In this document: piece by piece, positions 1 through 64,000 of the stretch | Layout: every line of letters starts with the position of its first letter | Position numbering within the stretch: the stretch's first letter is position 1 | Source: Bacillota bacterium | GTDB lineage: Bacteria > Bacillota > Clostridia > Christensenellales > UBA1242 | DNA: 64,000 nt | NCBI GenBank assembly: GCA_009780065.1 | Contig: WRAS01000001.1 | Span: 98,521 to 162,520, forward strand | Reading direction: 5' to 3' | Translations under genes and position numbers: made by a program | Notes under the pieces: generated by a model | Database searches by the model: none | What the model was told of the DNA's origin: nothing | The model's input: only the letters and a program-made list of their open reading frames with translations

Positions 1-3000
1 TCAATTAACACCATTCGCGTGCATGATGAAAAAGATGATACATCAACATTGTTAGATTTATTGGGTGGAACCAGTTTATTTAATAATGGTTTTGTGATTC
101 CAATCGCGACGGCATATATTTCTACCAACCTTGCTGAGCAATCTTTCCGACGTGTATATAATATGGAATTGCCATTGGGCGACCATTTGTACTTGGATTC
201 GCCAATTTACGAGGAAATTACTGTTCCCGCCAATGTTAACCATCACTTTGTCCAAATAACGCGCGAGGATTATTACATTTTTCGTAGTCGTGATGTGTTT
301 GGAAATACATCGTTTTATTACGTGTTCTTGAATTTTGACAACAGCCACGGAACAGTGTTAGAGGACGATGTTCCGTTGACGTATCTTGGTGGGGGAAACC
401 TTACACAAAGTGCAAGTATCGTTCGTCCGGGTGGAATTTCCAACCGTGAATTTTTAACATTCTCGTTCCGACAGGCGGGGATGAACGACGCAGCAATATT
501 TGGACAATTGCCTCCATATGTTGTCGAGAGCGTGGAATTAATGTTTTTTCCAAAAACACACCAGCGTTACACAACAGAAGTGGTGGTAGTTAACCCGGAA
601 GACGAAAATTGTGACGAGGTAATAATTACCCAGGTGCCAAACCCAAATTATCCATTTGCGGCGGAAGGTATACAGTTACCCGACCTTTTCCAAGTTGAAT
701 TTGATGGAATGATGCAACCAATATTGACACCGAACGAAGAATTCATATATCGTGCGATTAATCATGTTCCAAGTACCCCAAGTGGTATTTACATGATTAC
801 AAGAAGATATTATGCAAATAGTTTGCCAATTACCAGTGACGACAGTTTGATAAGAAACTATTTCGTTATCGTGGACAGAAATCCAATTATTGCGCCAGTC
901 GGTGTGTTCGAAAGCGGTATTGAAATTGAATTTGGTAACCGCATCGCAACTTATGAACACTTTCAAAAGGAAAATAACACACACATGGTCGTGGGAAGTG
1001 ACGTTGTGCTTGGTTCCAATACCACAGGACTCCTTAGACTTCCATCATATGGGACCAAGTATGGTAACACAAATGTGTTGAATATTCCGCACCAAGTAAT
1101 AGATGAATTCGGAAACGAAGTTACCAACAGTCATTTTACTTTCTTTTCATTATTATTAAATACCGAGATTTCATTCTTGCCAACGGGTGCCAACCCAGAT
1201 AATACAGCAGAATGGCAAGTATTGTCACACAATGCGCGAAATCTTACTGGAAATGGTATTTATCGTCTTGGTTTTACAGACGGCAGTGGCGGTATGCGAT
1301 GGCAATTGTTTGGAATGGGCGAACGTGTAATCCAACCAAACCGAAGTGAAATATTGGTGGAGATTGACCTAAGCGGTCCGCGTGGTGATTTCCTTAGAAA
1401 CGGTCGTCGTGTCACAAGCGGAACCACGATAAATAACCCAGGTGGGGGACGAACATGGCATGGATCAACGCAATTGGTTGCGGGAGATTCACTGGTGTTC
1501 ACATACACACGCGAAGATGATAATAACTTCTTTGCACGTGTGGATCAAAGTTCAATAACCAGAACAAGCCCGCTTTGGCCTCCTGTGGTAAGTGAATCAG
1601 TACAAGGCAGCGCGATAGTTCGTGAATATGTAATAACAAATGCACAAGAAGGCGAGACATTTCGTATTTTGTTAAGGTCTTTTAATGCAACCGTACCAGA
1701 TTCTATTTTTTACTTGACTATTGATAATACACCGCCAAGTTTCAACCTTGGGCGTGTGCAAGCCGTAGATAATTTGTGGGGGAGTGCTATTACCCAGGCC
1801 AACATCTTACCAAATCGATATATCTATTCAATTCCAAATAATTTTATGTTTATCCAGCCATCTGCGAATGCGTTGCTGGAGTCTGCGCACATGACCTTTT
1901 TCGAAGTTAATCAGTCTTTGCTGCCAATAGATGGAGGGGGCGAGCGTGTGTTACCACACAATATACCATTTGCTACTGTCGTTGGTTTAGGTGACTACGA
2001 AAACAGATTCTTTAGTATAGTTGAAATGGATCAGGCAGGTAACAGGACCCAGTTCTTTGTACAACTTCGTGGACAATACTTTCACGATGATATTCACGCA
2101 CTAGGAATTCGTGGTACCACAAATATTATGGGTTTTGGACCGCATTACGGTATTGACATCGTGGTAACCAATGCGGATCAATTTTTCTTGGATAATCCGT
2201 TCTTTGAAATAAGTCAAGGCAGCAATATTTTCCGACGTATTGCAGCAAACGCAATCGTAAATGGTGTGCCAGTTGAAAATGTACGTCCACATGATTTAGT
2301 TGTTGCGCTAAATACATGGTTAAGACATGCACACAATCGCGAGGCGGAAATTCCGTTCACCGTAACTAACGGATTTGTTACTAGAGAAATAACTGTTTTC
2401 CAAATTACAACTAATACAACAAGACCTGTGTTAAGTGCGGTACCGGATCATGCATTAGGAAACCTTTTAGTCAGCATCGCAAATATACAACATCTTCCAA
2501 CATTATTTGGTGGGGCTATTCCGATGCATTTCCAAATTCGTGACTTGGTAACTGGGGTTGTTACGACAGAACCTGTTTTTGGTGCGGCAATAAATATCGT
2601 GGGCGCGGCCAACAGGGAATTGTTGATTACGTTGATTGATGCGTTTGGCAGACAATCATTCGTAGAGCACAATGGAATATATGGTTCACAGTTTGGGTTT
2701 AACTATTATGGTAATACACGTATTGTAAATGGTATAAGACACGCGGGAGACGAGCGTGGCGTGTCAATGTCTCTTACCACCAATGTTCATGAAATTCTGG
2801 TTTCGCGAAATGGTATTTTGGTTTACCAAAACAACGGATGGCATGTGCTGCCAAATAATATGGCAAGGGAAATTGACGGAAATCTCTCATTGTATACCAT
2901 CATACCGCCAGAAGATGAAGCCATTTCGCGTTGGCAAGTAGTTATCCGCAGTCATGCAAGTGGTCAGGTAGTTGTGTTAGAGGACTTTGTTTTCTATACC

Positions 3001-5085
3001 AATTTGCCGACATTAAACTTTACCAACCTCAACGGAGATTGTGTGTTAGACCAAATACAACCAGGCCAAGGTTTGGGCACCATAAGCGGTATTGTACAGG
3101 TCAGTTTCAATCCCCGTGATTCAATTTTTGCAAGCAGCGTAAACTTTACCCGTACATTCTTTAATCCAAATTTTAACCCAAATGAAATGGAAAACGATTT
3201 TATAAACCCACGATTTGTAACCGAACAAAACTCGGTTAGACGTGGACAAACCAGATTCAATCTGACGTTACCTGGCTTGTATGTCATTGAAATCGTGAAC
3301 GAGGTCTGGGCGCGTCACACGGTAGAATTCGAAATTACAGACGTGGATAACATTGTATACAAGGTATTTTTCCATTACGAGAACCCGGATTTTGATCCAA
3401 CGCAACTACCAAGCATAGTAAACCAAGAAAGAATTGAAACACAACTTGCCCCAAGCCCAGAGCCATTTGTATTACCAGATGATTTTGATTACATTAACGC
3501 ACGTGGAAGAAATGTACCAATTTACTTTGTGCGTGGTGTGCATGCTGACATTAATACTCTCAGCGGACATTTCGAAATTCGCCCAAGTATTAACTATCCA
3601 CGTATTCCGTACGGGCAAGGTCCAAATGATTTCTATCAGAAGTTAGTAGTAGATAATGTTGCAACATATATTTATGCGCTAAGATCAGATTTGACAGACA
3701 GTCTTTTATTCTTCGCCGTTGCAGCAATAAGCGAAAATGACGTGGCGTGGGATAATGCAAATCAACGTGTTTCAGATGCGGGTATACAGGTAAGTCTTGT
3801 CCCAGTTATTTCTTACGAAGCTACACCTGTTATTCATATACATACATTCTTGCCAGTGGGGGGGGTAGTTGTCAGTCTATTACCACCAGGTGGTTTTGCA
3901 GGACAAACGTTCAGTGGTCACCCACAAAACGTATTCTATGTTGATTATTTTGTAAACGACATACATACAGGTACATTTATGTTGGGCGAGACATTTACAA
4001 TATTCCCACAAAATTATGGCGTTTTCCGTTTTGTTGTACGTGACCATGCGGGATTCATAAGAACATTTACCGATGTTCCTGCGGGTATCTCGCGCGATTA
4101 TTTCACAATCGTAAATCTTACCAGGCCGCCAATTCTTATAAATGGATACGAGGTAATTGATGGTATGGTATATAACCACGAGATTGTCCTTTCCCTCGTT
4201 GATATTCCGTTGACACTTAGACCATTATTTTTGCGAAGTATCGATGTTACATTAGATGGTGTTCGACACGATGAACACCAATTCATAGCAACCAGCCCGC
4301 ACAGCATAACAGAATGGAGATTCACAGAACCAGGTATTTACAGATTCAACATTGCGTACTCGCTAGACCCTCAGACGACGATTACTAAACAATTTACAAT
4401 TCAACTGGCAATGGCGCATTTTCCAGGTCAACCAAACTTTTCGTTCACACCGCCTGCTAACGTAGATATTTTGGAAATCAGACATCACGGAAGGGATGTA
4501 ACAGAAAATTTTGCCGGCGACAGCACGATTACACTGGATCACAGGGTGGAAGCTGGTCTTTACACATTCACTATACGCATTGGTGCAGATAACGTAAGGC
4601 AAGAGCGTATAAAAACATTCATGGTCGAGGTCAGACCTGTTCCCGGTTTTGGTCAACATGTCCAAGTGGTTGGGGTAGATTGGGGCTCTAGCACAACGGG
4701 GAGCGCATTTATATGGCTGAACGCAGTCCAAGTTATACATCTTTTTGGGGATACAACTTTGTTTGTTGAAACTTTTGACCCAGACACTGGAAGATGGGAA
4801 AACAAATTCGAGCCGATTCGAATTAATTACCAGACATTGCATAATGTTGTGGAACAAGACGCCGATAGTTTTCCAACAGATTGGATAATGCGAACAATTG
4901 TGGATGAGGGCAGATACCGTGTAAGGTTGGAACATGTAAATGGTTATATTTTGTTCTCTGATGGATTTGCAATAACAACTGGCTTGAATGCTGTGGCGGT
5001 TATGTTTATTATTCTAATTGGTGCGGCACTTGTTGTTGGAACAATATTATTTATAACATTACGTAACAGAATGAAGGTAAGATAA
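1..5085 (+). CDS. Large surface protein, partial at the window's left edge; C-terminal TM helix and basic tail
   Basis: Frame is open from base 1 (TCA ATT AAC ... GTG at 19), so the listed start is probably internal. Ig-like/beta-rich composition. C-term GLNAVAVMFIILIGAALVVGTILFITLRNRMKVR. Confidence 0.85.
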   Translation, partial: SINTIRVHDEKDDTSTLLDLLGGTSLFNNGFVIPIATAYISTNLAEQSFRRVYNMELPLGDHLYLDSPIYEEITVPANVNHHFVQITREDYYIFRSRDVFGNTSFYYVFLNFDNSHGTVLEDDVPLTYLGGGNLTQSASIVRPGGISNREFLTFSFRQAGMNDAAIFGQLPPYVVESVELMFFPKTHQRYTTEVVVVNPEDENCDEVIITQVPNPNYPFAAEGIQLPDLFQVEFDGMMQPILTPNEEFIYRAINHVPSTPSGIYMITRRYYANSLPITSDDSLIRNYFVIVDRNPIIAPVGVFESGIEIEFGNRIATYEHFQKENNTHMVVGSDVVLGSNTTGLLRLPSYGTKYGNTNVLNIPHQVIDEFGNEVTNSHFTFFSLLLNTEISFLPTGANPDNTAEWQVLSHNARNLTGNGIYRLGFTDGSGGMRWQLFGMGERVIQPNRSEILVEIDLSGPRGDFLRNGRRVTSGTTINNPGGGRTWHGSTQLVAGDSLVFTYTREDDNNFFARVDQSSITRTSPLWPPVVSESVQGSAIVREYVITNAQEGETFRILLRSFNATVPDSIFYLTIDNTPPSFNLGRVQAVDNLWGSAITQANILPNRYIYSIPNNFMFIQPSANALLESAHMTFFEVNQSLLPIDGGGERVLPHNIPFATVVGLGDYENRFFSIVEMDQAGNRTQFFVQLRGQYFHDDIHALGIRGTTNIMGFGPHYGIDIVVTNADQFFLDNPFFEISQGSNIFRRIAANAIVNGVPVENVRPHDLVVALNTWLRHAHNREAEIPFTVTNGFVTREITVFQITTNTTRPVLSAVPDHALGNLLVSIANIQHLPTLFGGAIPMHFQIRDLVTGVVTTEPVFGAAINIVGAANRELLITLIDAFGRQSFVEHNGIYGSQFGFNYYGNTRIVNGIRHAGDERGVSMSLTTNVHEILVSRNGILVYQNNGWHVLPNNMAREIDGNLSLYTIIPPEDEAISRWQVVIRSHASGQVVVLEDFVFYTNLPTLNFTNLNGDCVLDQIQPGQGLGTISGIVQVSFNPRDSIFASSVNFTRTFFNPNFNPNEMENDFINPRFVTEQNSVRRGQTRFNLTLPGLYVIEIVNEVWARHTVEFEITDVDNIVYKVFFHYENPDFDPTQLPSIVNQERIETQLAPSPEPFVLPDDFDYINARGRNVPIYFVRGVHADINTLSGHFEIRPSINYPRIPYGQGPNDFYQKLVVDNVATYIYALRSDLTDSLLFFAVAAISENDVAWDNANQRVSDAGIQVSLVPVISYEATPVIHIHTFLPVGGVVVSLLPPGGFAGQTFSGHPQNVFYVDYFVNDIHTGTFMLGETFTIFPQNYGVFRFVVRDHAGFIRTFTDVPAGISRDYFTIVNLTRPPILINGYEVIDGMVYNHEIVLSLVDIPLTLRPLFLRSIDVTLDGVRHDEHQFIATSPHSITEWRFTEPGIYRFNIAYSLDPQTTITKQFTIQLAMAHFPGQPNFSFTPPANVDILEIRHHGRDVTENFAGDSTITLDHRVEAGLYTFTIRIGADNVRQERIKTFMVEVRPVPGFGQHVQVVGVDWGSSTTGSAFIWLNAVQVIHLFGDTTLFVETFDPDTGRWENKFEPIRINYQTLHNVVEQDADSFPTDWIMRTIVDEGRYRVRLEHVNGYILFSDGFAITTGLNAVAVMFIILIGAALVVGTILFITLRNRMKVR

Positions 5086-5132
5086 GATTATATTTGCCAA
5101 ACATAGTTATGATGTGACATATTAATGTATCT

Positions 5133-6038
5133 ATGAATAAAGCAAATAACTTTGCGGCCAAATATCTTTTGTCGCTTCTTCCAAAATTCAAAGAAGTTGA
5201 TAAAAATATTTCAAAATATACAATTAGAACATCGGCAAGTGCGGATACAAAATTTGCGCGAGGATGGATGCATGTTTTGGAACATGATAATGCGGGTGCA
5301 ATTTTATTATCTTTTGACCTGAAAACATACAGGGTATCCAAACTGCTGGTACTTACCAAAAGATTGGAAATGGGAGATTTGGTTGATGCGTACGTTGCAG
5401 ATAACGAAGTAAAAGAAATAACGCTGATAAATGGACAGAATGCAAATACGTTTGAAAGAAGAAATACTTTTGACAAAAAACAAACAAATCAACCGGATAT
5501 TATAGTAAATCTTTGGAAAGATAAAATATCTCTTGGAAGTCGCGTCATTGTATCGTGTGACAAAACATTTAATAGGGTAAAAGCCATAGCTGAATCGACA
5601 CAGAATTCTTTTTTGTTCAAAATTGCGTTGTTAATTGATGAACAGGACAATTCTGTAAAATTTCTGACAGAAAACAAAATTGACGAAGTCTATATGAATG
5701 TATCCAGTTTAAATTCCAAAGAACAACTGGCACTTTGTCTCCAGGCATTTTTCAGTGCCAAGTATCATGCTTCTAACAATAAAAATGTAATCTTTTTCGT
5801 GGACAATTTATCAAAGATTTTCAAAATTTATAACAAGTGCGCATGTGGCGAAACAACCATGGGGCAAATGAACGAAAGTGCTGTTAACGATCTTAAACAT
5901 ATGTTTTTGTCCGCAAAGCAGTTTGCAGATGATGGAAGTTTAACAATAGTTAAATTTATAAACAAACCAACAAATTACCGTGACGAATTTCTTTACGAAG
6001 AATTCACGGACATAGCAAACAAAATTATAGAAATGTGA
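5133..6038 (+). CDS. Degenerate transcription termination factor Rho-like protein
   Basis: Collinear Rho landmarks: LEMGDLVDAYV (LRTGDxVxG), FKIALLIDEQ (HLIVLLIDER), NVIFFVDNLSKIFKIYN (DVVILLDSITRLARAYN), DDGSLTIV...DEFLYEEFTDIAN (EGGSLTII...DEVIYEEFKGTGN). The Walker A equivalent reads SCDKTFNRVKAIA and the protein ends soon after EEF. Confidence 0.65.
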   Translation: MNKANNFAAKYLLSLLPKFKEVDKNISKYTIRTSASADTKFARGWMHVLEHDNAGAILLSFDLKTYRVSKLLVLTKRLEMGDLVDAYVADNEVKEITLINGQNANTFERRNTFDKKQTNQPDIIVNLWKDKISLGSRVIVSCDKTFNRVKAIAESTQNSFLFKIALLIDEQDNSVKFLTENKIDEVYMNVSSLNSKEQLALCLQAFFSAKYHASNNKNVIFFVDNLSKIFKIYNKCACGETTMGQMNESAVNDLKHMFLSAKQFADDGSLTIVKFINKPTNYRDEFLYEEFTDIANKIIEM

Positions 6039-6049
6039 TAGGTGGATTT

Positions 6050-6841
6050 TTAGTCAATCTCGAAAATATTTCCAACGCGATCTTGTGTTGCGATATCGAT
6101 ACTGATGTCTTTTCCTTCGGTAAATCCTTTTTGTGCTAGAAAATCTCGGACGACTGAATATGCAAGTGTAGGGGTATTATTTTCTTGGCTAAGGTGGGCC
6201 AGAATAACTTGACTGACCCCAAGGGTTGCCAATTTTGCAACCGCCTTTCCGCATGCAATGTTGCTAAGGTGACCGTAATTGCTAGAAACCCGTCTTTTTA
6301 ACCACATCGGATATTTTGTATTATTCATCAGTTTCAAATTATCGTGATTGCATTCCAGCATAACAACTTGGCTGTTTGCCATTTTGTAAAGGATGTCATC
6401 CGTGGCTTCGCCTAAGTCAGTCGCAAATGAAATTTTGGCGTCCCCTCTTTGAAATGTGTATCCATAACAAAATTGTGAATCATGCGGGACAGGAAAGTGT
6501 TCGACCAAAATATCTTCTATTAAAAGTTCATCATCAAACGTAATTATCTTGTCATTTGATACATTACCAATTTTTGAAATGAAACATTCTCTGGCTTCTG
6601 CCGGTATATAAAGGTTACATCCAAAACGGCTAAGGAACTTGGACACACCATATATGTGGTCGGTGTGTTCATGTGTAATTACGACTGCATTAATTTCGGT
6701 GGGACAGATATTTGCATCACTTAGGCGTTTTAAAGTCGTGGCTAAACTAAGCCCGATGTCCACCAGAATTTTTGTTGTATCTGACCAAATAAGGGTACAG
6801 TTCCCGCGGCTCCCGCTTGCCAGTGATTGTATTCTAAGCAT
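6050..6841 (-). CDS. walJ: MBL-fold metallo-hydrolase, YycJ/WalJ-like
   Basis: MLRIQSLASGSRGNCTLI...ITHEHTDHIYGV. Start moved from 6862 to 6841: family-typical N-terminus, and TACAAT ends 6 nt upstream. Confidence 0.85.
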   Translation of the reverse strand: MLRIQSLASGSRGNCTLIWSDTTKILVDIGLSLATTLKRLSDANICPTEINAVVITHEHTDHIYGVSKFLSRFGCNLYIPAEARECFISKIGNVSNDKIITFDDELLIEDILVEHFPVPHDSQFCYGYTFQRGDAKISFATDLGEATDDILYKMANSQVVMLECNHDNLKLMNNTKYPMWLKRRVSSNYGHLSNIACGKAVAKLATLGVSQVILAHLSQENNTPTLAYSVVRDFLAQKGFTEGKDISIDIATQDRVGNIFEID

Positions 6842-6847
6842 AACCGT

Positions 6848-6876
6848 ATTGTACATGACCAATCAAATGTAATCAA
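6848..6876 (-). promoter_or_regulatory. Predicted sigma-A-type promoter of the WalJ-like gene, leaderless
   Basis: Minus strand TTGATT-N17-TACAAT-N6-ATG. Confidence 0.6.
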
Positions 6877-6912
6877 TTAGATATTTGCATTGGAATATGT
6901 TACACTTGATTT

Positions 6913-7785
6913 GTGGTTGGTTTTATTTTTATCATAATTATATTTGCGTCTATTATGACCTCGCTTGTGGTGGGATCAATTGTTACCAGTCTTGATTTGG
7001 ATACAACAAATATTGCTGTCAGGGTGGCGTTCTCGTTCATTATGTATGCGGCGTTCTTTGGTGTGTTTTTGGCGTTTTCGCGGTTATTAAAAAACGAAGA
7101 TGCATATAAAACCTTTAATCTTAAAAAAACTGTACCTGTGCATGATATATTTTTAATACTTGTTCTGGGGGCAGTTTGTATTGTTTCGTTCCTTTTATTG
7201 CAATCTGGGTTTGTTGAATTATTCACCTTGTTTGGTTATTCTCCAACCCAGATGGAAATTTTAATACCAAACTTTGGTGTGTTTTTGATATTCTTGTTCA
7301 CTATGGCTGTATTGCCTGCGATAATAGAGGAATTATTATTCCGCGGACTTATTTTGCAGGGTCTTTTGAAATACGGACATGTTGTTGCGATAATTTTTTC
7401 CAGTTTGCTGTTCTCGATATTTCACCTTAATCCATCGCAAACGGTGTATCAATTTATCTTGGGTGCGATATGCGCCGTAATTTATCTAAGAACCAAAAAC
7501 ATGTGGTATCCAATTATTTTACACTTTATTAATAACGCAATAATTATCACATATATATATGCAAGCGGGACCGAGTACCAGCCGCTTGCATTTGATGCAA
7601 CCACAATTATTACAACGATTGTGTTATCCGTGGTTGGTGGATTTTTGATATTACGTTTGCTTGGTCTTTTTGGAAAACCGCAAGAAAAAACAGAAAGACA
7701 AAAACTGGCGCAACTGGATATTTGGACAATAGTAACAGGGTTCAGTTTAGCATTAATAATTTGGATTTCGCATTTTATGTTGTAG
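6913..7785 (+). CDS. CPBP family intramembrane protease
   Basis: Multi-TM; AIIEELLFRGLILQGLL ... IFHL ... HFINNAI motifs. GTG start 6 nt after TACACT. Confidence 0.85.
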   Translation: MVGFIFIIIIFASIMTSLVVGSIVTSLDLDTTNIAVRVAFSFIMYAAFFGVFLAFSRLLKNEDAYKTFNLKKTVPVHDIFLILVLGAVCIVSFLLLQSGFVELFTLFGYSPTQMEILIPNFGVFLIFLFTMAVLPAIIEELLFRGLILQGLLKYGHVVAIIFSSLLFSIFHLNPSQTVYQFILGAICAVIYLRTKNMWYPIILHFINNAIIITYIYASGTEYQPLAFDATTIITTIVLSVVGGFLILRLLGLFGKPQEKTERQKLAQLDIWTIVTGFSLALIIWISHFML

Positions 7786-7799
7786 AATAGAGGAGAGGT

Positions 7800-8966
7800 A
7801 TGGAAAAAGAAAAGAAAGCACAACAACCACAATCGTCACATAAACACAAAATCTGGAACAAAGACAATACGTTTGTATTTGTTTGTGCCGTTTATCTTTT
7901 AATATTGGTATTGTTTGCGGTTTTACGTGTCATTGCGGGATCCGGCCTTTTGAATATTGATACACCAGAGGCTTTGCGTAGGTTGGAAATTGCCTTTTCA
8001 TTATTGAGCCAAGTTCTTGTAATGACCATAGTTCCAATAGTTGCAATGTATTTTTACAGGAAACGAAGCCGCGAAAAAGAACAACAATCCAGTCAAGAGA
8101 TAGAAACCAACGAAAAACAAACAATAATGGGTTCGCTAGGTTTTGATAGACCGTCTATGCGTGTCATATTGTGGTCAATTGCACTTGGATTTTTAATTTA
8201 TTTCTTTAATATATTTGTTGCATCGTTTTTTATTGGGATTCTAAGTATGATTGGTTACCGTCTTCCTGTGGGAGTGGTATTGCCGTCGTTCGAGGGCGTT
8301 GGTGGACTTTTTATGGTGTTATTCTTGGTCGCGGTGTTGCCAGGGATTTGCGAGGAAATTACCCATCGCGGATTTTTGATGAATGGTCTTGTGTCTAAAT
8401 TAGGTGTTTTCAAGGCAATCTTGTTTTCCAGTATTCTTTTTGGATTCATGCACATGAATGTAATGCAGGTCTTTTATGCAGCGATACTTGGGTATATTAT
8501 GGGTGTTGCAATGTTCGCAACAAAAAGTATTTGGACACCGATTATAATGCATTTTTTGAATAATGCGATTGGGGTGTATTTGTCGTTTGCACACAACTAT
8601 GGTTGGTTTGGGGGTAATTTCACAGATTTGCTGGTGAGGATGACATCTGGACCTGCGGGCATGATTGTTTATGTTGGCCTTGTAATTTTCTTGGTGTGGT
8701 CTATTATTGCAATTTTGCACATGTTCTCCAAGGAGCGTTTTATCGAACGAATTCGTGCAAATGGTGATGACGAAAAAGAGGTCTTCACGCAAATGCCACA
8801 ATTGGCACGTATGAAGAAGTTACAAGGTATCAAATACTATCTCGAGGACACATGGGGTGGGGGCAGTACTAAATCACTGAAACCGTTGGAAAAAACCTTG
8901 TTTTATGGGGTATTATTTCTTGGTGGATTGATTACCGTATTTACTTTGGTATGGGGATTATTATGA
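7800..8966 (+). CDS. CPBP family intramembrane protease, tandem paralogue
   Basis: GICEEITHRGFLMNGLV ... FGFMHMN ... HFLNNAIG. SD-like gaggagagg before the ATG. Confidence 0.85.
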   Translation: MEKEKKAQQPQSSHKHKIWNKDNTFVFVCAVYLLILVLFAVLRVIAGSGLLNIDTPEALRRLEIAFSLLSQVLVMTIVPIVAMYFYRKRSREKEQQSSQEIETNEKQTIMGSLGFDRPSMRVILWSIALGFLIYFFNIFVASFFIGILSMIGYRLPVGVVLPSFEGVGGLFMVLFLVAVLPGICEEITHRGFLMNGLVSKLGVFKAILFSSILFGFMHMNVMQVFYAAILGYIMGVAMFATKSIWTPIIMHFLNNAIGVYLSFAHNYGWFGGNFTDLLVRMTSGPAGMIVYVGLVIFLVWSIIAILHMFSKERFIERIRANGDDEKEVFTQMPQLARMKKLQGIKYYLEDTWGGGSTKSLKPLEKTLFYGVLFLGGLITVFTLVWGLL

Positions 8967-9421
8967 TAGAAGATAATACAAAAGATATAGATAATAAATT
9001 TATGAAAAAAGCAATGGAACAAGCCCGAAAAGCAGAGAAGAAGGGTGAAGTTCCAATAGGCGCAGTAATTGTCAAAGATGGCAGAATTATATCATCGGCA
9101 TTTAACAGTCGCGAGCACACGCAAAATGCGCTTAATCATGCCGAGGTTTTAGTAATAAAAAAAGCATGTAAAAGACTGGGTAGTTGGCGATTGGATGGTT
9201 GCGAGATGTATGTAACCTTGCAACCATGTCTTATGTGTGCGGGTGCAATTTTGAACTCGCGTATTATACGTGTTATTATTGGCACATTGAGTGATCGCAC
9301 AAACGATATCCAGATATATCTGGATAATAACCTTAACTGGAAAACCAAAGTAACAATTTTAGACAGTGCAGATTGTTCCCAAATTTTAAAGGACTTTTTT
9401 GCAAAAGCCAGAAAGGGGTAA
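8963..9421 (+). CDS. tadA: tRNA adenosine(34) deaminase TadA
   Basis: HAEVLVIKKA...TLQPCLMCAGAI zinc deaminase motifs. ATGA overlap with the previous gene; start set at ATG 8963. Confidence 0.88.
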   Translation: MIEDNTKDIDNKFMKKAMEQARKAEKKGEVPIGAVIVKDGRIISSAFNSREHTQNALNHAEVLVIKKACKRLGSWRLDGCEMYVTLQPCLMCAGAILNSRIIRVIIGTLSDRTNDIQIYLDNNLNWKTKVTILDSADCSQILKDFFAKARKG

Positions 9422-9462
9422 ATTTCGTTTTCAAATTTAGAATTTTCATTTTATAATCAAGT

Positions 9463-11091
9463 ATGTCACGTCGTGTCGCATTTTATATTTTGTTCATATT
9501 CGGGGCGGTATTCTTGTTGGCTCTGATACTATTCATGTTTTTATTTTTAGGCGGCAGCAATTGGAATATCTTTGGATTAGGGTCTGTGGCACAACGAAAT
9601 ATTTATACGGTATTCCATGGTCCAGACGTTGATTCAATCCTTGCGCACAGAAATATAATTATTGACAGCAACACCACACACATTGAAATCCGTGCTGTTA
9701 AAGAAGGGCAGACAGATGAAGGCAGGATAGTTCTTTTCGAAAATGCAAATGGTGTTAGTTTTAACAGCCTCCATCGAACCCATGTCTCTTGGATTCAAGA
9801 AATCAGACAAGATGGTTCGGTATGGTACAGAATCACGGTACACGAGCCAAACGGGGTAGTACGGCGTAACGCGCGTCTTGTAATCAACTTGGTTCCGGAT
9901 AATATTCCAATTGCCCAAGCCCAGATGCAACCTTTTAATTTTATTTTGAACACGGGTGCGGCTCCGGTAACTTTTTCCGCGGACCCAACCGTAGATTACA
10001 TGTTCATTGACCAGGTTATAGTAAACAACGCGTGGGGTATTATTAACTTTCCGCCTCCGCCAACTGAATTGATTCCATTTGTGTTAGAGGTTAGACGTCT
10101 TGTAATTAATTCCAGTTCCACTGTTAACATTCGTACCCTGGTAACAGATTACGTCCAAATAAACAGCAATACCGGAAACTTTACATTCGGTGACATAGGA
10201 ACTGCCGCGACATTAGGTACAGATGTGCTTGTGTCTAATGGTACAAGTCACACTATAAACTCGGCACCTAATTCCACTGTTAGGGGTAATGTAAGATTTG
10301 AAACAGGCGGTGGATCGATAACATTGGTAGATGTTATTGGTAATGTATATGTGAATACAAATATCGCGGGAATTACGATGAGAAATATAGATGGGGAAGT
10401 AAACATAGAAACATATTCCAGTGCAATTCGAATTACAGAGATCAGTGGCCAATTGAATTATGAATCAACCGCAGGTACTATTGTTGTAAATAATACACAC
10501 GGTTTTTCCGATGTCCGAACAACCCGTGCAAACGTTACAATTGGTACGACATCAAATGCAAGTTCACCTGTTACCGCAGGTGCGCAGGGTAACGTTGTCG
10601 TGTATAACCGTTACGGCAGTACCACGGTAAATTTTGGGTGGCATGCCACTGCACATGAATTACATGTTGTTGGTTTTGATGGAAATGTAGTAGCCACCAA
10701 TATCAAGGGTCTGGTAAATATAATGCTTGGCAGTAACGGTCGTGCAACAGTTCAAGCAAGTTTTTTGCAAATAGCAAACGGCAGTTTAATAGAACATCAG
10801 GGCAGTACATCCCCAGGGGTTAATTTTGGAAATATAACTGTGACACTTCAACGGGTTAACGCGCAAACACAATTCAATCAACCATTCAGTTTTATCGTAG
10901 AAAATACACGTAGTGCACGTGACTTCACTGGGTGGCCTGTTGCGGGCTCGCCTGGAAATGTACCAAGTGGTGTGGAAATACCTAACTTTAACGCATTCCC
11001 AAGTCCAGGAGCATGGCAAGTACATGGTGGCAGTGTAAATCACGCCTTGGTTGTAAGAACATCAAACACAGTTGCACTTAGAGCAGCATAA
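9463..11091 (+). CDS. Membrane-anchored beta-rich protein, DUF4097/adhesin-like
   Basis: N-terminal TM, then repetitive GNVNVET/GxI-type strand repeats (e.g. NIDGEVNIETYSSAIRITEISGQLNYEST). Confidence 0.6.
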   Translation: MSRRVAFYILFIFGAVFLLALILFMFLFLGGSNWNIFGLGSVAQRNIYTVFHGPDVDSILAHRNIIIDSNTTHIEIRAVKEGQTDEGRIVLFENANGVSFNSLHRTHVSWIQEIRQDGSVWYRITVHEPNGVVRRNARLVINLVPDNIPIAQAQMQPFNFILNTGAAPVTFSADPTVDYMFIDQVIVNNAWGIINFPPPPTELIPFVLEVRRLVINSSSTVNIRTLVTDYVQINSNTGNFTFGDIGTAATLGTDVLVSNGTSHTINSAPNSTVRGNVRFETGGGSITLVDVIGNVYVNTNIAGITMRNIDGEVNIETYSSAIRITEISGQLNYESTAGTIVVNNTHGFSDVRTTRANVTIGTTSNASSPVTAGAQGNVVVYNRYGSTTVNFGWHATAHELHVVGFDGNVVATNIKGLVNIMLGSNGRATVQASFLQIANGSLIEHQGSTSPGVNFGNITVTLQRVNAQTQFNQPFSFIVENTRSARDFTGWPVAGSPGNVPSGVEIPNFNAFPSPGAWQVHGGSVNHALVVRTSNTVALRAA

Positions 11092-11154
11092 TATTTATGT
11101 CCCAAAAAGTTACAAATTACTTTAGTAAAGAAGAATTCTGCGCGCATTTTTTAT

Positions 11155-11183
11155 TTGACACTTTCGTTTAAAAATTAGATAAT
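11155..11183 (+). promoter_or_regulatory. Strong predicted promoter of the giant surface protein gene
   Basis: TTGACA(11155-11160)-N17-GATAAT(11178-11183). Confidence 0.75.
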
Positions 11184-11194
11184 TAAGCATAACT

Positions 11195-11220
11195 ATGATA
11201 CGGGCGTGGGCTCGTATCGT
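11195..11220 (+). promoter_or_regulatory. 5'-terminal stem-loop in the predicted leader
   Basis: ATGATACGGGC-GTGG-GCTCGTATCGT, 11 pairs including two G.U; begins about 5 nt after the predicted start site. Confidence 0.55.
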
Positions 11221-11260
11221 TTGGTCTTGACAAAAGCAAAACGTTGGGGGAAAAAGGTTT

Positions 11261-14200
11261 TTGAGTCTCAGGAATAAAATAATCTTTGGTGCATTGATTG
11301 CGGTTGTACTCATCGCTGTACTTGGGTTTGTTTTATCTGGCGGTGGTCCTGTTTATGCGGGGCTTAATGTTGCCGCTTCCAGAACCCAAGTAACAATCAC
11401 AAAACACATAAATGACTTTGGAGTAATCCAAACAGGAACAAACATAGAGTCAGTAAATATCCAAGTCACAGGTGCCCCCAGTGAAATAGGCCCAGATGTG
11501 CATGTGTTTTCGTTGAACGAAAGTGTCGCATCCGTGCACGCACGACCACGTGCAGCCGGCAGCAATATAACGACAATTGATATAATAGGGAATTCAAGCG
11601 GACAAGCGACAATTCGTGTATTAACGGTTGGTGGCGGAAGAACGCTGGATATTTCTGTTAGGGTAGAGGTTCCCGCAAGAAGTTTGTCTGTAAGAGATGG
11701 TGTGCAATTTGGTGTAACACGTCCTCTGTTTGGTGGCGATGATGCTGTATTACCGTTTAGCCAAGGTGACTTTAACTTTTTTGCAACCCCAGATGGTAAC
11801 CCATCGTTTGCAACCACAATTAACACATTGGAATTTTCCATAATTGGTAATGCAAGAGGTACATACATCCAAGGCAATAGTTTGGTCGTTCCTGCGTTGA
11901 TTGCACCAGACCCAGGTCCTGTGACTATACGTGCAACATTGACCCAGGCAAATAATCCAATTGACCTAGATTTCACTGTGTTTATTTTTAATCCATTTCT
12001 TCATCTTCAAGTTCAAGAGGTCAGACCCACGTTACAGGCTCCAACTTATACGCCTATTGCCTCACTTGTAAAAAATGATATTAATATTGGCAGCGACTGG
12101 GTTGACTATGATATCTTAACCAGTAACTGGGACCCACATGATGTGCCATTTGGAAATGGACAAGTCCGTTTTGGTTTCCGATTTAATAATTCAAATCCAC
12201 ACGTAGCGCATATAAACTTTCAAGGCGAGGACAGTTTTAGAATAAATGCAAATGGTATAGGTTCCAGCGATGTCGAGTTAATTCTGTTTCCAATAGTCAC
12301 AATGCCAGAAGGCGAGTTTATTTTTGATCGCATACAAGATGCAAGGGTACATGGCCGATTGCCAATAGGTGTTGAGGTTCGTAATGTTTTCACAAATGAC
12401 ATATTACGTTTGTCGCTAGGCGGCAATGTTATTGATAACCCGAATGATTCGGAAATTTTTGCGTTTTACAGTGCAGATACAGTTAACCTTGTAAGAAATC
12501 CTTTTAACATTGTACTTTCGGATCCGCTTGTTGTTAACAATACATTACACCACTCAAACAATGACCATATTAAATTCGAAATCCATAACAGACCAGCTGC
12601 GATACCATCTTGGATATTTGCGTGGGATATTTTTCATATAACACATACCAGACACCCATTGAATTTGAACCATGTTGTAATGCGACAAAACGAGTTTGAA
12701 AATGGTGTGCCGTATTGGTCAAATTTTACAATTTCCATTAATCCACGGATTGCTCTTGCTCATGCGGGTGCATTGATTAATGCAGATGACATGTTTATTC
12801 GTGTAAGAACCGTTCATGAATGTGCTGGCGGGTTACCACTTGCTTATCTTGATATTGACCTTGTCAATGTGCGCGCAGTTCACGAAATAACACTCTCGCA
12901 CGCAAACGGGGATGAATTGGACACATTATACCCAGTTGTAGGTGGAGGGACAGGTGCGTTCGAATTTTTCGTGGGGACGGATGTGAACGAAATAAGTTCC
13001 GACTTTGTTTCGTTTTCGCACGCAGAATATTTCCAAGTAAACCAAATTACCATGACTCCGCCATATAACATATTGACGGGTTTAAGGCGAATTCAATACA
13101 ACATTGTTGTATTATCAGTACATCACTCGAATGCGTCGATTATTGGTCAAACTTTTCCAATTACAATTACATACATCAGTGGTCATTCACAAACATTTTA
13201 TATAGAGGTTTTAAGACAACTGACCAGTCTTCGCGTGGATGTTCGGAATCTGTCAAACGGGCATGTCTATTTTGAACCGGACCCAGGTGCGGACGAAACC
13301 ACAAGAATGCGTGATAGAACACAAGACGGCATAGTCAATAGAATAGTAACAAGTTTTGTCCGAATTGATGGCACATATTCGCTGGACCTTACGCCGACAC
13401 CAACACATGCAAGTGTCTGGGCAGAAATCAGCCATATCGGTGCATCGCTAGGGAACATAAGCATTGATCCAGAAAACTTTACATTTACACCACATACCGA
13501 GGGTACATTCCAACTTAGCATCGAGTTATTTGCCCTAAATCCAGAGGTTCTGTCTGGTGTAATCAATACTGTTTTCAATTTAACCATAGTTGTTGTTAAC
13601 CCAATAATTGATGCAAGTTTAGATTCAAATTTCATAACATTATTCTCGTTTGATACATTGTCCGAGATGTCTGGTGTTCCAAACAACTATGTGGATAGTT
13701 TGCATAACCTTAACATCAACTTGACATTCGCACGCAATTTAACTGGCGGTAATTTGCCACTTGCAGCACCGCATATTTCTGGTAGCGTGCTTGGGGATTG
13801 GGTATCTATCACGTCTTTGAATCCAGGCAATACCAGTTGGGAAATTCTAGGCCTACGGGCTCGTGGTAGTCAAATAGAGATTGAGTTCTCTATTCATCAA
13901 ACCATCGTTCATAATGCCGAAACACGTGTTATTGGATTTACATTTGACAGACCGCTTGTGTTCGTAGTGAATGTGGTAGATGCGGTAACGGTACAGAGTA
14001 TCGCACTTGCCGACCATGGTAGTTATATCAACTTGGTGATGGAGGGTACAAATAATACCTTCCCAATCCGTACATCTGTTCAACCCGCTAACGCGCATAA
14101 CCCAAGGCTTAGATTTGCGTTCGAAGTTAACGGCAGTGTCTGGGATTCCAGCGGGAATTTGATAACCTCTGTATTTAACAACAGTAGTGAACCAATCGCC

Positions 14201-17200
14201 CAAGTTAATCAATACACAGGCTTGATCACGGCATTTGAAAGTAATTTTATAGATGACATAGAAGTTGTTCTTGTAATATTCGCGGTGGACAGTGTCAGAA
14301 CCAGTTCATTGTTTACAGATTATATATTCCATACGTACCTAAGGCGCAGTGTCTTTATATATGACCATCGCGACCCAGCGGACGGTGTCTTTATGATTTC
14401 TAACCTTGAACAATTCCTTAGACACGTTATGGGTCATAATAACCCAAGTCAAAGTGGCCAGCCAATAAACTTTGGACCAGGCACAGGAGTTTTGGACTTC
14501 TTTGATTTCCGTGCGAATGGCCGTGATCTTTCCCAAGGTTTGCGTGGGCATTTCCGTTTAACGAATGACATTGATTTCGGCGGGGTATTGTTGGAACCAA
14601 TTCCACATTTCATCGGTCAATTTGTGGGGACCAGCAACATCGCAGTAGCAGGTGGTGGATTTGAACGTGCGCGTTATTCCCTTGTGAACCTTAATTTACA
14701 TGCAAATCAAACATCCCAGTTATCTCGAAACACAATTACAAATAATTTTGGTCTGTTTGCGCAAATAGGTGACTGGAACGGAAGCGGAACCATAAACGTA
14801 AATCGCGGTCTTGTAGATGGGGTCAGTTTTATCAACGTCAGATATCTTCACTCTCTTAATCGTGGAATTGGTTCAGGCATATCATCCAATATGGGCGTGG
14901 TGGCTGCGGTTAACCGGGGAACAATTCGTGACGTAAATGTTCATGTCGAAGTCGGACACTATATACTGAATTTTGGTGAAACCCTTAACATGGGTGCAAT
15001 TGTCGGACTTAACCAAGGTCAAATTTTGGAAACCATGAGTCTCAACGCAAGTGGTTTATTAATGGTAAACCACGCAGGCGGGACAGAGGGATTGAATATG
15101 GGTGGTTTAGTTGGATTAAATGATGTACAGGGTACAATACGGGGATTAAATGCCGCGGATGTGCTTGGTGAAAATATTGTGATTAATAGTCAGGTCAGTC
15201 TTGTATATTCGGCGATTGTAGACATTCCAGGTTCAACAGATAGAAACGTAGGCGGTATTGCAGGACGAAACCAAGGAACAATTGATCAGGTTTCCAGTGA
15301 AAACTTTATGTACAACCAAACACGTGGAAACACAGGCGGTTTAGTTGGCCGAAACATTGGAATATTGCAAAACAGTTATTCAACCTCTGCAATGTATGGT
15401 CGTGGAGCAATTGGTGGTCTTGTTGGATGGAATGACGGTACGGTGAGAAATTCTTATTTTGATTTTTATTTCAACCAAGGTGTTTTTGAAAACATGCACG
15501 ACGTGTTGCGTAATCGACTTTCACAAATTCAACGCGACCAGATTAATTGGACGGGGGATGGTTTCTATGCTGCGCTGATTGTGGGTGCGGGTGCGTCGGT
15601 GCCTGCGGGTGTTGGTGGTTTTGGTGTTGTGCCTGCGGTTGTGGGTGGAATTATCGGAGTTAACAGTGGTAATGTGTTCAACAGTTTTGCTTCCTCCATC
15701 TTTGATAACGATACAAATTTTGTTTTTGATACTTTGCCATATCGCGGTGACATATATATAATTTCTGCACAAGATGTAATTGTGGGTGGTGCGATTGGTC
15801 GACAACTGAACACAGGTGGTTCAAACAGCAATATACATGGTGTATTTTCCAACATGACGATTGTTTATGAAAGACCAACACAAGGTGTTGCAGCAGCAGG
15901 TCTTATGGCAGGTGTCTTTGGTGGTCTTATTGGTGAATTGAATGCGGGTATTGGTTCTGGTGTGGAAATACGTGCCTCGTTCGCATATAATCACTTTCAA
16001 GTAAATAATAACAGAGCCGGTACGCTTAATATAACAATGGGTGGTCTGGTTGGGCGAAACGTCAGTTCAACTGCCTCAAATATTGATTTCGTTCTATGTT
16101 ATGCGGTTCTTGAAAATGACCAATTGGACACAAATGGTTTGATTAATATGACAGGTATGATTAATCCAACAACACTTGCGCAAGCAATTGGTAATGGCAA
16201 TATGGCTGGAATTAATCACAATTCAACAAGATTTGGTTCTGCTAATGCACTTTTCGGTGGCATGATGGGCTTGCAATTAAATACGTGGACTGCGGTCGTT
16301 GGTGGGAGTACGGTTAATGCTAATAATTATTTTATAAACTTTTCAAACATAAATGTTATTGGAATGACGCACCTTTTGGGGAACGAAGCGGCATTCATAG
16401 ATCAAATGGGTGGATTCAGATTTCCATTCATCCGTACGTCATTTGTTTCAACCAATGCATTGTTCGAAAGACCGATGTTTATTGCAAAACCATACGAGGT
16501 TGAATTGCATCTCAGAACATTCGAAGAATACCGCGAAACATTCCGCAGAACATCAAACAACCGTGGTGGTTTTAACTATGTAATTGGGGCAGACAACCCA
16601 CCAAGTGACATGCCAACCGCGGCACTGTTCTTTACCGATGCACCCTTTATTCCGGGGAATACGAATACGGCAAACAGATACTATTTGGATGATATCTTTG
16701 AAACCGAGGTTAGTCCGGCAATCGCATCGCGTAGATTACGTATCGAGTTCGTGAATAACGATGGTATAGCCGAACTGGGGATGAGTCTCCAAAGCGGCCG
16801 ACCACAATACTTTATACAACTAAGACGTACTGGTACATTTGAATTGCACAAGATTAGTACCCGTCACGCGGTCGAAGACCCAAGCATTACACCAATTCCA
16901 ACCGGAAAAATTCGATTCAATGTGGTACCTGGTGTCACCGCACAAACGGTAACACATCCGGCATACAGCATAATTGCACGTCAAGAGATGTTATTCCCAA
17001 TGTTGCAAAGTGGCAGCACATTGGTGCCTGTACGTAATCCGAATAACTTTGCACACAATTTCGCAATGCGAAAGGGAACACACTTTTTCCTTCATGGCGC
17101 GGTGGATTCAAATGCATGGGGGATTAGTGCCCGTTACATGCATGCAACCAGTGGTGGCTGGGTAAATTACGATAATGGAACAATGTTGGAACACTTTAAC

Positions 17201-20200
17201 ACGGCAATGCCGACAGGCGTTACATTTGAATTTGTGCCATACATTGTCGTGGATGGGATTAGATTCTATGCGGAGGCACTTAGAATCTCATTACATGTTG
17301 AAATTTACGAGGGTGCAATTGAACTAGATATTTGGCAATCTGAAACTGGCTCTGATGCAACCAGCCAAAGTATCTACAGCGGGCGATTCATAACAGATGC
17401 ACGTGCACCATCAGATTTTACTCCAGCACAGTGGTCGACAATGAATGCAAACGAAGTTGCACGTCGTAACATGTTACTTAGATATCTGAATTTCTCGTTT
17501 AGTCACGAAGGCGCTTCACAATCCTTATTCTTGAATGACCCAACATTACCTGTTGCACTTCGTTATGTTGATTCCAATTTTAATAACCAATCAACTGTCA
17601 GAGTCAGTGGACAAGGGAGAAGTTTCTCGCTGCTATTTACATTGTTTGTCGAGGAATTGGAACAATATGGATTTATTGTTGGTCAAGGCATTTATACTTA
17701 TATTGAATATCGTTTCCATATAACCATGGCAATTGTGGTAGATGAGAGTGTATTTACTGATATTGGTTTGAATACATCACTTCAAAGTGCGATACCGAAT
17801 GGTCTATTGGGATCATTAAACGCAACCGAGCGCCGAATCAACGAAAGACATGTCTTAATGTACACAAGCGCGGATGTAGAAATTATGCCAACCGTGCTTC
17901 AATCGGTAACTTTGCAACACTTTGCAGAAACAGACAGGGTTGCAATAGATGGTGGAGCAGGACATGCAGTAAGTCTTGCACCAGGTCAGTTACAAAGCAA
18001 CAATATCCTTACAAATCGTATAGGTGACACCTTTATTGGTGGGATGTTCAAGATTTATGCAAATCCAATGTTTGCAAATATTGATTCTTTCCTTATGTGG
18101 AGCAGTACCTTTGACATGTATCTAGATACTATTGTAATTGGATACGATCAACAAGACGAACCAATTTATAAATCTGTTTACATGCCGTGGTGGGTTGGTC
18201 TAAGACAAATGGTGTATTGTGAGCGAACTGGCAACTTTGTATTTTTACCGCAGCAGGCACCAAACGTAGAAATCAACGTTGAGGGTGACAATGTCAATGC
18301 GCAACAGATGTTCCAGGTATCTCGTTTGACTATGGATGGTACTTATGCATGGGATGGTGTTTATTATATTCAAACAGTGCTGAACCGTGATCTGAGTCAA
18401 GCGCATCAATACTTTGGTCCAATGTTTGATGATATGCAATTACCGCAGGGAATTTCATTCGGCATTGGTTCACGTTTTGAATCCCTTGGTCGTACAATTG
18501 ACCGTTCGGTCCAATTGTTTGCACAAGACAGACCAGGTTTGTATTTTAACTATGACCGACCACACACAACTTCAAGTCTCCAAGCAGTTGGAACAACCCA
18601 CGCGTTTACAATGCAACCAATTGGTCCGGTAGGAATCGAATGGGGCGACATAGGCAAAATTACTGTGGACAGAGCGCCAGGTCCAGGTACAGCATCAGTC
18701 AACCACATCGGTGGGCAAACATATGCACTGACAATCAGTCCAGATTTTCCAATCGGTGCAGACATCGTGGTTATCTTTGAATACACATTGGAACGCAATG
18801 GGCAATCAGTTACCCAGTTTGCAAGGATGACAATTACAACAGTATTATTCCGTGTAAATGGTTTTGAATTGGCAGCAACACGTGGGAACACCGTGCGATT
18901 GCAACATGGGAATAGACAAGACATGCAACTTGGTGTCATCGCAAGTAGATACAATGGATTCACAGGGAATGACGAATTAATGGGCAGAATTGATGCCGCA
19001 ATATCTACGTTCGAGACTCAAATAAACGAATACCATGGTCCGGAAGACAGATCAGAAATGCTGATATGGCGCGGTTTTGGCTCTGGTGTGGGACATCATC
19101 TTAATACAGGGGTTCGAAGTGCGGACCACGACTATTATGTAAATGGTGTGCCAAGTGGTGAATTGAACTTTTTCCTTGGACGGGGAAGTAATTTGGGCGG
19201 TACAAAGTTTATATCCAGATCTGGCACAGAAACCAGAACAACACGACTTACAGTGACAATGTATTACGAATTCCATGTAGGTGGACTAGTCAACGCAGTT
19301 AGTCTTGCAGAAAGACACGTAACATCAACATTCAATATACAGACTGTTGCTGGAACTGCTGCCAATAATCCAGAGGCCATAACCCAGCCATCGCAACTTA
19401 TTTGGCTGCAAGACAGACCAAATGATCACTTTATTCTTATGAATGACATTGTGTTGAATGATCATGTGCCTATTGTATTTAATGCGCAGACCTTTGATGG
19501 AAATAATAATAGAATTTTCTTAAACAGTTTTAACATCTCGCATGATGGTGGAACGACAAATATAGGGTTGTTCTCGACAATTACGGCGAACCGTGTTATT
19601 AAGAACCTTAACATTGTGTTGCCAGACAGGCACAGTCTAACAGTAAATTTATCCGGACACAGTACATCGGGTACAGTAAACGTGGGTGTGCTTGCAGGTA
19701 CCAACCATGGGATTGTAACCAACGTCGCGATCCTTAGTCCGGGTCAATTCGTAGGTGGAAGGGTGGTCGATGCAGGTGGACGTGATGTCCCAATCGCAAA
19801 CTTTGATCGCAGTGCATTTAACACGAACTTACCGCGCGAAGGTTCACCAAGTGAACTTGCGGTGATTCTTGGTGTGGCGGCGGGTACAGGGCAACAACTT
19901 ACGGTTAATGTGGGTGGTCTTGTTGGGACCAATGCACGTGGAACGGCAACTGGGTCGGGAGCAACACGTGGTGTAATATCAAACAGCCGTGTTCTTATAA
20001 ATATTTACGTTGGATCCGAAGACAGAGAACAAGTCGCGCCAAACATTTTCCGTGCGCGTGTTGGTGGCTTTGTGGGTGTTAACCAAAGCCATATAGTCAG
20101 CAGTTTCTTCCGCGATGGAATTATAAGAAACCATTCAATGCCAAGGGAATTGCCATTGCCAGCACAAGTTGGTATCAGTATGACTGGGGGATTTGTTGCT

Positions 20201-22594
20201 CTGAACGGAAGATTGGAGGGTACTGCACTTGCGGGTTCTGCTACCGATCCTGCAACAATACGTGCCAGTTATGCGATGGGGGATTCTGGCAATCTTGATG
20301 CTTTTGGACATACACAACGTGGTGGAATTGTTTCTTTCCATGGAGTGGCAGGCTTTGTTTTCCGGAATGCAGGCGGGCTTGTAGAAGATTGTTACGTAAA
20401 CCTTATCATGCAATCCGAGTTGTCTAGTCGAGATGGTTTTGTTGCACAAAACATGGCTTTCAGTAACACAGGTGTATTGCAAGCCGAAGTAGGTACTGTT
20501 AGAAACAGTATTGCGAATAACCATGAACAGCCTGCTGGTGCACAACTTGCAACAGTATTCAGTAGATATATAACTATAATGCCAGGTAACGTGAATGTGT
20601 GGGGAAATCTGGAGAATAATCGATTCTTTATTAATGGTGGTACACACACTGCGGATGGTGCATCTGGTGCGCGTTACAATGGTATTACGACAATAACTAT
20701 GACACAGATGGCAACATTCGATAATTTTAGTCTAAGTCGAATGGATGAACAAGGCACACCAAACATTTGGCAGATGACAGACTTCGGACCAAAACTTGTA
20801 AGTACTGATCACATCGCAGTAAGTATCAGAATCCAAGAGCCATTTGACTTTTTTGGACGAAACCAGATTTCATACCTAGAGGGATTTGAATACGGTGCAA
20901 GCCGAAATAACCCAATCGTCATATGGAATGGTGCGCAATTTAATACATTGTTGTTCGAGAGTACGGGTGCGTATATGGCGGATATTGTGGGTGGTGATGT
21001 TGATTGGGAAATGTTTGTGTCTACAAATTATTTTCGTTTGATTAATAATATTTCGTTGGCGCAAGGTGATTTATCTGCTGAACTAGGTCATAGATTGCTA
21101 ACACACCAGATAATTCTTCGTGGTGGAGAACTGGATGGAAATGGATTGAACATACGAAATATTTCCATTAACGCGGCACCCCAGACTGGTCGTGGGTTAC
21201 AAAGTGTGGGGCTGTTTAGTCGTTTGGAATATGCAACAATCAAGAATGTCAATATGCACTTTGTTCGCGTTCCGATAGGCGGTATTGATATTCAAAACTC
21301 TACTATATATGCGCCGGCTGCGATATTTGCAGGCGGACTTGCGGGGATTTCTGTTAACAGTAATATCGTGGATGTGAATATAATCAATGCGGCACCTTCG
21401 CTAGATGCAGGACATACCTTTATACGTGGTGGACACATTGTAGGGGGGCTTGTAGGTGCGGTTGCAAATTTTGAACACAATGGAAACGCAGGTGAAACAT
21501 ACAAAATAGAAAATGTGTTTGTTAACGTCCCAACAATAACAGGTATCAGTAGCGGGAGTTTCGACAACGGTATTGGTTACACATACCTTAACTTTAACCA
21601 GCAAAGGGTTGCGGGTGGCTTGATTGGGGTGATAACACATGATGTACGAAATACCACACGTGGGGTAAACAGAAATGCTGCGTTTAGTCATCTGTTTATG
21701 CGCGATATTAATGGCGATTATCTTGTACCTGCCCAAGTAAGACCACTTGCCAATGCAACACATTTTAATGTGAACAGAGTGGGTAATATCCAACCTGGTA
21801 TAGGTGTATTCACGACCAATAATGTGACGGGGGATGTCGCAGGTGGATTGTTTGGTATTGTTGAAGAAGAGATCCGTATTAACCGTGCTAATAATATGTT
21901 CGCGGCAACTAACTTAAGTGCTCGGTACTATGCTGGTGGTATTGTTGGTATCAACCTTGGATACGTCACAACTTCTCAGGTTGGTAATACATTAAACATT
22001 TTGTCAAGAGTTTCAACTGCGGTACCATTATCCGAAAGATATGTTTTCTATGGTGAAGGAAGTATTAACACAAGAAACATTCGCGGTATGATTGCAGGCG
22101 GTATCACAGGTTTCAACAGCGGAGAAATACAAAATGCAACGGTAAATTCGGCCATTGTGAACCCTAACCTTATGGCGGTTGGTGGGATTGCAGGCGAAAA
22201 CGTTGGCGGAACAATAAACAACAGCACGGTAAATGGTCGCGTTTGGGGTGGGTTGAATGTAGGTGGTCTTGTTGGAATAAACAGTAACGGTGGGAATCTT
22301 TCAAATAATACAATTTCGCATGTTGCAATTCACGGTCAAGCCAGTGGCATAATGGCAAACGTTTCTATTGCATATGCGTTGAACAACAATACACAGGTGA
22401 ATACAATTTTCACATCAAGTTTGGAAAGAATGACTGCGTTTGGTATTAATTTCCCATGGACACGCGCACCATTTACGGGAACAATAGTTGGTGCCATATT
22501 CGAAGGAAACCCTAATGTACCTCCAATTACTTTTACGGGGACAACAAGATTCTTTGGTTATGCATATTGGGGTGGGGGACCGGTTTGGATATAA
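11261..22594 (+). CDS. Giant surface protein (3777 aa), N-terminal TM/signal, Ig-like and GLUG-type beta-helix regions
   Basis: Single 11.3-kb ORF, TTG start preceded by AAAAAGG. Repeated GGLVGxNxGxIxNS-type motifs (GNTGGLVGRNIGILQNSYSTSAMYGRGAIGGLVGWNDG; MAVGGIAGENVGGTINNSTVNGRVWGGLNVGGLVGINS). Confidence 0.9.
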   Translation: MSLRNKIIFGALIAVVLIAVLGFVLSGGGPVYAGLNVAASRTQVTITKHINDFGVIQTGTNIESVNIQVTGAPSEIGPDVHVFSLNESVASVHARPRAAGSNITTIDIIGNSSGQATIRVLTVGGGRTLDISVRVEVPARSLSVRDGVQFGVTRPLFGGDDAVLPFSQGDFNFFATPDGNPSFATTINTLEFSIIGNARGTYIQGNSLVVPALIAPDPGPVTIRATLTQANNPIDLDFTVFIFNPFLHLQVQEVRPTLQAPTYTPIASLVKNDINIGSDWVDYDILTSNWDPHDVPFGNGQVRFGFRFNNSNPHVAHINFQGEDSFRINANGIGSSDVELILFPIVTMPEGEFIFDRIQDARVHGRLPIGVEVRNVFTNDILRLSLGGNVIDNPNDSEIFAFYSADTVNLVRNPFNIVLSDPLVVNNTLHHSNNDHIKFEIHNRPAAIPSWIFAWDIFHITHTRHPLNLNHVVMRQNEFENGVPYWSNFTISINPRIALAHAGALINADDMFIRVRTVHECAGGLPLAYLDIDLVNVRAVHEITLSHANGDELDTLYPVVGGGTGAFEFFVGTDVNEISSDFVSFSHAEYFQVNQITMTPPYNILTGLRRIQYNIVVLSVHHSNASIIGQTFPITITYISGHSQTFYIEVLRQLTSLRVDVRNLSNGHVYFEPDPGADETTRMRDRTQDGIVNRIVTSFVRIDGTYSLDLTPTPTHASVWAEISHIGASLGNISIDPENFTFTPHTEGTFQLSIELFALNPEVLSGVINTVFNLTIVVVNPIIDASLDSNFITLFSFDTLSEMSGVPNNYVDSLHNLNINLTFARNLTGGNLPLAAPHISGSVLGDWVSITSLNPGNTSWEILGLRARGSQIEIEFSIHQTIVHNAETRVIGFTFDRPLVFVVNVVDAVTVQSIALADHGSYINLVMEGTNNTFPIRTSVQPANAHNPRLRFAFEVNGSVWDSSGNLITSVFNNSSEPIAQVNQYTGLITAFESNFIDDIEVVLVIFAVDSVRTSSLFTDYIFHTYLRRSVFIYDHRDPADGVFMISNLEQFLRHVMGHNNPSQSGQPINFGPGTGVLDFFDFRANGRDLSQGLRGHFRLTNDIDFGGVLLEPIPHFIGQFVGTSNIAVAGGGFERARYSLVNLNLHANQTSQLSRNTITNNFGLFAQIGDWNGSGTINVNRGLVDGVSFINVRYLHSLNRGIGSGISSNMGVVAAVNRGTIRDVNVHVEVGHYILNFGETLNMGAIVGLNQGQILETMSLNASGLLMVNHAGGTEGLNMGGLVGLNDVQGTIRGLNAADVLGENIVINSQVSLVYSAIVDIPGSTDRNVGGIAGRNQGTIDQVSSENFMYNQTRGNTGGLVGRNIGILQNSYSTSAMYGRGAIGGLVGWNDGTVRNSYFDFYFNQGVFENMHDVLRNRLSQIQRDQINWTGDGFYAALIVGAGASVPAGVGGFGVVPAVVGGIIGVNSGNVFNSFASSIFDNDTNFVFDTLPYRGDIYIISAQDVIVGGAIGRQLNTGGSNSNIHGVFSNMTIVYERPTQGVAAAGLMAGVFGGLIGELNAGIGSGVEIRASFAYNHFQVNNNRAGTLNITMGGLVGRNVSSTASNIDFVLCYAVLENDQLDTNGLINMTGMINPTTLAQAIGNGNMAGINHNSTRFGSANALFGGMMGLQLNTWTAVVGGSTVNANNYFINFSNINVIGMTHLLGNEAAFIDQMGGFRFPFIRTSFVSTNALFERPMFIAKPYEVELHLRTFEEYRETFRRTSNNRGGFNYVIGADNPPSDMPTAALFFTDAPFIPGNTNTANRYYLDDIFETEVSPAIASRRLRIEFVNNDGIAELGMSLQSGRPQYFIQLRRTGTFELHKISTRHAVEDPSITPIPTGKIRFNVVPGVTAQTVTHPAYSIIARQEMLFPMLQSGSTLVPVRNPNNFAHNFAMRKGTHFFLHGAVDSNAWGISARYMHATSGGWVNYDNGTMLEHFNTAMPTGVTFEFVPYIVVDGIRFYAEALRISLHVEIYEGAIELDIWQSETGSDATSQSIYSGRFITDARAPSDFTPAQWSTMNANEVARRNMLLRYLNFSFSHEGASQSLFLNDPTLPVALRYVDSNFNNQSTVRVSGQGRSFSLLFTLFVEELEQYGFIVGQGIYTYIEYRFHITMAIVVDESVFTDIGLNTSLQSAIPNGLLGSLNATERRINERHVLMYTSADVEIMPTVLQSVTLQHFAETDRVAIDGGAGHAVSLAPGQLQSNNILTNRIGDTFIGGMFKIYANPMFANIDSFLMWSSTFDMYLDTIVIGYDQQDEPIYKSVYMPWWVGLRQMVYCERTGNFVFLPQQAPNVEINVEGDNVNAQQMFQVSRLTMDGTYAWDGVYYIQTVLNRDLSQAHQYFGPMFDDMQLPQGISFGIGSRFESLGRTIDRSVQLFAQDRPGLYFNYDRPHTTSSLQAVGTTHAFTMQPIGPVGIEWGDIGKITVDRAPGPGTASVNHIGGQTYALTISPDFPIGADIVVIFEYTLERNGQSVTQFARMTITTVLFRVNGFELAATRGNTVRLQHGNRQDMQLGVIASRYNGFTGNDELMGRIDAAISTFETQINEYHGPEDRSEMLIWRGFGSGVGHHLNTGVRSADHDYYVNGVPSGELNFFLGRGSNLGGTKFISRSGTETRTTRLTVTMYYEFHVGGLVNAVSLAERHVTSTFNIQTVAGTAANNPEAITQPSQLIWLQDRPNDHFILMNDIVLNDHVPIVFNAQTFDGNNNRIFLNSFNISHDGGTTNIGLFSTITANRVIKNLNIVLPDRHSLTVNLSGHSTSGTVNVGVLAGTNHGIVTNVAILSPGQFVGGRVVDAGGRDVPIANFDRSAFNTNLPREGSPSELAVILGVAAGTGQQLTVNVGGLVGTNARGTATGSGATRGVISNSRVLINIYVGSEDREQVAPNIFRARVGGFVGVNQSHIVSSFFRDGIIRNHSMPRELPLPAQVGISMTGGFVALNGRLEGTALAGSATDPATIRASYAMGDSGNLDAFGHTQRGGIVSFHGVAGFVFRNAGGLVEDCYVNLIMQSELSSRDGFVAQNMAFSNTGVLQAEVGTVRNSIANNHEQPAGAQLATVFSRYITIMPGNVNVWGNLENNRFFINGGTHTADGASGARYNGITTITMTQMATFDNFSLSRMDEQGTPNIWQMTDFGPKLVSTDHIAVSIRIQEPFDFFGRNQISYLEGFEYGASRNNPIVIWNGAQFNTLLFESTGAYMADIVGGDVDWEMFVSTNYFRLINNISLAQGDLSAELGHRLLTHQIILRGGELDGNGLNIRNISINAAPQTGRGLQSVGLFSRLEYATIKNVNMHFVRVPIGGIDIQNSTIYAPAAIFAGGLAGISVNSNIVDVNIINAAPSLDAGHTFIRGGHIVGGLVGAVANFEHNGNAGETYKIENVFVNVPTITGISSGSFDNGIGYTYLNFNQQRVAGGLIGVITHDVRNTTRGVNRNAAFSHLFMRDINGDYLVPAQVRPLANATHFNVNRVGNIQPGIGVFTTNNVTGDVAGGLFGIVEEEIRINRANNMFAATNLSARYYAGGIVGINLGYVTTSQVGNTLNILSRVSTAVPLSERYVFYGEGSINTRNIRGMIAGGITGFNSGEIQNATVNSAIVNPNLMAVGGIAGENVGGTINNSTVNGRVWGGLNVGGLVGINSNGGNLSNNTISHVAIHGQASGIMANVSIAYALNNNTQVNTIFTSSLERMTAFGINFPWTRAPFTGTIVGAIFEGNPNVPPITFTGTTRFFGYAYWGGGPVWI

Positions 22595-22651
22595 TTTGTC
22601 TGGTCATAAATCAGATGATATGAATTGTTTAATATGTGATAAAATGTAATT

Positions 22652-24934
22652 GTGAAAATCCAGGACGAGATTCAAGACATAGTATACCGAAACGAGGACA
22701 ATGGGTATTCGGTATTGCGGCTGAAAGATTCTAATACTACGGCGGTTGGGGTTTTTGCCTTTGTTTCGGTAGGGCAGGAATATGTCTTTTACGGTGAATA
22801 TATCGAAAATGCGAAATATGGGCGGCAATTTAAAATACAAAGTTATGAACTTGTCCCACCCAACTCACCATCAAAAATCAGACAATTTATAGGCAGTGGT
22901 CTTATCGAGGGGATTGGCCCAGTCACCGCAGACAGGATAGTCAAAAGTTTCGGCAAGGATACCTTAAAGATTATGGAATCTGCGTCAGAAGAACTGGTTG
23001 CAATTCGTGGTATTAGCCTTAGAAAAGCCAAAATAATAGGTGAAAAATATGCCGAGATAAAACAAATGCAAGCCGCAGTTATGTTTTTGCAAAGGTTTGA
23101 AATCTCGATAAATATGGCGATGCGAATATTTCGGCACTATGGCGAAAACACAATTAAAATTGTCCAAGAAAATCCATACAAATTAATTGAATCCATTGAC
23201 GGCGTTGGCTTTTTAACTGCGGACAAGATGGCAAAGGATCTTGGGCATGAATATTCGGGAACCTTTCGTGTTCGTGCAGGTGTTGTCTACACATTGAAGC
23301 AATCCAGTGAGCAAGACGGGAACACATATCTCCCATATGACGAGTTATTCCTTAAAACATGTCGCTTGTTAAAGATCAAGTTCGAAGACCTAAAGCCAGT
23401 TTTTGATGGCGTGTTATATGAACTATGCTTGGATAAATATCTAACCCAAGTAAATAAAGAGAGTAAAGATGTTAATGACAATGAAAATAATGCTGCTCGT
23501 GGCTATATGCTTACGAAATTTTTTATTGCCGAAAAGTCAATTGCAACTAACTTAAGTAAACTGGCTTTGAATAGTGGTGATGAAATTAAGGGGGATGCGG
23601 ATGCGCTGTCTGCCCTTATAGCCCATTACGAGAAAATCAACAAAATAAAACTCCATCAGACTCAGATCGAGGCGGTTAAATTGGCACTGACGTCGGGTGT
23701 ATGTGTGATAACTGGCGGCCCGGGTACGGGAAAAACCACGATTGTTCGGGCAATTTTGTATTTGAACCAGGCAAGTAACTTGACAACAAGTTTATTAGCA
23801 CCAACGGGCAGAGCAGCCAAGCGGCTGGAAGAGACCACAGGGCGAGAAGCCTCCACAATTCATCGTGCCTTGGATATAGATTATAAAAACAGCCCAAAGC
23901 AATTTGGTTATGAAGAAGGCGAGGGTATTGATAGCGACGTAGTGATAGTAGACGAGTTTTCGATGTGTGATACAGTTTTAACTAGCCAGTTGTTGAAGAA
24001 AATTTCGTCCCAGACACGCCTTATAATAGTGGGTGATGTGGATCAATTGCCAAGTGTAGGTGCGGGTGTGGTGTTGACAGACATTATTAATTCAGGCACG
24101 GTACCAGTTGTTCGATTAACCGAGATATATCGTCAAGATGAGGCCAGTCAAATCGTGATTTCGGCGCACAAGATTAATAATGGCGAGATGCCGGATTTAA
24201 CCAATAAGAGTAGTGACTTTTTCTTTGAAAGTTGTGACAGTGTTGCCAAGATACGGGATGCGGTTGTGTCGCTTTCTACCACGCGAATTCCGAATTATCT
24301 AAAGATTCCTCATTCCAAGATTCAGGTGCTTTGCCCAATGAAAGTGGGTGAAGCGGGAATGAATAATTTGAATATCGTGTTGCAAGAATCTCTGAACCCA
24401 TCCTCGCGTGAAAAAAGCGAATACGAATATGGTCAAACTACATTTCGTATTGGGGACAGGGTTATGCAAACAATGAATAATTATAACCAAGAATGGTCGC
24501 GCGAAAAGGATGGAATACGCGAAATGGGCGAGGGTGTGTATAACGGCGACATCGGTGTAATTGCATTTATCAACCGCCAAAATGGCGAGGTTGTGGTGGA
24601 GTTGGAGGATGGCCGTGTCACGACATATACTCGTAGTGACCTTGTTAACGTTGTGCTGTCATACGCGATTACTGTACATAAGAGTCAAGGATGTGAATTT
24701 GATGTCGTAATAATCCCAGTCACCAGTGGGGCGTACATGATACTAACGCGTAACCTTTTGTATACCGCAGTTACGCGTGCAAAAAAGATGGTTATCTTGG
24801 TTGGAGATGTTACTAATATTGAAAAAATGGTGAACAATACATACACAAAAAAACGTCACACAATGTTACGGGAGTTTCTTGTGGAAGCCAAGAGGAAAGT
24901 CGAACAAATCTTCGACACAGATGATGCGGTATAA
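22652..24934 (+). CDS. recD2: RecD2-type ATP-dependent DNA helicase
   Basis: HhH N-region (GSGLIEGIGPVTADRIV), Walker A GGPGTGKTT, VDEFSMCD, C-terminal TVHKSQGCEFDVVIIP...RNLLYTAVTRAKK. Confidence 0.92.
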   Translation: MKIQDEIQDIVYRNEDNGYSVLRLKDSNTTAVGVFAFVSVGQEYVFYGEYIENAKYGRQFKIQSYELVPPNSPSKIRQFIGSGLIEGIGPVTADRIVKSFGKDTLKIMESASEELVAIRGISLRKAKIIGEKYAEIKQMQAAVMFLQRFEISINMAMRIFRHYGENTIKIVQENPYKLIESIDGVGFLTADKMAKDLGHEYSGTFRVRAGVVYTLKQSSEQDGNTYLPYDELFLKTCRLLKIKFEDLKPVFDGVLYELCLDKYLTQVNKESKDVNDNENNAARGYMLTKFFIAEKSIATNLSKLALNSGDEIKGDADALSALIAHYEKINKIKLHQTQIEAVKLALTSGVCVITGGPGTGKTTIVRAILYLNQASNLTTSLLAPTGRAAKRLEETTGREASTIHRALDIDYKNSPKQFGYEEGEGIDSDVVIVDEFSMCDTVLTSQLLKKISSQTRLIIVGDVDQLPSVGAGVVLTDIINSGTVPVVRLTEIYRQDEASQIVISAHKINNGEMPDLTNKSSDFFFESCDSVAKIRDAVVSLSTTRIPNYLKIPHSKIQVLCPMKVGEAGMNNLNIVLQESLNPSSREKSEYEYGQTTFRIGDRVMQTMNNYNQEWSREKDGIREMGEGVYNGDIGVIAFINRQNGEVVVELEDGRVTTYTRSDLVNVVLSYAITVHKSQGCEFDVVIIPVTSGAYMILTRNLLYTAVTRAKKMVILVGDVTNIEKMVNNTYTKKRHTMLREFLVEAKRKVEQIFDTDDAV

Positions 24935-25009
24935 TGTGATACATATATACAATATATAGTATTCTATGTGTGAAATAGAGTTTGATAATTTTTAATCATA
25001 TTTAATGCC

Positions 25010-26044
25010 ATGGCAAAAAAAAAAAAATTTTCAACACACATGGAAAAAGAAATACATGAGATACCAGATGTGGTACTGAGGATAATTCAAAATTATGCTC
25101 CGGTTTTTTGTGAAAGAATATTACCGGATGTAAATGAACTTGCAAAACTTTTTTATGAATGTGATACTGTGCATATTGCTGCGTGTGGAACCGCATATCA
25201 TGCGGGATTGGTTATTGGCAAATTAATGGAAGAACATTGTAAAATTCGAACCAAGGTATACATCGCAAGTGAATTTAATCCACTGGTTAAATCAAACGAT
25301 ATAGCAATCGTTGTAAGTCAAAGTGGCGAAACCGCGGATACTGTTTCCGCGATGAAGCGGATGAAGGAATATAACATTCCAATTGTTGCACTTTGTAATG
25401 TGGAGAACAGCACAATTGCAAAAACGGCGGACTGGGTAATTCCAACGCGGGCAGGACAAGAAGTCTCGGTTGCAAGTACCAAGGCATTCATTGCGCAAGT
25501 TCTATGTGGTGTAATCTTGGTGAATAATATCTTCTATTCAAAATATGGAAGGTTACTGTATACAAAATCTGAACTGCTGAACATACCGCTTCAAGCCACA
25601 AAGTTGCTAAGCCGCAAGCGTGAAATCAAACAATTGGCAAAATTACATCGAAAGACGCAACGCATCTTTTTTCTTGGGTCTGGTATGGATGCATTTTTGG
25701 CATATGAGTCCGCATTAAAGGTAAAAGAAATTACCTATAACCATTGCGAAGGTTACGCGGCCTTGGAATTCAGACACGGAACCATGGCGTTGGTGGACGA
25801 TAAAACATTGTGTGTGGGAATAAATACCTCACAAGAGAAAAATGACAAATTAAACAATTTGATGAACGATGTCAAATCACGCGGAAGTAAAATTTGGAAC
25901 ATCGATTTATTCGAAAGCGGAAACAATCTTTCGTTTGTGGTGGGTGCGATCCCAAGTTTCTTTTTTGCACTTTACCTGTCAAAAGAAAAGGGTAATAACA
26001 CCGACAAACCGCGAAATCTAACCAAAGCGGTTACGATAGAGTAG
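25010..26044 (+). CDS. GlmS-like SIS isomerase domain protein lacking the GATase domain
   Basis: THMEKEIHEIP (GlmS linker HyMxKEIxEQP), VSQSGETADT, GQEVSVASTKAF, ALEFRHGTMALVDD, C-term PRNLTKAVTIE. No glutaminase domain in frame upstream. Confidence 0.85.
   Translation: MAKKKKFSTHMEKEIHEIPDVVLRIIQNYAPVFCERILPDVNELAKLFYECDTVHIAACGTAYHAGLVIGKLMEEHCKIRTKVYIASEFNPLVKSNDIAIVVSQSGETADTVSAMKRMKEYNIPIVALCNVENSTIAKTADWVIPTRAGQEVSVASTKAFIAQVLCGVILVNNIFYSKYGRLLYTKSELLNIPLQATKLLSRKREIKQLAKLHRKTQRIFFLGSGMDAFLAYESALKVKEITYNHCEGYAALEFRHGTMALVDDKTLCVGINTSQEKNDKLNNLMNDVKSRGSKIWNIDLFESGNNLSFVVGAIPSFFFALYLSKEKGNNTDKPRNLTKAVTIE
25015..25027 (+). repeat. Homopolymer A13 at codons 2-6
   Basis: atggc-AAAAAAAAAAAAA-ttttc. 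Confidence 0.95.
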
Positions 26045-26054
26045 AGTAATCATT

Positions 26055-26612
26055 TCAATTTTTCTCTAATTTCTGTTGCATCCAACTTTCAAGGCTGAAA
26101 ATATATCCGACTTCCTCACATATCTGTCCTTTAATTTCACGTGTCCTTGTGTCAAAAAGATTGCCACCTATTTTCTCGTAAAAGTTTCGCCCAATTTTGT
26201 TTTCCGTTAACGTCCACACAACCATCCTATTAATTCCACGTTCCAGAAATTTATGTGAAACAAAGTCAAACATCGCTTTGCCAATTCCACTACGCTGCAA
26301 ATTTGGCTCCACATAAAATGCAACTATCTCACCATAGTTCTTTTCATTATTTGGCAAACTTGTTTCTTTCGCCATATCGAAAAGACAAAATCCTCTGACA
26401 GCTCCATCTATTTCTGCGACACACATAAGGTCACCTGTTTTTCGTTCGTTGTATTCGGTAACCCGCCGTTGTGTTTCGGTTTCATAATCAAAACTATCAA
26501 GTATGTCTTGGTCAATAATTCCAACAAAAGCCTGTCGCCATGCATCAATTCTTATGCGTGACACCGCTTGCATATCGGCAATATTGCACATGCGAACAAT
26601 TATATTTTTCAT
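26055..26612 (-). CDS. GNAT family N-acetyltransferase
   Basis: IVRMCNIADMQAVSRIRIDAW...VEPNLQRSGIGKAMFDFV...NxIGRNFYEKIGG. Confidence 0.88.
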   Translation of the reverse strand: MKNIIVRMCNIADMQAVSRIRIDAWRQAFVGIIDQDILDSFDYETETQRRVTEYNERKTGDLMCVAEIDGAVRGFCLFDMAKETSLPNNEKNYGEIVAFYVEPNLQRSGIGKAMFDFVSHKFLERGINRMVVWTLTENKIGRNFYEKIGGNLFDTRTREIKGQICEEVGYIFSLESWMQQKLEKN

Positions 26613-26636
26613 ATTAATACTTTAACACAAAATGGT

Positions 26637-26665
26637 TTGACTTGAAAACATCATGTTGATAATTT
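26637..26665 (+). promoter_or_regulatory. Predicted promoter of the PduL-like gene, leaderless
   Basis: TTGACT-N17-TAATTT-N6-ATG. Confidence 0.5.
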
Positions 26666-26671
26666 AGATAC

Positions 26672-27238
26672 ATGAAAATATTATGTGAAATATCGGTTCG
26701 GCATGTCCATATATCAAAGGAACATGTCGAGATTTTGTTTGGCAAAGGGCACCAGTTAAAGTTCGTTCGTGAACTGTCACAACCGGGGCAATTTCTTGCT
26801 TCGGAACGTGTGGAATTGGTCACCGCCAAGTCCACCATAAAAAATGTTGCGGTCTTGGGGCCGGAGCGAACCCAAACCCAGGTCGAAATTTCCCGTACGG
26901 ATTGTTTTGCACTTGGACTAAAAAATGTGCCAGTTCGTCAGAGCGGAAACCTAGTGGATAGCCCCGCCATCATATTAAGAACAGAAAAGGGTGAAGTAAA
27001 AATAGACAGCGGAGTAATTGTGGCACAGCGCCATATCCACATGGACACCAAAACCGCAAAAGACAATGGATTCAAGGATGGACAGATTATCAGTGTTAAA
27101 TTTGGCGGCTCGCGCGGTGGGACATTGAATAACACGGTTGTACGTGTACATGATAATTTTGCCCCCGCGGTACACATTGACAGTGACGAGGGAAATGCCC
27201 TAGGGTTTTGTTCGGGCGAGGTTGAGATACTGGCGTAA
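26672..27238 (+). CDS. pduL: PduL-type phosphate acyltransferase
   Basis: SVRHVHISKEH...VPVRQSGNL...VIVAQRHIHM: conserved paired HxH motifs. Confidence 0.85.
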   Translation: MKILCEISVRHVHISKEHVEILFGKGHQLKFVRELSQPGQFLASERVELVTAKSTIKNVAVLGPERTQTQVEISRTDCFALGLKNVPVRQSGNLVDSPAIILRTEKGEVKIDSGVIVAQRHIHMDTKTAKDNGFKDGQIISVKFGGSRGGTLNNTVVRVHDNFAPAVHIDSDEGNALGFCSGEVEILA

Positions 27239-27248
27239 ACAAAACGTA

Positions 27249-27563
27249 TTAGAGTTCTCTTTGTAGTGTAGAAGTTTTTTGCAATGCAATTGAAATGATT
27301 CTCAACATTTCATTTTGCATGTTCAGAGTTTCTAAATGGTTGGCTTTTGTTTCTTGTTGTTCAATTTCTTTTGCCAGACGCTCGTATTCTCGTTTAAGAT
27401 GTGCGGGCAATTTTGTCAATAATGATGGCAACCTTGCAAACAATACATTCGTTTCAGTATAGACCTTGGCAACAAGCTGGGAAACACTTACATTATCAAA
27501 CCATTCTGGGTTTTCCAGGCATTGCTCAATTTGACTAATTAACCCCTTTATACTTTTGTCCAT
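27249..27563 (-). CDS. Small helical hypothetical protein, third gene of the Cys-rich operon
   Basis: SD aaagga before the ATG. Same strand, 15 bp after the XRE gene; charged coiled-coil-like sequence. Confidence 0.65.
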   Translation of the reverse strand: MDKSIKGLISQIEQCLENPEWFDNVSVSQLVAKVYTETNVLFARLPSLLTKLPAHLKREYERLAKEIEQQETKANHLETLNMQNEMLRIISIALQKTSTLQREL

Positions 27564-27578
27564 GTAATCCTTTATATG

Positions 27579-27812
27579 TCAAATTTTACTACAACAATCG
27601 CAACATCCACAAGTACATGTGCACGGATCTTTGCCAAGGAAATAACATATATCGCGGGTGCCAAATATTTCACCAATCTTCGCCAACATGAAAATATCGG
27701 GGAGGCTGTCACCCCGTTCCCATTTGCCGACACATTGTTGTGTAACGTTCAACATCTCGGCAAATTGCGATTGTGAAAGCCCCTTGTCTTTTCGCCCTTT
27801 CGCGATACGCAT
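27579..27812 (-). CDS. XRE-family HTH regulator with cysteine-rich C-terminal tail
   Basis: GRKDKGLSQSQFAEMLNVTQQCVGKWERGDSLPDIFMLAKIGEIF then DPCTCTCGCCDCCSKI. Listed start 27932 runs out of frame through another gene; ATG 27812 or upstream ATT 27827 is likelier. Confidence 0.85.
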   Translation of the reverse strand: MRIAKGRKDKGLSQSQFAEMLNVTQQCVGKWERGDSLPDIFMLAKIGEIFGTRDICYFLGKDPCTCTCGCCDCCSKI

Positions 27813-27832
27813 CCCAATGATTTCAATATTTA

Positions 27833-27955
27833 TTATCCTTGCTTTTTGCAGTCGCAGCCGCATTTGCATTCTGGCGTGCATTTGCACTCTTGTGGTGTGC
27901 ATGGGCATTTGTCGCATTTGCATTCTGGGCATTGGCAGATTCTTTCTTTCTCCAT
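27833..27955 (-). CDS. Metallothionein-like 40-aa peptide, 12 Cys (absent from the ORF track)
   Basis: MEKERICQCPECKCDKCPCTPQECKCTPECKCGCDCKKQG*; SD AAAGGAG 11 nt before the ATG; own predicted promoter. Confidence 0.85.
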   Translation of the reverse strand: MEKERICQCPECKCDKCPCTPQECKCTPECKCGCDCKKQG

Positions 27956-27985
27956 GTTACAAGTTCTCCTTTATATATTATAATT

Positions 27986-27997
27986 ATCTTGCAAGAT
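27986..27997 (-). promoter_or_regulatory. Candidate operator palindrome at the predicted transcription start
   Basis: Perfect palindrome ATCTTGCAAGAT immediately downstream of the predicted -10. Confidence 0.6.
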
Positions 27998-28004
27998 TAA
28001 TACA

Positions 28005-28034
28005 ATTATATTTCGTGCAGAGTAAAATGTCCAA
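28005..28034 (-). promoter_or_regulatory. Predicted promoter of the Cys-rich peptide operon
   Basis: TTGGAC-N18-TATAAT on the minus strand. Confidence 0.6.
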
Positions 28035-28054
28035 CAACCGTTCGTTGTGAAGAA

Positions 28055-28582
28055 TTATAAATTACCCTCGATCGTTTTAACAATATTTGTATATACCTCG
28101 TAGGTAGATTCAAAGTCTTTATATTTCACGTCGATCATAATTGGTTTATCGGTTTCTTCGTTAATTACGATTTCGGCTTGTGTCTTTTCGAAATGGATTT
28201 CAATGTCGTTGTCGCCTTGTCGGCCTGTTACAATTATCTCTGGTTCCTCGTTTCTAAAAGAAACATAGGGTTTCATTTTAAAAGCAAATTTGCCTATGAA
28301 GGCATCAAAAGTTTTGTCTTTAATGTCTAATAGAATTTGGTCGTATTTTGTGTGTTTGCTTTTATTGGAAATTTTTTCGTAAACGCTTCTTTTATTTCTT
28401 TTGTTGACAAAATAGAAAATTAGAGGCAAGGCAATTAAGGCAAATAAGACAACAGGAATCAATAAAACTATTGTAATGATATACATTCCCAGAATGCCAA
28501 AAATGATGATGGCTGTTGCATAGATAAATACAAAAAGTCTAATTAAATTAGATATTAAGAAATCCTTTGTGCTTTCTTTCAT
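28055..28582 (-). CDS. Hypothetical membrane protein
   Basis: Two adjacent hydrophobic segments. Start moved from 28603 to 28582 (MKESTKDFLI), 7 nt after TGATATTAT. Confidence 0.65.
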   Translation of the reverse strand: MKESTKDFLISNLIRLFVFIYATAIIIFGILGMYIITIVLLIPVVLFALIALPLIFYFVNKRNKRSVYEKISNKSKHTKYDQILLDIKDKTFDAFIGKFAFKMKPYVSFRNEEPEIIVTGRQGDNDIEIHFEKTQAEIVINEETDKPIMIDVKYKDFESTYEVYTNIVKTIEGNL

Positions 28583-28629
28583 ATCTAAAATAATATCACA
28601 CATTTATGTTGTTGTGATACAATAGTTCC

Positions 28630-29526
28630 ATGCTTGTCGGTCAGATAACTTCTGTACATAAAACTGGGTACGTTGCAATTGCCAATAACGTACCACAATT
28701 TTGTATTGTAAATAATTCGTATAAATCTGACGACAAACCTGTTGTAGGCGATATCGCGCATATCGAAAAGCGGGACGATCAACACATAATTATAAATATC
28801 GAACCACGTAAAAGTGTAATAGGTCGATATGATTTTTTCAAAGAACGGTACCAAGTATTTGCATCCAACGTGGATTTAATAATGGTGGTGACCAGTGCGA
28901 ATCGCGAATTCTCGCCCGCACGTATAAGGCGGTTTTTGTCACTCAGTGGTGATCAAGCGGTTAAGAAGTTAGTTGTTCTTACCAAGGTTGATTTATCGAA
29001 GGATATAGATTTCTATACGAAAAAATTAGAAAAGGAATTTCCAGGTATTTCATATTTTACAATTAATGCACTGGATTCAGAGCAAGTTATGGGTCTGGAA
29101 AAACATTTTAAAAAGGGCGAGGTTGCATTATTACTTGGTTCCAGTGGGGTAGGCAAAAGCACGATAATAAATACCCTGTGTGGAATTAATATCCGAACCC
29201 AAGATGTGCAGGACGAGAGATTTCTTAATAAGGGAAAACACACCACCAGTTCCCGCAATATGTATGCTACAAAAACAGGACGAAAAATTATCGATGTTCC
29301 CGGCGTTAGGATAGTCGGTGTCGAAGAAGATGTTGCAAAAAAATCAGACATATTCGATAAGATAAGTGAATTGGCGCAGGGGTGTAAATTCAGAAACTGC
29401 CGCCATATAACCGAGAATAATTGTGCAGTTAAAAATGCAATCGAACAAGGCGAGTTAGAGGCAGAGGAGTTAGAAAACTTTTTCCAGACAATTGAAAACA
29501 CGGATAGGAAAAAATTTAAGAAATAA
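28630..29526 (+). CDS. rsgA: Small ribosome biogenesis GTPase RsgA
   Basis: Circularly permuted GTPase: TKVDL, GSSGVGKST, DVPGVR, zinc motif CKFRNCRHITENNCAV. Confidence 0.92.
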   Translation: MLVGQITSVHKTGYVAIANNVPQFCIVNNSYKSDDKPVVGDIAHIEKRDDQHIIINIEPRKSVIGRYDFFKERYQVFASNVDLIMVVTSANREFSPARIRRFLSLSGDQAVKKLVVLTKVDLSKDIDFYTKKLEKEFPGISYFTINALDSEQVMGLEKHFKKGEVALLLGSSGVGKSTIINTLCGINIRTQDVQDERFLNKGKHTTSSRNMYATKTGRKIIDVPGVRIVGVEEDVAKKSDIFDKISELAQGCKFRNCRHITENNCAVKNAIEQGELEAEELENFFQTIENTDRKKFKK

Positions 29527-29530
29527 TCAA

Positions 29531-30268
29531 TTAAATTTCAACAACAAAACCATTTCGGCTCCATAGCCAAAATGGGGTATGTAAATCTATTGGAGAGTAC
29601 TTTGTTCCTTTCAGGATATTTTCCCAGCGCTCGCTTGTGATATCACGAATATTTGATTTATCTAATTCATGCTCTGTGATGATACCTAGTTTAACGCTTG
29701 CTTGCAAAACGTGGGTGTCTGGTGCAATTGTAATTGCATTTTTATTTGTTAATTTCAAACCCGTATAATTGGTAACAACATAAAGCCAATAATTCAAAAT
29801 TTTGCTACCAGATAAATATGGAAATTTCTTTTTATTTGCATTGATGAATAACTTAATATTCGCAATGTTGCTATTATTTTGTGTGAACAGGTTTCTTAAA
29901 TCATCATCAAAATCATTAACTATGGTTTCGCACAAAGTTCGCCAAATGGTCGGTTGTTTGTTTGGTTGTAATGCGACTTTATGTTTCACCAGTTTTTCTC
30001 TTAGTTCTTCATTACTCATTAACAGAACTTTTTGTGGATAAAAAATATCTTTGGTTGTTGCATCATTCCAAGTTGAAAGGGCAGATTGCCAAAGTTTGTA
30101 TGAATTGCGTTGGTAGTTTAGTGCCATGGGTAAGGTAAAATAAAGCAGGTTCTCGGAACTTGTTCCATCCAATTTTGGGTTGGCATCTTCGGGCATAATC
30201 TCACCACCAAGTTTACCTTGCTTGTGTAACTCTATTAACTTATCAAGTTTTAATAAAAGCGCTTCCAT
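29531..30268 (-). CDS. Hypothetical protein, possibly divergent HhH-GPD glycosylase-like
   Basis: FPYLSGSKILNYWLYVV...ITIAPDTHVLQASVKLGI resembles the HhH-K/GPD-D arrangement; tentative. Confidence 0.35.
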   Translation of the reverse strand: MEALLLKLDKLIELHKQGKLGGEIMPEDANPKLDGTSSENLLYFTLPMALNYQRNSYKLWQSALSTWNDATTKDIFYPQKVLLMSNEELREKLVKHKVALQPNKQPTIWRTLCETIVNDFDDDLRNLFTQNNSNIANIKLFINANKKKFPYLSGSKILNYWLYVVTNYTGLKLTNKNAITIAPDTHVLQASVKLGIITEHELDKSNIRDITSERWENILKGTKYSPIDLHTPFWLWSRNGFVVEI

Positions 30269-30332
30269 AATTTGTTCTTAGTTTACCATATAACCAGATG
30301 ACATAAAAACACAATAGTGATAAACTTCATTT

Positions 30333-32282
30333 ATGGAAAAAATTATTAATAAAACTGTGGATACTTTGCGTGTGTTGTCCGCCGAGACAATTAGTCACTC
30401 CAACAGCGGTCATTCTGGAATTGCCTTGGGTGCCGCACCAATTATGTATGCAACGTATGCCAGCATGCGCGTAGATCCCGCAAATCCGTCATGGTTCAAT
30501 CGCGACCGTTTTGTGATGAGTGCAGGGCATGGCTCGGCATTACTTTACTCGACGTTAAATATGTTTGGTTTTCCAATTCAAAAGGATGATTTAAAGACGT
30601 TTCGAAAATTGGGAAGCAAGCTCCATGGTCACCCAGAACTTTTTCCCGAATTAGGCATAGATGCCTCTACGGGCCCTCTGGGACAGGGAATTGCGATGGC
30701 GGTTGGAATTGCACTTGCTGAAAAGAAATTATCGGCAACGTATAATCGTGACAAATTATCTATGGTTGATCATTACACATATTGCCTTGTGGGGGACGGA
30801 TGTTTGATGGAAGGGGTCAGTTACGAAGCATGTAATTTAGCGGGTCTATGGCAATTGAACAAGTTAATTGTTCTGTACGATGCGAACGAAATTACATTGG
30901 ACGGAACACGTGCAAGTGCAGACGGCGAAGATATTGTAAAAAGATTTATGGCATGTGGATGGAACGTGTTAGCGGTGGACAAAGCGGACACAGCCACCCC
31001 AATATTGGACGCCCTTAAAAAGGCAAAACGTTCGAAAACAAAACCAACATTAATTGTATGTCGCACCACGATTGGGTATGGATCGTCCACGGCAGGTACA
31101 GCCAAGGCACATGGTCAGGTTTTGACTACGGATGAAATCATGGGATTGCGAAAATCATGGGGATTAAAAGGTGAATTGTTTGCAATTGATAAAGATGTCG
31201 AAGAGCACATGTCAACAATCATCAAAGGAAAAACAGGTGTCAGCAAAAAATGGAAAATAAAAAAATATAAACGAGAATTTCCAACCGAGTACGCAAACCT
31301 TGTTCAATTTTATGAAGTCAAAAAAAAGCCAGCGCAATACAATTTAAATGCGAATAAAAAACCAATGGCGTTGCGTGATGCTGGGCACGAGATGTTGCAA
31401 CAAATGCACGCGCAAAACCCGCGTCTGGTTGGTGCCAATGCGGATATATCATCCACAACAAAAGCGTTTATAAAGGGCGGTGGAATATGGGCGGTGGACA
31501 ATCAAACGGCGACCGATATTGCATGCGGTGTACGTGAACATGCTATGGCGGCGATTGCGAATGGACTGGCGCTGCATGGATATATGCTGTATTGTTCGAC
31601 GTTCTTGGCTTTCTCGGATTATTTGAAACCTGCATTAAGATTAAGTTCATTAATGAATTTGCCAGTACATTATATATTCAGTCACGATGGTATAGGCAAC
31701 CCACCAGACGGCCCAACACACCAGGCGAACGAGCACATCACCGCATTACGAATAGTTCCCAATATGCATGTATTCCGCCCATGCAATGATGTGGAAACCG
31801 CACAAACATTCAAATGGATATACGAAAGCGGAAAGCCATCGACAACAATAGTCAGCCGCAGTGGCGGTACATATCCAACGTATTCAGACAATGCGGATGT
31901 AACCAAAGGTGGGTATTTGGTGAAATCTGTGGACAATCCGCAAGCGACTATATTGGCAACGGGATTGGAGGTGGAGCTTGCGATGGATGTGGGTGAAATG
32001 CTTGCAAAAGAGAGTATTCATGTAAACGTTGCAAGTATGCCATGTTTGGAACTGTTTAACGTACAAAGTGGCGCATACAAAAAATCTGTCCTTGGCAAGG
32101 CACCGCGTGTTGCAATCGAAATGGGGAACGGTATAATCTGGCACAAATATGTTGGCGACAAGGGCAGTATTATCAGTTTCGATGAATTCGGCAAAAGTGC
32201 AGGCGAGAAAGAGTTGCGCGAACATCTTGGATTTACAACGGAGAACGTAGTCAAGGTTATAAAGGAAATGTTGGAGAAATAA
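30333..32282 (+). CDS. tkt: Transketolase
   Basis: SNSGHSGIALGAAP, GHGSALLYS, LGQGIAMAVGIA, GDGCLMEGVSYEA, YCSTFLAFSDYLKPALRLSSL, HDGIGNPPDGPTHQ. Confidence 0.95.
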   Translation: MEKIINKTVDTLRVLSAETISHSNSGHSGIALGAAPIMYATYASMRVDPANPSWFNRDRFVMSAGHGSALLYSTLNMFGFPIQKDDLKTFRKLGSKLHGHPELFPELGIDASTGPLGQGIAMAVGIALAEKKLSATYNRDKLSMVDHYTYCLVGDGCLMEGVSYEACNLAGLWQLNKLIVLYDANEITLDGTRASADGEDIVKRFMACGWNVLAVDKADTATPILDALKKAKRSKTKPTLIVCRTTIGYGSSTAGTAKAHGQVLTTDEIMGLRKSWGLKGELFAIDKDVEEHMSTIIKGKTGVSKKWKIKKYKREFPTEYANLVQFYEVKKKPAQYNLNANKKPMALRDAGHEMLQQMHAQNPRLVGANADISSTTKAFIKGGGIWAVDNQTATDIACGVREHAMAAIANGLALHGYMLYCSTFLAFSDYLKPALRLSSLMNLPVHYIFSHDGIGNPPDGPTHQANEHITALRIVPNMHVFRPCNDVETAQTFKWIYESGKPSTTIVSRSGGTYPTYSDNADVTKGGYLVKSVDNPQATILATGLEVELAMDVGEMLAKESIHVNVASMPCLELFNVQSGAYKKSVLGKAPRVAIEMGNGIIWHKYVGDKGSIISFDEFGKSAGEKELREHLGFTTENVVKVIKEMLEK

Positions 32283-32286
32283 AATT

Positions 32287-32949
32287 ATGAAATATATTTT
32301 TGTAAGACATGGCGAACCTGAAAATTGTTATGGACCAAATGGCGAATATAAACCAAGCAAAAAATCTGGTCTTAGTACAGTTGGAATACAACAAGCAAGA
32401 TCAGCAGGGCAATTGATAAAACAACAATATAACCCAAAATATATTATATCAAGTGACACACGGCGTGCGCTTGAAACTGCACAACAAATTAATTCGCAGT
32501 TGAATGAACAACTTGAGATATCAGAAAATGAAGAAGTGCGAGAACATCATATTTACGAAGACGTGTTAGACAGTAAAGATGTGTTAGATAGCGAGTATGG
32601 AGAAGGCGGAAGTAATAAAATAATGGAGAGAGGAGCAATACCTTTTGAACAGGCATTCGCGAAATGTCAAAAGATTATAGAAAACCTTGAACAGGGACAA
32701 TATGATGGGGATGTGGTTATTGCAACACATGGTAATATTATGAGAATGTTAAAATTCTGTGCCATAGAAACCGAACCCGATTATGAGAGATACAAGTCAA
32801 CTTTGGATGGGTCCATTTATTCACGAGGCAAAGTAAGAAATTTTTGCAAAATGTTTGCGGTTGACCTTGACGTGCCAAGAGAACAAAGAAAAATAGTGGA
32901 AATGAAAATTGCAAAAGAACAACAAGCAGGTAAAGAAGAAATAGAATAG
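32287..32949 (+). CDS. Histidine phosphatase (phosphoglycerate mutase-like) family protein
   Basis: YIFVRHGEPE...ISSDTRRALETA...VVIATHGNIMRML. Confidence 0.88.
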   Translation: MKYIFVRHGEPENCYGPNGEYKPSKKSGLSTVGIQQARSAGQLIKQQYNPKYIISSDTRRALETAQQINSQLNEQLEISENEEVREHHIYEDVLDSKDVLDSEYGEGGSNKIMERGAIPFEQAFAKCQKIIENLEQGQYDGDVVIATHGNIMRMLKFCAIETEPDYERYKSTLDGSIYSRGKVRNFCKMFAVDLDVPREQRKIVEMKIAKEQQAGKEEIE

Positions 32950-32980
32950 CCAGCCATTACTTAGCAATGTTGTAAACAAA

Positions 32981-35900
32981 TTATTCTTGCTCTGGCAGAT
33001 TACGCTCTAATTTTTTTCGTTGTCTTTCGGCATGTAACCTTGCTTCCTCAAACAACCTTTCTGCGGCTTCTGGATTTACTTTTAAAAGGGAACTGTAACG
33101 TGTTTCTTTCATCAGAAATTCACGGAAATCTTCGGTTGGGGGTTTGCTGTCAATCTTTAATCCATACTCTGGACTGCGTCTGTACATTGTCCAATAGCCG
33201 CATGCAACGGCGTCCTTCATTTGTTTCATACTTTGTGACATGTCAATACCGTGGTTTATACATGTTGCATATGCGATTAACACGGATGGACCCCTGTGCG
33301 CTTCGGCTTCCTTGATTGCGTTTAATGTCTGGGCATAGTTCGCACCAATTGCAATTTGTGCGATATACACATTGTCATAATTCATGGCAATAAGACCCAG
33401 GTCTTTTTTATTGGTTGGTTTTCCGCCTGCCGCGAATTTTGCGATGGCACCCGCTGGGGTTGCTTTTGATTGCTGACCGCCTGTGTTGGAATAGACCTCG
33501 GTATCTAGGACCAGAATATTAACATCCTCGTTCTGGGCGATTACATGATCCAAACCGCCATATCCAATGTCATACGCCCAACCGTCTCCGCCCATAATCC
33601 ACACGGATTTTTTGTCCAATACATCGGCACGCGCAATAATTTCTTTGGCGCCAGTAGGTCTTTGCGTTTTAAGGTGTGCCAGCAGTTCATCAATCGCAAC
33701 ATCGTTTTCGTTTGCATCTTCCAGAGTTTCCAGATATTTCGCCGCTTTGTCATCGCCAGAGTCTGCAAGGGTCTTTACGTGTTTAATAACTTCATCACGT
33801 CGTAAATCATAGGCAAGTCGTATCCCATGACCGAACTCGGCAGTGTCCTCGAATAGACTGTTTGCCCAGGATGGGCCACGGCCATTTTCATCTTTTGTGT
33901 ATGGACAGACAGGGGAGGAACCGCCGTAGATACTGGTACAACCGGTTGCGTTGGCGATAATCATGCGTTTTCCGAACAATTGACTAATCAACTTTATATA
34001 CGGCGTCTGGCCGCAACCCGCACATGCGCCGCTGAATTCAAAATAAGGTTTCAAAAATTGTGAATTTTTTATATTTGTTGGATTGACATCTGGATATGGA
34101 ATGGTCTTTGTGAATTCATAATTTTTGCGCTCATCAATTTGGTTAAAGTCCACCATTTTCAACGCCTTTTCTTTGGACGGGCAAACATTCACACACACAC
34201 CACAACCGGTACAGTCTTCTTGGTTAAGTTGTAACCGATATTGTTTATCCGCAAAGCCACCTGTCGCGTTCAATGTAACGAAATCTTTCGGGGCCTGTTG
34301 TACTTGTTTATTATCCAATAAATGTGGTCGAATTGTCGCATGCGGACATGCTGCAACGCATTGGTTACATTGGATACAATTTTCGTGAAGCCATTTAGGC
34401 AGCGTGGTTGCAATGTTTCGTTTTTCGAATTGACTGGTGCCTGTTGGAACGCGTCCATCTGGCGAGAAGGAAGACACAGGTAATTCATCCCCGCGAAGGG
34501 TATTCACAAGATGACAAAATTCATTATAGTATTTGTCCTTGCTTGGTTTCTTTTCTTTGGCAATTTCAATTTGCGCCCATGACCCAGGAATTTCGAACCT
34601 TTCAATAGAACTGTCGGCCGAGTCAATGGCGTCATAATTCATTTGTAAAACTGCTTCGCCTTTTTTGCCGTAACTGGCTTTGGCGGCGGCTTTCATGAAT
34701 TCCTTGGCTTGCTTAAATGGTACAACGTTTGCCAGTTTAAAAAACGCCGCCTGCATAATTGTATTGATACGGAATTTAAGACCCAAATCATGGGCAATCT
34801 TGTATGCATTAATTGTGTAAAAGTTTATGTTTTTTGTTGCCAAGATTCTTTTTACATTGTTTGGAAGGATTTTTTCCAACTCGGTTTTGGTGTATGTGGT
34901 ATTCAACAGGAAAGTCCCGCTGTCCTTGATACCGCCCAGCATATCAAAGCGGTTCAAAAACGATTGATTGTGACAAGCAACGAATGACGGGTTTTTTACC
35001 AGATACGCACTCTTGATTTGGTCTTTACCAAAACGCAGGTGAGATATCGTCGTTGAGCCAGATTTTTTACTATCGAACACAAAATAACCTTGAGCGTACA
35101 TGTTTGTGTTGTCACCAATAATTGAGACACTGTTACGTGTTGCGGAGACTGTACCGTCACTACCAAGTCCATAGAACACATAACCGCCGCTTTCCACCAA
35201 TTCTGGAAAATGCTTTGTTTCCAGATTTGTATGTGTGACATCATCATTAATTCCCACGGTAAAGTGTGTCCGTGGAGATTCCGTAGACATATTTTCGTAT
35301 ATTGTTGCAACGATGTCTGGGGTGAATTCTTTGCTTGACAGTCCATAACGCCCAGCCAGAGTTTTAATGTGTGTAATCTTTGATTCAAACAATGCGGTGC
35401 AAACATCTGTGTACAGCGGATCACCCAATGCGCCATTCTCCTTTGTGCGATCAAGTACGGTAATAACTTGGGTAGATGTTGGAAGCGCAGCCACAAAAGC
35501 GGCGGCATTAAATGGACGATATAAACGAACCTTTAATAATCCATAATCCGCGCCATTTGCATTTAGTTTTGTAATTGTTTCCTCGATTGTTTCACAGCCC
35601 GAACCCATTGCAATAACCACATGCTTTGCGTTTGGATCGCCGACATATTCAAACGGTGCATAATTTTTGCCGACCAGTTTATTCACCTTGGTCATATATG
35701 ATTCCACAATATCGTAAATAGCGGCGACGTGCTTGTTACATGCCTCGCGATTTTGAAAGTACGTGTCTGGGTTCTGTGCGGTGCCGGCCTGGTGCGGGAA
35801 CAGTGGGTTCAGGGCACGACTGCGGAATTCCTGTAACTTCTTTTGATTGACCAATTTAAGCATCGCGGCGTCCGAAATAGACACAACCTTGTTTAACTCG

Positions 35901-36442
35901 TGACTGGTACGGAACCCATCAAAGAAATGCAGGAAAGGGTAACTTGCCTCTATCGTTGCAAGGTGTGCGACCAGAGCCATGTCTTGGGCTTCTTGGACAC
36001 TGTTGGATGATAACATTGCAAAACCCGTCGAACGTGTGCTGTAAATATCGCTGTGATCGCCAAAGATACTTAATGCATGACTGGCAAGTGATCGCGCGGA
36101 AACATGAATAACACACGGCAACAATTCACCCACGATTTTGTACATATTCGGAATCATTAATAATAATCCCTGAGACGCCGTAAAAGTCGTGGACAACGCC
36201 CCTGCCGCCGCCAACCCATGCAATGCGCCCGCCGCACCCGCCTCGGATTGATATTGCACGACACGCGGTACGTTTCCAAATACATTGGGTTGCCCCTTTG
36301 CCATCCATGCATCACAATATTCCGCCATATCGGATGATGGTGTAATCGGATATATCGCCGCCGCCTCAGACAGGGCATATGCCACCGAACTGGCTGCCCA
36401 GTTTCCATTGATTGTCTTCATTTGTTTTTTATTATTTCCCAT
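32981..36442 (-). CDS. nifJ: Pyruvate:ferredoxin (flavodoxin) oxidoreductase
   Basis: YPITPSSDMAEY, two 4Fe-4S motifs (CIQCNQCVAACPH; CTGCGVCVNVCP), FSGACAGCGQTPY, GGDGWAYDIGYGGLDHV. Confidence 0.95.
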   Translation of the reverse strand: MGNNKKQMKTINGNWAASSVAYALSEAAAIYPITPSSDMAEYCDAWMAKGQPNVFGNVPRVVQYQSEAGAAGALHGLAAAGALSTTFTASQGLLLMIPNMYKIVGELLPCVIHVSARSLASHALSIFGDHSDIYSTRSTGFAMLSSNSVQEAQDMALVAHLATIEASYPFLHFFDGFRTSHELNKVVSISDAAMLKLVNQKKLQEFRSRALNPLFPHQAGTAQNPDTYFQNREACNKHVAAIYDIVESYMTKVNKLVGKNYAPFEYVGDPNAKHVVIAMGSGCETIEETITKLNANGADYGLLKVRLYRPFNAAAFVAALPTSTQVITVLDRTKENGALGDPLYTDVCTALFESKITHIKTLAGRYGLSSKEFTPDIVATIYENMSTESPRTHFTVGINDDVTHTNLETKHFPELVESGGYVFYGLGSDGTVSATRNSVSIIGDNTNMYAQGYFVFDSKKSGSTTISHLRFGKDQIKSAYLVKNPSFVACHNQSFLNRFDMLGGIKDSGTFLLNTTYTKTELEKILPNNVKRILATKNINFYTINAYKIAHDLGLKFRINTIMQAAFFKLANVVPFKQAKEFMKAAAKASYGKKGEAVLQMNYDAIDSADSSIERFEIPGSWAQIEIAKEKKPSKDKYYNEFCHLVNTLRGDELPVSSFSPDGRVPTGTSQFEKRNIATTLPKWLHENCIQCNQCVAACPHATIRPHLLDNKQVQQAPKDFVTLNATGGFADKQYRLQLNQEDCTGCGVCVNVCPSKEKALKMVDFNQIDERKNYEFTKTIPYPDVNPTNIKNSQFLKPYFEFSGACAGCGQTPYIKLISQLFGKRMIIANATGCTSIYGGSSPVCPYTKDENGRGPSWANSLFEDTAEFGHGIRLAYDLRRDEVIKHVKTLADSGDDKAAKYLETLEDANENDVAIDELLAHLKTQRPTGAKEIIARADVLDKKSVWIMGGDGWAYDIGYGGLDHVIAQNEDVNILVLDTEVYSNTGGQQSKATPAGAIAKFAAGGKPTNKKDLGLIAMNYDNVYIAQIAIGANYAQTLNAIKEAEAHRGPSVLIAYATCINHGIDMSQSMKQMKDAVACGYWTMYRRSPEYGLKIDSKPPTEDFREFLMKETRYSSLLKVNPEAAERLFEEARLHAERQRKKLERNLPEQE

Positions 36443-36554
36443 ATGCCCATTTTAATATAATTAAACACCATATGGCAAACCAATTTGGGAGGGGGATGAT
36501 ACAAATAAAATTTGACATGCATGAATAAATTGTTGCAATAAAACAGGGAGTCAA

Positions 36555-37052
36555 ATGAAATCAAATAAAAAATTGAAGGTGCTTATTAGCATATGTACAA
36601 CAAAATTAGTTGCTATGTTAGGAATCATGTGGGTCATTTTCTTTGTGTTGAGTCTAAATTATTCATCAAGAATAGATTGGATTTTTGCGTTGTTAACAGT
36701 GCTTCTTCTTTTAGGATTTTTAGTCTTACTTGCTATTGTTTTGTATTTGGTAAAACAAAGAGAGGAAACAAAAGGAGAAAAAAATGAATCAAGCAAAAAA
36801 ATGAAAATTCTAACAATATTATGTGTTTCGTTGTTAACGATCTGGGTTGCAATTTTTATTGCACTTTTCTTAATGCACAGGCCAGAAGAACTACCGCCGT
36901 ATATGGGTACAGGTGGGCCTATGAATAATAGACCTTCTTGGGAAGAAATTTTAGTTTTATTGAGATTTTTCATACCAATCATCATTATTATACTTTTAAT
37001 GGTTATTACATTTTTGTTGATTAAAAAAAGAAAAATAAAAGGAAGAAAATAA
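36555..37052 (+). CDS. Hypothetical four-TM membrane protein
   Basis: Hydrophobic segments; SD gggag. Confidence 0.6.
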   Translation: MKSNKKLKVLISICTTKLVAMLGIMWVIFFVLSLNYSSRIDWIFALLTVLLLLGFLVLLAIVLYLVKQREETKGEKNESSKKMKILTILCVSLLTIWVAIFIALFLMHRPEELPPYMGTGGPMNNRPSWEEILVLLRFFIPIIIIILLMVITFLLIKKRKIKGRK

Positions 37053-37117
37053 GGAGACAAATGGGTAATAAAAAAATGCGATGTTATCTATTTTGGTTTG
37101 CAACCCGACATAGCAGC

Positions 37118-37136
37118 GCGTCTTGAAACAAGACGC
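37118..37136 (+). ncRNA. Perfect hairpin in a candidate structured leader
   Basis: GCGTCTTG-AAA-CAAGACGC; second stem GCAGAAA(37158-37164)/TTTCTGC(37186-37192). No terminator T-tract. Confidence 0.35.
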
Positions 37137-37315
37137 ATAGGAATAAATAGGAGTATAGCAGAAACATCTATGTTACACATCCCACTTTCTGCTGATCAAG
37201 GTGAACATAAGTTATCTTTTAGTTTTTTCTTTTATTTAAACTTATCCAATGGGCAATTTCTAATAGTTCGGTCAAATATTGTTGTTTTAACGATAATTTA
37301 ATTTAGGAGGAATCT

Positions 37316-37696
37316 ATGAAAAAACATTTAAGAAAACTGGCAATTTTTGCTTTGCTACTTGTCTTTGCATTAACACCATTTATCTTCTCGATTGGAAAAA
37401 GCGAAACACGAAATGTTTTAGCGAATACACGAAATTTAGTAATTGATTCGAATTGTATAGATTGCGAATGTATAGAATGTTTTTGTAAAGATTGTTGTGT
37501 AAATGATAATAACATCATTCGTGGTGGATATCACATTGATGATATACGACAAATAGTCGGTGTGCAATCATACATGCAACTACAACCACGTGAAATTGTG
37601 CGTATGCATACGATTGATGGCTATATAAAAACCTATGAAAACGCACTATCATTGGATGTTGTTGAATCTCGTTCTAATTTGTATCGTTGTACATAA
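37316..37696 (+). pseudogene. Secreted Cys-cluster protein, N-terminal part; probably frameshifted into the next ORF
   Basis: SD taggagg; signal peptide MKKHLRKLAIFALLLVFALTPFIF; CIDCECIECFCKDCC. Stops at 37696 while 37635-38012 stays open in the +1 frame. Confidence 0.55.
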
Positions 37697-38012
37697 TTGG
37701 GGTAATGATGGCTCGCCAAATGTTGCGCCATTTATGGGGCGCGTTGTTGGATTGGTTCTGGATGCTTCGGTACATTCCAGTTTTGCTTTCCCAGATGCCA
37801 TATTGTTGGCGGGAACATTAACAGGTAGCCAACTGGATAACTTTGGTCGTGAATTCATGCAATGGGCAGGCAGGGTAGTGGGTAACAGCGAAACCTTTAG
37901 CGCGGATATAGAATCAAGGTTATACGAGATGATACAACGTGTCGAGCGTGAATGGATACAAAATACCAGTGATTTCTTGCAATGGTTGAATGCACAAGTG
38001 CTGCATTATTGA
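37629..38012 (+). pseudogene. C-terminal part of the frameshifted secreted protein
   Basis: No SD for ATG 37635; open from 37629. Plausible join ...SRSNLYR/VVHNWGNDGSPNVAPF.... Confidence 0.5.
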
Positions 38013-38075
38013 AACCTTGTTGCTTTAAAATAAAGACTTGCTATCTAATAAAGATGGTTGATTTGCAAATACTAA

Positions 38076-38105
38076 TTGACAATTCGGTTTTGGCTTTGAT
38101 AGAAT
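38076..38105 (+). promoter_or_regulatory. Predicted promoter of the 1571-aa surface protein
   Basis: TTGACA-N18-TAGAAT. Confidence 0.6.
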
Positions 38106-38146
38106 GGTGGATACGTATTGTTAAAAAGAAGGAGTAGGTGAATCAA

Positions 38147-41100
38147 ATGAAAAAGTTTACCGCACTTGTGATTGGTACATTGATTGCGATATCAGGTTTG
38201 TTTGCGATTATGTTAACACCATTTCATGCACCCAATTTTGTAAGGGCGAACCCAGGGGGTTTCGTACCGTTTTCTCTGTTTGATCATGAACTAAGAACCA
38301 ATATGAGAATCGAGAATCTTCCGCGTCGTACTGCAACGGTGGGCGAGGCTATTGGTTTGCCGACAACTACCGCAGATTTCTTGTTGGTCAGAACCAGCGG
38401 AGCCCGTGACTTTATCGTTGGATCCAGCAACGGTGTTTTCGGCGCAATACCAACCACATTTACATATGCGGGGAATTACGAATTCCGATTCTATAATGAA
38501 ATCACCGCATTAATGACCGAGGACATGTTGCTTGATCGTGCATATGCAACTTTTATTGCACCATTCCACACATACACAGTAACAGTTACCCAGAACGAGT
38601 TTTCATTCACACTTCCAGAGAACTGTGGCGAAAGATGGGAAAGAGTAACAAACACAGCAAACCCATACTATGTAATGAACCGTGTTAACTTTGCATCTGT
38701 TCCAACTGTTTCTGTTGCACATCTTCCAATTACATTGCCATTACCAACATCTTTTGTTGACAGAAACGGTAATGACCTTTTCCTTACACGAAGAACAATC
38801 GAAGGCAGATGGGAAGTCCCAAACCTTAGACTTCTTGAAAATTTATACCGTGACCAAATTACCGCAAACCAAGCGGCATACGATGCATTGGACACATTGG
38901 GTCGTCTTGACTGGTTAAAACAACGCGTCTTTGAAGATACAGTTGTTCGTTTTTATGGTAATGATGGTGAGATTAACAACGTGGCAGGCACATCCGGCGT
39001 ACCTCTTTCTGTTGCAGGTGTTACAAGCCCGCTTACAAGAACATTTATTCCGGAAATGGCATCTACATTGTACTATGCAGAATTTACATTCAACGCAAAT
39101 GGTCTTGGAATTGACGTAGGTTCATTCAGAACGCGTAATATTAACGTGGAAAATATTGGTGATGCTGACGCAGTTGCAAGGGCAAGAGGTTGGGAGGGTA
39201 CACCTGCAAACGACCAAATTCGTTTTGACTTTATGCCTTCTGTTCCATTTGCACCACCTGGTGTGCAACTTGGAGTCGAAGTTGAACTTCCACGTCCAAC
39301 TGTTAATGTTTCTACAGAAACAGACCGTGACAGCAACCGATACAGCCCAGTAAGATTCAACAGTACAGAAACAGCACCAAGTTTCACATTCATCGTTGCC
39401 GAAATTCTACGTGATGGCAGTCAAGAGTGGGAAACAGCAGTTGACATCGATGGTAACTATTTCGATTTCATCACAGACTTCCGTTTTACACCAACCGAAC
39501 TTGGTGAATACAGATTCTGGTACTTTACAACTACATTGCTTGGTGGTGGTTTCGATCACTCGCAACTTAGTGACGTTGTTGTGGCACAAAACGCGCAAGG
39601 TGTATGGGTCCACCCAAATAACGCCCCAGCAAGAGCGACCACTTTCATGAGATACATGCCATTTGGTAGGTTATTTGTGCGTAGCAACACAGTTGCCCCA
39701 CTTATTCAATGGACAGGTGAATTTAATTACACAACCGCAGGTAACGCAGTAACCAGACCAGACGTCGGAATCAGTTACGCTGGAAACACACCTATTAATT
39801 TCGAATCTGCACCGGATTATGCAAGATACCTTCCAGGTACAGGTGCAAACAGCAGAACACAAATCGCATCTACACAAATTGGTGTGGGTGACAGAAACGA
39901 AAACCGTCTTATTCTACCGGCTCTTCTTGGTCACACAAACAACCCAAACATGAGTTCACGTGACCTAACATACTCTGTAACTATCCGAAGAATTGTCGAG
40001 GGTCAACAACACCGTGACAGCGTCACATTCGCATCCAATATCGTTGCTCCAAGTGGTTCAAGTTTCTTCTATGACAACACAAGCCGTCTTGAAATTATAT
40101 TTAACGCGGGGGTAATTAGTTTCGTAAACGGTTACCAACGTGACACAAACGGAATGCCGACTGGCATACCTAATACTGGTGTTATTACGGCAGAACTTGC
40201 TCCAACTGGTTCAATTGAAACGCGTTACGACATAACTGTCTTCGCGCGTGACGAGCGCATCGGCGAGGGTGCAGGTATGGGTCTTCCAAGTGGTCAATTG
40301 TTCTACTCGTTCGTAGTTGTTCCAGTCAGCCAGTACAACATGGATGACGAAGTTCCAACATTCCCAAGTGGAATCTTGCTTCGCCAGACCGAGTACTACC
40401 AAGACGACACAATTTCTTTCCGTCAAGTAAACCCAAGTGACCAGTTCACAGACGACAGAAACATTGCAATTTCATATATTCTTTCATTCCCATTCAATGG
40501 TGGAACTGAATTTGCGGACATCACAGATTATGCAGAAATCGTGGGTGGATTCGTGGAACTTCCATTGGTTGCGGGTTCCAGTGACATTGCGGACTTGCTT
40601 CTTGAGGCACTTAATGATGCAGATGGGTTTCTTGAGGTAACATTGTTCGCGGTTGCAAGAAACTATTTCGCACTGAAAAACAATTTCCAGTTTGATGCAA
40701 CTGCATTAACTCAGGAATCTGGAATTGCATATGTAACCGCAAACTTTAGATTATACAGTTTACAGTTTGGTTATGCGGCTCTTATTCTTGCGGATTACAC
40801 AACAGGTGTACAAACAGAATGGGACGAACAAGAATGGGACGATGCGGTAGAAGATGCAAACCTTGCAAACCCAGAGGGCATCCAACAATACCACCGTGTA
40901 TACATTCCTGCATTCCACTTTATGTACGATACGCTTCCTGCAAATGCCCAAGATGGTATTGCAACTACAATCACATTCGAGATTGTTCAACCAATCAGCG
41001 GCAGAGTAATCAGCCCAACGCGTGGTTCATGGCAAGGTCTTTTGACAGATGACGAATCACGTGAAATATCTGGCCTTTCATTCGTGCCAAACGAAGTTGG

Positions 41101-42853
41101 TGCACACACACTTGTTGTTCGTGTAACAAACGCAGGTGGTAACATTTCTGTATTCAAAGCCACAATCCTTGTGTTCGGTGTACCACACTACAGCGTGGGA
41201 ATCATCGGTGGGGTAGAAAGCATGGTGGTAGGTCAGAACGTGTCTCTTCCAACAATTGTTATTACAATCGCAGGACGCGAATTCAGAACCAACAGCAGTA
41301 ATCAAGTTGTTACCGCAGCACCAATCACAGTGGGCTTGGTAACATTCCCAGCAGGCACAGTTGTAGGTAACTATAGCATTTGGGGTGAAAGCCAAGGTGG
41401 TCAGCCGGTTACGCATAACAACAACCGATTTACACCAACTGAAGCCGGTACGTTCTCGTTTGAATTTGACATTAACATTAACATGGTAACACTCGCGTCT
41501 CTTGTACAAGGTGTTAATCCAGCCCGTGCAATCAACCCAACCGTTACGCACAGAATCGTGGTATCTCAACTTAGAGACGGTGATGTTGCGGTGGTTCTTG
41601 ATGGTTCAAGATACTTGTCATTGTTTGCAGACCTTCGTGATAACGCACTTGTTGGTTCAATTATTGACTCTGATGGTAACGTGATACCAACACCACCATC
41701 TGGTGCAATTCCTCCAACAGGCAGAATTATTACCGCAGATAACCTTCTTACACAATTTACTCCTGTGGGTGGTTCAGTTGGTGGAGAATTCCCACTCAGT
41801 GACGCACAACTAGAGCGTGGTTTGAGACAACTTACAGACAGTGCAAATGCACCAATCGGTGAATGGGAATATGGTATTATCCTTCTTCCTGACTTCTTTG
41901 CGGAAATGAGAAACGGTCTTGGTGCCCCAGAAGGTTTCAGCGCAAATGTAACACAAAACATTACTGTTCAAGGTCCGCGTGCCCGTGATGGGGAATACCT
42001 TCTTGACACAAGAGAAGATGATGAATCACGTTTCGTAACACTTCCATCTGGTCAAAGACTATTCTACTTTCAACCACAAGGACGTTTGGATGGAAATGAT
42101 CTTACAAACGCAGATCCATCACTTCGTGCGCAACCTATTAACCGTGATGTCCGTGTAGATGGTATTTACATTATTACTTACACAGTAACGTTCCAAAACG
42201 TTACGGCAACACTTGAATTCCGTATTTCTATCGGGGATGTTGCTGAACCTATCTTTGGGTTCCACACAGGTATTGCCGGTCTTTACGAAGATGACATCTT
42301 CAACACAACTTATGTGCTGAATGAAAACGACCTGTTTATCCTAGACACAAACATTATTCGTGTTGACCCTAACGGTGGTAAGACAGACTTCTCACACTTC
42401 TATGTTGCATCTAATATTACAATCGAATTCATCCGTCCTACAGACAACTCGACAGTTCCAGTTGGAAGTGGCACATACGATGTTCACAGGTTGCATGCAA
42501 CTGATGATGATATCAGAAATGACCAAATTGCTGCGCAACGTGGTTTTGACGGACGTCAAGAATACAGAATTCGTTTCAACGAAGCAGGTAACTGGAGAAT
42601 TAATTTCCACATCGAATCCGAAGCAGGCGTTCCAGCCTTCATGACAAGAACGATTCGTGTTGAAATGGCAACACCAGATACACCGGTTTCACCAGAACAG
42701 ATATGGGGTATTATTCTTATAATCTTCTCTATTGGATTGTTTATTGGTATTGTTGCTTACTTTGTAATTTCTGGACGTAACATAAAGTTCGCTGGACAAA
42801 CATCAAAAGCAAAAGGTGCTTCTGCTCCAAAAGAAAAGCCAGACGAAGTATAA
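38147..42853 (+). CDS. Large surface protein, signal peptide and C-terminal TM anchor
   Basis: MKKFTALVIGTLIAISGLFAIMLTPFHAPNFVRA; C-term IWGIILIIFSIGLFIGIVAYFVISGRN plus charged tail. SD aaggag; ATG 38147 preferred over GTG 38138. Confidence 0.88.
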   Translation: MKKFTALVIGTLIAISGLFAIMLTPFHAPNFVRANPGGFVPFSLFDHELRTNMRIENLPRRTATVGEAIGLPTTTADFLLVRTSGARDFIVGSSNGVFGAIPTTFTYAGNYEFRFYNEITALMTEDMLLDRAYATFIAPFHTYTVTVTQNEFSFTLPENCGERWERVTNTANPYYVMNRVNFASVPTVSVAHLPITLPLPTSFVDRNGNDLFLTRRTIEGRWEVPNLRLLENLYRDQITANQAAYDALDTLGRLDWLKQRVFEDTVVRFYGNDGEINNVAGTSGVPLSVAGVTSPLTRTFIPEMASTLYYAEFTFNANGLGIDVGSFRTRNINVENIGDADAVARARGWEGTPANDQIRFDFMPSVPFAPPGVQLGVEVELPRPTVNVSTETDRDSNRYSPVRFNSTETAPSFTFIVAEILRDGSQEWETAVDIDGNYFDFITDFRFTPTELGEYRFWYFTTTLLGGGFDHSQLSDVVVAQNAQGVWVHPNNAPARATTFMRYMPFGRLFVRSNTVAPLIQWTGEFNYTTAGNAVTRPDVGISYAGNTPINFESAPDYARYLPGTGANSRTQIASTQIGVGDRNENRLILPALLGHTNNPNMSSRDLTYSVTIRRIVEGQQHRDSVTFASNIVAPSGSSFFYDNTSRLEIIFNAGVISFVNGYQRDTNGMPTGIPNTGVITAELAPTGSIETRYDITVFARDERIGEGAGMGLPSGQLFYSFVVVPVSQYNMDDEVPTFPSGILLRQTEYYQDDTISFRQVNPSDQFTDDRNIAISYILSFPFNGGTEFADITDYAEIVGGFVELPLVAGSSDIADLLLEALNDADGFLEVTLFAVARNYFALKNNFQFDATALTQESGIAYVTANFRLYSLQFGYAALILADYTTGVQTEWDEQEWDDAVEDANLANPEGIQQYHRVYIPAFHFMYDTLPANAQDGIATTITFEIVQPISGRVISPTRGSWQGLLTDDESREISGLSFVPNEVGAHTLVVRVTNAGGNISVFKATILVFGVPHYSVGIIGGVESMVVGQNVSLPTIVITIAGREFRTNSSNQVVTAAPITVGLVTFPAGTVVGNYSIWGESQGGQPVTHNNNRFTPTEAGTFSFEFDININMVTLASLVQGVNPARAINPTVTHRIVVSQLRDGDVAVVLDGSRYLSLFADLRDNALVGSIIDSDGNVIPTPPSGAIPPTGRIITADNLLTQFTPVGGSVGGEFPLSDAQLERGLRQLTDSANAPIGEWEYGIILLPDFFAEMRNGLGAPEGFSANVTQNITVQGPRARDGEYLLDTREDDESRFVTLPSGQRLFYFQPQGRLDGNDLTNADPSLRAQPINRDVRVDGIYIITYTVTFQNVTATLEFRISIGDVAEPIFGFHTGIAGLYEDDIFNTTYVLNENDLFILDTNIIRVDPNGGKTDFSHFYVASNITIEFIRPTDNSTVPVGSGTYDVHRLHATDDDIRNDQIAAQRGFDGRQEYRIRFNEAGNWRINFHIESEAGVPAFMTRTIRVEMATPDTPVSPEQIWGIILIIFSIGLFIGIVAYFVISGRNIKFAGQTSKAKGASAPKEKPDEV

Positions 42854-42862
42854 TTGATTAAC

Positions 42863-42890
42863 AAAAAAAGACGCAAGCGCGTCTTTTTTT
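42863..42890 (+). terminator. Rho-independent terminator
   Basis: AAAAAAAGACGC-AAGC-GCGTCTTTTTTT. Confidence 0.9.
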
Positions 42891-42934
42891 GTTGTGTAAA
42901 TATGTCAAATGATATATACTATTGCTATGTCTAG

Positions 42935-43028
42935 GAATTATTGTAAGATAATTCTAATAAATGGCAAAGCAAAAATAGCCAAAGAAATGTCGCAGAGTCC
43001 GAAAGGAAGCGGCCGAAGGATGCATTTT
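42935..43028 (+). ncRNA. Candidate structured leader upstream of the 124-aa gene
   Basis: GAATTAT-TGTAAG-ATAATTC; TGGC-N12-GCCA; GTCGC-AGA-GTCC-GAAA-GGAA-GCGGC. Locally GC-rich in an AT-rich intergenic region. Confidence 0.3.
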
Positions 43029-43029
43029 T

Positions 43030-43404
43030 ATGCTTGATAAAAGAACACGGCGCATGTTGGAAATCATCCTGAAAATATGTGGTGAGGATGGTTCATATAA
43101 AATTATTGAAATCAGCGATCTGCAAAAAGGCATGTTGCCAAAGTATCGTGTTGATTCAGAATTGTTGGCGCAGATGATAAAGTTCTTGGCGGCTGCTGAC
43201 CTCATAGACATTAAATACAGTGACGAAAATGTTTATTGCATTGCAATATTACCAAAAGGCAGAATTTATGAGGAGCAAAATCAAGAAAAAAAACACAACA
43301 AGGTTATAACCCGCGGAATGGCGTTCTTTATAATATTCGGAAGTTTTCTTGCTGCAATTATAGGCGCGGCAGTTGCGGGGGTAGTGCTGGCTTGGTTGGG
43401 ATAG
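43030..43404 (+). CDS. Small membrane protein with putative N-terminal winged-helix-like region
   Basis: Soluble helical N-part and C-terminal TM; similar layout to the next ORF. Confidence 0.6.
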   Translation: MLDKRTRRMLEIILKICGEDGSYKIIEISDLQKGMLPKYRVDSELLAQMIKFLAAADLIDIKYSDENVYCIAILPKGRIYEEQNQEKKHNKVITRGMAFFIIFGSFLAAIIGAAVAGVVLAWLG

Positions 43405-43432
43405 TTTTCAAAATAGGTATGGGGTGATTAAG

Positions 43433-43792
43433 ATGCTTAACAGGGTAGAAGCAAAAATAATGGATTATCTGTTTGACAAATGCAAGGGTAAAAAGACCGT
43501 GCTTGTTACGCCAAAGGAAATTTTGCATTCAATAATGCCAAAGCACGAGTTAACCGTCAAACAATTAGATGGTATTATGAAAAATCTTGCAGTTGATGGG
43601 TATATTGATGTTTTTAACTCGGATAACAAGGGGCAATTGGTCTATGTTGTTACATTAAAGCAACGTGGTGAAGCATATGAACGCGAAAAAGTGGAGCGCC
43701 GAAAGAAGTTAGCTTTTTCAGTTGGCTGGAAAGTCGCGCTGACATTACTGGGTTTTGCTATTATTTATGTTCTTGGGCTAATATTTACTTAG
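43433..43792 (+). CDS. Small membrane protein, same layout as the preceding gene
   Basis: KEILHSIMPKHELTVKQLDGIMKNLAVDGYIDV matches SDLQKGMLPKYRVDSELLAQMIKFLAAADLIDI in pattern; C-terminal TM. Confidence 0.6.
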   Translation: MLNRVEAKIMDYLFDKCKGKKTVLVTPKEILHSIMPKHELTVKQLDGIMKNLAVDGYIDVFNSDNKGQLVYVVTLKQRGEAYEREKVERRKKLAFSVGWKVALTLLGFAIIYVLGLIFT

Positions 43793-43801
43793 GGTTAATC
43801 T

Positions 43802-45760
43802 GTGAAAAATAAATTTAAATTGGTTTCTAAATATGCGCCTGCGGGATCTCAACCCGAGGCAATCTTGCAATTGACAGAAAACTTGGAATCTGGTGTGGCG
43901 ACCCAAGTTCTATTGGGCGTCACCGGTTCAGGTAAAACATTTACCATGGCAAATGTTATTGAAAAATTAAACAGACCTGCACTTGTGATTGCACACAACA
44001 AGACTTTGGCCGCACAACTCTGTAATGAATTTCGCCAATTCTTTCCGCATAATCGTGTGGAATACTTTGTTAGTTACTATGACTATTACCAACCCGAGGC
44101 ATATATTCCCCAGAGCGATACCTTTATAGAAAAAGATATGGCGATCAATGATGAGATTGATAAACTGCGGCACAGTGCAACAAGTGCATTGGTCGAACGC
44201 CGCGATGTGATAATTGTCGCAAGTGTTTCGTGTATATATGGACTTGGTGCGCCTAAAGAATACTTTGATTTATCTATATCATTGCGTCCTGGGATGCAGT
44301 TCTCAAGAGGTGAACTATTAAAGAAATTAACCCAGATTCAATATAAACGAATCGCGGATGCGCTGGAGCGAAGTACATTTCGTGCCAAGGGTGATGTTAT
44401 TGATATCATGCCCGCCAGTTCCACCAGTGTCGCGATACGCATTATGTATTTCGGTGACGAGATTGAAAAGATTTTCGAGATTGATGCATTAACGGGAACA
44501 ACGATTTCCAGTCTTAATCACGTTGCAATTTTTCCGGCGTCGCACTATGCGGTGGGATCGGATAGTCTTAAAGTTGCGGTACAAAACATTCGTCGTGATT
44601 TGGATGTGCAACTGGATTACTTTGATAGAAACGAACTTGTAATCGAGAAACATAGGCTAAGACAACGAACAAACTATGACATCGAGATGATGCAAGAAAT
44701 GGGGTATTGTAACGGAATCGAAAATTACAGCAGGTATTTTGATGGGCGAACTCCAGGTGAACCACCATACACATTGATGAGTTATTTTCCGCGCGATTTT
44801 GTAACATTCATCGATGAAAGCCATATCACCGTTCCACAAATACGCGGTATGTATAATGGGGATAGGGCACGAAAAAAGAACTTGGTTGATTTTGGTTTCC
44901 GATTGCCGGCGGCATATGACAATCGTCCGCTAAATTTTGATGAGTTCAATGAAAGACTGGGTCAGGTTGTGTATGTTTCTGCAACCCCCGCAGATTACGA
45001 GGTCGAAAAGAGTGGGGGAGAAGTCATCGAACAAATTATCCGTCCAACTGGCTTGTTGGATCCAGTTATCGAAATAAAAAAGCAAGATACTCAAGTAAAA
45101 GATTTATTGGTTGAAATTAAAAAAACAACGATGCAGAAAGGAAAGATTCTAGTAACCACCCTCACAAAAAAAATGTCCGAGGATCTTACCGCCTTTTTAA
45201 CGGGCGAGGGTATTCGTGTAAGATATCTGCACAGTGAAATTGACACGTTGGAGCGCGTGGAATTGATAACCGCACTTCGTCGAGACGAATTTGATGTTAT
45301 TGTGGGGATTAATTTATTGCGAGAGGGACTGGATATTCCAGAGGTTATGTTGGTTGCGATTCTGGATGCGGATAAAGAAGGGCTTTTTCGAAATGCCCGT
45401 GCACTTGTTCAGACCATTGGTCGTGCGGCACGTAACGCAAACTCGCGGGTGATCTTATATGCAAATACAATTACACCAAGTATGCGCCATGCAATAGATG
45501 AAACCAATCGACGTCGTGCAATACAATCCGAATACAACAAAAAACACAACATCACACCAAAAACGGTGTACAGCGATGTGCAAAATACATTATACATTTC
45601 CGAAAAAGACACAAAGGCGGGTAAAAAGTTATCCAAGAAAGAGGCTCGTGATGAAATTGAAAAACTGAACGCACTTATGAAAATTGCAAGTAACAGCCTT
45701 GATTTTGAATCTGCAATAAAATTTAGGGAAGAAATTGCACGCTTGAAGAAGGGGATATGA
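43802..45760 (+). CDS. uvrB: Excinuclease ABC subunit B
   Basis: [38 protein letters not shown]-terminal UVR motif. Confidence 0.96.
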
Positions 45761-45802
45761 AAAGGAAACAGGTTGTTGCTTGTAATGGATGTCGATTTAT
45801 GG

Positions 45803-45808
45803 TATAAT
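45803..45808 (+). promoter_or_regulatory. Extended -10 for uvrA
   Basis: TGG-TATAAT ending 7 nt before ATG 45816. Confidence 0.55.
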
Positions 45809-45815
45809 AATGTTT

Positions 45816-48629
45816 ATGCTACAAAATATCATTGTAAAGGGCGCACGGGAGAATAACCTAAAAAATCTGGATGTTACAATACCGCGGAACAAGTTGGTTG
45901 TATTTACTGGGGTATCTGGCAGTGGGAAATCGTCGCTTGCATTTGGTACAATCTTTGCCGAAGGCCAAAGACGATTCATGGAAAGTCTTTCCAGTTACGC
46001 ACGGCAATTTTTGGGGAATTCATCCAAACCAAAAGTGGATTCTATCGAGGGTCTTAGTCCCGCCATTTCAATAGATCAAAAAACAACAATACACAATCCA
46101 CGAAGTACCGTTGGTACGGTGACCGAAATTTATGATTACCTTAGGTTGCTATACGCACGTGCGGGCGAGGCACATTGCCCAGATTGTGATAAACCAATTG
46201 CAAGACAGAGTGTGGATCAAATTCGTGAACAGGTATTAGAACAATTTAACGGCAAGATGATAATGGTCGAATCGCCTGTTGTTCGTGGGCAAAAGGGACG
46301 GTTTGAAAAAGAACTGGAACAATGGAGACGAAGCGGTATTGTTCGCGTAAAAATAGATGGCAGCATTTATCTAATGGACGAGCCAATTGAATTGGATAAA
46401 AATATTAGGCACAATATCAGTCTTGTTATTGATAGATTAAATGTGTCAGATGACGAGATTACCCGTCTTAACGAAGCAATCGAAACTGCGATACGTCATT
46501 CAAATGGATTAGTTGCAATATCAGAAGGCGAGAACCAAAAGATTTTCTCCAACAATTTTGCGTGTTTGGATTGCAGTATTAATATAGAGGAATTGGAACC
46601 ACGTAGTTTTTCATTTAACAGTCCTTTCGGTGCTTGTCCGCAATGTACTGGTCTCGGGTTTACTTTTGAAATTGACCCCAACATGATCATACCTAATAAA
46701 AATTTAAGTTTGGCAGAAGGTGCAATAGTTGCAAGTGGCTGGAACATGGATGGCGGCAAAATTGCGCATATGACGATGACCGCTTTTGCAAAGACATTTG
46801 GAATTTCAATTAATGACAAAGTGAAAGATATTGCACCAGATATATTACATAAATTGTTGTACGGATGCGAAGAAACCCTGAAATATGAATATTCAAAAGG
46901 CAAAGATTATGACCTAAGTTTTAATGGGAAATTCGAAGGGATTATCGGGAATCTTAGTCGGCGATATCATGAAACCACCAGTGAGTGGATGAAACAAGAG
47001 ATAGGAAAACTGATGGTGCACCAGACATGTTCATTATGTAATGGAAAACGTTTAAGGAAAGAGGCACTTGCCGTCAAGGTGGGTGGGATAAATATTTCCC
47101 AGTTAACGTCGATATCTATAAAGAAGACTGTTGAATTTTTGGAAGTGATTAAACTGGAAAAAGAGAAAGCCCAGATTGCGGAACCAATTGTGAAAGAGGT
47201 TCTGGCACGATGCAAGTTTCTTGTGGATGTTGGACTTCATTATTTGACGCTCGCACGAAATTCGGATAGTCTCAGTGGTGGGGAAAGTCAACGTATTAGG
47301 CTTGCCACCCAAATTGGGTCTGGACTTGTGGGTGTTTTATATATCTTGGACGAGCCAAGTATAGGTCTGCATCAACGGGATAATGAGAAATTGCTTTCTA
47401 CACTCTTTAAACTTCGTGATATTGGAAATACGTTGATTGTGGTAGAACATGATGAAGAAACCATTAGTGCGGCCGATTACATAATCGATATTGGGCCAAA
47501 AGCAGGTAAGCAGGGTGGTGAACTTGTAATTGCTGGTACACCAGGTGAGGTAATGTCATGTGAACAGAGTATAACCGGCCAGTTTCTTAGTGGTAAACGA
47601 AAAATTGACACACCAAAGGATTACAGAAAGCCAAGTGACAAATGGCTGGAAATAAACGGGGCAGAGGAGAATAATTTAAAAAATATTGATGTTAAAATAC
47701 CTGTTGGACTTTTGACATCTGTAACGGGTGTCAGTGGTAGTGGCAAGAGTAGTCTTATTAATAAAATTTTATATCCCGCGCTTTATAACATTATCTATAA
47801 ATCATCCAAAAGGGTTGGTAAGCACAAAGAGATAATAGGTGCTGAGAATTTTGACAAGGTTATCGAAATCAACCAATCCCCAATTGGTCGAACACCGCGA
47901 AGTAATCCCGCAACATATACGGGCGCATTTACACCGATACGTGAATTATTTGCACAAACACGTGATGCAAAAGAGCGTGGTTATGAAATTGGTCGGTTCT
48001 CGTTTAATGTGCGCGGCGGGCGATGTGATCATTGCGAGGGTGAAGGCGTACGGAAAATTGAAATGCATTTTTTGCCAGATATATATGTCACATGCGAAGT
48101 TTGCAAAGGAAAAAGATTTAACGCAGAAACACTAGAAGTAAAATTCAAAGGTAAAAACATTTTTGATATTTTAGAATTAACAGTTGACGAGGCAGTCGAA
48201 TTTTTCAAAAATATTCCAGCACTTCACAGAAAATTAAAAACAGTCCAAGATGTTGGTCTTGGGTATGTAAAATTGGGGCAGTCCGCAACGACACTAAGTG
48301 GTGGAGAGGCGCAAAGAATAAAATTGGCAACCGAACTTGCAAAGGTATCTACGGGTGATACAATGTATATCTTGGACGAGCCTACCACAGGATTGCATGC
48401 ATACGATACACAAAAACTTATAAGTATTTTACAGAGACTTGTGGATGCGGGCAACACTGTTATCGTAATTGAACATAATATAGATGTGATAAAGGTTAGC
48501 GATTATATTATTGATCTTGGACCAGAGGGTGGTGATGAGGGTGGCAAGATTATCGCGGCAGGAGACCCGCGAGAAATTGTTAAAAATACCGAAAGCGAGA
48601 CAGGGAGATTTCTTAAGAAGGTTTTGTAA
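45816..48629 (+). CDS. uvrA: Excinuclease ABC subunit A
   Basis: [25 protein letters not shown] twice, zinc-finger Cys pairs, [24 protein letters not shown]. Start moved from 45789 to 45816. Confidence 0.96.
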
Positions 48630-48642
48630 GAAATGTATGCTT

Positions 48643-48679
48643 CATATAGTATATTATGTATAACATTATATACTGTATG
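48643..48679. repeat. AT-rich imperfect inverted repeat between convergent genes
   Basis: CATATAGTATATTATGT-ATA-ACATTATATACTGTATG; 17-nt arms, 2 mismatches. Confidence 0.75.
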
Positions 48680-48685
48680 AGGGAA

Positions 48686-49087
48686 TTAAATTACATTCTG
48701 AATACTTGTTCCTATATTGAAACTGTGTGTCTTGACAAGGTATTGTACCTGCATAAGTCCTACCATGGCTTCTTCATCGTTGTTGAAATATATAAAATTC
48801 TTTGCGTATATGAGGTTGATGCTTACTTGGGAAAGATCGAAATGTCTTGCAAGCATACTTAGGCGCCTTTCTTGTCTTAGCCACCATTCATACATTTCAT
48901 TTATTTTTGCGATATTTTCTGGTGTGTCTATATCTTGCATCGCTTCGGACTGGGTTCGAATTGTGGCGACTAGTGTGTTGGTGTCGTTCTCGAGTTTATG
49001 GTAGGCACTCTGGATGACATGCTGTTCAAGTGATGCGAGCCCGACTAGGAGCGCGACCAGGAGGATTACAATAAAAAGACGGGTCAT
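48686..49087 (-). CDS. DUF4363-like protein
   Basis: N-terminal TM, EWWLRQERRLSMLARHFDLSQV; ATGA overlap with a DUF421 gene. Confidence 0.7.
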   Translation of the reverse strand: MTRLFIVILLVALLVGLASLEQHVIQSAYHKLENDTNTLVATIRTQSEAMQDIDTPENIAKINEMYEWWLRQERRLSMLARHFDLSQVSINLIYAKNFIYFNNDEEAMVGLMQVQYLVKTHSFNIGTSIQNVI

Positions 49088-49839
49088 ACGATTTCCTCCT
49101 TGGCATCCAGAATTTTCGCTTCTGTGTTTGTTGGGATTTTTATTTTGAAATTTTGCATTTCACCACCGTTTTTTTGTGCGTAAACGTCACCACCCTCACT
49201 TATGCAGGCGAAAATGATGTCTTCCAAATTGCACGACATCTTGTGTATTATGTCAGACACTGTACTCTCTATCTTGTGTTGTAAATTCATTTCCTTGAAA
49301 TTACGCTTAATAACTTTGCCGCTCTCTATGATATTATATTGGATTTCGGATTCCTCTGGCTTGAATTTATGGTCCTCCCTGGTTGCGGGCATGCTGGCGG
49401 CTTTTGGTATGACGGTTATTTTTCCATTGCGCTCTACTATTGCATAATTTATTCCGGATATGTCGAAATAGTTTAGATTTCTTAATTGCTCCATTAATTC
49501 TTCCGTGCTCATGTTTAAACTTTTTAATTCTTTAACACTTATGTTACCTTCATCGATGACAATCACGGGTTTTCCAGATATTATGTCACGCATAATAGCA
49601 CTTTTTTGAGTGATAAAACTGAAAATAAAGTGTACAACCGTAATCACGAGTAACGGAATTACCCCGTACCAGATTGGAATTGTCTGCTCTGCCATTGGTA
49701 TTGTTGCAAGGTCTGCAATTATCAATGTTATGACAAGTTCGAACGGTTCCATCTCGCCGAGTTGTCTTTTTCCCATGAGTCGCATAATAAAGATAACTAT
49801 CAGATATATAATTACGACACGCACCATTATATTGAACAT
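49084..49839 (-). CDS. DUF421/YetF-like membrane protein
   Basis: IRLMGKRQLGEMEPFELVITLIIADLATIPM typical of the family. Confidence 0.88.
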   Translation of the reverse strand: MFNIMVRVVIIYLIVIFIMRLMGKRQLGEMEPFELVITLIIADLATIPMAEQTIPIWYGVIPLLVITVVHFIFSFITQKSAIMRDIISGKPVIVIDEGNISVKELKSLNMSTEELMEQLRNLNYFDISGINYAIVERNGKITVIPKAASMPATREDHKFKPEESEIQYNIIESGKVIKRNFKEMNLQHKIESTVSDIIHKMSCNLEDIIFACISEGGDVYAQKNGGEMQNFKIKIPTNTEAKILDAKEEIV

Positions 49840-49881
49840 TTCTATAGTCTGGCTGATTGGATGGTTTAATATGCGGAATTA

Positions 49882-49938
49882 CTATAATAAACTCGTTATT
49901 ATAGAATACCTCTATATATGATTCATTCCATATATAGA
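49882..49938. repeat. Two adjacent perfect AT-rich hairpins
   Basis: CTATAATAA-actcg-TTATTATAG (49882-49904); TCTATATATG-attcattc-CATATATAGA (49911-49938). Confidence 0.85.
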
Positions 49939-49959
49939 AGATTTTTGTAAGATATGTAT

Positions 49960-50019
49960 TGTGGATAAATTGTGGACAATTTTCTGTAATTGTGGATAAA
50001 TAGTTGGTTATGTGGATAA
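49960..50019 (-). promoter_or_regulatory. DnaA-box cluster
   Basis: TGTGGATAA (= TTATCCACA) at 49960, 49991, 50011; TGTGGACAA at 49971. All one orientation, start spacings 11, 20, 20. Confidence 0.75.
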
Positions 50020-50050
50020 CTTGAAGATTTTAAATGAAAGTGAACTTTAA

Positions 50051-50078
50051 TTGACAAGTTTTGGTGGATTGTTATACT
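50051..50078 (+). promoter_or_regulatory. Predicted promoter, leaderless, of the MBL gene
   Basis: TTGACA-N16-TATACT-N7-ATG(50086). Confidence 0.7.
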
Positions 50079-50085
50079 TGTTTCT

Positions 50086-50805
50086 ATGAAGATTCAAATG
50101 ATTGGTACTGGTTCGCTGCATGCGCATAGTTTTAGTTCTTGCGCGTTAATTGACGATGCTATTTTGCTGGACTGCCCGAATGGTTTTGTAAAGAGACTTA
50201 GGAATATGGGGATTAATTTTAACAAAATTAAGGTTATGTTGATTACGCATTTTCATGGTGACCATGATTTTGATATGCCTTTTTTATTGCGTGAGTATAA
50301 AATGCTTATCAAAAGAACAGAGCCATTAATACTGGTTGCGCCAAAAGGGGCAAGGGAAAGATATTTAAAACTTTATGAGATGGCTTTTTCAAAATGTGAG
50401 GCGATATTCGACGATGCAAAAATAGAAATAATCGAGATTGACGAAACATTTTTGTCTAAAGGAATTATCATAGATGGATATGAGATTAGCGTGTATCACG
50501 TTGAACATAGTGTAACCGCATATGGTTACAAGATATCCAAAGAAAACAAAGTTGTTGCCTTTACCGGGGATACTGTGCTATGTGATAATTGTTATGAACT
50601 TATCAAGGGTGCGGGTATGGCTTTTGCGGATGTAACATTGCCAAATGCGGTGCCTGTTCATATGGGTATTGCGGATATTGAAAAATTGCGAGACACATTT
50701 CCAAATTGTAAAATAATGCCAACCCATATGTCAGAGGATGCAAGAGAAAAATTAAAGCAAGCAAATTTTGATGTGCCAAAAGATGGCGATGTTTTTGTTT
50801 TGTAA
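50086..50805 (+). CDS. MBL-fold (RNase Z-like) metallo-hydrolase
   Basis: MLITHFHGDHDFDMPFLL ... VAFTGDT ... MPTHMS. Confidence 0.85.
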   Translation: MKIQMIGTGSLHAHSFSSCALIDDAILLDCPNGFVKRLRNMGINFNKIKVMLITHFHGDHDFDMPFLLREYKMLIKRTEPLILVAPKGARERYLKLYEMAFSKCEAIFDDAKIEIIEIDETFLSKGIIIDGYEISVYHVEHSVTAYGYKISKENKVVAFTGDTVLCDNCYELIKGAGMAFADVTLPNAVPVHMGIADIEKLRDTFPNCKIMPTHMSEDAREKLKQANFDVPKDGDVFVL

Positions 50806-50849
50806 AGAACCAAATAGACGAAAGTGTATGGATACGTTATAATATTTGC

Positions 50850-51677
50850 ATGAAAGAAATTATCCCAATTACAGAGTTCTTTGATGACGAGCCGTATTTG
50901 ACCCCTGCCAAATCATTTGAAAGAAAAGAAACAACCCCAGCACGGTTAGAGCGAATTCAAAAAGGTAAAATAAAAACGGCCATAATCACATTTATTAGTC
51001 TAGAAAATCAAATGAATAATAAAGATGGACTAGTCGACATTATGAAGGATGCCGAGTGGTTTTTGAATATCCTCGGTGCCTCGGGTAATGCACCGACATA
51101 TATTTACAAGAATGTGATGATTGTATTCATGAAAGTGGGTGCACCTTATGCTGTCAGTGTAATAGAAGAACTTGGATATTTTGGAATCCAGAACTTTATT
51201 GCATTTGGAACCGCAGGTTGCATAGACCCAAAATTCGATACCAATAAAATGGTTGTTGTTAACCGTGCCATTCGTGACGAGGGGTCTAGTTATCATTACC
51301 TTCCGCCAAGCATCTATATTGATACCGATCCAATAGTTACTGCTGTTATCGAAAAGGTTTTAAAGGACAAAGGTATAGAATTCGAGCGCGGAATAACATG
51401 GACAACCGATGCGATATGGCGTGAAACAGGTAAGCGAATCGAGCGACGTCGTTCTCAAGGTGCAATTTCGGTTGAAATGGAATGCTCGGCATTCGCGGCG
51501 GCTGCAAAACGTCTAGGAAAAAGGTTTGGTCAATTTCTGTTTTTCAGTGATGGAATAGGTGAGAATAATGATGATTGGAAATGGATTCAATCAAGCGAAG
51601 AGCGAATGAATATTAAGGCTAGGCTAATCCACATTGGGATAGAGATGGCACAGGAATTAGAGAAGGCTAAAGGATAG
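50850..51677 (+). CDS. Nucleoside phosphorylase (PNP/UDP family)
   Basis: FIAFGTAGCIDP...VVVNRAIRDEGSSYHY...GAISVEMECSAFAAAAK. Confidence 0.88.
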   Translation: MKEIIPITEFFDDEPYLTPAKSFERKETTPARLERIQKGKIKTAIITFISLENQMNNKDGLVDIMKDAEWFLNILGASGNAPTYIYKNVMIVFMKVGAPYAVSVIEELGYFGIQNFIAFGTAGCIDPKFDTNKMVVVNRAIRDEGSSYHYLPPSIYIDTDPIVTAVIEKVLKDKGIEFERGITWTTDAIWRETGKRIERRRSQGAISVEMECSAFAAAAKRLGKRFGQFLFFSDGIGENNDDWKWIQSSEERMNIKARLIHIGIEMAQELEKAKG

Positions 51678-51693
51678 CCATACTTTTTCAAAA

Positions 51694-53301
51694 CTAATTC
51701 TTGCAATCTTTTGCATCATGTACAGAATTAATTTTTTGCGATTGAGTTTTTCTTCGCGAAAATTTTGCTATCATGCTTTTTGCATCTACAACATTGAACA
51801 CGTACCCTAGGCACAAAAACGCAAATACCGAGGCCGAACCTGTCAGCGCAAGGTTAATGAACAGCGGGAACATGTGCCCAAGAACCCCGAACATAAAATA
51901 TGCAAGCAAGATTGAGGGTACGCATATTAGTGTGAACTTTATAAACAGACTTAAAATTTTTACCGAGTTCCCGGTTTTCGTCTTTATAAGGTAGATATTT
52001 AATATTGTTGCGATCGTCATGCATGCCCCAAGACCGACAATCAGGGCATTGACACCAATGAATTCTGGCAGGAACCAGACGCAGGCAAAAAGAACGACAC
52101 TACCGATAAGATAGTGTGACATTGCCCTGGTTTCGGCGCCCACAGAGTTTAATATAGCATTAGTAATCAGTGACAATGAAAGTGGCACCATAATCCAAGC
52201 CGATAGCGCAAGATAAGCCCCCGCGTTGTTGTCCGCGAAAAGGAAAGTTCCGATGCCTTGACCCATGCCGATAAAAGGAACCAGAAGTAAAAAATTAATA
52301 AATAGCGTAAATCGGATACAACCGTTGATTTGCTCTTTTATTAATGCCTGGTTATTTTGTTTGACCGCTTCGCTGAGATTTGGAACTAGGGCGGTCGCCA
52401 TACTGGAAATTATTGTTTGTGGGATAGATAACAGAGGCAACACCATCCCGGCCGCAATACCAAAGTGCGCAATGGCTGTGCGTGAATCCCAACCTGCCGC
52501 AACAAGGCGCATAGGAATGATAATGGCAATCAGGGGGAGAGCCAAACTGGTAATTACACGAACCGCGGTTATTGGGGCGGCACTTTTCAATAAATGTTTT
52601 GCGTGGGAAGTCTCTTTTTGTTTTGTTAAGATTTTTCTGGTTTCTGATAGGGTAGATTGATATGGTGAATCGTTCACAGAGGTTGTTGGTTTCTTGCGCT
52701 TTTTGAAAAACAAAAATACGACAAGTCCGGCTGAGATGTAACTGGCAATTGTGAATGAGATTGCGGCAATGTGACTTTCGTATCCGATAACAAAGGGAAG
52801 GGTAATTAACACGCCAAAGATTATCAGACGAATGACCTGTTCCATAAATTCGGTTATTCCAAGCAGGAAAAAGTTTTTCCTGCCCCACCAAACTGCACGA
52901 AAGACAGTATAAATGGCCGCAGAAATTGTTGCAGGAATAAGGAAAGCCAAGATTGTCATAGAACGCGGGTCTTTGAATATATGTGAAAGTGGTCCGTAAA
53001 GGATAACGATTAATAGTGTGATAGGGATACTAGCACCCAGGGCGATTATCAAGCCGCCGCGGATAATGCCATTAACTTTGCGCTTTGACCTAGTCCCGCT
53101 GACCTCGCGCGATATTATTAGTGGAAGGCCGCTGGCGATTATTGTAAAGAATACCATGAAGAATGCAAAGCCGATTTGATATATTCCAAGAAGTTCGGCA
53201 CCAAGAATTCGCGATAAAATAATCCGGAATATGAACCCAAGTGCCCGCGTCATAATAGCAAACACGGTGATTAGGGTCACCGCTTGCGAAAAACTTTTCA
53301 T
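51694..53301 (-). CDS. MOP-superfamily flippase, SpoVB/polysaccharide exporter-like
   Basis: ~12-14 TM; GFIFRIILSRILGAELLGIYQIGFAFFMVF. Confidence 0.88.
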   Translation of the reverse strand: MKSFSQAVTLITVFAIMTRALGFIFRIILSRILGAELLGIYQIGFAFFMVFFTIIASGLPLIISREVSGTRSKRKVNGIIRGGLIIALGASIPITLLIVILYGPLSHIFKDPRSMTILAFLIPATISAAIYTVFRAVWWGRKNFFLLGITEFMEQVIRLIIFGVLITLPFVIGYESHIAAISFTIASYISAGLVVFLFFKKRKKPTTSVNDSPYQSTLSETRKILTKQKETSHAKHLLKSAAPITAVRVITSLALPLIAIIIPMRLVAAGWDSRTAIAHFGIAAGMVLPLLSIPQTIISSMATALVPNLSEAVKQNNQALIKEQINGCIRFTLFINFLLLVPFIGMGQGIGTFLFADNNAGAYLALSAWIMVPLSLSLITNAILNSVGAETRAMSHYLIGSVVLFACVWFLPEFIGVNALIVGLGACMTIATILNIYLIKTKTGNSVKILSLFIKFTLICVPSILLAYFMFGVLGHMFPLFINLALTGSASVFAFLCLGYVFNVVDAKSMIAKFSRRKTQSQKINSVHDAKDCKN

Positions 53302-53339
53302 AGTATATGAAATGAAATTTGAGAGGGATAATATGTTTA

Positions 53340-53351
53340 ATCTTGCAAGAC
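53340..53351. promoter_or_regulatory. Near-copy of the XRE-operon palindrome
   Basis: ATCTTGCAAGAC, 11/12 match to 27986-27997, upstream of the flippase gene. Confidence 0.4.
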
Positions 53352-53442
53352 AAGTATGATAAATTATAACAATTGATATTGTCGGTTTAATAGAAACAAT
53401 TCACGCAAGTGTATACCAGTATAAATGTGGTAAAATACAAAC

Positions 53443-53850
53443 ATGAAAGTAATTTTGATTTCGTGTGTTTCAAAAAAAATAGATAAGTCAGCCAAGGCAA
53501 AAGATTTGTACATAAGCCCATTATTTATAAAGTCTCTTGTGTATGCCCAGAAGTTAGGTTCGGACAGGATTTTTATTTTATCTGCAAAATATGGATTAGT
53601 GGACAGTGAACAAATTATTGAACCATACGATGAAACACTTAATACAAAAGGTATAGAAGAAAGAAAAAACTGGGCAGATAAAGTTTTACAGAATTTGAAA
53701 AAGGTTGCAGATTTACAAAAAGATGAATTCATCATTTTAGCGGGGCAGAACTATTATGAATTTCTTGTTCCAAGTCTTGTAAATGTCAAGTTACCACTTG
53801 GGCGATTGTCAATTGGCAAGAGATTACAATGGCTGAAGGAGAACACATAA
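53443..53850 (+). CDS. DUF6884-like protein
   Basis: LISCVSKK...AKDLYISPLFIKSLVYAQ...IFILSAKYGLVDSEQIIEPYDETL. Confidence 0.65.
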   Translation: MKVILISCVSKKIDKSAKAKDLYISPLFIKSLVYAQKLGSDRIFILSAKYGLVDSEQIIEPYDETLNTKGIEERKNWADKVLQNLKKVADLQKDEFIILAGQNYYEFLVPSLVNVKLPLGRLSIGKRLQWLKENT

Positions 53851-54422
53851 TGTTAATTTATGCAAAAGATTGCAGGTATAAATTGTTCTTGAAAACAATC
53901 CCAGGTGATAAACCTGGTTGGTACAAGTGGTACGCACCGATTGAAAGTGTAAATGTACTATTAAATTCGTCACATATAGAAGGTAAATTTTTTGAAGACA
54001 TATTGCCGTTGCTTTCAAAAATTGAACATGAAGGGAAAGCATATTATTGTATTTATGTTGGACAGGCGGTGAAAGAATCAATTCGTGCCAGATTAGACTG
54101 GCATGTTAATCAAAAGCATACGCGAACTGCGGTGGAAAGTGGTTTTTTATCCACGTTCAGAAAGACAATTGCAAGTTTGATTACAGGCGACCAAATGGAC
54201 GAGGTTGCAACAAACGATTTGATTGATACACTAGTGGTGGATTATTACTCTGTGGACTTTATAATCAAAAGTGATGAGGCGCGCAAAGTAATTGATGGAA
54301 TTGAAAGATATGAAATGAATAATATTGTTTCTCCCTTGAATATTCAAGGTAATAAGCGCGTGGAAGTTATGGCATTCAAAAAAGAATTGATGAGGGTAAG
54401 AAAAAACGCGAAAAAGGGCTGA
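53850..54422 (+). CDS. GIY-YIG nuclease-like protein
   Basis: YYCIYVGQAVKESIRARLDWHVNQKHT...STFRKTIASL. TAATG overlap with the preceding gene; start set at 53850. Confidence 0.6.
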   Translation: MLIYAKDCRYKLFLKTIPGDKPGWYKWYAPIESVNVLLNSSHIEGKFFEDILPLLSKIEHEGKAYYCIYVGQAVKESIRARLDWHVNQKHTRTAVESGFLSTFRKTIASLITGDQMDEVATNDLIDTLVVDYYSVDFIIKSDEARKVIDGIERYEMNNIVSPLNIQGNKRVEVMAFKKELMRVRKNAKKG

Positions 54423-54461
54423 TGTATTGCATCTTGCTTTTGAATTATGGTAAAATGTGTA

Positions 54462-55085
54462 ATGGAATATCCACCACCATTAAGTAATCAAGAGCAAGAC
54501 GAATATCTAAAAAACATTTCAAGTTGTGCAAACGCACGAGACAAATTGGTAAGGCACAATTTATTTCTGGTTGCAAGGTTTGCCAGAAGTTTTCACAATA
54601 TTTTCAAGTATGAATTTGATGATTATTTTCAAGAGGGATGCAAAGGGTTGATTAGTGCAGTCAATTCATATAACCCAGATAGGGGTACCTTTTCGACTTG
54701 GGCAGGTACATGTATCCACAATGTAATATGTGTGTACATACGTAAATTTGTCAAGGAAGGCGAGTTTAATGCAAAATATAGGGCGTTTAGTTTGGATGAA
54801 AATATTGAAAAAAACGGAGAACAAACGCCTCGTGCTGACATAGAGACTGCATATTCTGTGCCATTCACAGACAGGGTAGACAACCAAATTGTTGGTGGAC
54901 AAAAATTTGCAAAATTGAAAAGTAGGGATGCGTCTGGTCTAATGACACAGGTAATTGCAATGCGTCATGGGTTTGATGGGCACAGCCCAATGGGCGTAGG
55001 AGAAATTGCGCAGACACTTGGAAGCACCAGAGGAGCAATTAACGGCAGACAAAGTATGGCAATGACAATTATGCGTGAAAACTAG
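54462..55085 (+). CDS. Sigma-70 family RNA polymerase sigma factor
   Basis: LVRHNLFLVARFARSF...YFQEGCKGLISAVNSYNPDRGTFSTWAGTCIHNVICVYIRKF (region 2); weak C-terminal HTH. ATG 54462 lies 5 nt after TGG-TAAAAT. Confidence 0.75.
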   Translation: MEYPPPLSNQEQDEYLKNISSCANARDKLVRHNLFLVARFARSFHNIFKYEFDDYFQEGCKGLISAVNSYNPDRGTFSTWAGTCIHNVICVYIRKFVKEGEFNAKYRAFSLDENIEKNGEQTPRADIETAYSVPFTDRVDNQIVGGQKFAKLKSRDASGLMTQVIAMRHGFDGHSPMGVGEIAQTLGSTRGAINGRQSMAMTIMREN

Positions 55086-55170
55086 GAAAGTCTTTGCGCG
55101 AAAATTTTCGACAAATTTTGTGCAGGGTAGTGTGACAAGAAAATTGGTTAGGTGTGCATATATATATTTC

Positions 55171-55386
55171 ATGTATGCAAAAATAAAGTTTAACCAAATT
55201 GGCGACCTTGTTCAAATTTCTCAGTTCAGTGGATCTGCCCCGTGTCAAATTCTTTCGCTAAATTCCGCAAAGTGTGAGGAAGATTTGGTTGGTCGTGAAA
55301 TTCAAGTTCGTATTGTGACGGCTAAACTGGTTCGTGAGGTTGGTTCATATTATGTCGTGGAAAATGGTATAGTAACACTTAGATAA
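55171..55386 (+). CDS. Small hypothetical protein
   Basis: MYAKIKFNQIGDLVQISQ...; start moved from 55075 to 55171, 6 nt after TATATA. Confidence 0.5.
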   Translation: MYAKIKFNQIGDLVQISQFSGSAPCQILSLNSAKCEEDLVGREIQVRIVTAKLVREVGSYYVVENGIVTLR

Positions 55387-55414
55387 TTCGACAAGTTTCG
55401 ACATTTAAAATGCA

Positions 55415-55870
55415 CTATCTAAAATAAAAAACATTATCGTGATTATCCACAAATCGGACTGTTCTTTGGCCTTGGACTCTGAATGAAATAGTTTCATTGA
55501 TAAAACTTGGGTATTGAACCATTGTGAATTCTTCGCCGCTAGGCTCTGCTACCCATGCATCAATAAACGTGAAGTGTATATAGCCTCCGCTGCGCTCGTG
55601 AGTACCAATACCAGTGAATCGGCTTTGACCATTGTAAAATATTTGAATTGCGAATGTACCATTGCGCTCGACAAGGAGACGGCTGCCTTCTGTATTATCT
55701 ACCTGTCTGTACATATCGGACGGACTGGAGATTCTGATGACGCCTAGTTCACGATTCATTGTGAAAAATATAAAATAAATGGCAATACCAACCCCAATAA
55801 GGATTTTTAATCCAATTAAGGATAAGAATAGATTACGTCGTCGTCTGGTCATATTTCCCCCTATCGTCAA
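55415..55870 (-). CDS. Small membrane-anchored extracytoplasmic protein
   Basis: N-terminal RRRR plus TM; ATGA overlap with the upstream gene. Confidence 0.65.
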   Translation of the reverse strand: MTIGGNMTRRRRNLFLSLIGLKILIGVGIAIYFIFFTMNRELGVIRISSPSDMYRQVDNTEGSRLLVERNGTFAIQIFYNGQSRFTGIGTHERSGGYIHFTFIDAWVAEPSGEEFTMVQYPSFINETISFRVQGQRTVRFVDNHDNVFYFR

Positions 55871-56391
55871 GAACTTGGTAAAATGTGCTCTGGCGGAGTT
55901 ATATAAAACTCTAGCACACTTTGCATTCGTGTCATTGTATATTCCTCTTCTTGGCGGTCGTATTCGATAATTACTGATGTAGTTATCATAGTTTCAAAAA
56001 TTATGTGATGTTGGGTTGTCCGCATGTTAAAGATGAATAACTCGCCCCCTATTATTCCGTGTAAGGTGGCAGAAGCGCCGCGTCTGTTGTTTCGAAAGTT
56101 GCTGACAATAAGTGTATATGTTGCATTGTGCGGGTTTGCAAATGTTATCGTAAAGGTGCGAAAATTTTCGTCAAAACGCGCGTGGCTGGTATCATTCACT
56201 ATAAGATTTATTCCGCCTTGATCACCTTGGAACATGTCGCCCCTTACTGCGCGGATATAATATGCTCTACCTGCGGTCAGTCGAAGATCGTTACTAGCCC
56301 CACTATTATTAAAAATAAAGAAAAACAAAAGCATGCCTATCGCAATCAAGGCAAAAACAATGATAACTATGGCAAGAACTCTTCGACTCAT
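55867..56391 (-). CDS. Small membrane-anchored extracytoplasmic protein, same layout as its neighbour
   Basis: MSRRVLAIVIIVFALIAIGMLLFFFIF. ATG 56391 preferred over TTG 56409; TATAAT 9 nt upstream. Confidence 0.65.
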   Translation of the reverse strand: MSRRVLAIVIIVFALIAIGMLLFFFIFNNSGASNDLRLTAGRAYYIRAVRGDMFQGDQGGINLIVNDTSHARFDENFRTFTITFANPHNATYTLIVSNFRNNRRGASATLHGIIGGELFIFNMRTTQHHIIFETMITTSVIIEYDRQEEEYTMTRMQSVLEFYITPPEHILPSS

Positions 56392-56506
56392 TCTGTTTTT
56401 ATTATACAATCAAAATTTAAAAACACGAAATGAAATTAAGCACAAAAAATTCGAACAGTTTGATATTTTTGAACTAGATTAATATTTTCTAAATTTGTAG
56501 GACATA

Positions 56507-56531
56507 AAAAACTGGGAGAAACCCAGTTTTT
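56507..56531 (-). terminator. Rho-independent terminator downstream of the 964-aa gene
   Basis: AAAAACTGGG-(T/A loop)-CCCAGTTTTT hairpin with T-tract on the minus strand. Confidence 0.85.
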
Positions 56532-56540
56532 GCTTTTTAC

Positions 56541-59435
56541 TTACTTTTCGCTGCGAACCGAGAATTCTTCGTCATTTGCGTAACTGGTGTGTTTTTTTGA
56601 GATATGGCGTTTGAATTTAAAGCGACGTAGAGAGAACGCAACAAGCGCGAAAATTAACGCCAATGCCATGATAATTGATGGAATGATTAGGAAATCCAAT
56701 TGTCCGTCTCGTCTCGTTGGATCTGGCTCCGGGTCAATTGGTGGAAGTGTTCTGTCCGCTTCGGTAACCACTCTGTGGTGGGCGTCGTAATCAATGTTAC
56801 GGCGAGCGTTGTTAAATGCGTCTTCATCAATTTGAACAAGATTTATGGATGCAATTTCGACCTCGGCCCATACTGCACGCCATTCGTTTCCAAATTCGAC
56901 AACAAGCGACAAATCCATAGTAGCTTCCGAGTGTATAAAGAAACTGATTGTTGTCCAGAACCCTGTACCATCTCCGGCAAGGTGGTATGTTGCCATTCGA
57001 TTAAGATAGTATGGTTTCATATCCACAAAGCCACCATCAAAACCATCCAGTCTAAAGGTAATTCCATAGTCTATGTCATCTGGTTCATCCATTAAAAACC
57101 CGTCTGTATTAAAATGTGGAATACGTTCATAGGTTATTGCTTGCCCAGTTCCCGGAATAATGCGCAATGTTATTTGGTATTCAAAAAACATTCCACCTTG
57201 AAGTTCTTCGGTAAGTGTGTTGGAAACAGTTGTGTGTTGGTGTTGGTTGGTTTGTATTCTTAGGATATTGTTAAAGACGGTTGCATTGGCTTGTCCTGTA
57301 GCATCTGGGACAAAGAACATGCTTTCTCCATCAATCTCGAAAGTTACAGGGTTGCCAAGGTTTGCATACGCGTTAACTTCGCTCTGGTTGATGGTGTCAC
57401 GTGTTGTAACCGACATGTTGTCAATAAAAACTATACCAGGTGCACTTTCCGTTTCTTCGGTTCCCATTATGAAAGAAATAGAAACACTGCGTGATGTGAA
57501 TTCTGAATCACGAATTGCAAATGAAAACGGCTGCCAAGGAACGAATCTGTCCAGTGGGGTTAGTGGGGTGTGACTGAGATTGATTCGAGAAATTTCGCGC
57601 CCGCCGAAATCTATGACAGCATAGAGCGTCATTGTGTCGCCCACATGCGGAACAAATTTTGCCATATCAAACCGGATGATGTTATATACACCGCGTTCTA
57701 GTGCGAATTCGTTACTTTCTAATCTTTGCCATGTATTACCACGGTTCTGAAGCATGTATATGTTGTTGTTTGGACTGAAGCCCCCTATAGGGCCTGGATT
57801 AATTGCATTACCATAGTTGCTTGCACCACCAAGACTGGCAAAGCGTGCCCAGTGTGTGTCTTGAGTGTTCACAATACCACTAAGTACAAGAGATTCTTCG
57901 CCATATGTATGTGTCCAACCGGTTGCACGAAGTGGGAAAGGTGTATTCACATTATTAATGGTTCCAAAGTTAAAGTGCGAGTTATTAATTGGGGAAACTG
58001 CCTCGGCTTCGTCACGCTGTGTTAGATAAAACACATGCAAGTCATGACGGTTTGATTCAAAGTATTCGTTGGATATGCGTACAATTGAAAAATCATCAAT
58101 TAAAATCCAGCCAGTAGAAAACACACCATCCTCGCCAATCCAGAATTCAATTTCCAGTTCAATGTCTTCTAATACGGCACCAAGTACAAAGAATGTATTA
58201 AGACTCCAATTGTTTCTGTTTGATTCTGGTTGGGTGATTGTTGGGATATGACCACTGTCAAAACGTTGGATTGTGTTTTGAAGGTGTGTAGGAACTTCGC
58301 GTGTGTCGCGTGTGCGGATGCTGGCGTTACCTAGGCTGTAGAAACTGATCATGTATACCAAATTACGCTCTATTGTAAATGGTGTCTCCAATTGTAGACT
58401 TGCATAGTTTTCATGAGCAGCCAACAACATAACATCATGTGCATGACCACCACTGTGTCCCCATAAAAAGTTAACATCTTCGAAATTCAGTGTGTTTGGC
58501 ACGTTTGGTGTCATTATTGACGTGTTCATGTGTACGTCTGTTTGACGGTCGAAGGCACGAACAAAATTACCAAAATCGTATTCGTCAGTTTTCTCGTCAT
58601 GTTGTCTTAAATCTATTTCACGAATAAAAATATTGTTGCGGTCTTGTTCGTCTTCTAGGCGTGTTTCAAAATCGCCTTGTGTTGTTTCCCAAACACGCAC
58701 ATTGTTATAAAATACGATACCACGGCTGGATGTGTCGCGTGTGCCAAGGTAAAGTCCAAGTTGCATGGATACGGCTTCTCGCGCGTCTGTACGTACAAAG
58801 AAACTTGCAGTTCGCCATGCACTGGCGTTTGGGTCATCCACGTATTGGTCTACGATTTGGTGAATTTGGATGCTGGTATCAATGTCTTGTGTTAGTGGGT
58901 GTGAGGATAAAAGATAAACTGCGTTGTTACTTGCAACAGCATAAAAGTCTACTTCGACAATAAAATAACCGCCAGCATAGAACTCGATATCTTGGCTGGT
59001 GAAGCCTACGTTGGCGACTTCGTTCTCGCTTCGGTTGGTCATGACTAGAAAGTTAATGTCTGTAAAGTCAGTGGGTGGAAGTGTTTGTGTAAAAGACAAA
59101 TTTTCAAGGTTGTTGCTGGAAATAAATTCGTCGTAACGGAACATATTTACAACACCGCCAAGTGCACGGCCAGAAGATCGTTCTTGGTTCCATCCAGGTA
59201 CAGAGTTCGAGAATACACTAGGTGCACTTTCGTAGAAATTCGGGTTGGCAATACTGTCAATTGGTCCGCCAGAAAATGCAACTAAGGATTGTTGTGGTGG
59301 GGTGTGGCGGAAAGCCTCTGGCGTAAATGCCCGAACCAAAGGAGTCAAAGCAGTGGATACAGGCAACGAAGCCAAAAGAAAAGCCATCGCAATTAAAAAG
59401 GCTAATATTTTTGTTCTCTTTCGTCCTACTATCAT
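56541..59435 (-). CDS. Large surface protein with carbohydrate-binding-like beta modules and C-terminal TM
   Basis: Signal peptide IAMAFLLASLPVSTALTPLVRA; repeated ARFxSLG/WxxxxFxxxxxExxSxxLxxxLG-type blocks; C-term IIPSIIMALALIFALVAFSLRRFKFKR. SD aaagga. Confidence 0.8.
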   Translation of the reverse strand: MIVGRKRTKILAFLIAMAFLLASLPVSTALTPLVRAFTPEAFRHTPPQQSLVAFSGGPIDSIANPNFYESAPSVFSNSVPGWNQERSSGRALGGVVNMFRYDEFISSNNLENLSFTQTLPPTDFTDINFLVMTNRSENEVANVGFTSQDIEFYAGGYFIVEVDFYAVASNNAVYLLSSHPLTQDIDTSIQIHQIVDQYVDDPNASAWRTASFFVRTDAREAVSMQLGLYLGTRDTSSRGIVFYNNVRVWETTQGDFETRLEDEQDRNNIFIREIDLRQHDEKTDEYDFGNFVRAFDRQTDVHMNTSIMTPNVPNTLNFEDVNFLWGHSGGHAHDVMLLAAHENYASLQLETPFTIERNLVYMISFYSLGNASIRTRDTREVPTHLQNTIQRFDSGHIPTITQPESNRNNWSLNTFFVLGAVLEDIELEIEFWIGEDGVFSTGWILIDDFSIVRISNEYFESNRHDLHVFYLTQRDEAEAVSPINNSHFNFGTINNVNTPFPLRATGWTHTYGEESLVLSGIVNTQDTHWARFASLGGASNYGNAINPGPIGGFSPNNNIYMLQNRGNTWQRLESNEFALERGVYNIIRFDMAKFVPHVGDTMTLYAVIDFGGREISRINLSHTPLTPLDRFVPWQPFSFAIRDSEFTSRSVSISFIMGTEETESAPGIVFIDNMSVTTRDTINQSEVNAYANLGNPVTFEIDGESMFFVPDATGQANATVFNNILRIQTNQHQHTTVSNTLTEELQGGMFFEYQITLRIIPGTGQAITYERIPHFNTDGFLMDEPDDIDYGITFRLDGFDGGFVDMKPYYLNRMATYHLAGDGTGFWTTISFFIHSEATMDLSLVVEFGNEWRAVWAEVEIASINLVQIDEDAFNNARRNIDYDAHHRVVTEADRTLPPIDPEPDPTRRDGQLDFLIIPSIIMALALIFALVAFSLRRFKFKRHISKKHTSYANDEEFSVRSEK

Positions 59436-59632
59436 TTTTAATTTCCTTTATAAATGACATCATGGGCATATGCCCAAATTTAAAACTTATTCTATTGTTC
59501 CTCTTTTAGCAACAAAGAATACAACACCTTACCACAGAACGTACTAAAAAATCAAGCAAAAAAAAATTCAAAAACATCTATGCAAAATCGACAATTTGTG
59601 TTAGGGTTTTAGGTAAAGGAGATTTTTAACTC

Positions 59633-61153
59633 ATGAAACTTGCATTAATTGAAATGGGGACTAGTAACTTTCGTTTGATTCTTTCCCACATTAAAGAGGG
59701 CGAGTATTTTGTTCCATATAAAACAATTACCGAAGCCGTAGGAATCGAGGAACAAATAAACTCGGATGCGATGATATCTTCCACAAGGTTTCGCGAATGC
59801 TCTAGTATTCTTCAAATGTTCAAGAGTATTATTGATGCCGAGGGTATAAAGGATATCCAAGTTATTGCAACAAACAGCCTTTCGCATGCAAAGAACTATC
59901 AATCATTTATCGAGGATGCCAAAACACAATTGGGAACAGATGTTCGTGTTATGTCGCCAGAAGGTGAGATGAGTGCGTTATACAGTGCGGTGACAAATAC
60001 ACTGGACGTGCAAAAAGGTACGGTGGTCAGCATCACAACCCAGTGCGTTCGTATAATTAACTATAACCGTAGAATAATTTTGGAAAGCGCAGTTATACCC
60101 ATTGGCACGTTCGGAATATTTAAACAAAGTTCAGACCCAGAAAAGGCAATAGAAGCATTTACCGAGCAATTGAAGAAACACGCCACCATTTTTGAAAACA
60201 TGGATGCAGAAGGTTTGATTATTGGTGTGGGGGAGACATTTTCCGCTTATTCACGTCTTGCGCGTAAAATTACAAAGTACTCTGTGGATATTGAACATAA
60301 CTATCATACATGTAACGAAACATTCGACAAGGTTTTTACGTTTATTAAAGACCTTGATCCAGAAAAGCGTGCAAGGATGAAAGGGGTGTCCACACAGTCC
60401 ATATCTGCTGTGCTTGGTGGTCTTTGTATTATGACCGCGATACTACGTTTTACTGGTGTAAAAAATATTGTAGTAGGAAACATTTACCGCAACAAAGGTC
60501 TGTTGTTTCAGCACACAATTCCATTTACAAGCGAGCGACCAATGCCAGACCTTTTGGGCTATTGCCTAGAGATGACAAAAGACTTTACCGGTTTGGACAA
60601 GGAATCTGGGACACGTATGTATGAACTTGGCCTGATGCTGTTTAAACAATTAAAAGTTCTTCATAAACTGCCGCGTGGTTATGCCAAAGTTCTTCGTGTG
60701 GCGGCACAGTTATATAAACTGGGCGGTGTTGTTAATCCAGTCACGCATGAAAGAAATAACTATCACGCAATTATGAATTCCACACTTTACGGCATTTGTC
60801 ACAAAGATATCGTGCTTGCCTCGTTCTGTGCTGCACAAAAGCGCTGGGAGGACTTTAACCTGTCAGAATGGGTACGCTACAAAGATATCATGACAGAATT
60901 TGACCTTGACGCCGTGCGCAAGATTTCCAATATTCTTGCCATTGCAGACGCCCTTAATATTCGAAACAAAGACGTTGTAAAAGACATAACATGCGATATT
61001 TTGGGGGACAGTGTTATTATTAAATTGGTGACCGATACGGATACAAAATCGTTAAAAGTGGATCCAAAGGCGGCACAAATTGAAATTTATTTTGCAAAAA
61101 AATATGCCAGCGAATTTGAAAGGGCATTTAAAAAGAAACTAGAGGTACTTTAA
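59633..61153 (+). CDS. Ppx/GppA-family protein with degenerate catalytic motifs
   Basis: IEMGTSNFRLIL; TNSLSHAKNYQSFIEDA; SPEGEMSALYSAV; C-terminal HD-like fold with YKLGG in place of HDIG and SITTQCVRI in place of DIGGGSTE. Confidence 0.75.
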   Translation: MKLALIEMGTSNFRLILSHIKEGEYFVPYKTITEAVGIEEQINSDAMISSTRFRECSSILQMFKSIIDAEGIKDIQVIATNSLSHAKNYQSFIEDAKTQLGTDVRVMSPEGEMSALYSAVTNTLDVQKGTVVSITTQCVRIINYNRRIILESAVIPIGTFGIFKQSSDPEKAIEAFTEQLKKHATIFENMDAEGLIIGVGETFSAYSRLARKITKYSVDIEHNYHTCNETFDKVFTFIKDLDPEKRARMKGVSTQSISAVLGGLCIMTAILRFTGVKNIVVGNIYRNKGLLFQHTIPFTSERPMPDLLGYCLEMTKDFTGLDKESGTRMYELGLMLFKQLKVLHKLPRGYAKVLRVAAQLYKLGGVVNPVTHERNNYHAIMNSTLYGICHKDIVLASFCAAQKRWEDFNLSEWVRYKDIMTEFDLDAVRKISNILAIADALNIRNKDVVKDITCDILGDSVIIKLVTDTDTKSLKVDPKAAQIEIYFAKKYASEFERAFKKKLEVL

Positions 61154-61166
61154 ACAAGTACCTTTT
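61143..61166 (+). terminator. Weak Rho-independent terminator overlapping the stop codon
   Basis: AGGTACTT-TAAAC-AAGTACCTTTT. Confidence 0.5.
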
Positions 61167-61193
61167 AATTTATATCTATTATAGGAGAATTCT

Positions 61194-62123
61194 ATGAGAA
61201 AGGAAAATGTCGATATTCTTATTATTGGCGGAGGTCCTGCAGGTCTTACCGCGGGAGTATATGCAGCACGTTCCGGAAGTAAAACGATTATTATTGAAGA
61301 CAAAATTTGTGGTGGGCAGATTCTGCAAACCGGTAAACCCGTTGTAAATATGCCTGGTATTGTGTCTATCAGCGGCGTTGATTTATCCGAGGCACTAGCA
61401 ACACAAGCCGAAGAAAGTGGTGCAACAATTGTTTACGATGAAATAACCCAAATCAAGTTTTCAAAGAAAAAGTGTGGTACGCACAAAATATCCACCAGTG
61501 ACACAGAATTCAGTGCAAAGGCGGTAATTATCGCAACTGGCGCAGAGCCGCGTAAAGTCGGCGCGATTAACGAAGAAAAATTTGATGGACGCGGTATACA
61601 TTACTGTGGGCTTTGTGATGGTGCATTTTACAAAGACAAAGATATTGTGGTGGTTGGGGGTGGCAACAGCGCGGTTGAGGAGGTAATATACCTGGCAACA
61701 CTTTGCAGTGGCGTTATAATCGTTAATGCGACAGAGAATTTCAACGCGCATTCAACTACGGTGGAAAAACTTGGGAGTCTTAAAAATATAAAGGGCATCT
61801 ACCACAACCACACAGTGGAAAAATTTAATGGCGATAAAAAGATTGAATCTCTTGATATCAAAGGCACAAATGGTAAACAAACCACAATAAAGTGCGAGGG
61901 GGTGTTTGTTGCAATTGGCCGTGCGCCGTCTACCAAGATACTTGGCGATGCGATTAAATTGGATAATAGCGGATATATCATTGCGGATAATCAAATGCGG
62001 ACGAATATTCATGGTGTTTTTGTGGCAGGTGATGTTCGTGTAAAAGATGTTAGACAACTTGTCACTGCGTGCTCTGATGGTGCAATCGCAGCAACTAGCG
62101 CCAGTGCATATATAAAGGAATGA
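61194..62123 (+). CDS. trxB: Thioredoxin-disulfide reductase-like flavoprotein
   Basis: GGGPAGLTAGVYAARSG, CGLCDGAF redox motif, GGGNSAVEE, VAGDVR. Confidence 0.9.
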   Translation: MRKENVDILIIGGGPAGLTAGVYAARSGSKTIIIEDKICGGQILQTGKPVVNMPGIVSISGVDLSEALATQAEESGATIVYDEITQIKFSKKKCGTHKISTSDTEFSAKAVIIATGAEPRKVGAINEEKFDGRGIHYCGLCDGAFYKDKDIVVVGGGNSAVEEVIYLATLCSGVIIVNATENFNAHSTTVEKLGSLKNIKGIYHNHTVEKFNGDKKIESLDIKGTNGKQTTIKCEGVFVAIGRAPSTKILGDAIKLDNSGYIIADNQMRTNIHGVFVAGDVRVKDVRQLVTACSDGAIAATSASAYIKE

Positions 62124-63418
62124 AGTATTTCGGAACTGATGGGATAAGAGGACGTGTAGGTGAACTCTTTTCCCCAAATTTTGTACAAAAGGTTGCAATG
62201 GCGGTTGCAGCCTTTTTAAATGAAAATGGAGCAACGCAAATCGTTATCGGTCACGATACGCGAGATAGTTGTGATTGGATAGTTACGATGTTTTGTAACG
62301 TGTTGGAAAAGGCGGGGATTGATGTTTTAAATATGGGTGTTGTGCCGACAATTGCGGTATCGTTTGTCACGCGAGAACTGGGATGTGGTATGGGAATAAT
62401 GATTACTGCCAGCCACAATAGTGCTGAGTGGAATGGTATTAAACTATTTACCCATGACGGCGGAAAGATTTCTGAAAAAGACATAGAAAGGCTAGAGCAA
62501 TTAATTGATGTGGCAATTCTTTCCAAATCTAATAAAGCATTAGTTGATCTTTGGACTTCGTATTTGGTTGAATTCTTTCGGGAATCTTTCATTGGAAAAA
62601 AACTTCCGCATATTGTGATAGATTGCGCTAATGGAAGCGGTGCGGATATCGCGCGCAATGTGCTTGGGCAACTTGGTTTTAATTTCGAGTTAATCAATGT
62701 GCAAAGCAATGGTAAAGACATAAACGAAGACTGTGGTGCAGTTTATCCAGAGAATCTGCAAACAAAGGTAAGAAAAGGGCAAATAGGTTTTTCTTTTGAT
62801 GGAGACGCTGACAGGTGCGTTGTAATAGACGAAAGTGGCAATGTTGTGCATGGAGACAGATTGCTTGCTGCTTTGGGTAAATATGTAAATGTTAGCAAAA
62901 TTGCAGCCACAGTTTTATTTAATGGTGGCGCCGAAGAATACCTTAAATCGAATGGAATTTTATTAATAAAAACACCTGTGGGAGATAAATATATCAAGAC
63001 TGCAATGCAGGAAAATAACCTAGTAATTGGTGGCGAGACCAGCGGGCATATAATCTTTTCCGCACGTGGCATAAGTGACTATTATGTCGGAGATGGTTTA
63101 TATACCGCACTAATGACGTTAGAGATGATGGTTAATATAGATTTGAATTTAATGGATCTGACAAAGCAGATACTGTTGTACCCAAATGTGGTACACAATA
63201 TCAAAGCAACCAATACACAAAAAGACGCAATCAAAACAAAAGAATTTACCGAATTTGTAAAAAACCTTGAACAGCAAAACAAAGGTTATAGATTAATTAT
63301 TCGCCCAAGTGGAACCGAGGATGTAATAAGAATAAACGTAGAGGGCAAGTGCATCCAAAGATGTGAAGATATATTGATACTAATTATAGAAAAGATCAAT
63401 AAATATATTGAAGAATAA
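62120..63418 (+). CDS. glmM: Phosphoglucosamine mutase
   Basis: KYFGTDGIRGRVGE, ITASHN, DGDADRC, IIRPSGTEDVIRI. Confidence 0.93.
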   Translation: MKYFGTDGIRGRVGELFSPNFVQKVAMAVAAFLNENGATQIVIGHDTRDSCDWIVTMFCNVLEKAGIDVLNMGVVPTIAVSFVTRELGCGMGIMITASHNSAEWNGIKLFTHDGGKISEKDIERLEQLIDVAILSKSNKALVDLWTSYLVEFFRESFIGKKLPHIVIDCANGSGADIARNVLGQLGFNFELINVQSNGKDINEDCGAVYPENLQTKVRKGQIGFSFDGDADRCVVIDESGNVVHGDRLLAALGKYVNVSKIAATVLFNGGAEEYLKSNGILLIKTPVGDKYIKTAMQENNLVIGGETSGHIIFSARGISDYYVGDGLYTALMTLEMMVNIDLNLMDLTKQILLYPNVVHNIKATNTQKDAIKTKEFTEFVKNLEQQNKGYRLIIRPSGTEDVIRINVEGKCIQRCEDILILIIEKINKYIEE

Positions 63419-64000
63419 TATCCACAGTTTCATCAATGGATTTGTGATTTGTACTGTCAACCAGGATTGCATCTGGAACTCTGACAAGTGCACCAAAGGG
63501 TCTGTTGAAATCAATATAATCACGCTTTTTAATATGTTCTATAATGTTTTCCAGCGTTAAGTCGGGATTTTTAATATCATTCAGCCTTCTTTGGGCGCGG
63601 GTTTCGACGCTGGCGGTTAGATAGAATTTATACTTCGCGTTTGGCAGAACGACACTGGCGATATCTCTGCCATCTAAAATAATGCTTTGTTTATGCGCAA
63701 TTTGTTGCATTATTTTTGTTAACTTGTCTTTGACGCATTTATGGTAACTGATTTCTGTTGCTATCATTGAAATATCATGTTTTCTAATTTTGTGGGTTTT
63801 CTCATCTCCGTTTATAAATACATGTGTTTGATTATTTTTGATTTCCACATCCATATCAATATCATTCATGGCATGGTTAACTATGACCTCGTTAATATGG
63901 TCAATTTGGTTCTCCATTAAATAAACCGCCACTGCGCGATACAAAGCGCCCGTATCCAGAGCGGGGATATCCAGACGCATGCTTAACTCGCGCGCTATTG
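63396..64000 (-). CDS. cmk: Cytidylate kinase, partial at the right edge
   Basis: ...AIARELSMRLDIPALDTGALYRAVA...ILDGRDIASVVLPNAKYKFYLTASVETRAQRRLND; frame open to the window end. Confidence 0.85.
   Translation of the reverse strand, partial: IARELSMRLDIPALDTGALYRAVAVYLMENQIDHINEVIVNHAMNDIDMDVEIKNNQTHVFINGDEKTHKIRKHDISMIATEISYHKCVKDKLTKIMQQIAHKQSIILDGRDIASVVLPNAKYKFYLTASVETRAQRRLNDIKNPDLTLENIIEHIKKRDYIDFNRPFGALVRVPDAILVDSTNHKSIDETVDIILQYIY

Follow-up and report, generated by a model that had tools for sequence, protein, structure and literature searches.

A conserved, 20-bp-phased DnaA-box array predicted to bind DnaA outside oriC in a genus of Bacillota

Why should four DnaA boxes lie packed together between a membrane protein gene and a hydrolase gene? 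The boxes might mark an origin, serve a promoter, or hold DnaA at a place where nothing is initiated. They lie in a window of 64,000 nucleotides, which is the whole stretch of DNA that was analyzed. The window belongs to a 1.2 Mb assembly of 18 contigs (G000; 91.5% complete), which was scanned contig by contig. The preliminary description of the window had reported three exact boxes and one single-mismatch box, all in one orientation, with starts 11, 20 and 20 bp apart within 60 bp. It had also reported two perfect AT-rich hairpins on one side of them and a TTGACA/TATACT promoter on the other. All of these features were recovered (Table 1). The array of three TTATCCACA boxes and one TTGTCCACA box is entirely intergenic.

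Table 1. Features of the array and its surroundings (window coordinates)
Feature	Positions	Strand	Details
DUF4363 gene	48686..49087	-	PF14276; overlaps the end of the DUF421 gene, same strand
DUF421 (YetF-like) membrane protein gene	49084..49839	-	Pfam PF04239, E 4.5e-30
Perfect AT-rich inverted repeat	49882..49904	.	CTATAATAA-5-TTATTATAG; 9-bp arms; between array and DUF421
Perfect AT-rich inverted repeat	49911..49938	.	TCTATATATG-8-CATATATAGA; 10-bp arms; between array and DUF421
DnaA-box array	49960..50019	-	Four boxes; starts 11/20/20 bp apart
DnaA box	49960..49968	-	TTATCCACA; extra box, 11 bp from its neighbor
DnaA box	49971..49979	-	TTGTCCACA; single mismatch; in 20-bp phase
DnaA box	49991..49999	-	TTATCCACA; in 20-bp phase
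DnaA box	50011..50019	-	TTATCCACA; in 20-bp phase
Sigma-70-like promoter of the MBL gene	50051..50078	+	TTGACA-16-TATACT; near consensus
MBL-fold hydrolase gene	50086..50805	+	RNase Z-like superfamily; under family cut-offs
Nucleoside phosphorylase-superfamily gene	50850..51677	+	PF01048

Exact DnaA boxes occur 31 times in G000, and about 27 are expected under an order-3 Markov model. Single boxes are thus background, and so are the remaining ones in the window. An exact same-strand triple within 60 bp is expected about 4e-6 times per genome. The array is the sole triple of this kind in the assembly and has the top cluster score in it. We also searched for the 20-bp-phased triple with one mismatch allowed; 2 of 396 genomes of the order matched, and the reversed-pattern control gave 0. 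The expectation and the control together rule out a chance origin of the array.

Two members of the genus are the metagenome-assembled genomes Bacillota bacterium Lab288P1bin80 and Lab288P1bin73, which presumably come from termite guts, as read from the isolate names. Our sample of the genus consists of five metagenome assemblies (G000 to G004). The array is found upstream of DUF421 in four of the five (G000, G001, G002 and G003), each time on the strand of DUF421 and phased at 20-21 bp; these genomes share common ancestry, and the four kept arrays are not independent events. Relative to the DUF421 ATG, the boxes start at -180/-160/-140/-129 in G000, at -282/-262/-241/-221 in G002, at -140/-120/-100 in G003, and at -103/-83/-63/-43 in G001, where the box at -103 has two mismatches. 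The distance from the last box to the ATG is about 34 bp in G001, 91 bp in G003, 120 bp in G000 and 212 bp in G002. When the arrays were compared between species in register, for which one G002 spacer base was removed, box positions were 92% identical and spacers 42%. This is the pattern expected if constraint falls on the boxes alone. With spacers so diverged, recent common descent is by itself an insufficient explanation for the kept arrays.

Outside these four genomes the array is missing from the locus. In G004 (65% complete), DUF421 sits on a short contig; the gene upstream of it is another one, and the array is absent. DUF421 homologs were found in 55 of the 61 genomes searched. No array accompanies DUF421 in other genera, including G008 and G018, the closest by DUF421 identity, and a search of 80 DUF421 loci and 30 genomes for a family-wide array returned the genus only. 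Its absence in G008 and G018 indicates that the array is dispensable at the level of the family. Conservation of the boxes in relatives, on which the preliminary description had made its reading depend, is therefore seen in most of the genus and ends at G004 and the other genera.

G000, G002 and G003 share the order uvrB-uvrA-DUF4363-DUF421-array-(variable)-MurJ. DUF421 and DUF4363 form a probable operon; DUF4363 still adjoins the locus in G002 and G003, and the DUF421 orthologs within the genus are 63-71% identical. Between array and MurJ, G000 has the MBL and phosphorylase genes, and G002 has an ORF with two MBL genes after it; the segment is empty in G003. There, MurJ adjoins the array, which is kept although both the MBL and the phosphorylase gene are missing from the locus. 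The array is thus independent of the MBL gene. Across the four genomes DUF421 is the constant neighbor, and the other side changes.

Could the site be the chromosome origin, or a secondary one? This reading would suit a cluster of perfect boxes flanked by AT-rich DNA that contains inverted repeats, and in G000 no strong box cluster was found between dnaA and dnaN. The GC skew argues against it. Over the first ~250 kb of the contig that carries the site (G000 C1), nearly every 5-kb bin has positive skew, with a few isolated exceptions. The site is at 148.5 kb; the skew is positive for ~150 kb to its left and 50 kb to its right, and the sign is unchanged at the site. The isolated near-zero bins all lie further right, up to 250 kb. 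The site-bearing contig of G002 (C5) has predominantly negative skew on both sides. On the dnaA contigs, the cumulative skew reaches its minimum at 108 kb in G002 C1 (dnaA at 46.5 kb) and at 91 kb in G001 C1 (dnaA at 108 kb), and it is probably in the neighborhood of this minimum, not at the array, that the origin lies. The gene context also argues against an origin. None of dnaA, dnaN, recF and parAB is near the array, whose neighbors are uvrA, DUF421, MBL and MurJ. In G000, dnaA-dnaN are on C5 and recF-parB-parA are at the start of C4 (named from their sequences).

Because the skew keeps its sign at the site in two species and dnaA lies elsewhere, we conclude from skew and gene context that the array site is not oriC. 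An origin here is hardly credible; it was ruled out by the skew at the site, the genes around it and, in G001 and G002, the position of the skew minima. The preliminary description had seen no dnaA or dnaN adjacent, had doubted an oriC, and had proposed locating dnaA and reading the GC skew, and both checks bore it out. Where a DNA-unwinding element might be looked for, the AT-rich flank has the two inverted repeats (at least two such perfect repeats arise in 0.4% of shuffles), which have no counterpart at the same place in G001, G002 or G003. As a separate observation, dnaA and dnaN are divergent on G000 C5, and the intergenic stretch between them (C5:7716-7989) has repeat-like sequence and no exact DnaA box.

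The boxes stand just upstream of the strong MBL promoter, and the preliminary description had considered DnaA control of that gene. We regard this version as very unlikely. G003 retains the array without an MBL gene, on which ground an MBL promoter element was ruled out; in G002 another ORF separates the array from the MBL genes, and a near-consensus promoter does not obviously need an activator. An iteron-like array left from an integrated plasmid or phage origin would account for direct repeats with a 20-bp period, and is extremely improbable. It was rejected since essentially the 9-bp DnaA box alone repeats; the spacers differ between species, the flanking genes are chromosomal and conserved, and none of the neighbors was recognized as a Rep gene.

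A more serious alternative is that the array acts mainly as an operator through which DnaA represses or activates the DUF421-DUF4363 operon, tying it to replication status in the manner of B. subtilis sda. In its favor, all four species that have the array carry it upstream of DUF421 and on the DUF421 strand, while the opposite neighbor varies, and in G001 the last box stops 34 bp before the ATG, where a promoter core would lie. Against this, the last box stands anywhere from about 34 to 212 bp from the ATG, no DUF421 promoter passed the scan in G000, and the linkage may merely reflect the conserved synteny uvrB-uvrA-DUF4363-DUF421-MurJ. We consider operator control as the main role rather unlikely. 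A bolder version is that, in this lineage of reduced genomes, the same-face, 20-bp-phased array is a dedicated switch that couples a YetF-family membrane operon to the state of replication, and that, with a three-box cluster linked to an antiporter gene (see below), it makes up a set for replication control peculiar to these bacteria. We regard this version as quite doubtful.

We find it fairly probable that the array is a lineage-specific DnaA-box cluster outside oriC, of the kind known from B. subtilis, and that its main effect is on how much DnaA is available. On this reading, selection has retained a predicted DnaA-binding cluster in the genus, which probably serves as a DnaA sink and may also control DUF421-DUF4363. 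In G000, DnaA (C5:6300-7715) has the ATPase domain and the C-terminal DNA-binding domain (TIGR00362, E 4e-132; PF08299, Bac_DnaA_C, E 4.8e-24). From what is known of the family, a DnaA with a normal DNA-binding domain should read canonical boxes. It would bind same-facing boxes about two helical turns apart, a spacing that would align adjacent DnaA molecules along almost the same side of the DNA and could allow cooperative binding. The locus would then hold DnaA away from oriC and double when the fork passes, which would help to time initiation as the B. subtilis clusters do. Lying upstream of DUF421-DUF4363, the array with DnaA on it may adjust that operon too. It counts somewhat against a pure sink that the array adjoins the 5' side of DUF421 in each of the four species, as would be expected under promoter control no less than under titration. 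We infer DnaA binding, titration and any effect on transcription alike from the sequences.

The closest known counterparts are in B. subtilis. Six DnaA-box clusters lie outside its oriC, and their joint deletion leads to early initiation (Okumura et al. 2012, as summarized in the reviews PMC5295017 and PMC13220808). The strongest DnaA-binding regions of that chromosome are those with more boxes (PMC4447404). The array shares with the B. subtilis clusters a Gram-positive genome, boxes away from oriC beside ordinary genes, and more than one cluster per genome; several boxes are packed into a short intergenic stretch beyond chance. It differs from them in its place at a DUF421/YetF-like locus, in the strict 20-bp, one-orientation phase of three boxes, and in its restriction to one genus; its binding of DnaA and its effect are predicted. 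With DnaA-regulated promoters such as that of B. subtilis sda it shares boxes upstream of a potentially DnaA-controlled gene; in contrast to these, its distance to the gene is variable and no DUF421 promoter was called in G000.

In E. coli, datA is likewise a non-coding chromosomal DnaA-box cluster outside oriC; it covers ~1 kb, has five boxes, requires IHF and drives hydrolysis of DnaA-ATP (PMC5295017). The array spans 60 bp, as compared with ~1 kb for datA. E. coli DARS1 and DARS2 are also short groups of DnaA boxes outside oriC, and their tuning of DnaA is putative for the array. The core of a DARS consists of boxes in mixed orientation, and DARS2 uses IHF and Fis. All four boxes of the array, unlike these, face one way. 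The preliminary description had leaned toward a DnaA-controlled promoter or a datA/DARS-like locus. A DnaA-binding regulatory or titration locus other than oriC is still the best reading of the site; control of the MBL gene fell with the G003 array, and identity with datA or DARS in the strict sense cannot be claimed.

The array has company in the genome. A second cluster in G000 (C2:223040-223071) has three boxes and lies at the 3' end of a gene for a Na/Ca exchanger (PF01699), upstream of rpmG-secE-nusG; one box faces two others with 11-12 bp spacing. The skew of C2 does not change at this cluster. The orthologs in G002, G003 and G008 have the same layout at their 3' ends, G004 has a variant of it, and none was found at this place in G001. 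Since the nusG operon of G003 is inverted, the cluster in that genome sits between converging 3' ends. It is therefore not a promoter element there. That the lineage retains DnaA-box clusters at non-promoter places favors a titration-type role.

Clusters of this kind in Bacillota have been documented mainly in B. subtilis. Conserved clusters in a 1.2 Mb, presumably termite-gut genome suggest that the holding of DnaA at fixed sites persists in small genomes. The regular 20-bp spacing would offer a simple substrate on which to relate box phase to DnaA cooperativity, and the loci are short and easy to test.

Some further observations concern DnaA boxes in the wider family and order. In seven other genera of the family, a DnaA-box cluster adjoins a VanW-domain gene (loci L079, L080, L081, L082, L083, L087 and L090). 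An origin at these clusters was considered and rejected, as the skew showed no change of sign at the cluster on the two contigs read (G011 C9 and G028 C3, with about a quarter of the G028 stretch being N). In several families of the order, cwlD-like amidase genes are adjoined by pairs or triples of DnaA boxes spaced at 12 bp (loci L069, L072, L073, L077, L085, L346 and L347), and in genus g12 such boxes are near parB.

Elsewhere in the window, an ORF of 964 amino acids (56541-59435) has a signal-like N-terminus and a C-terminal membrane segment, without a Pfam match. At the MBL gene, the -10 element ends at 50078, 7 bases ahead of the ATG at 50086, which makes a leaderless start plausible. Across the whole G000 genome, a TATAAT-like hexamer starts 16 to 11 bases before the ATG in 130 of the 320 first-in-operon ORFs without a Shine-Dalgarno-like motif, and in just 5 of the 141 with one. 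The hexamer start positions peak at -12 and -11. Leaderless-type starts thus appear to be widespread in G000, and the window has examples at 50073-50088 and 50839-50852.
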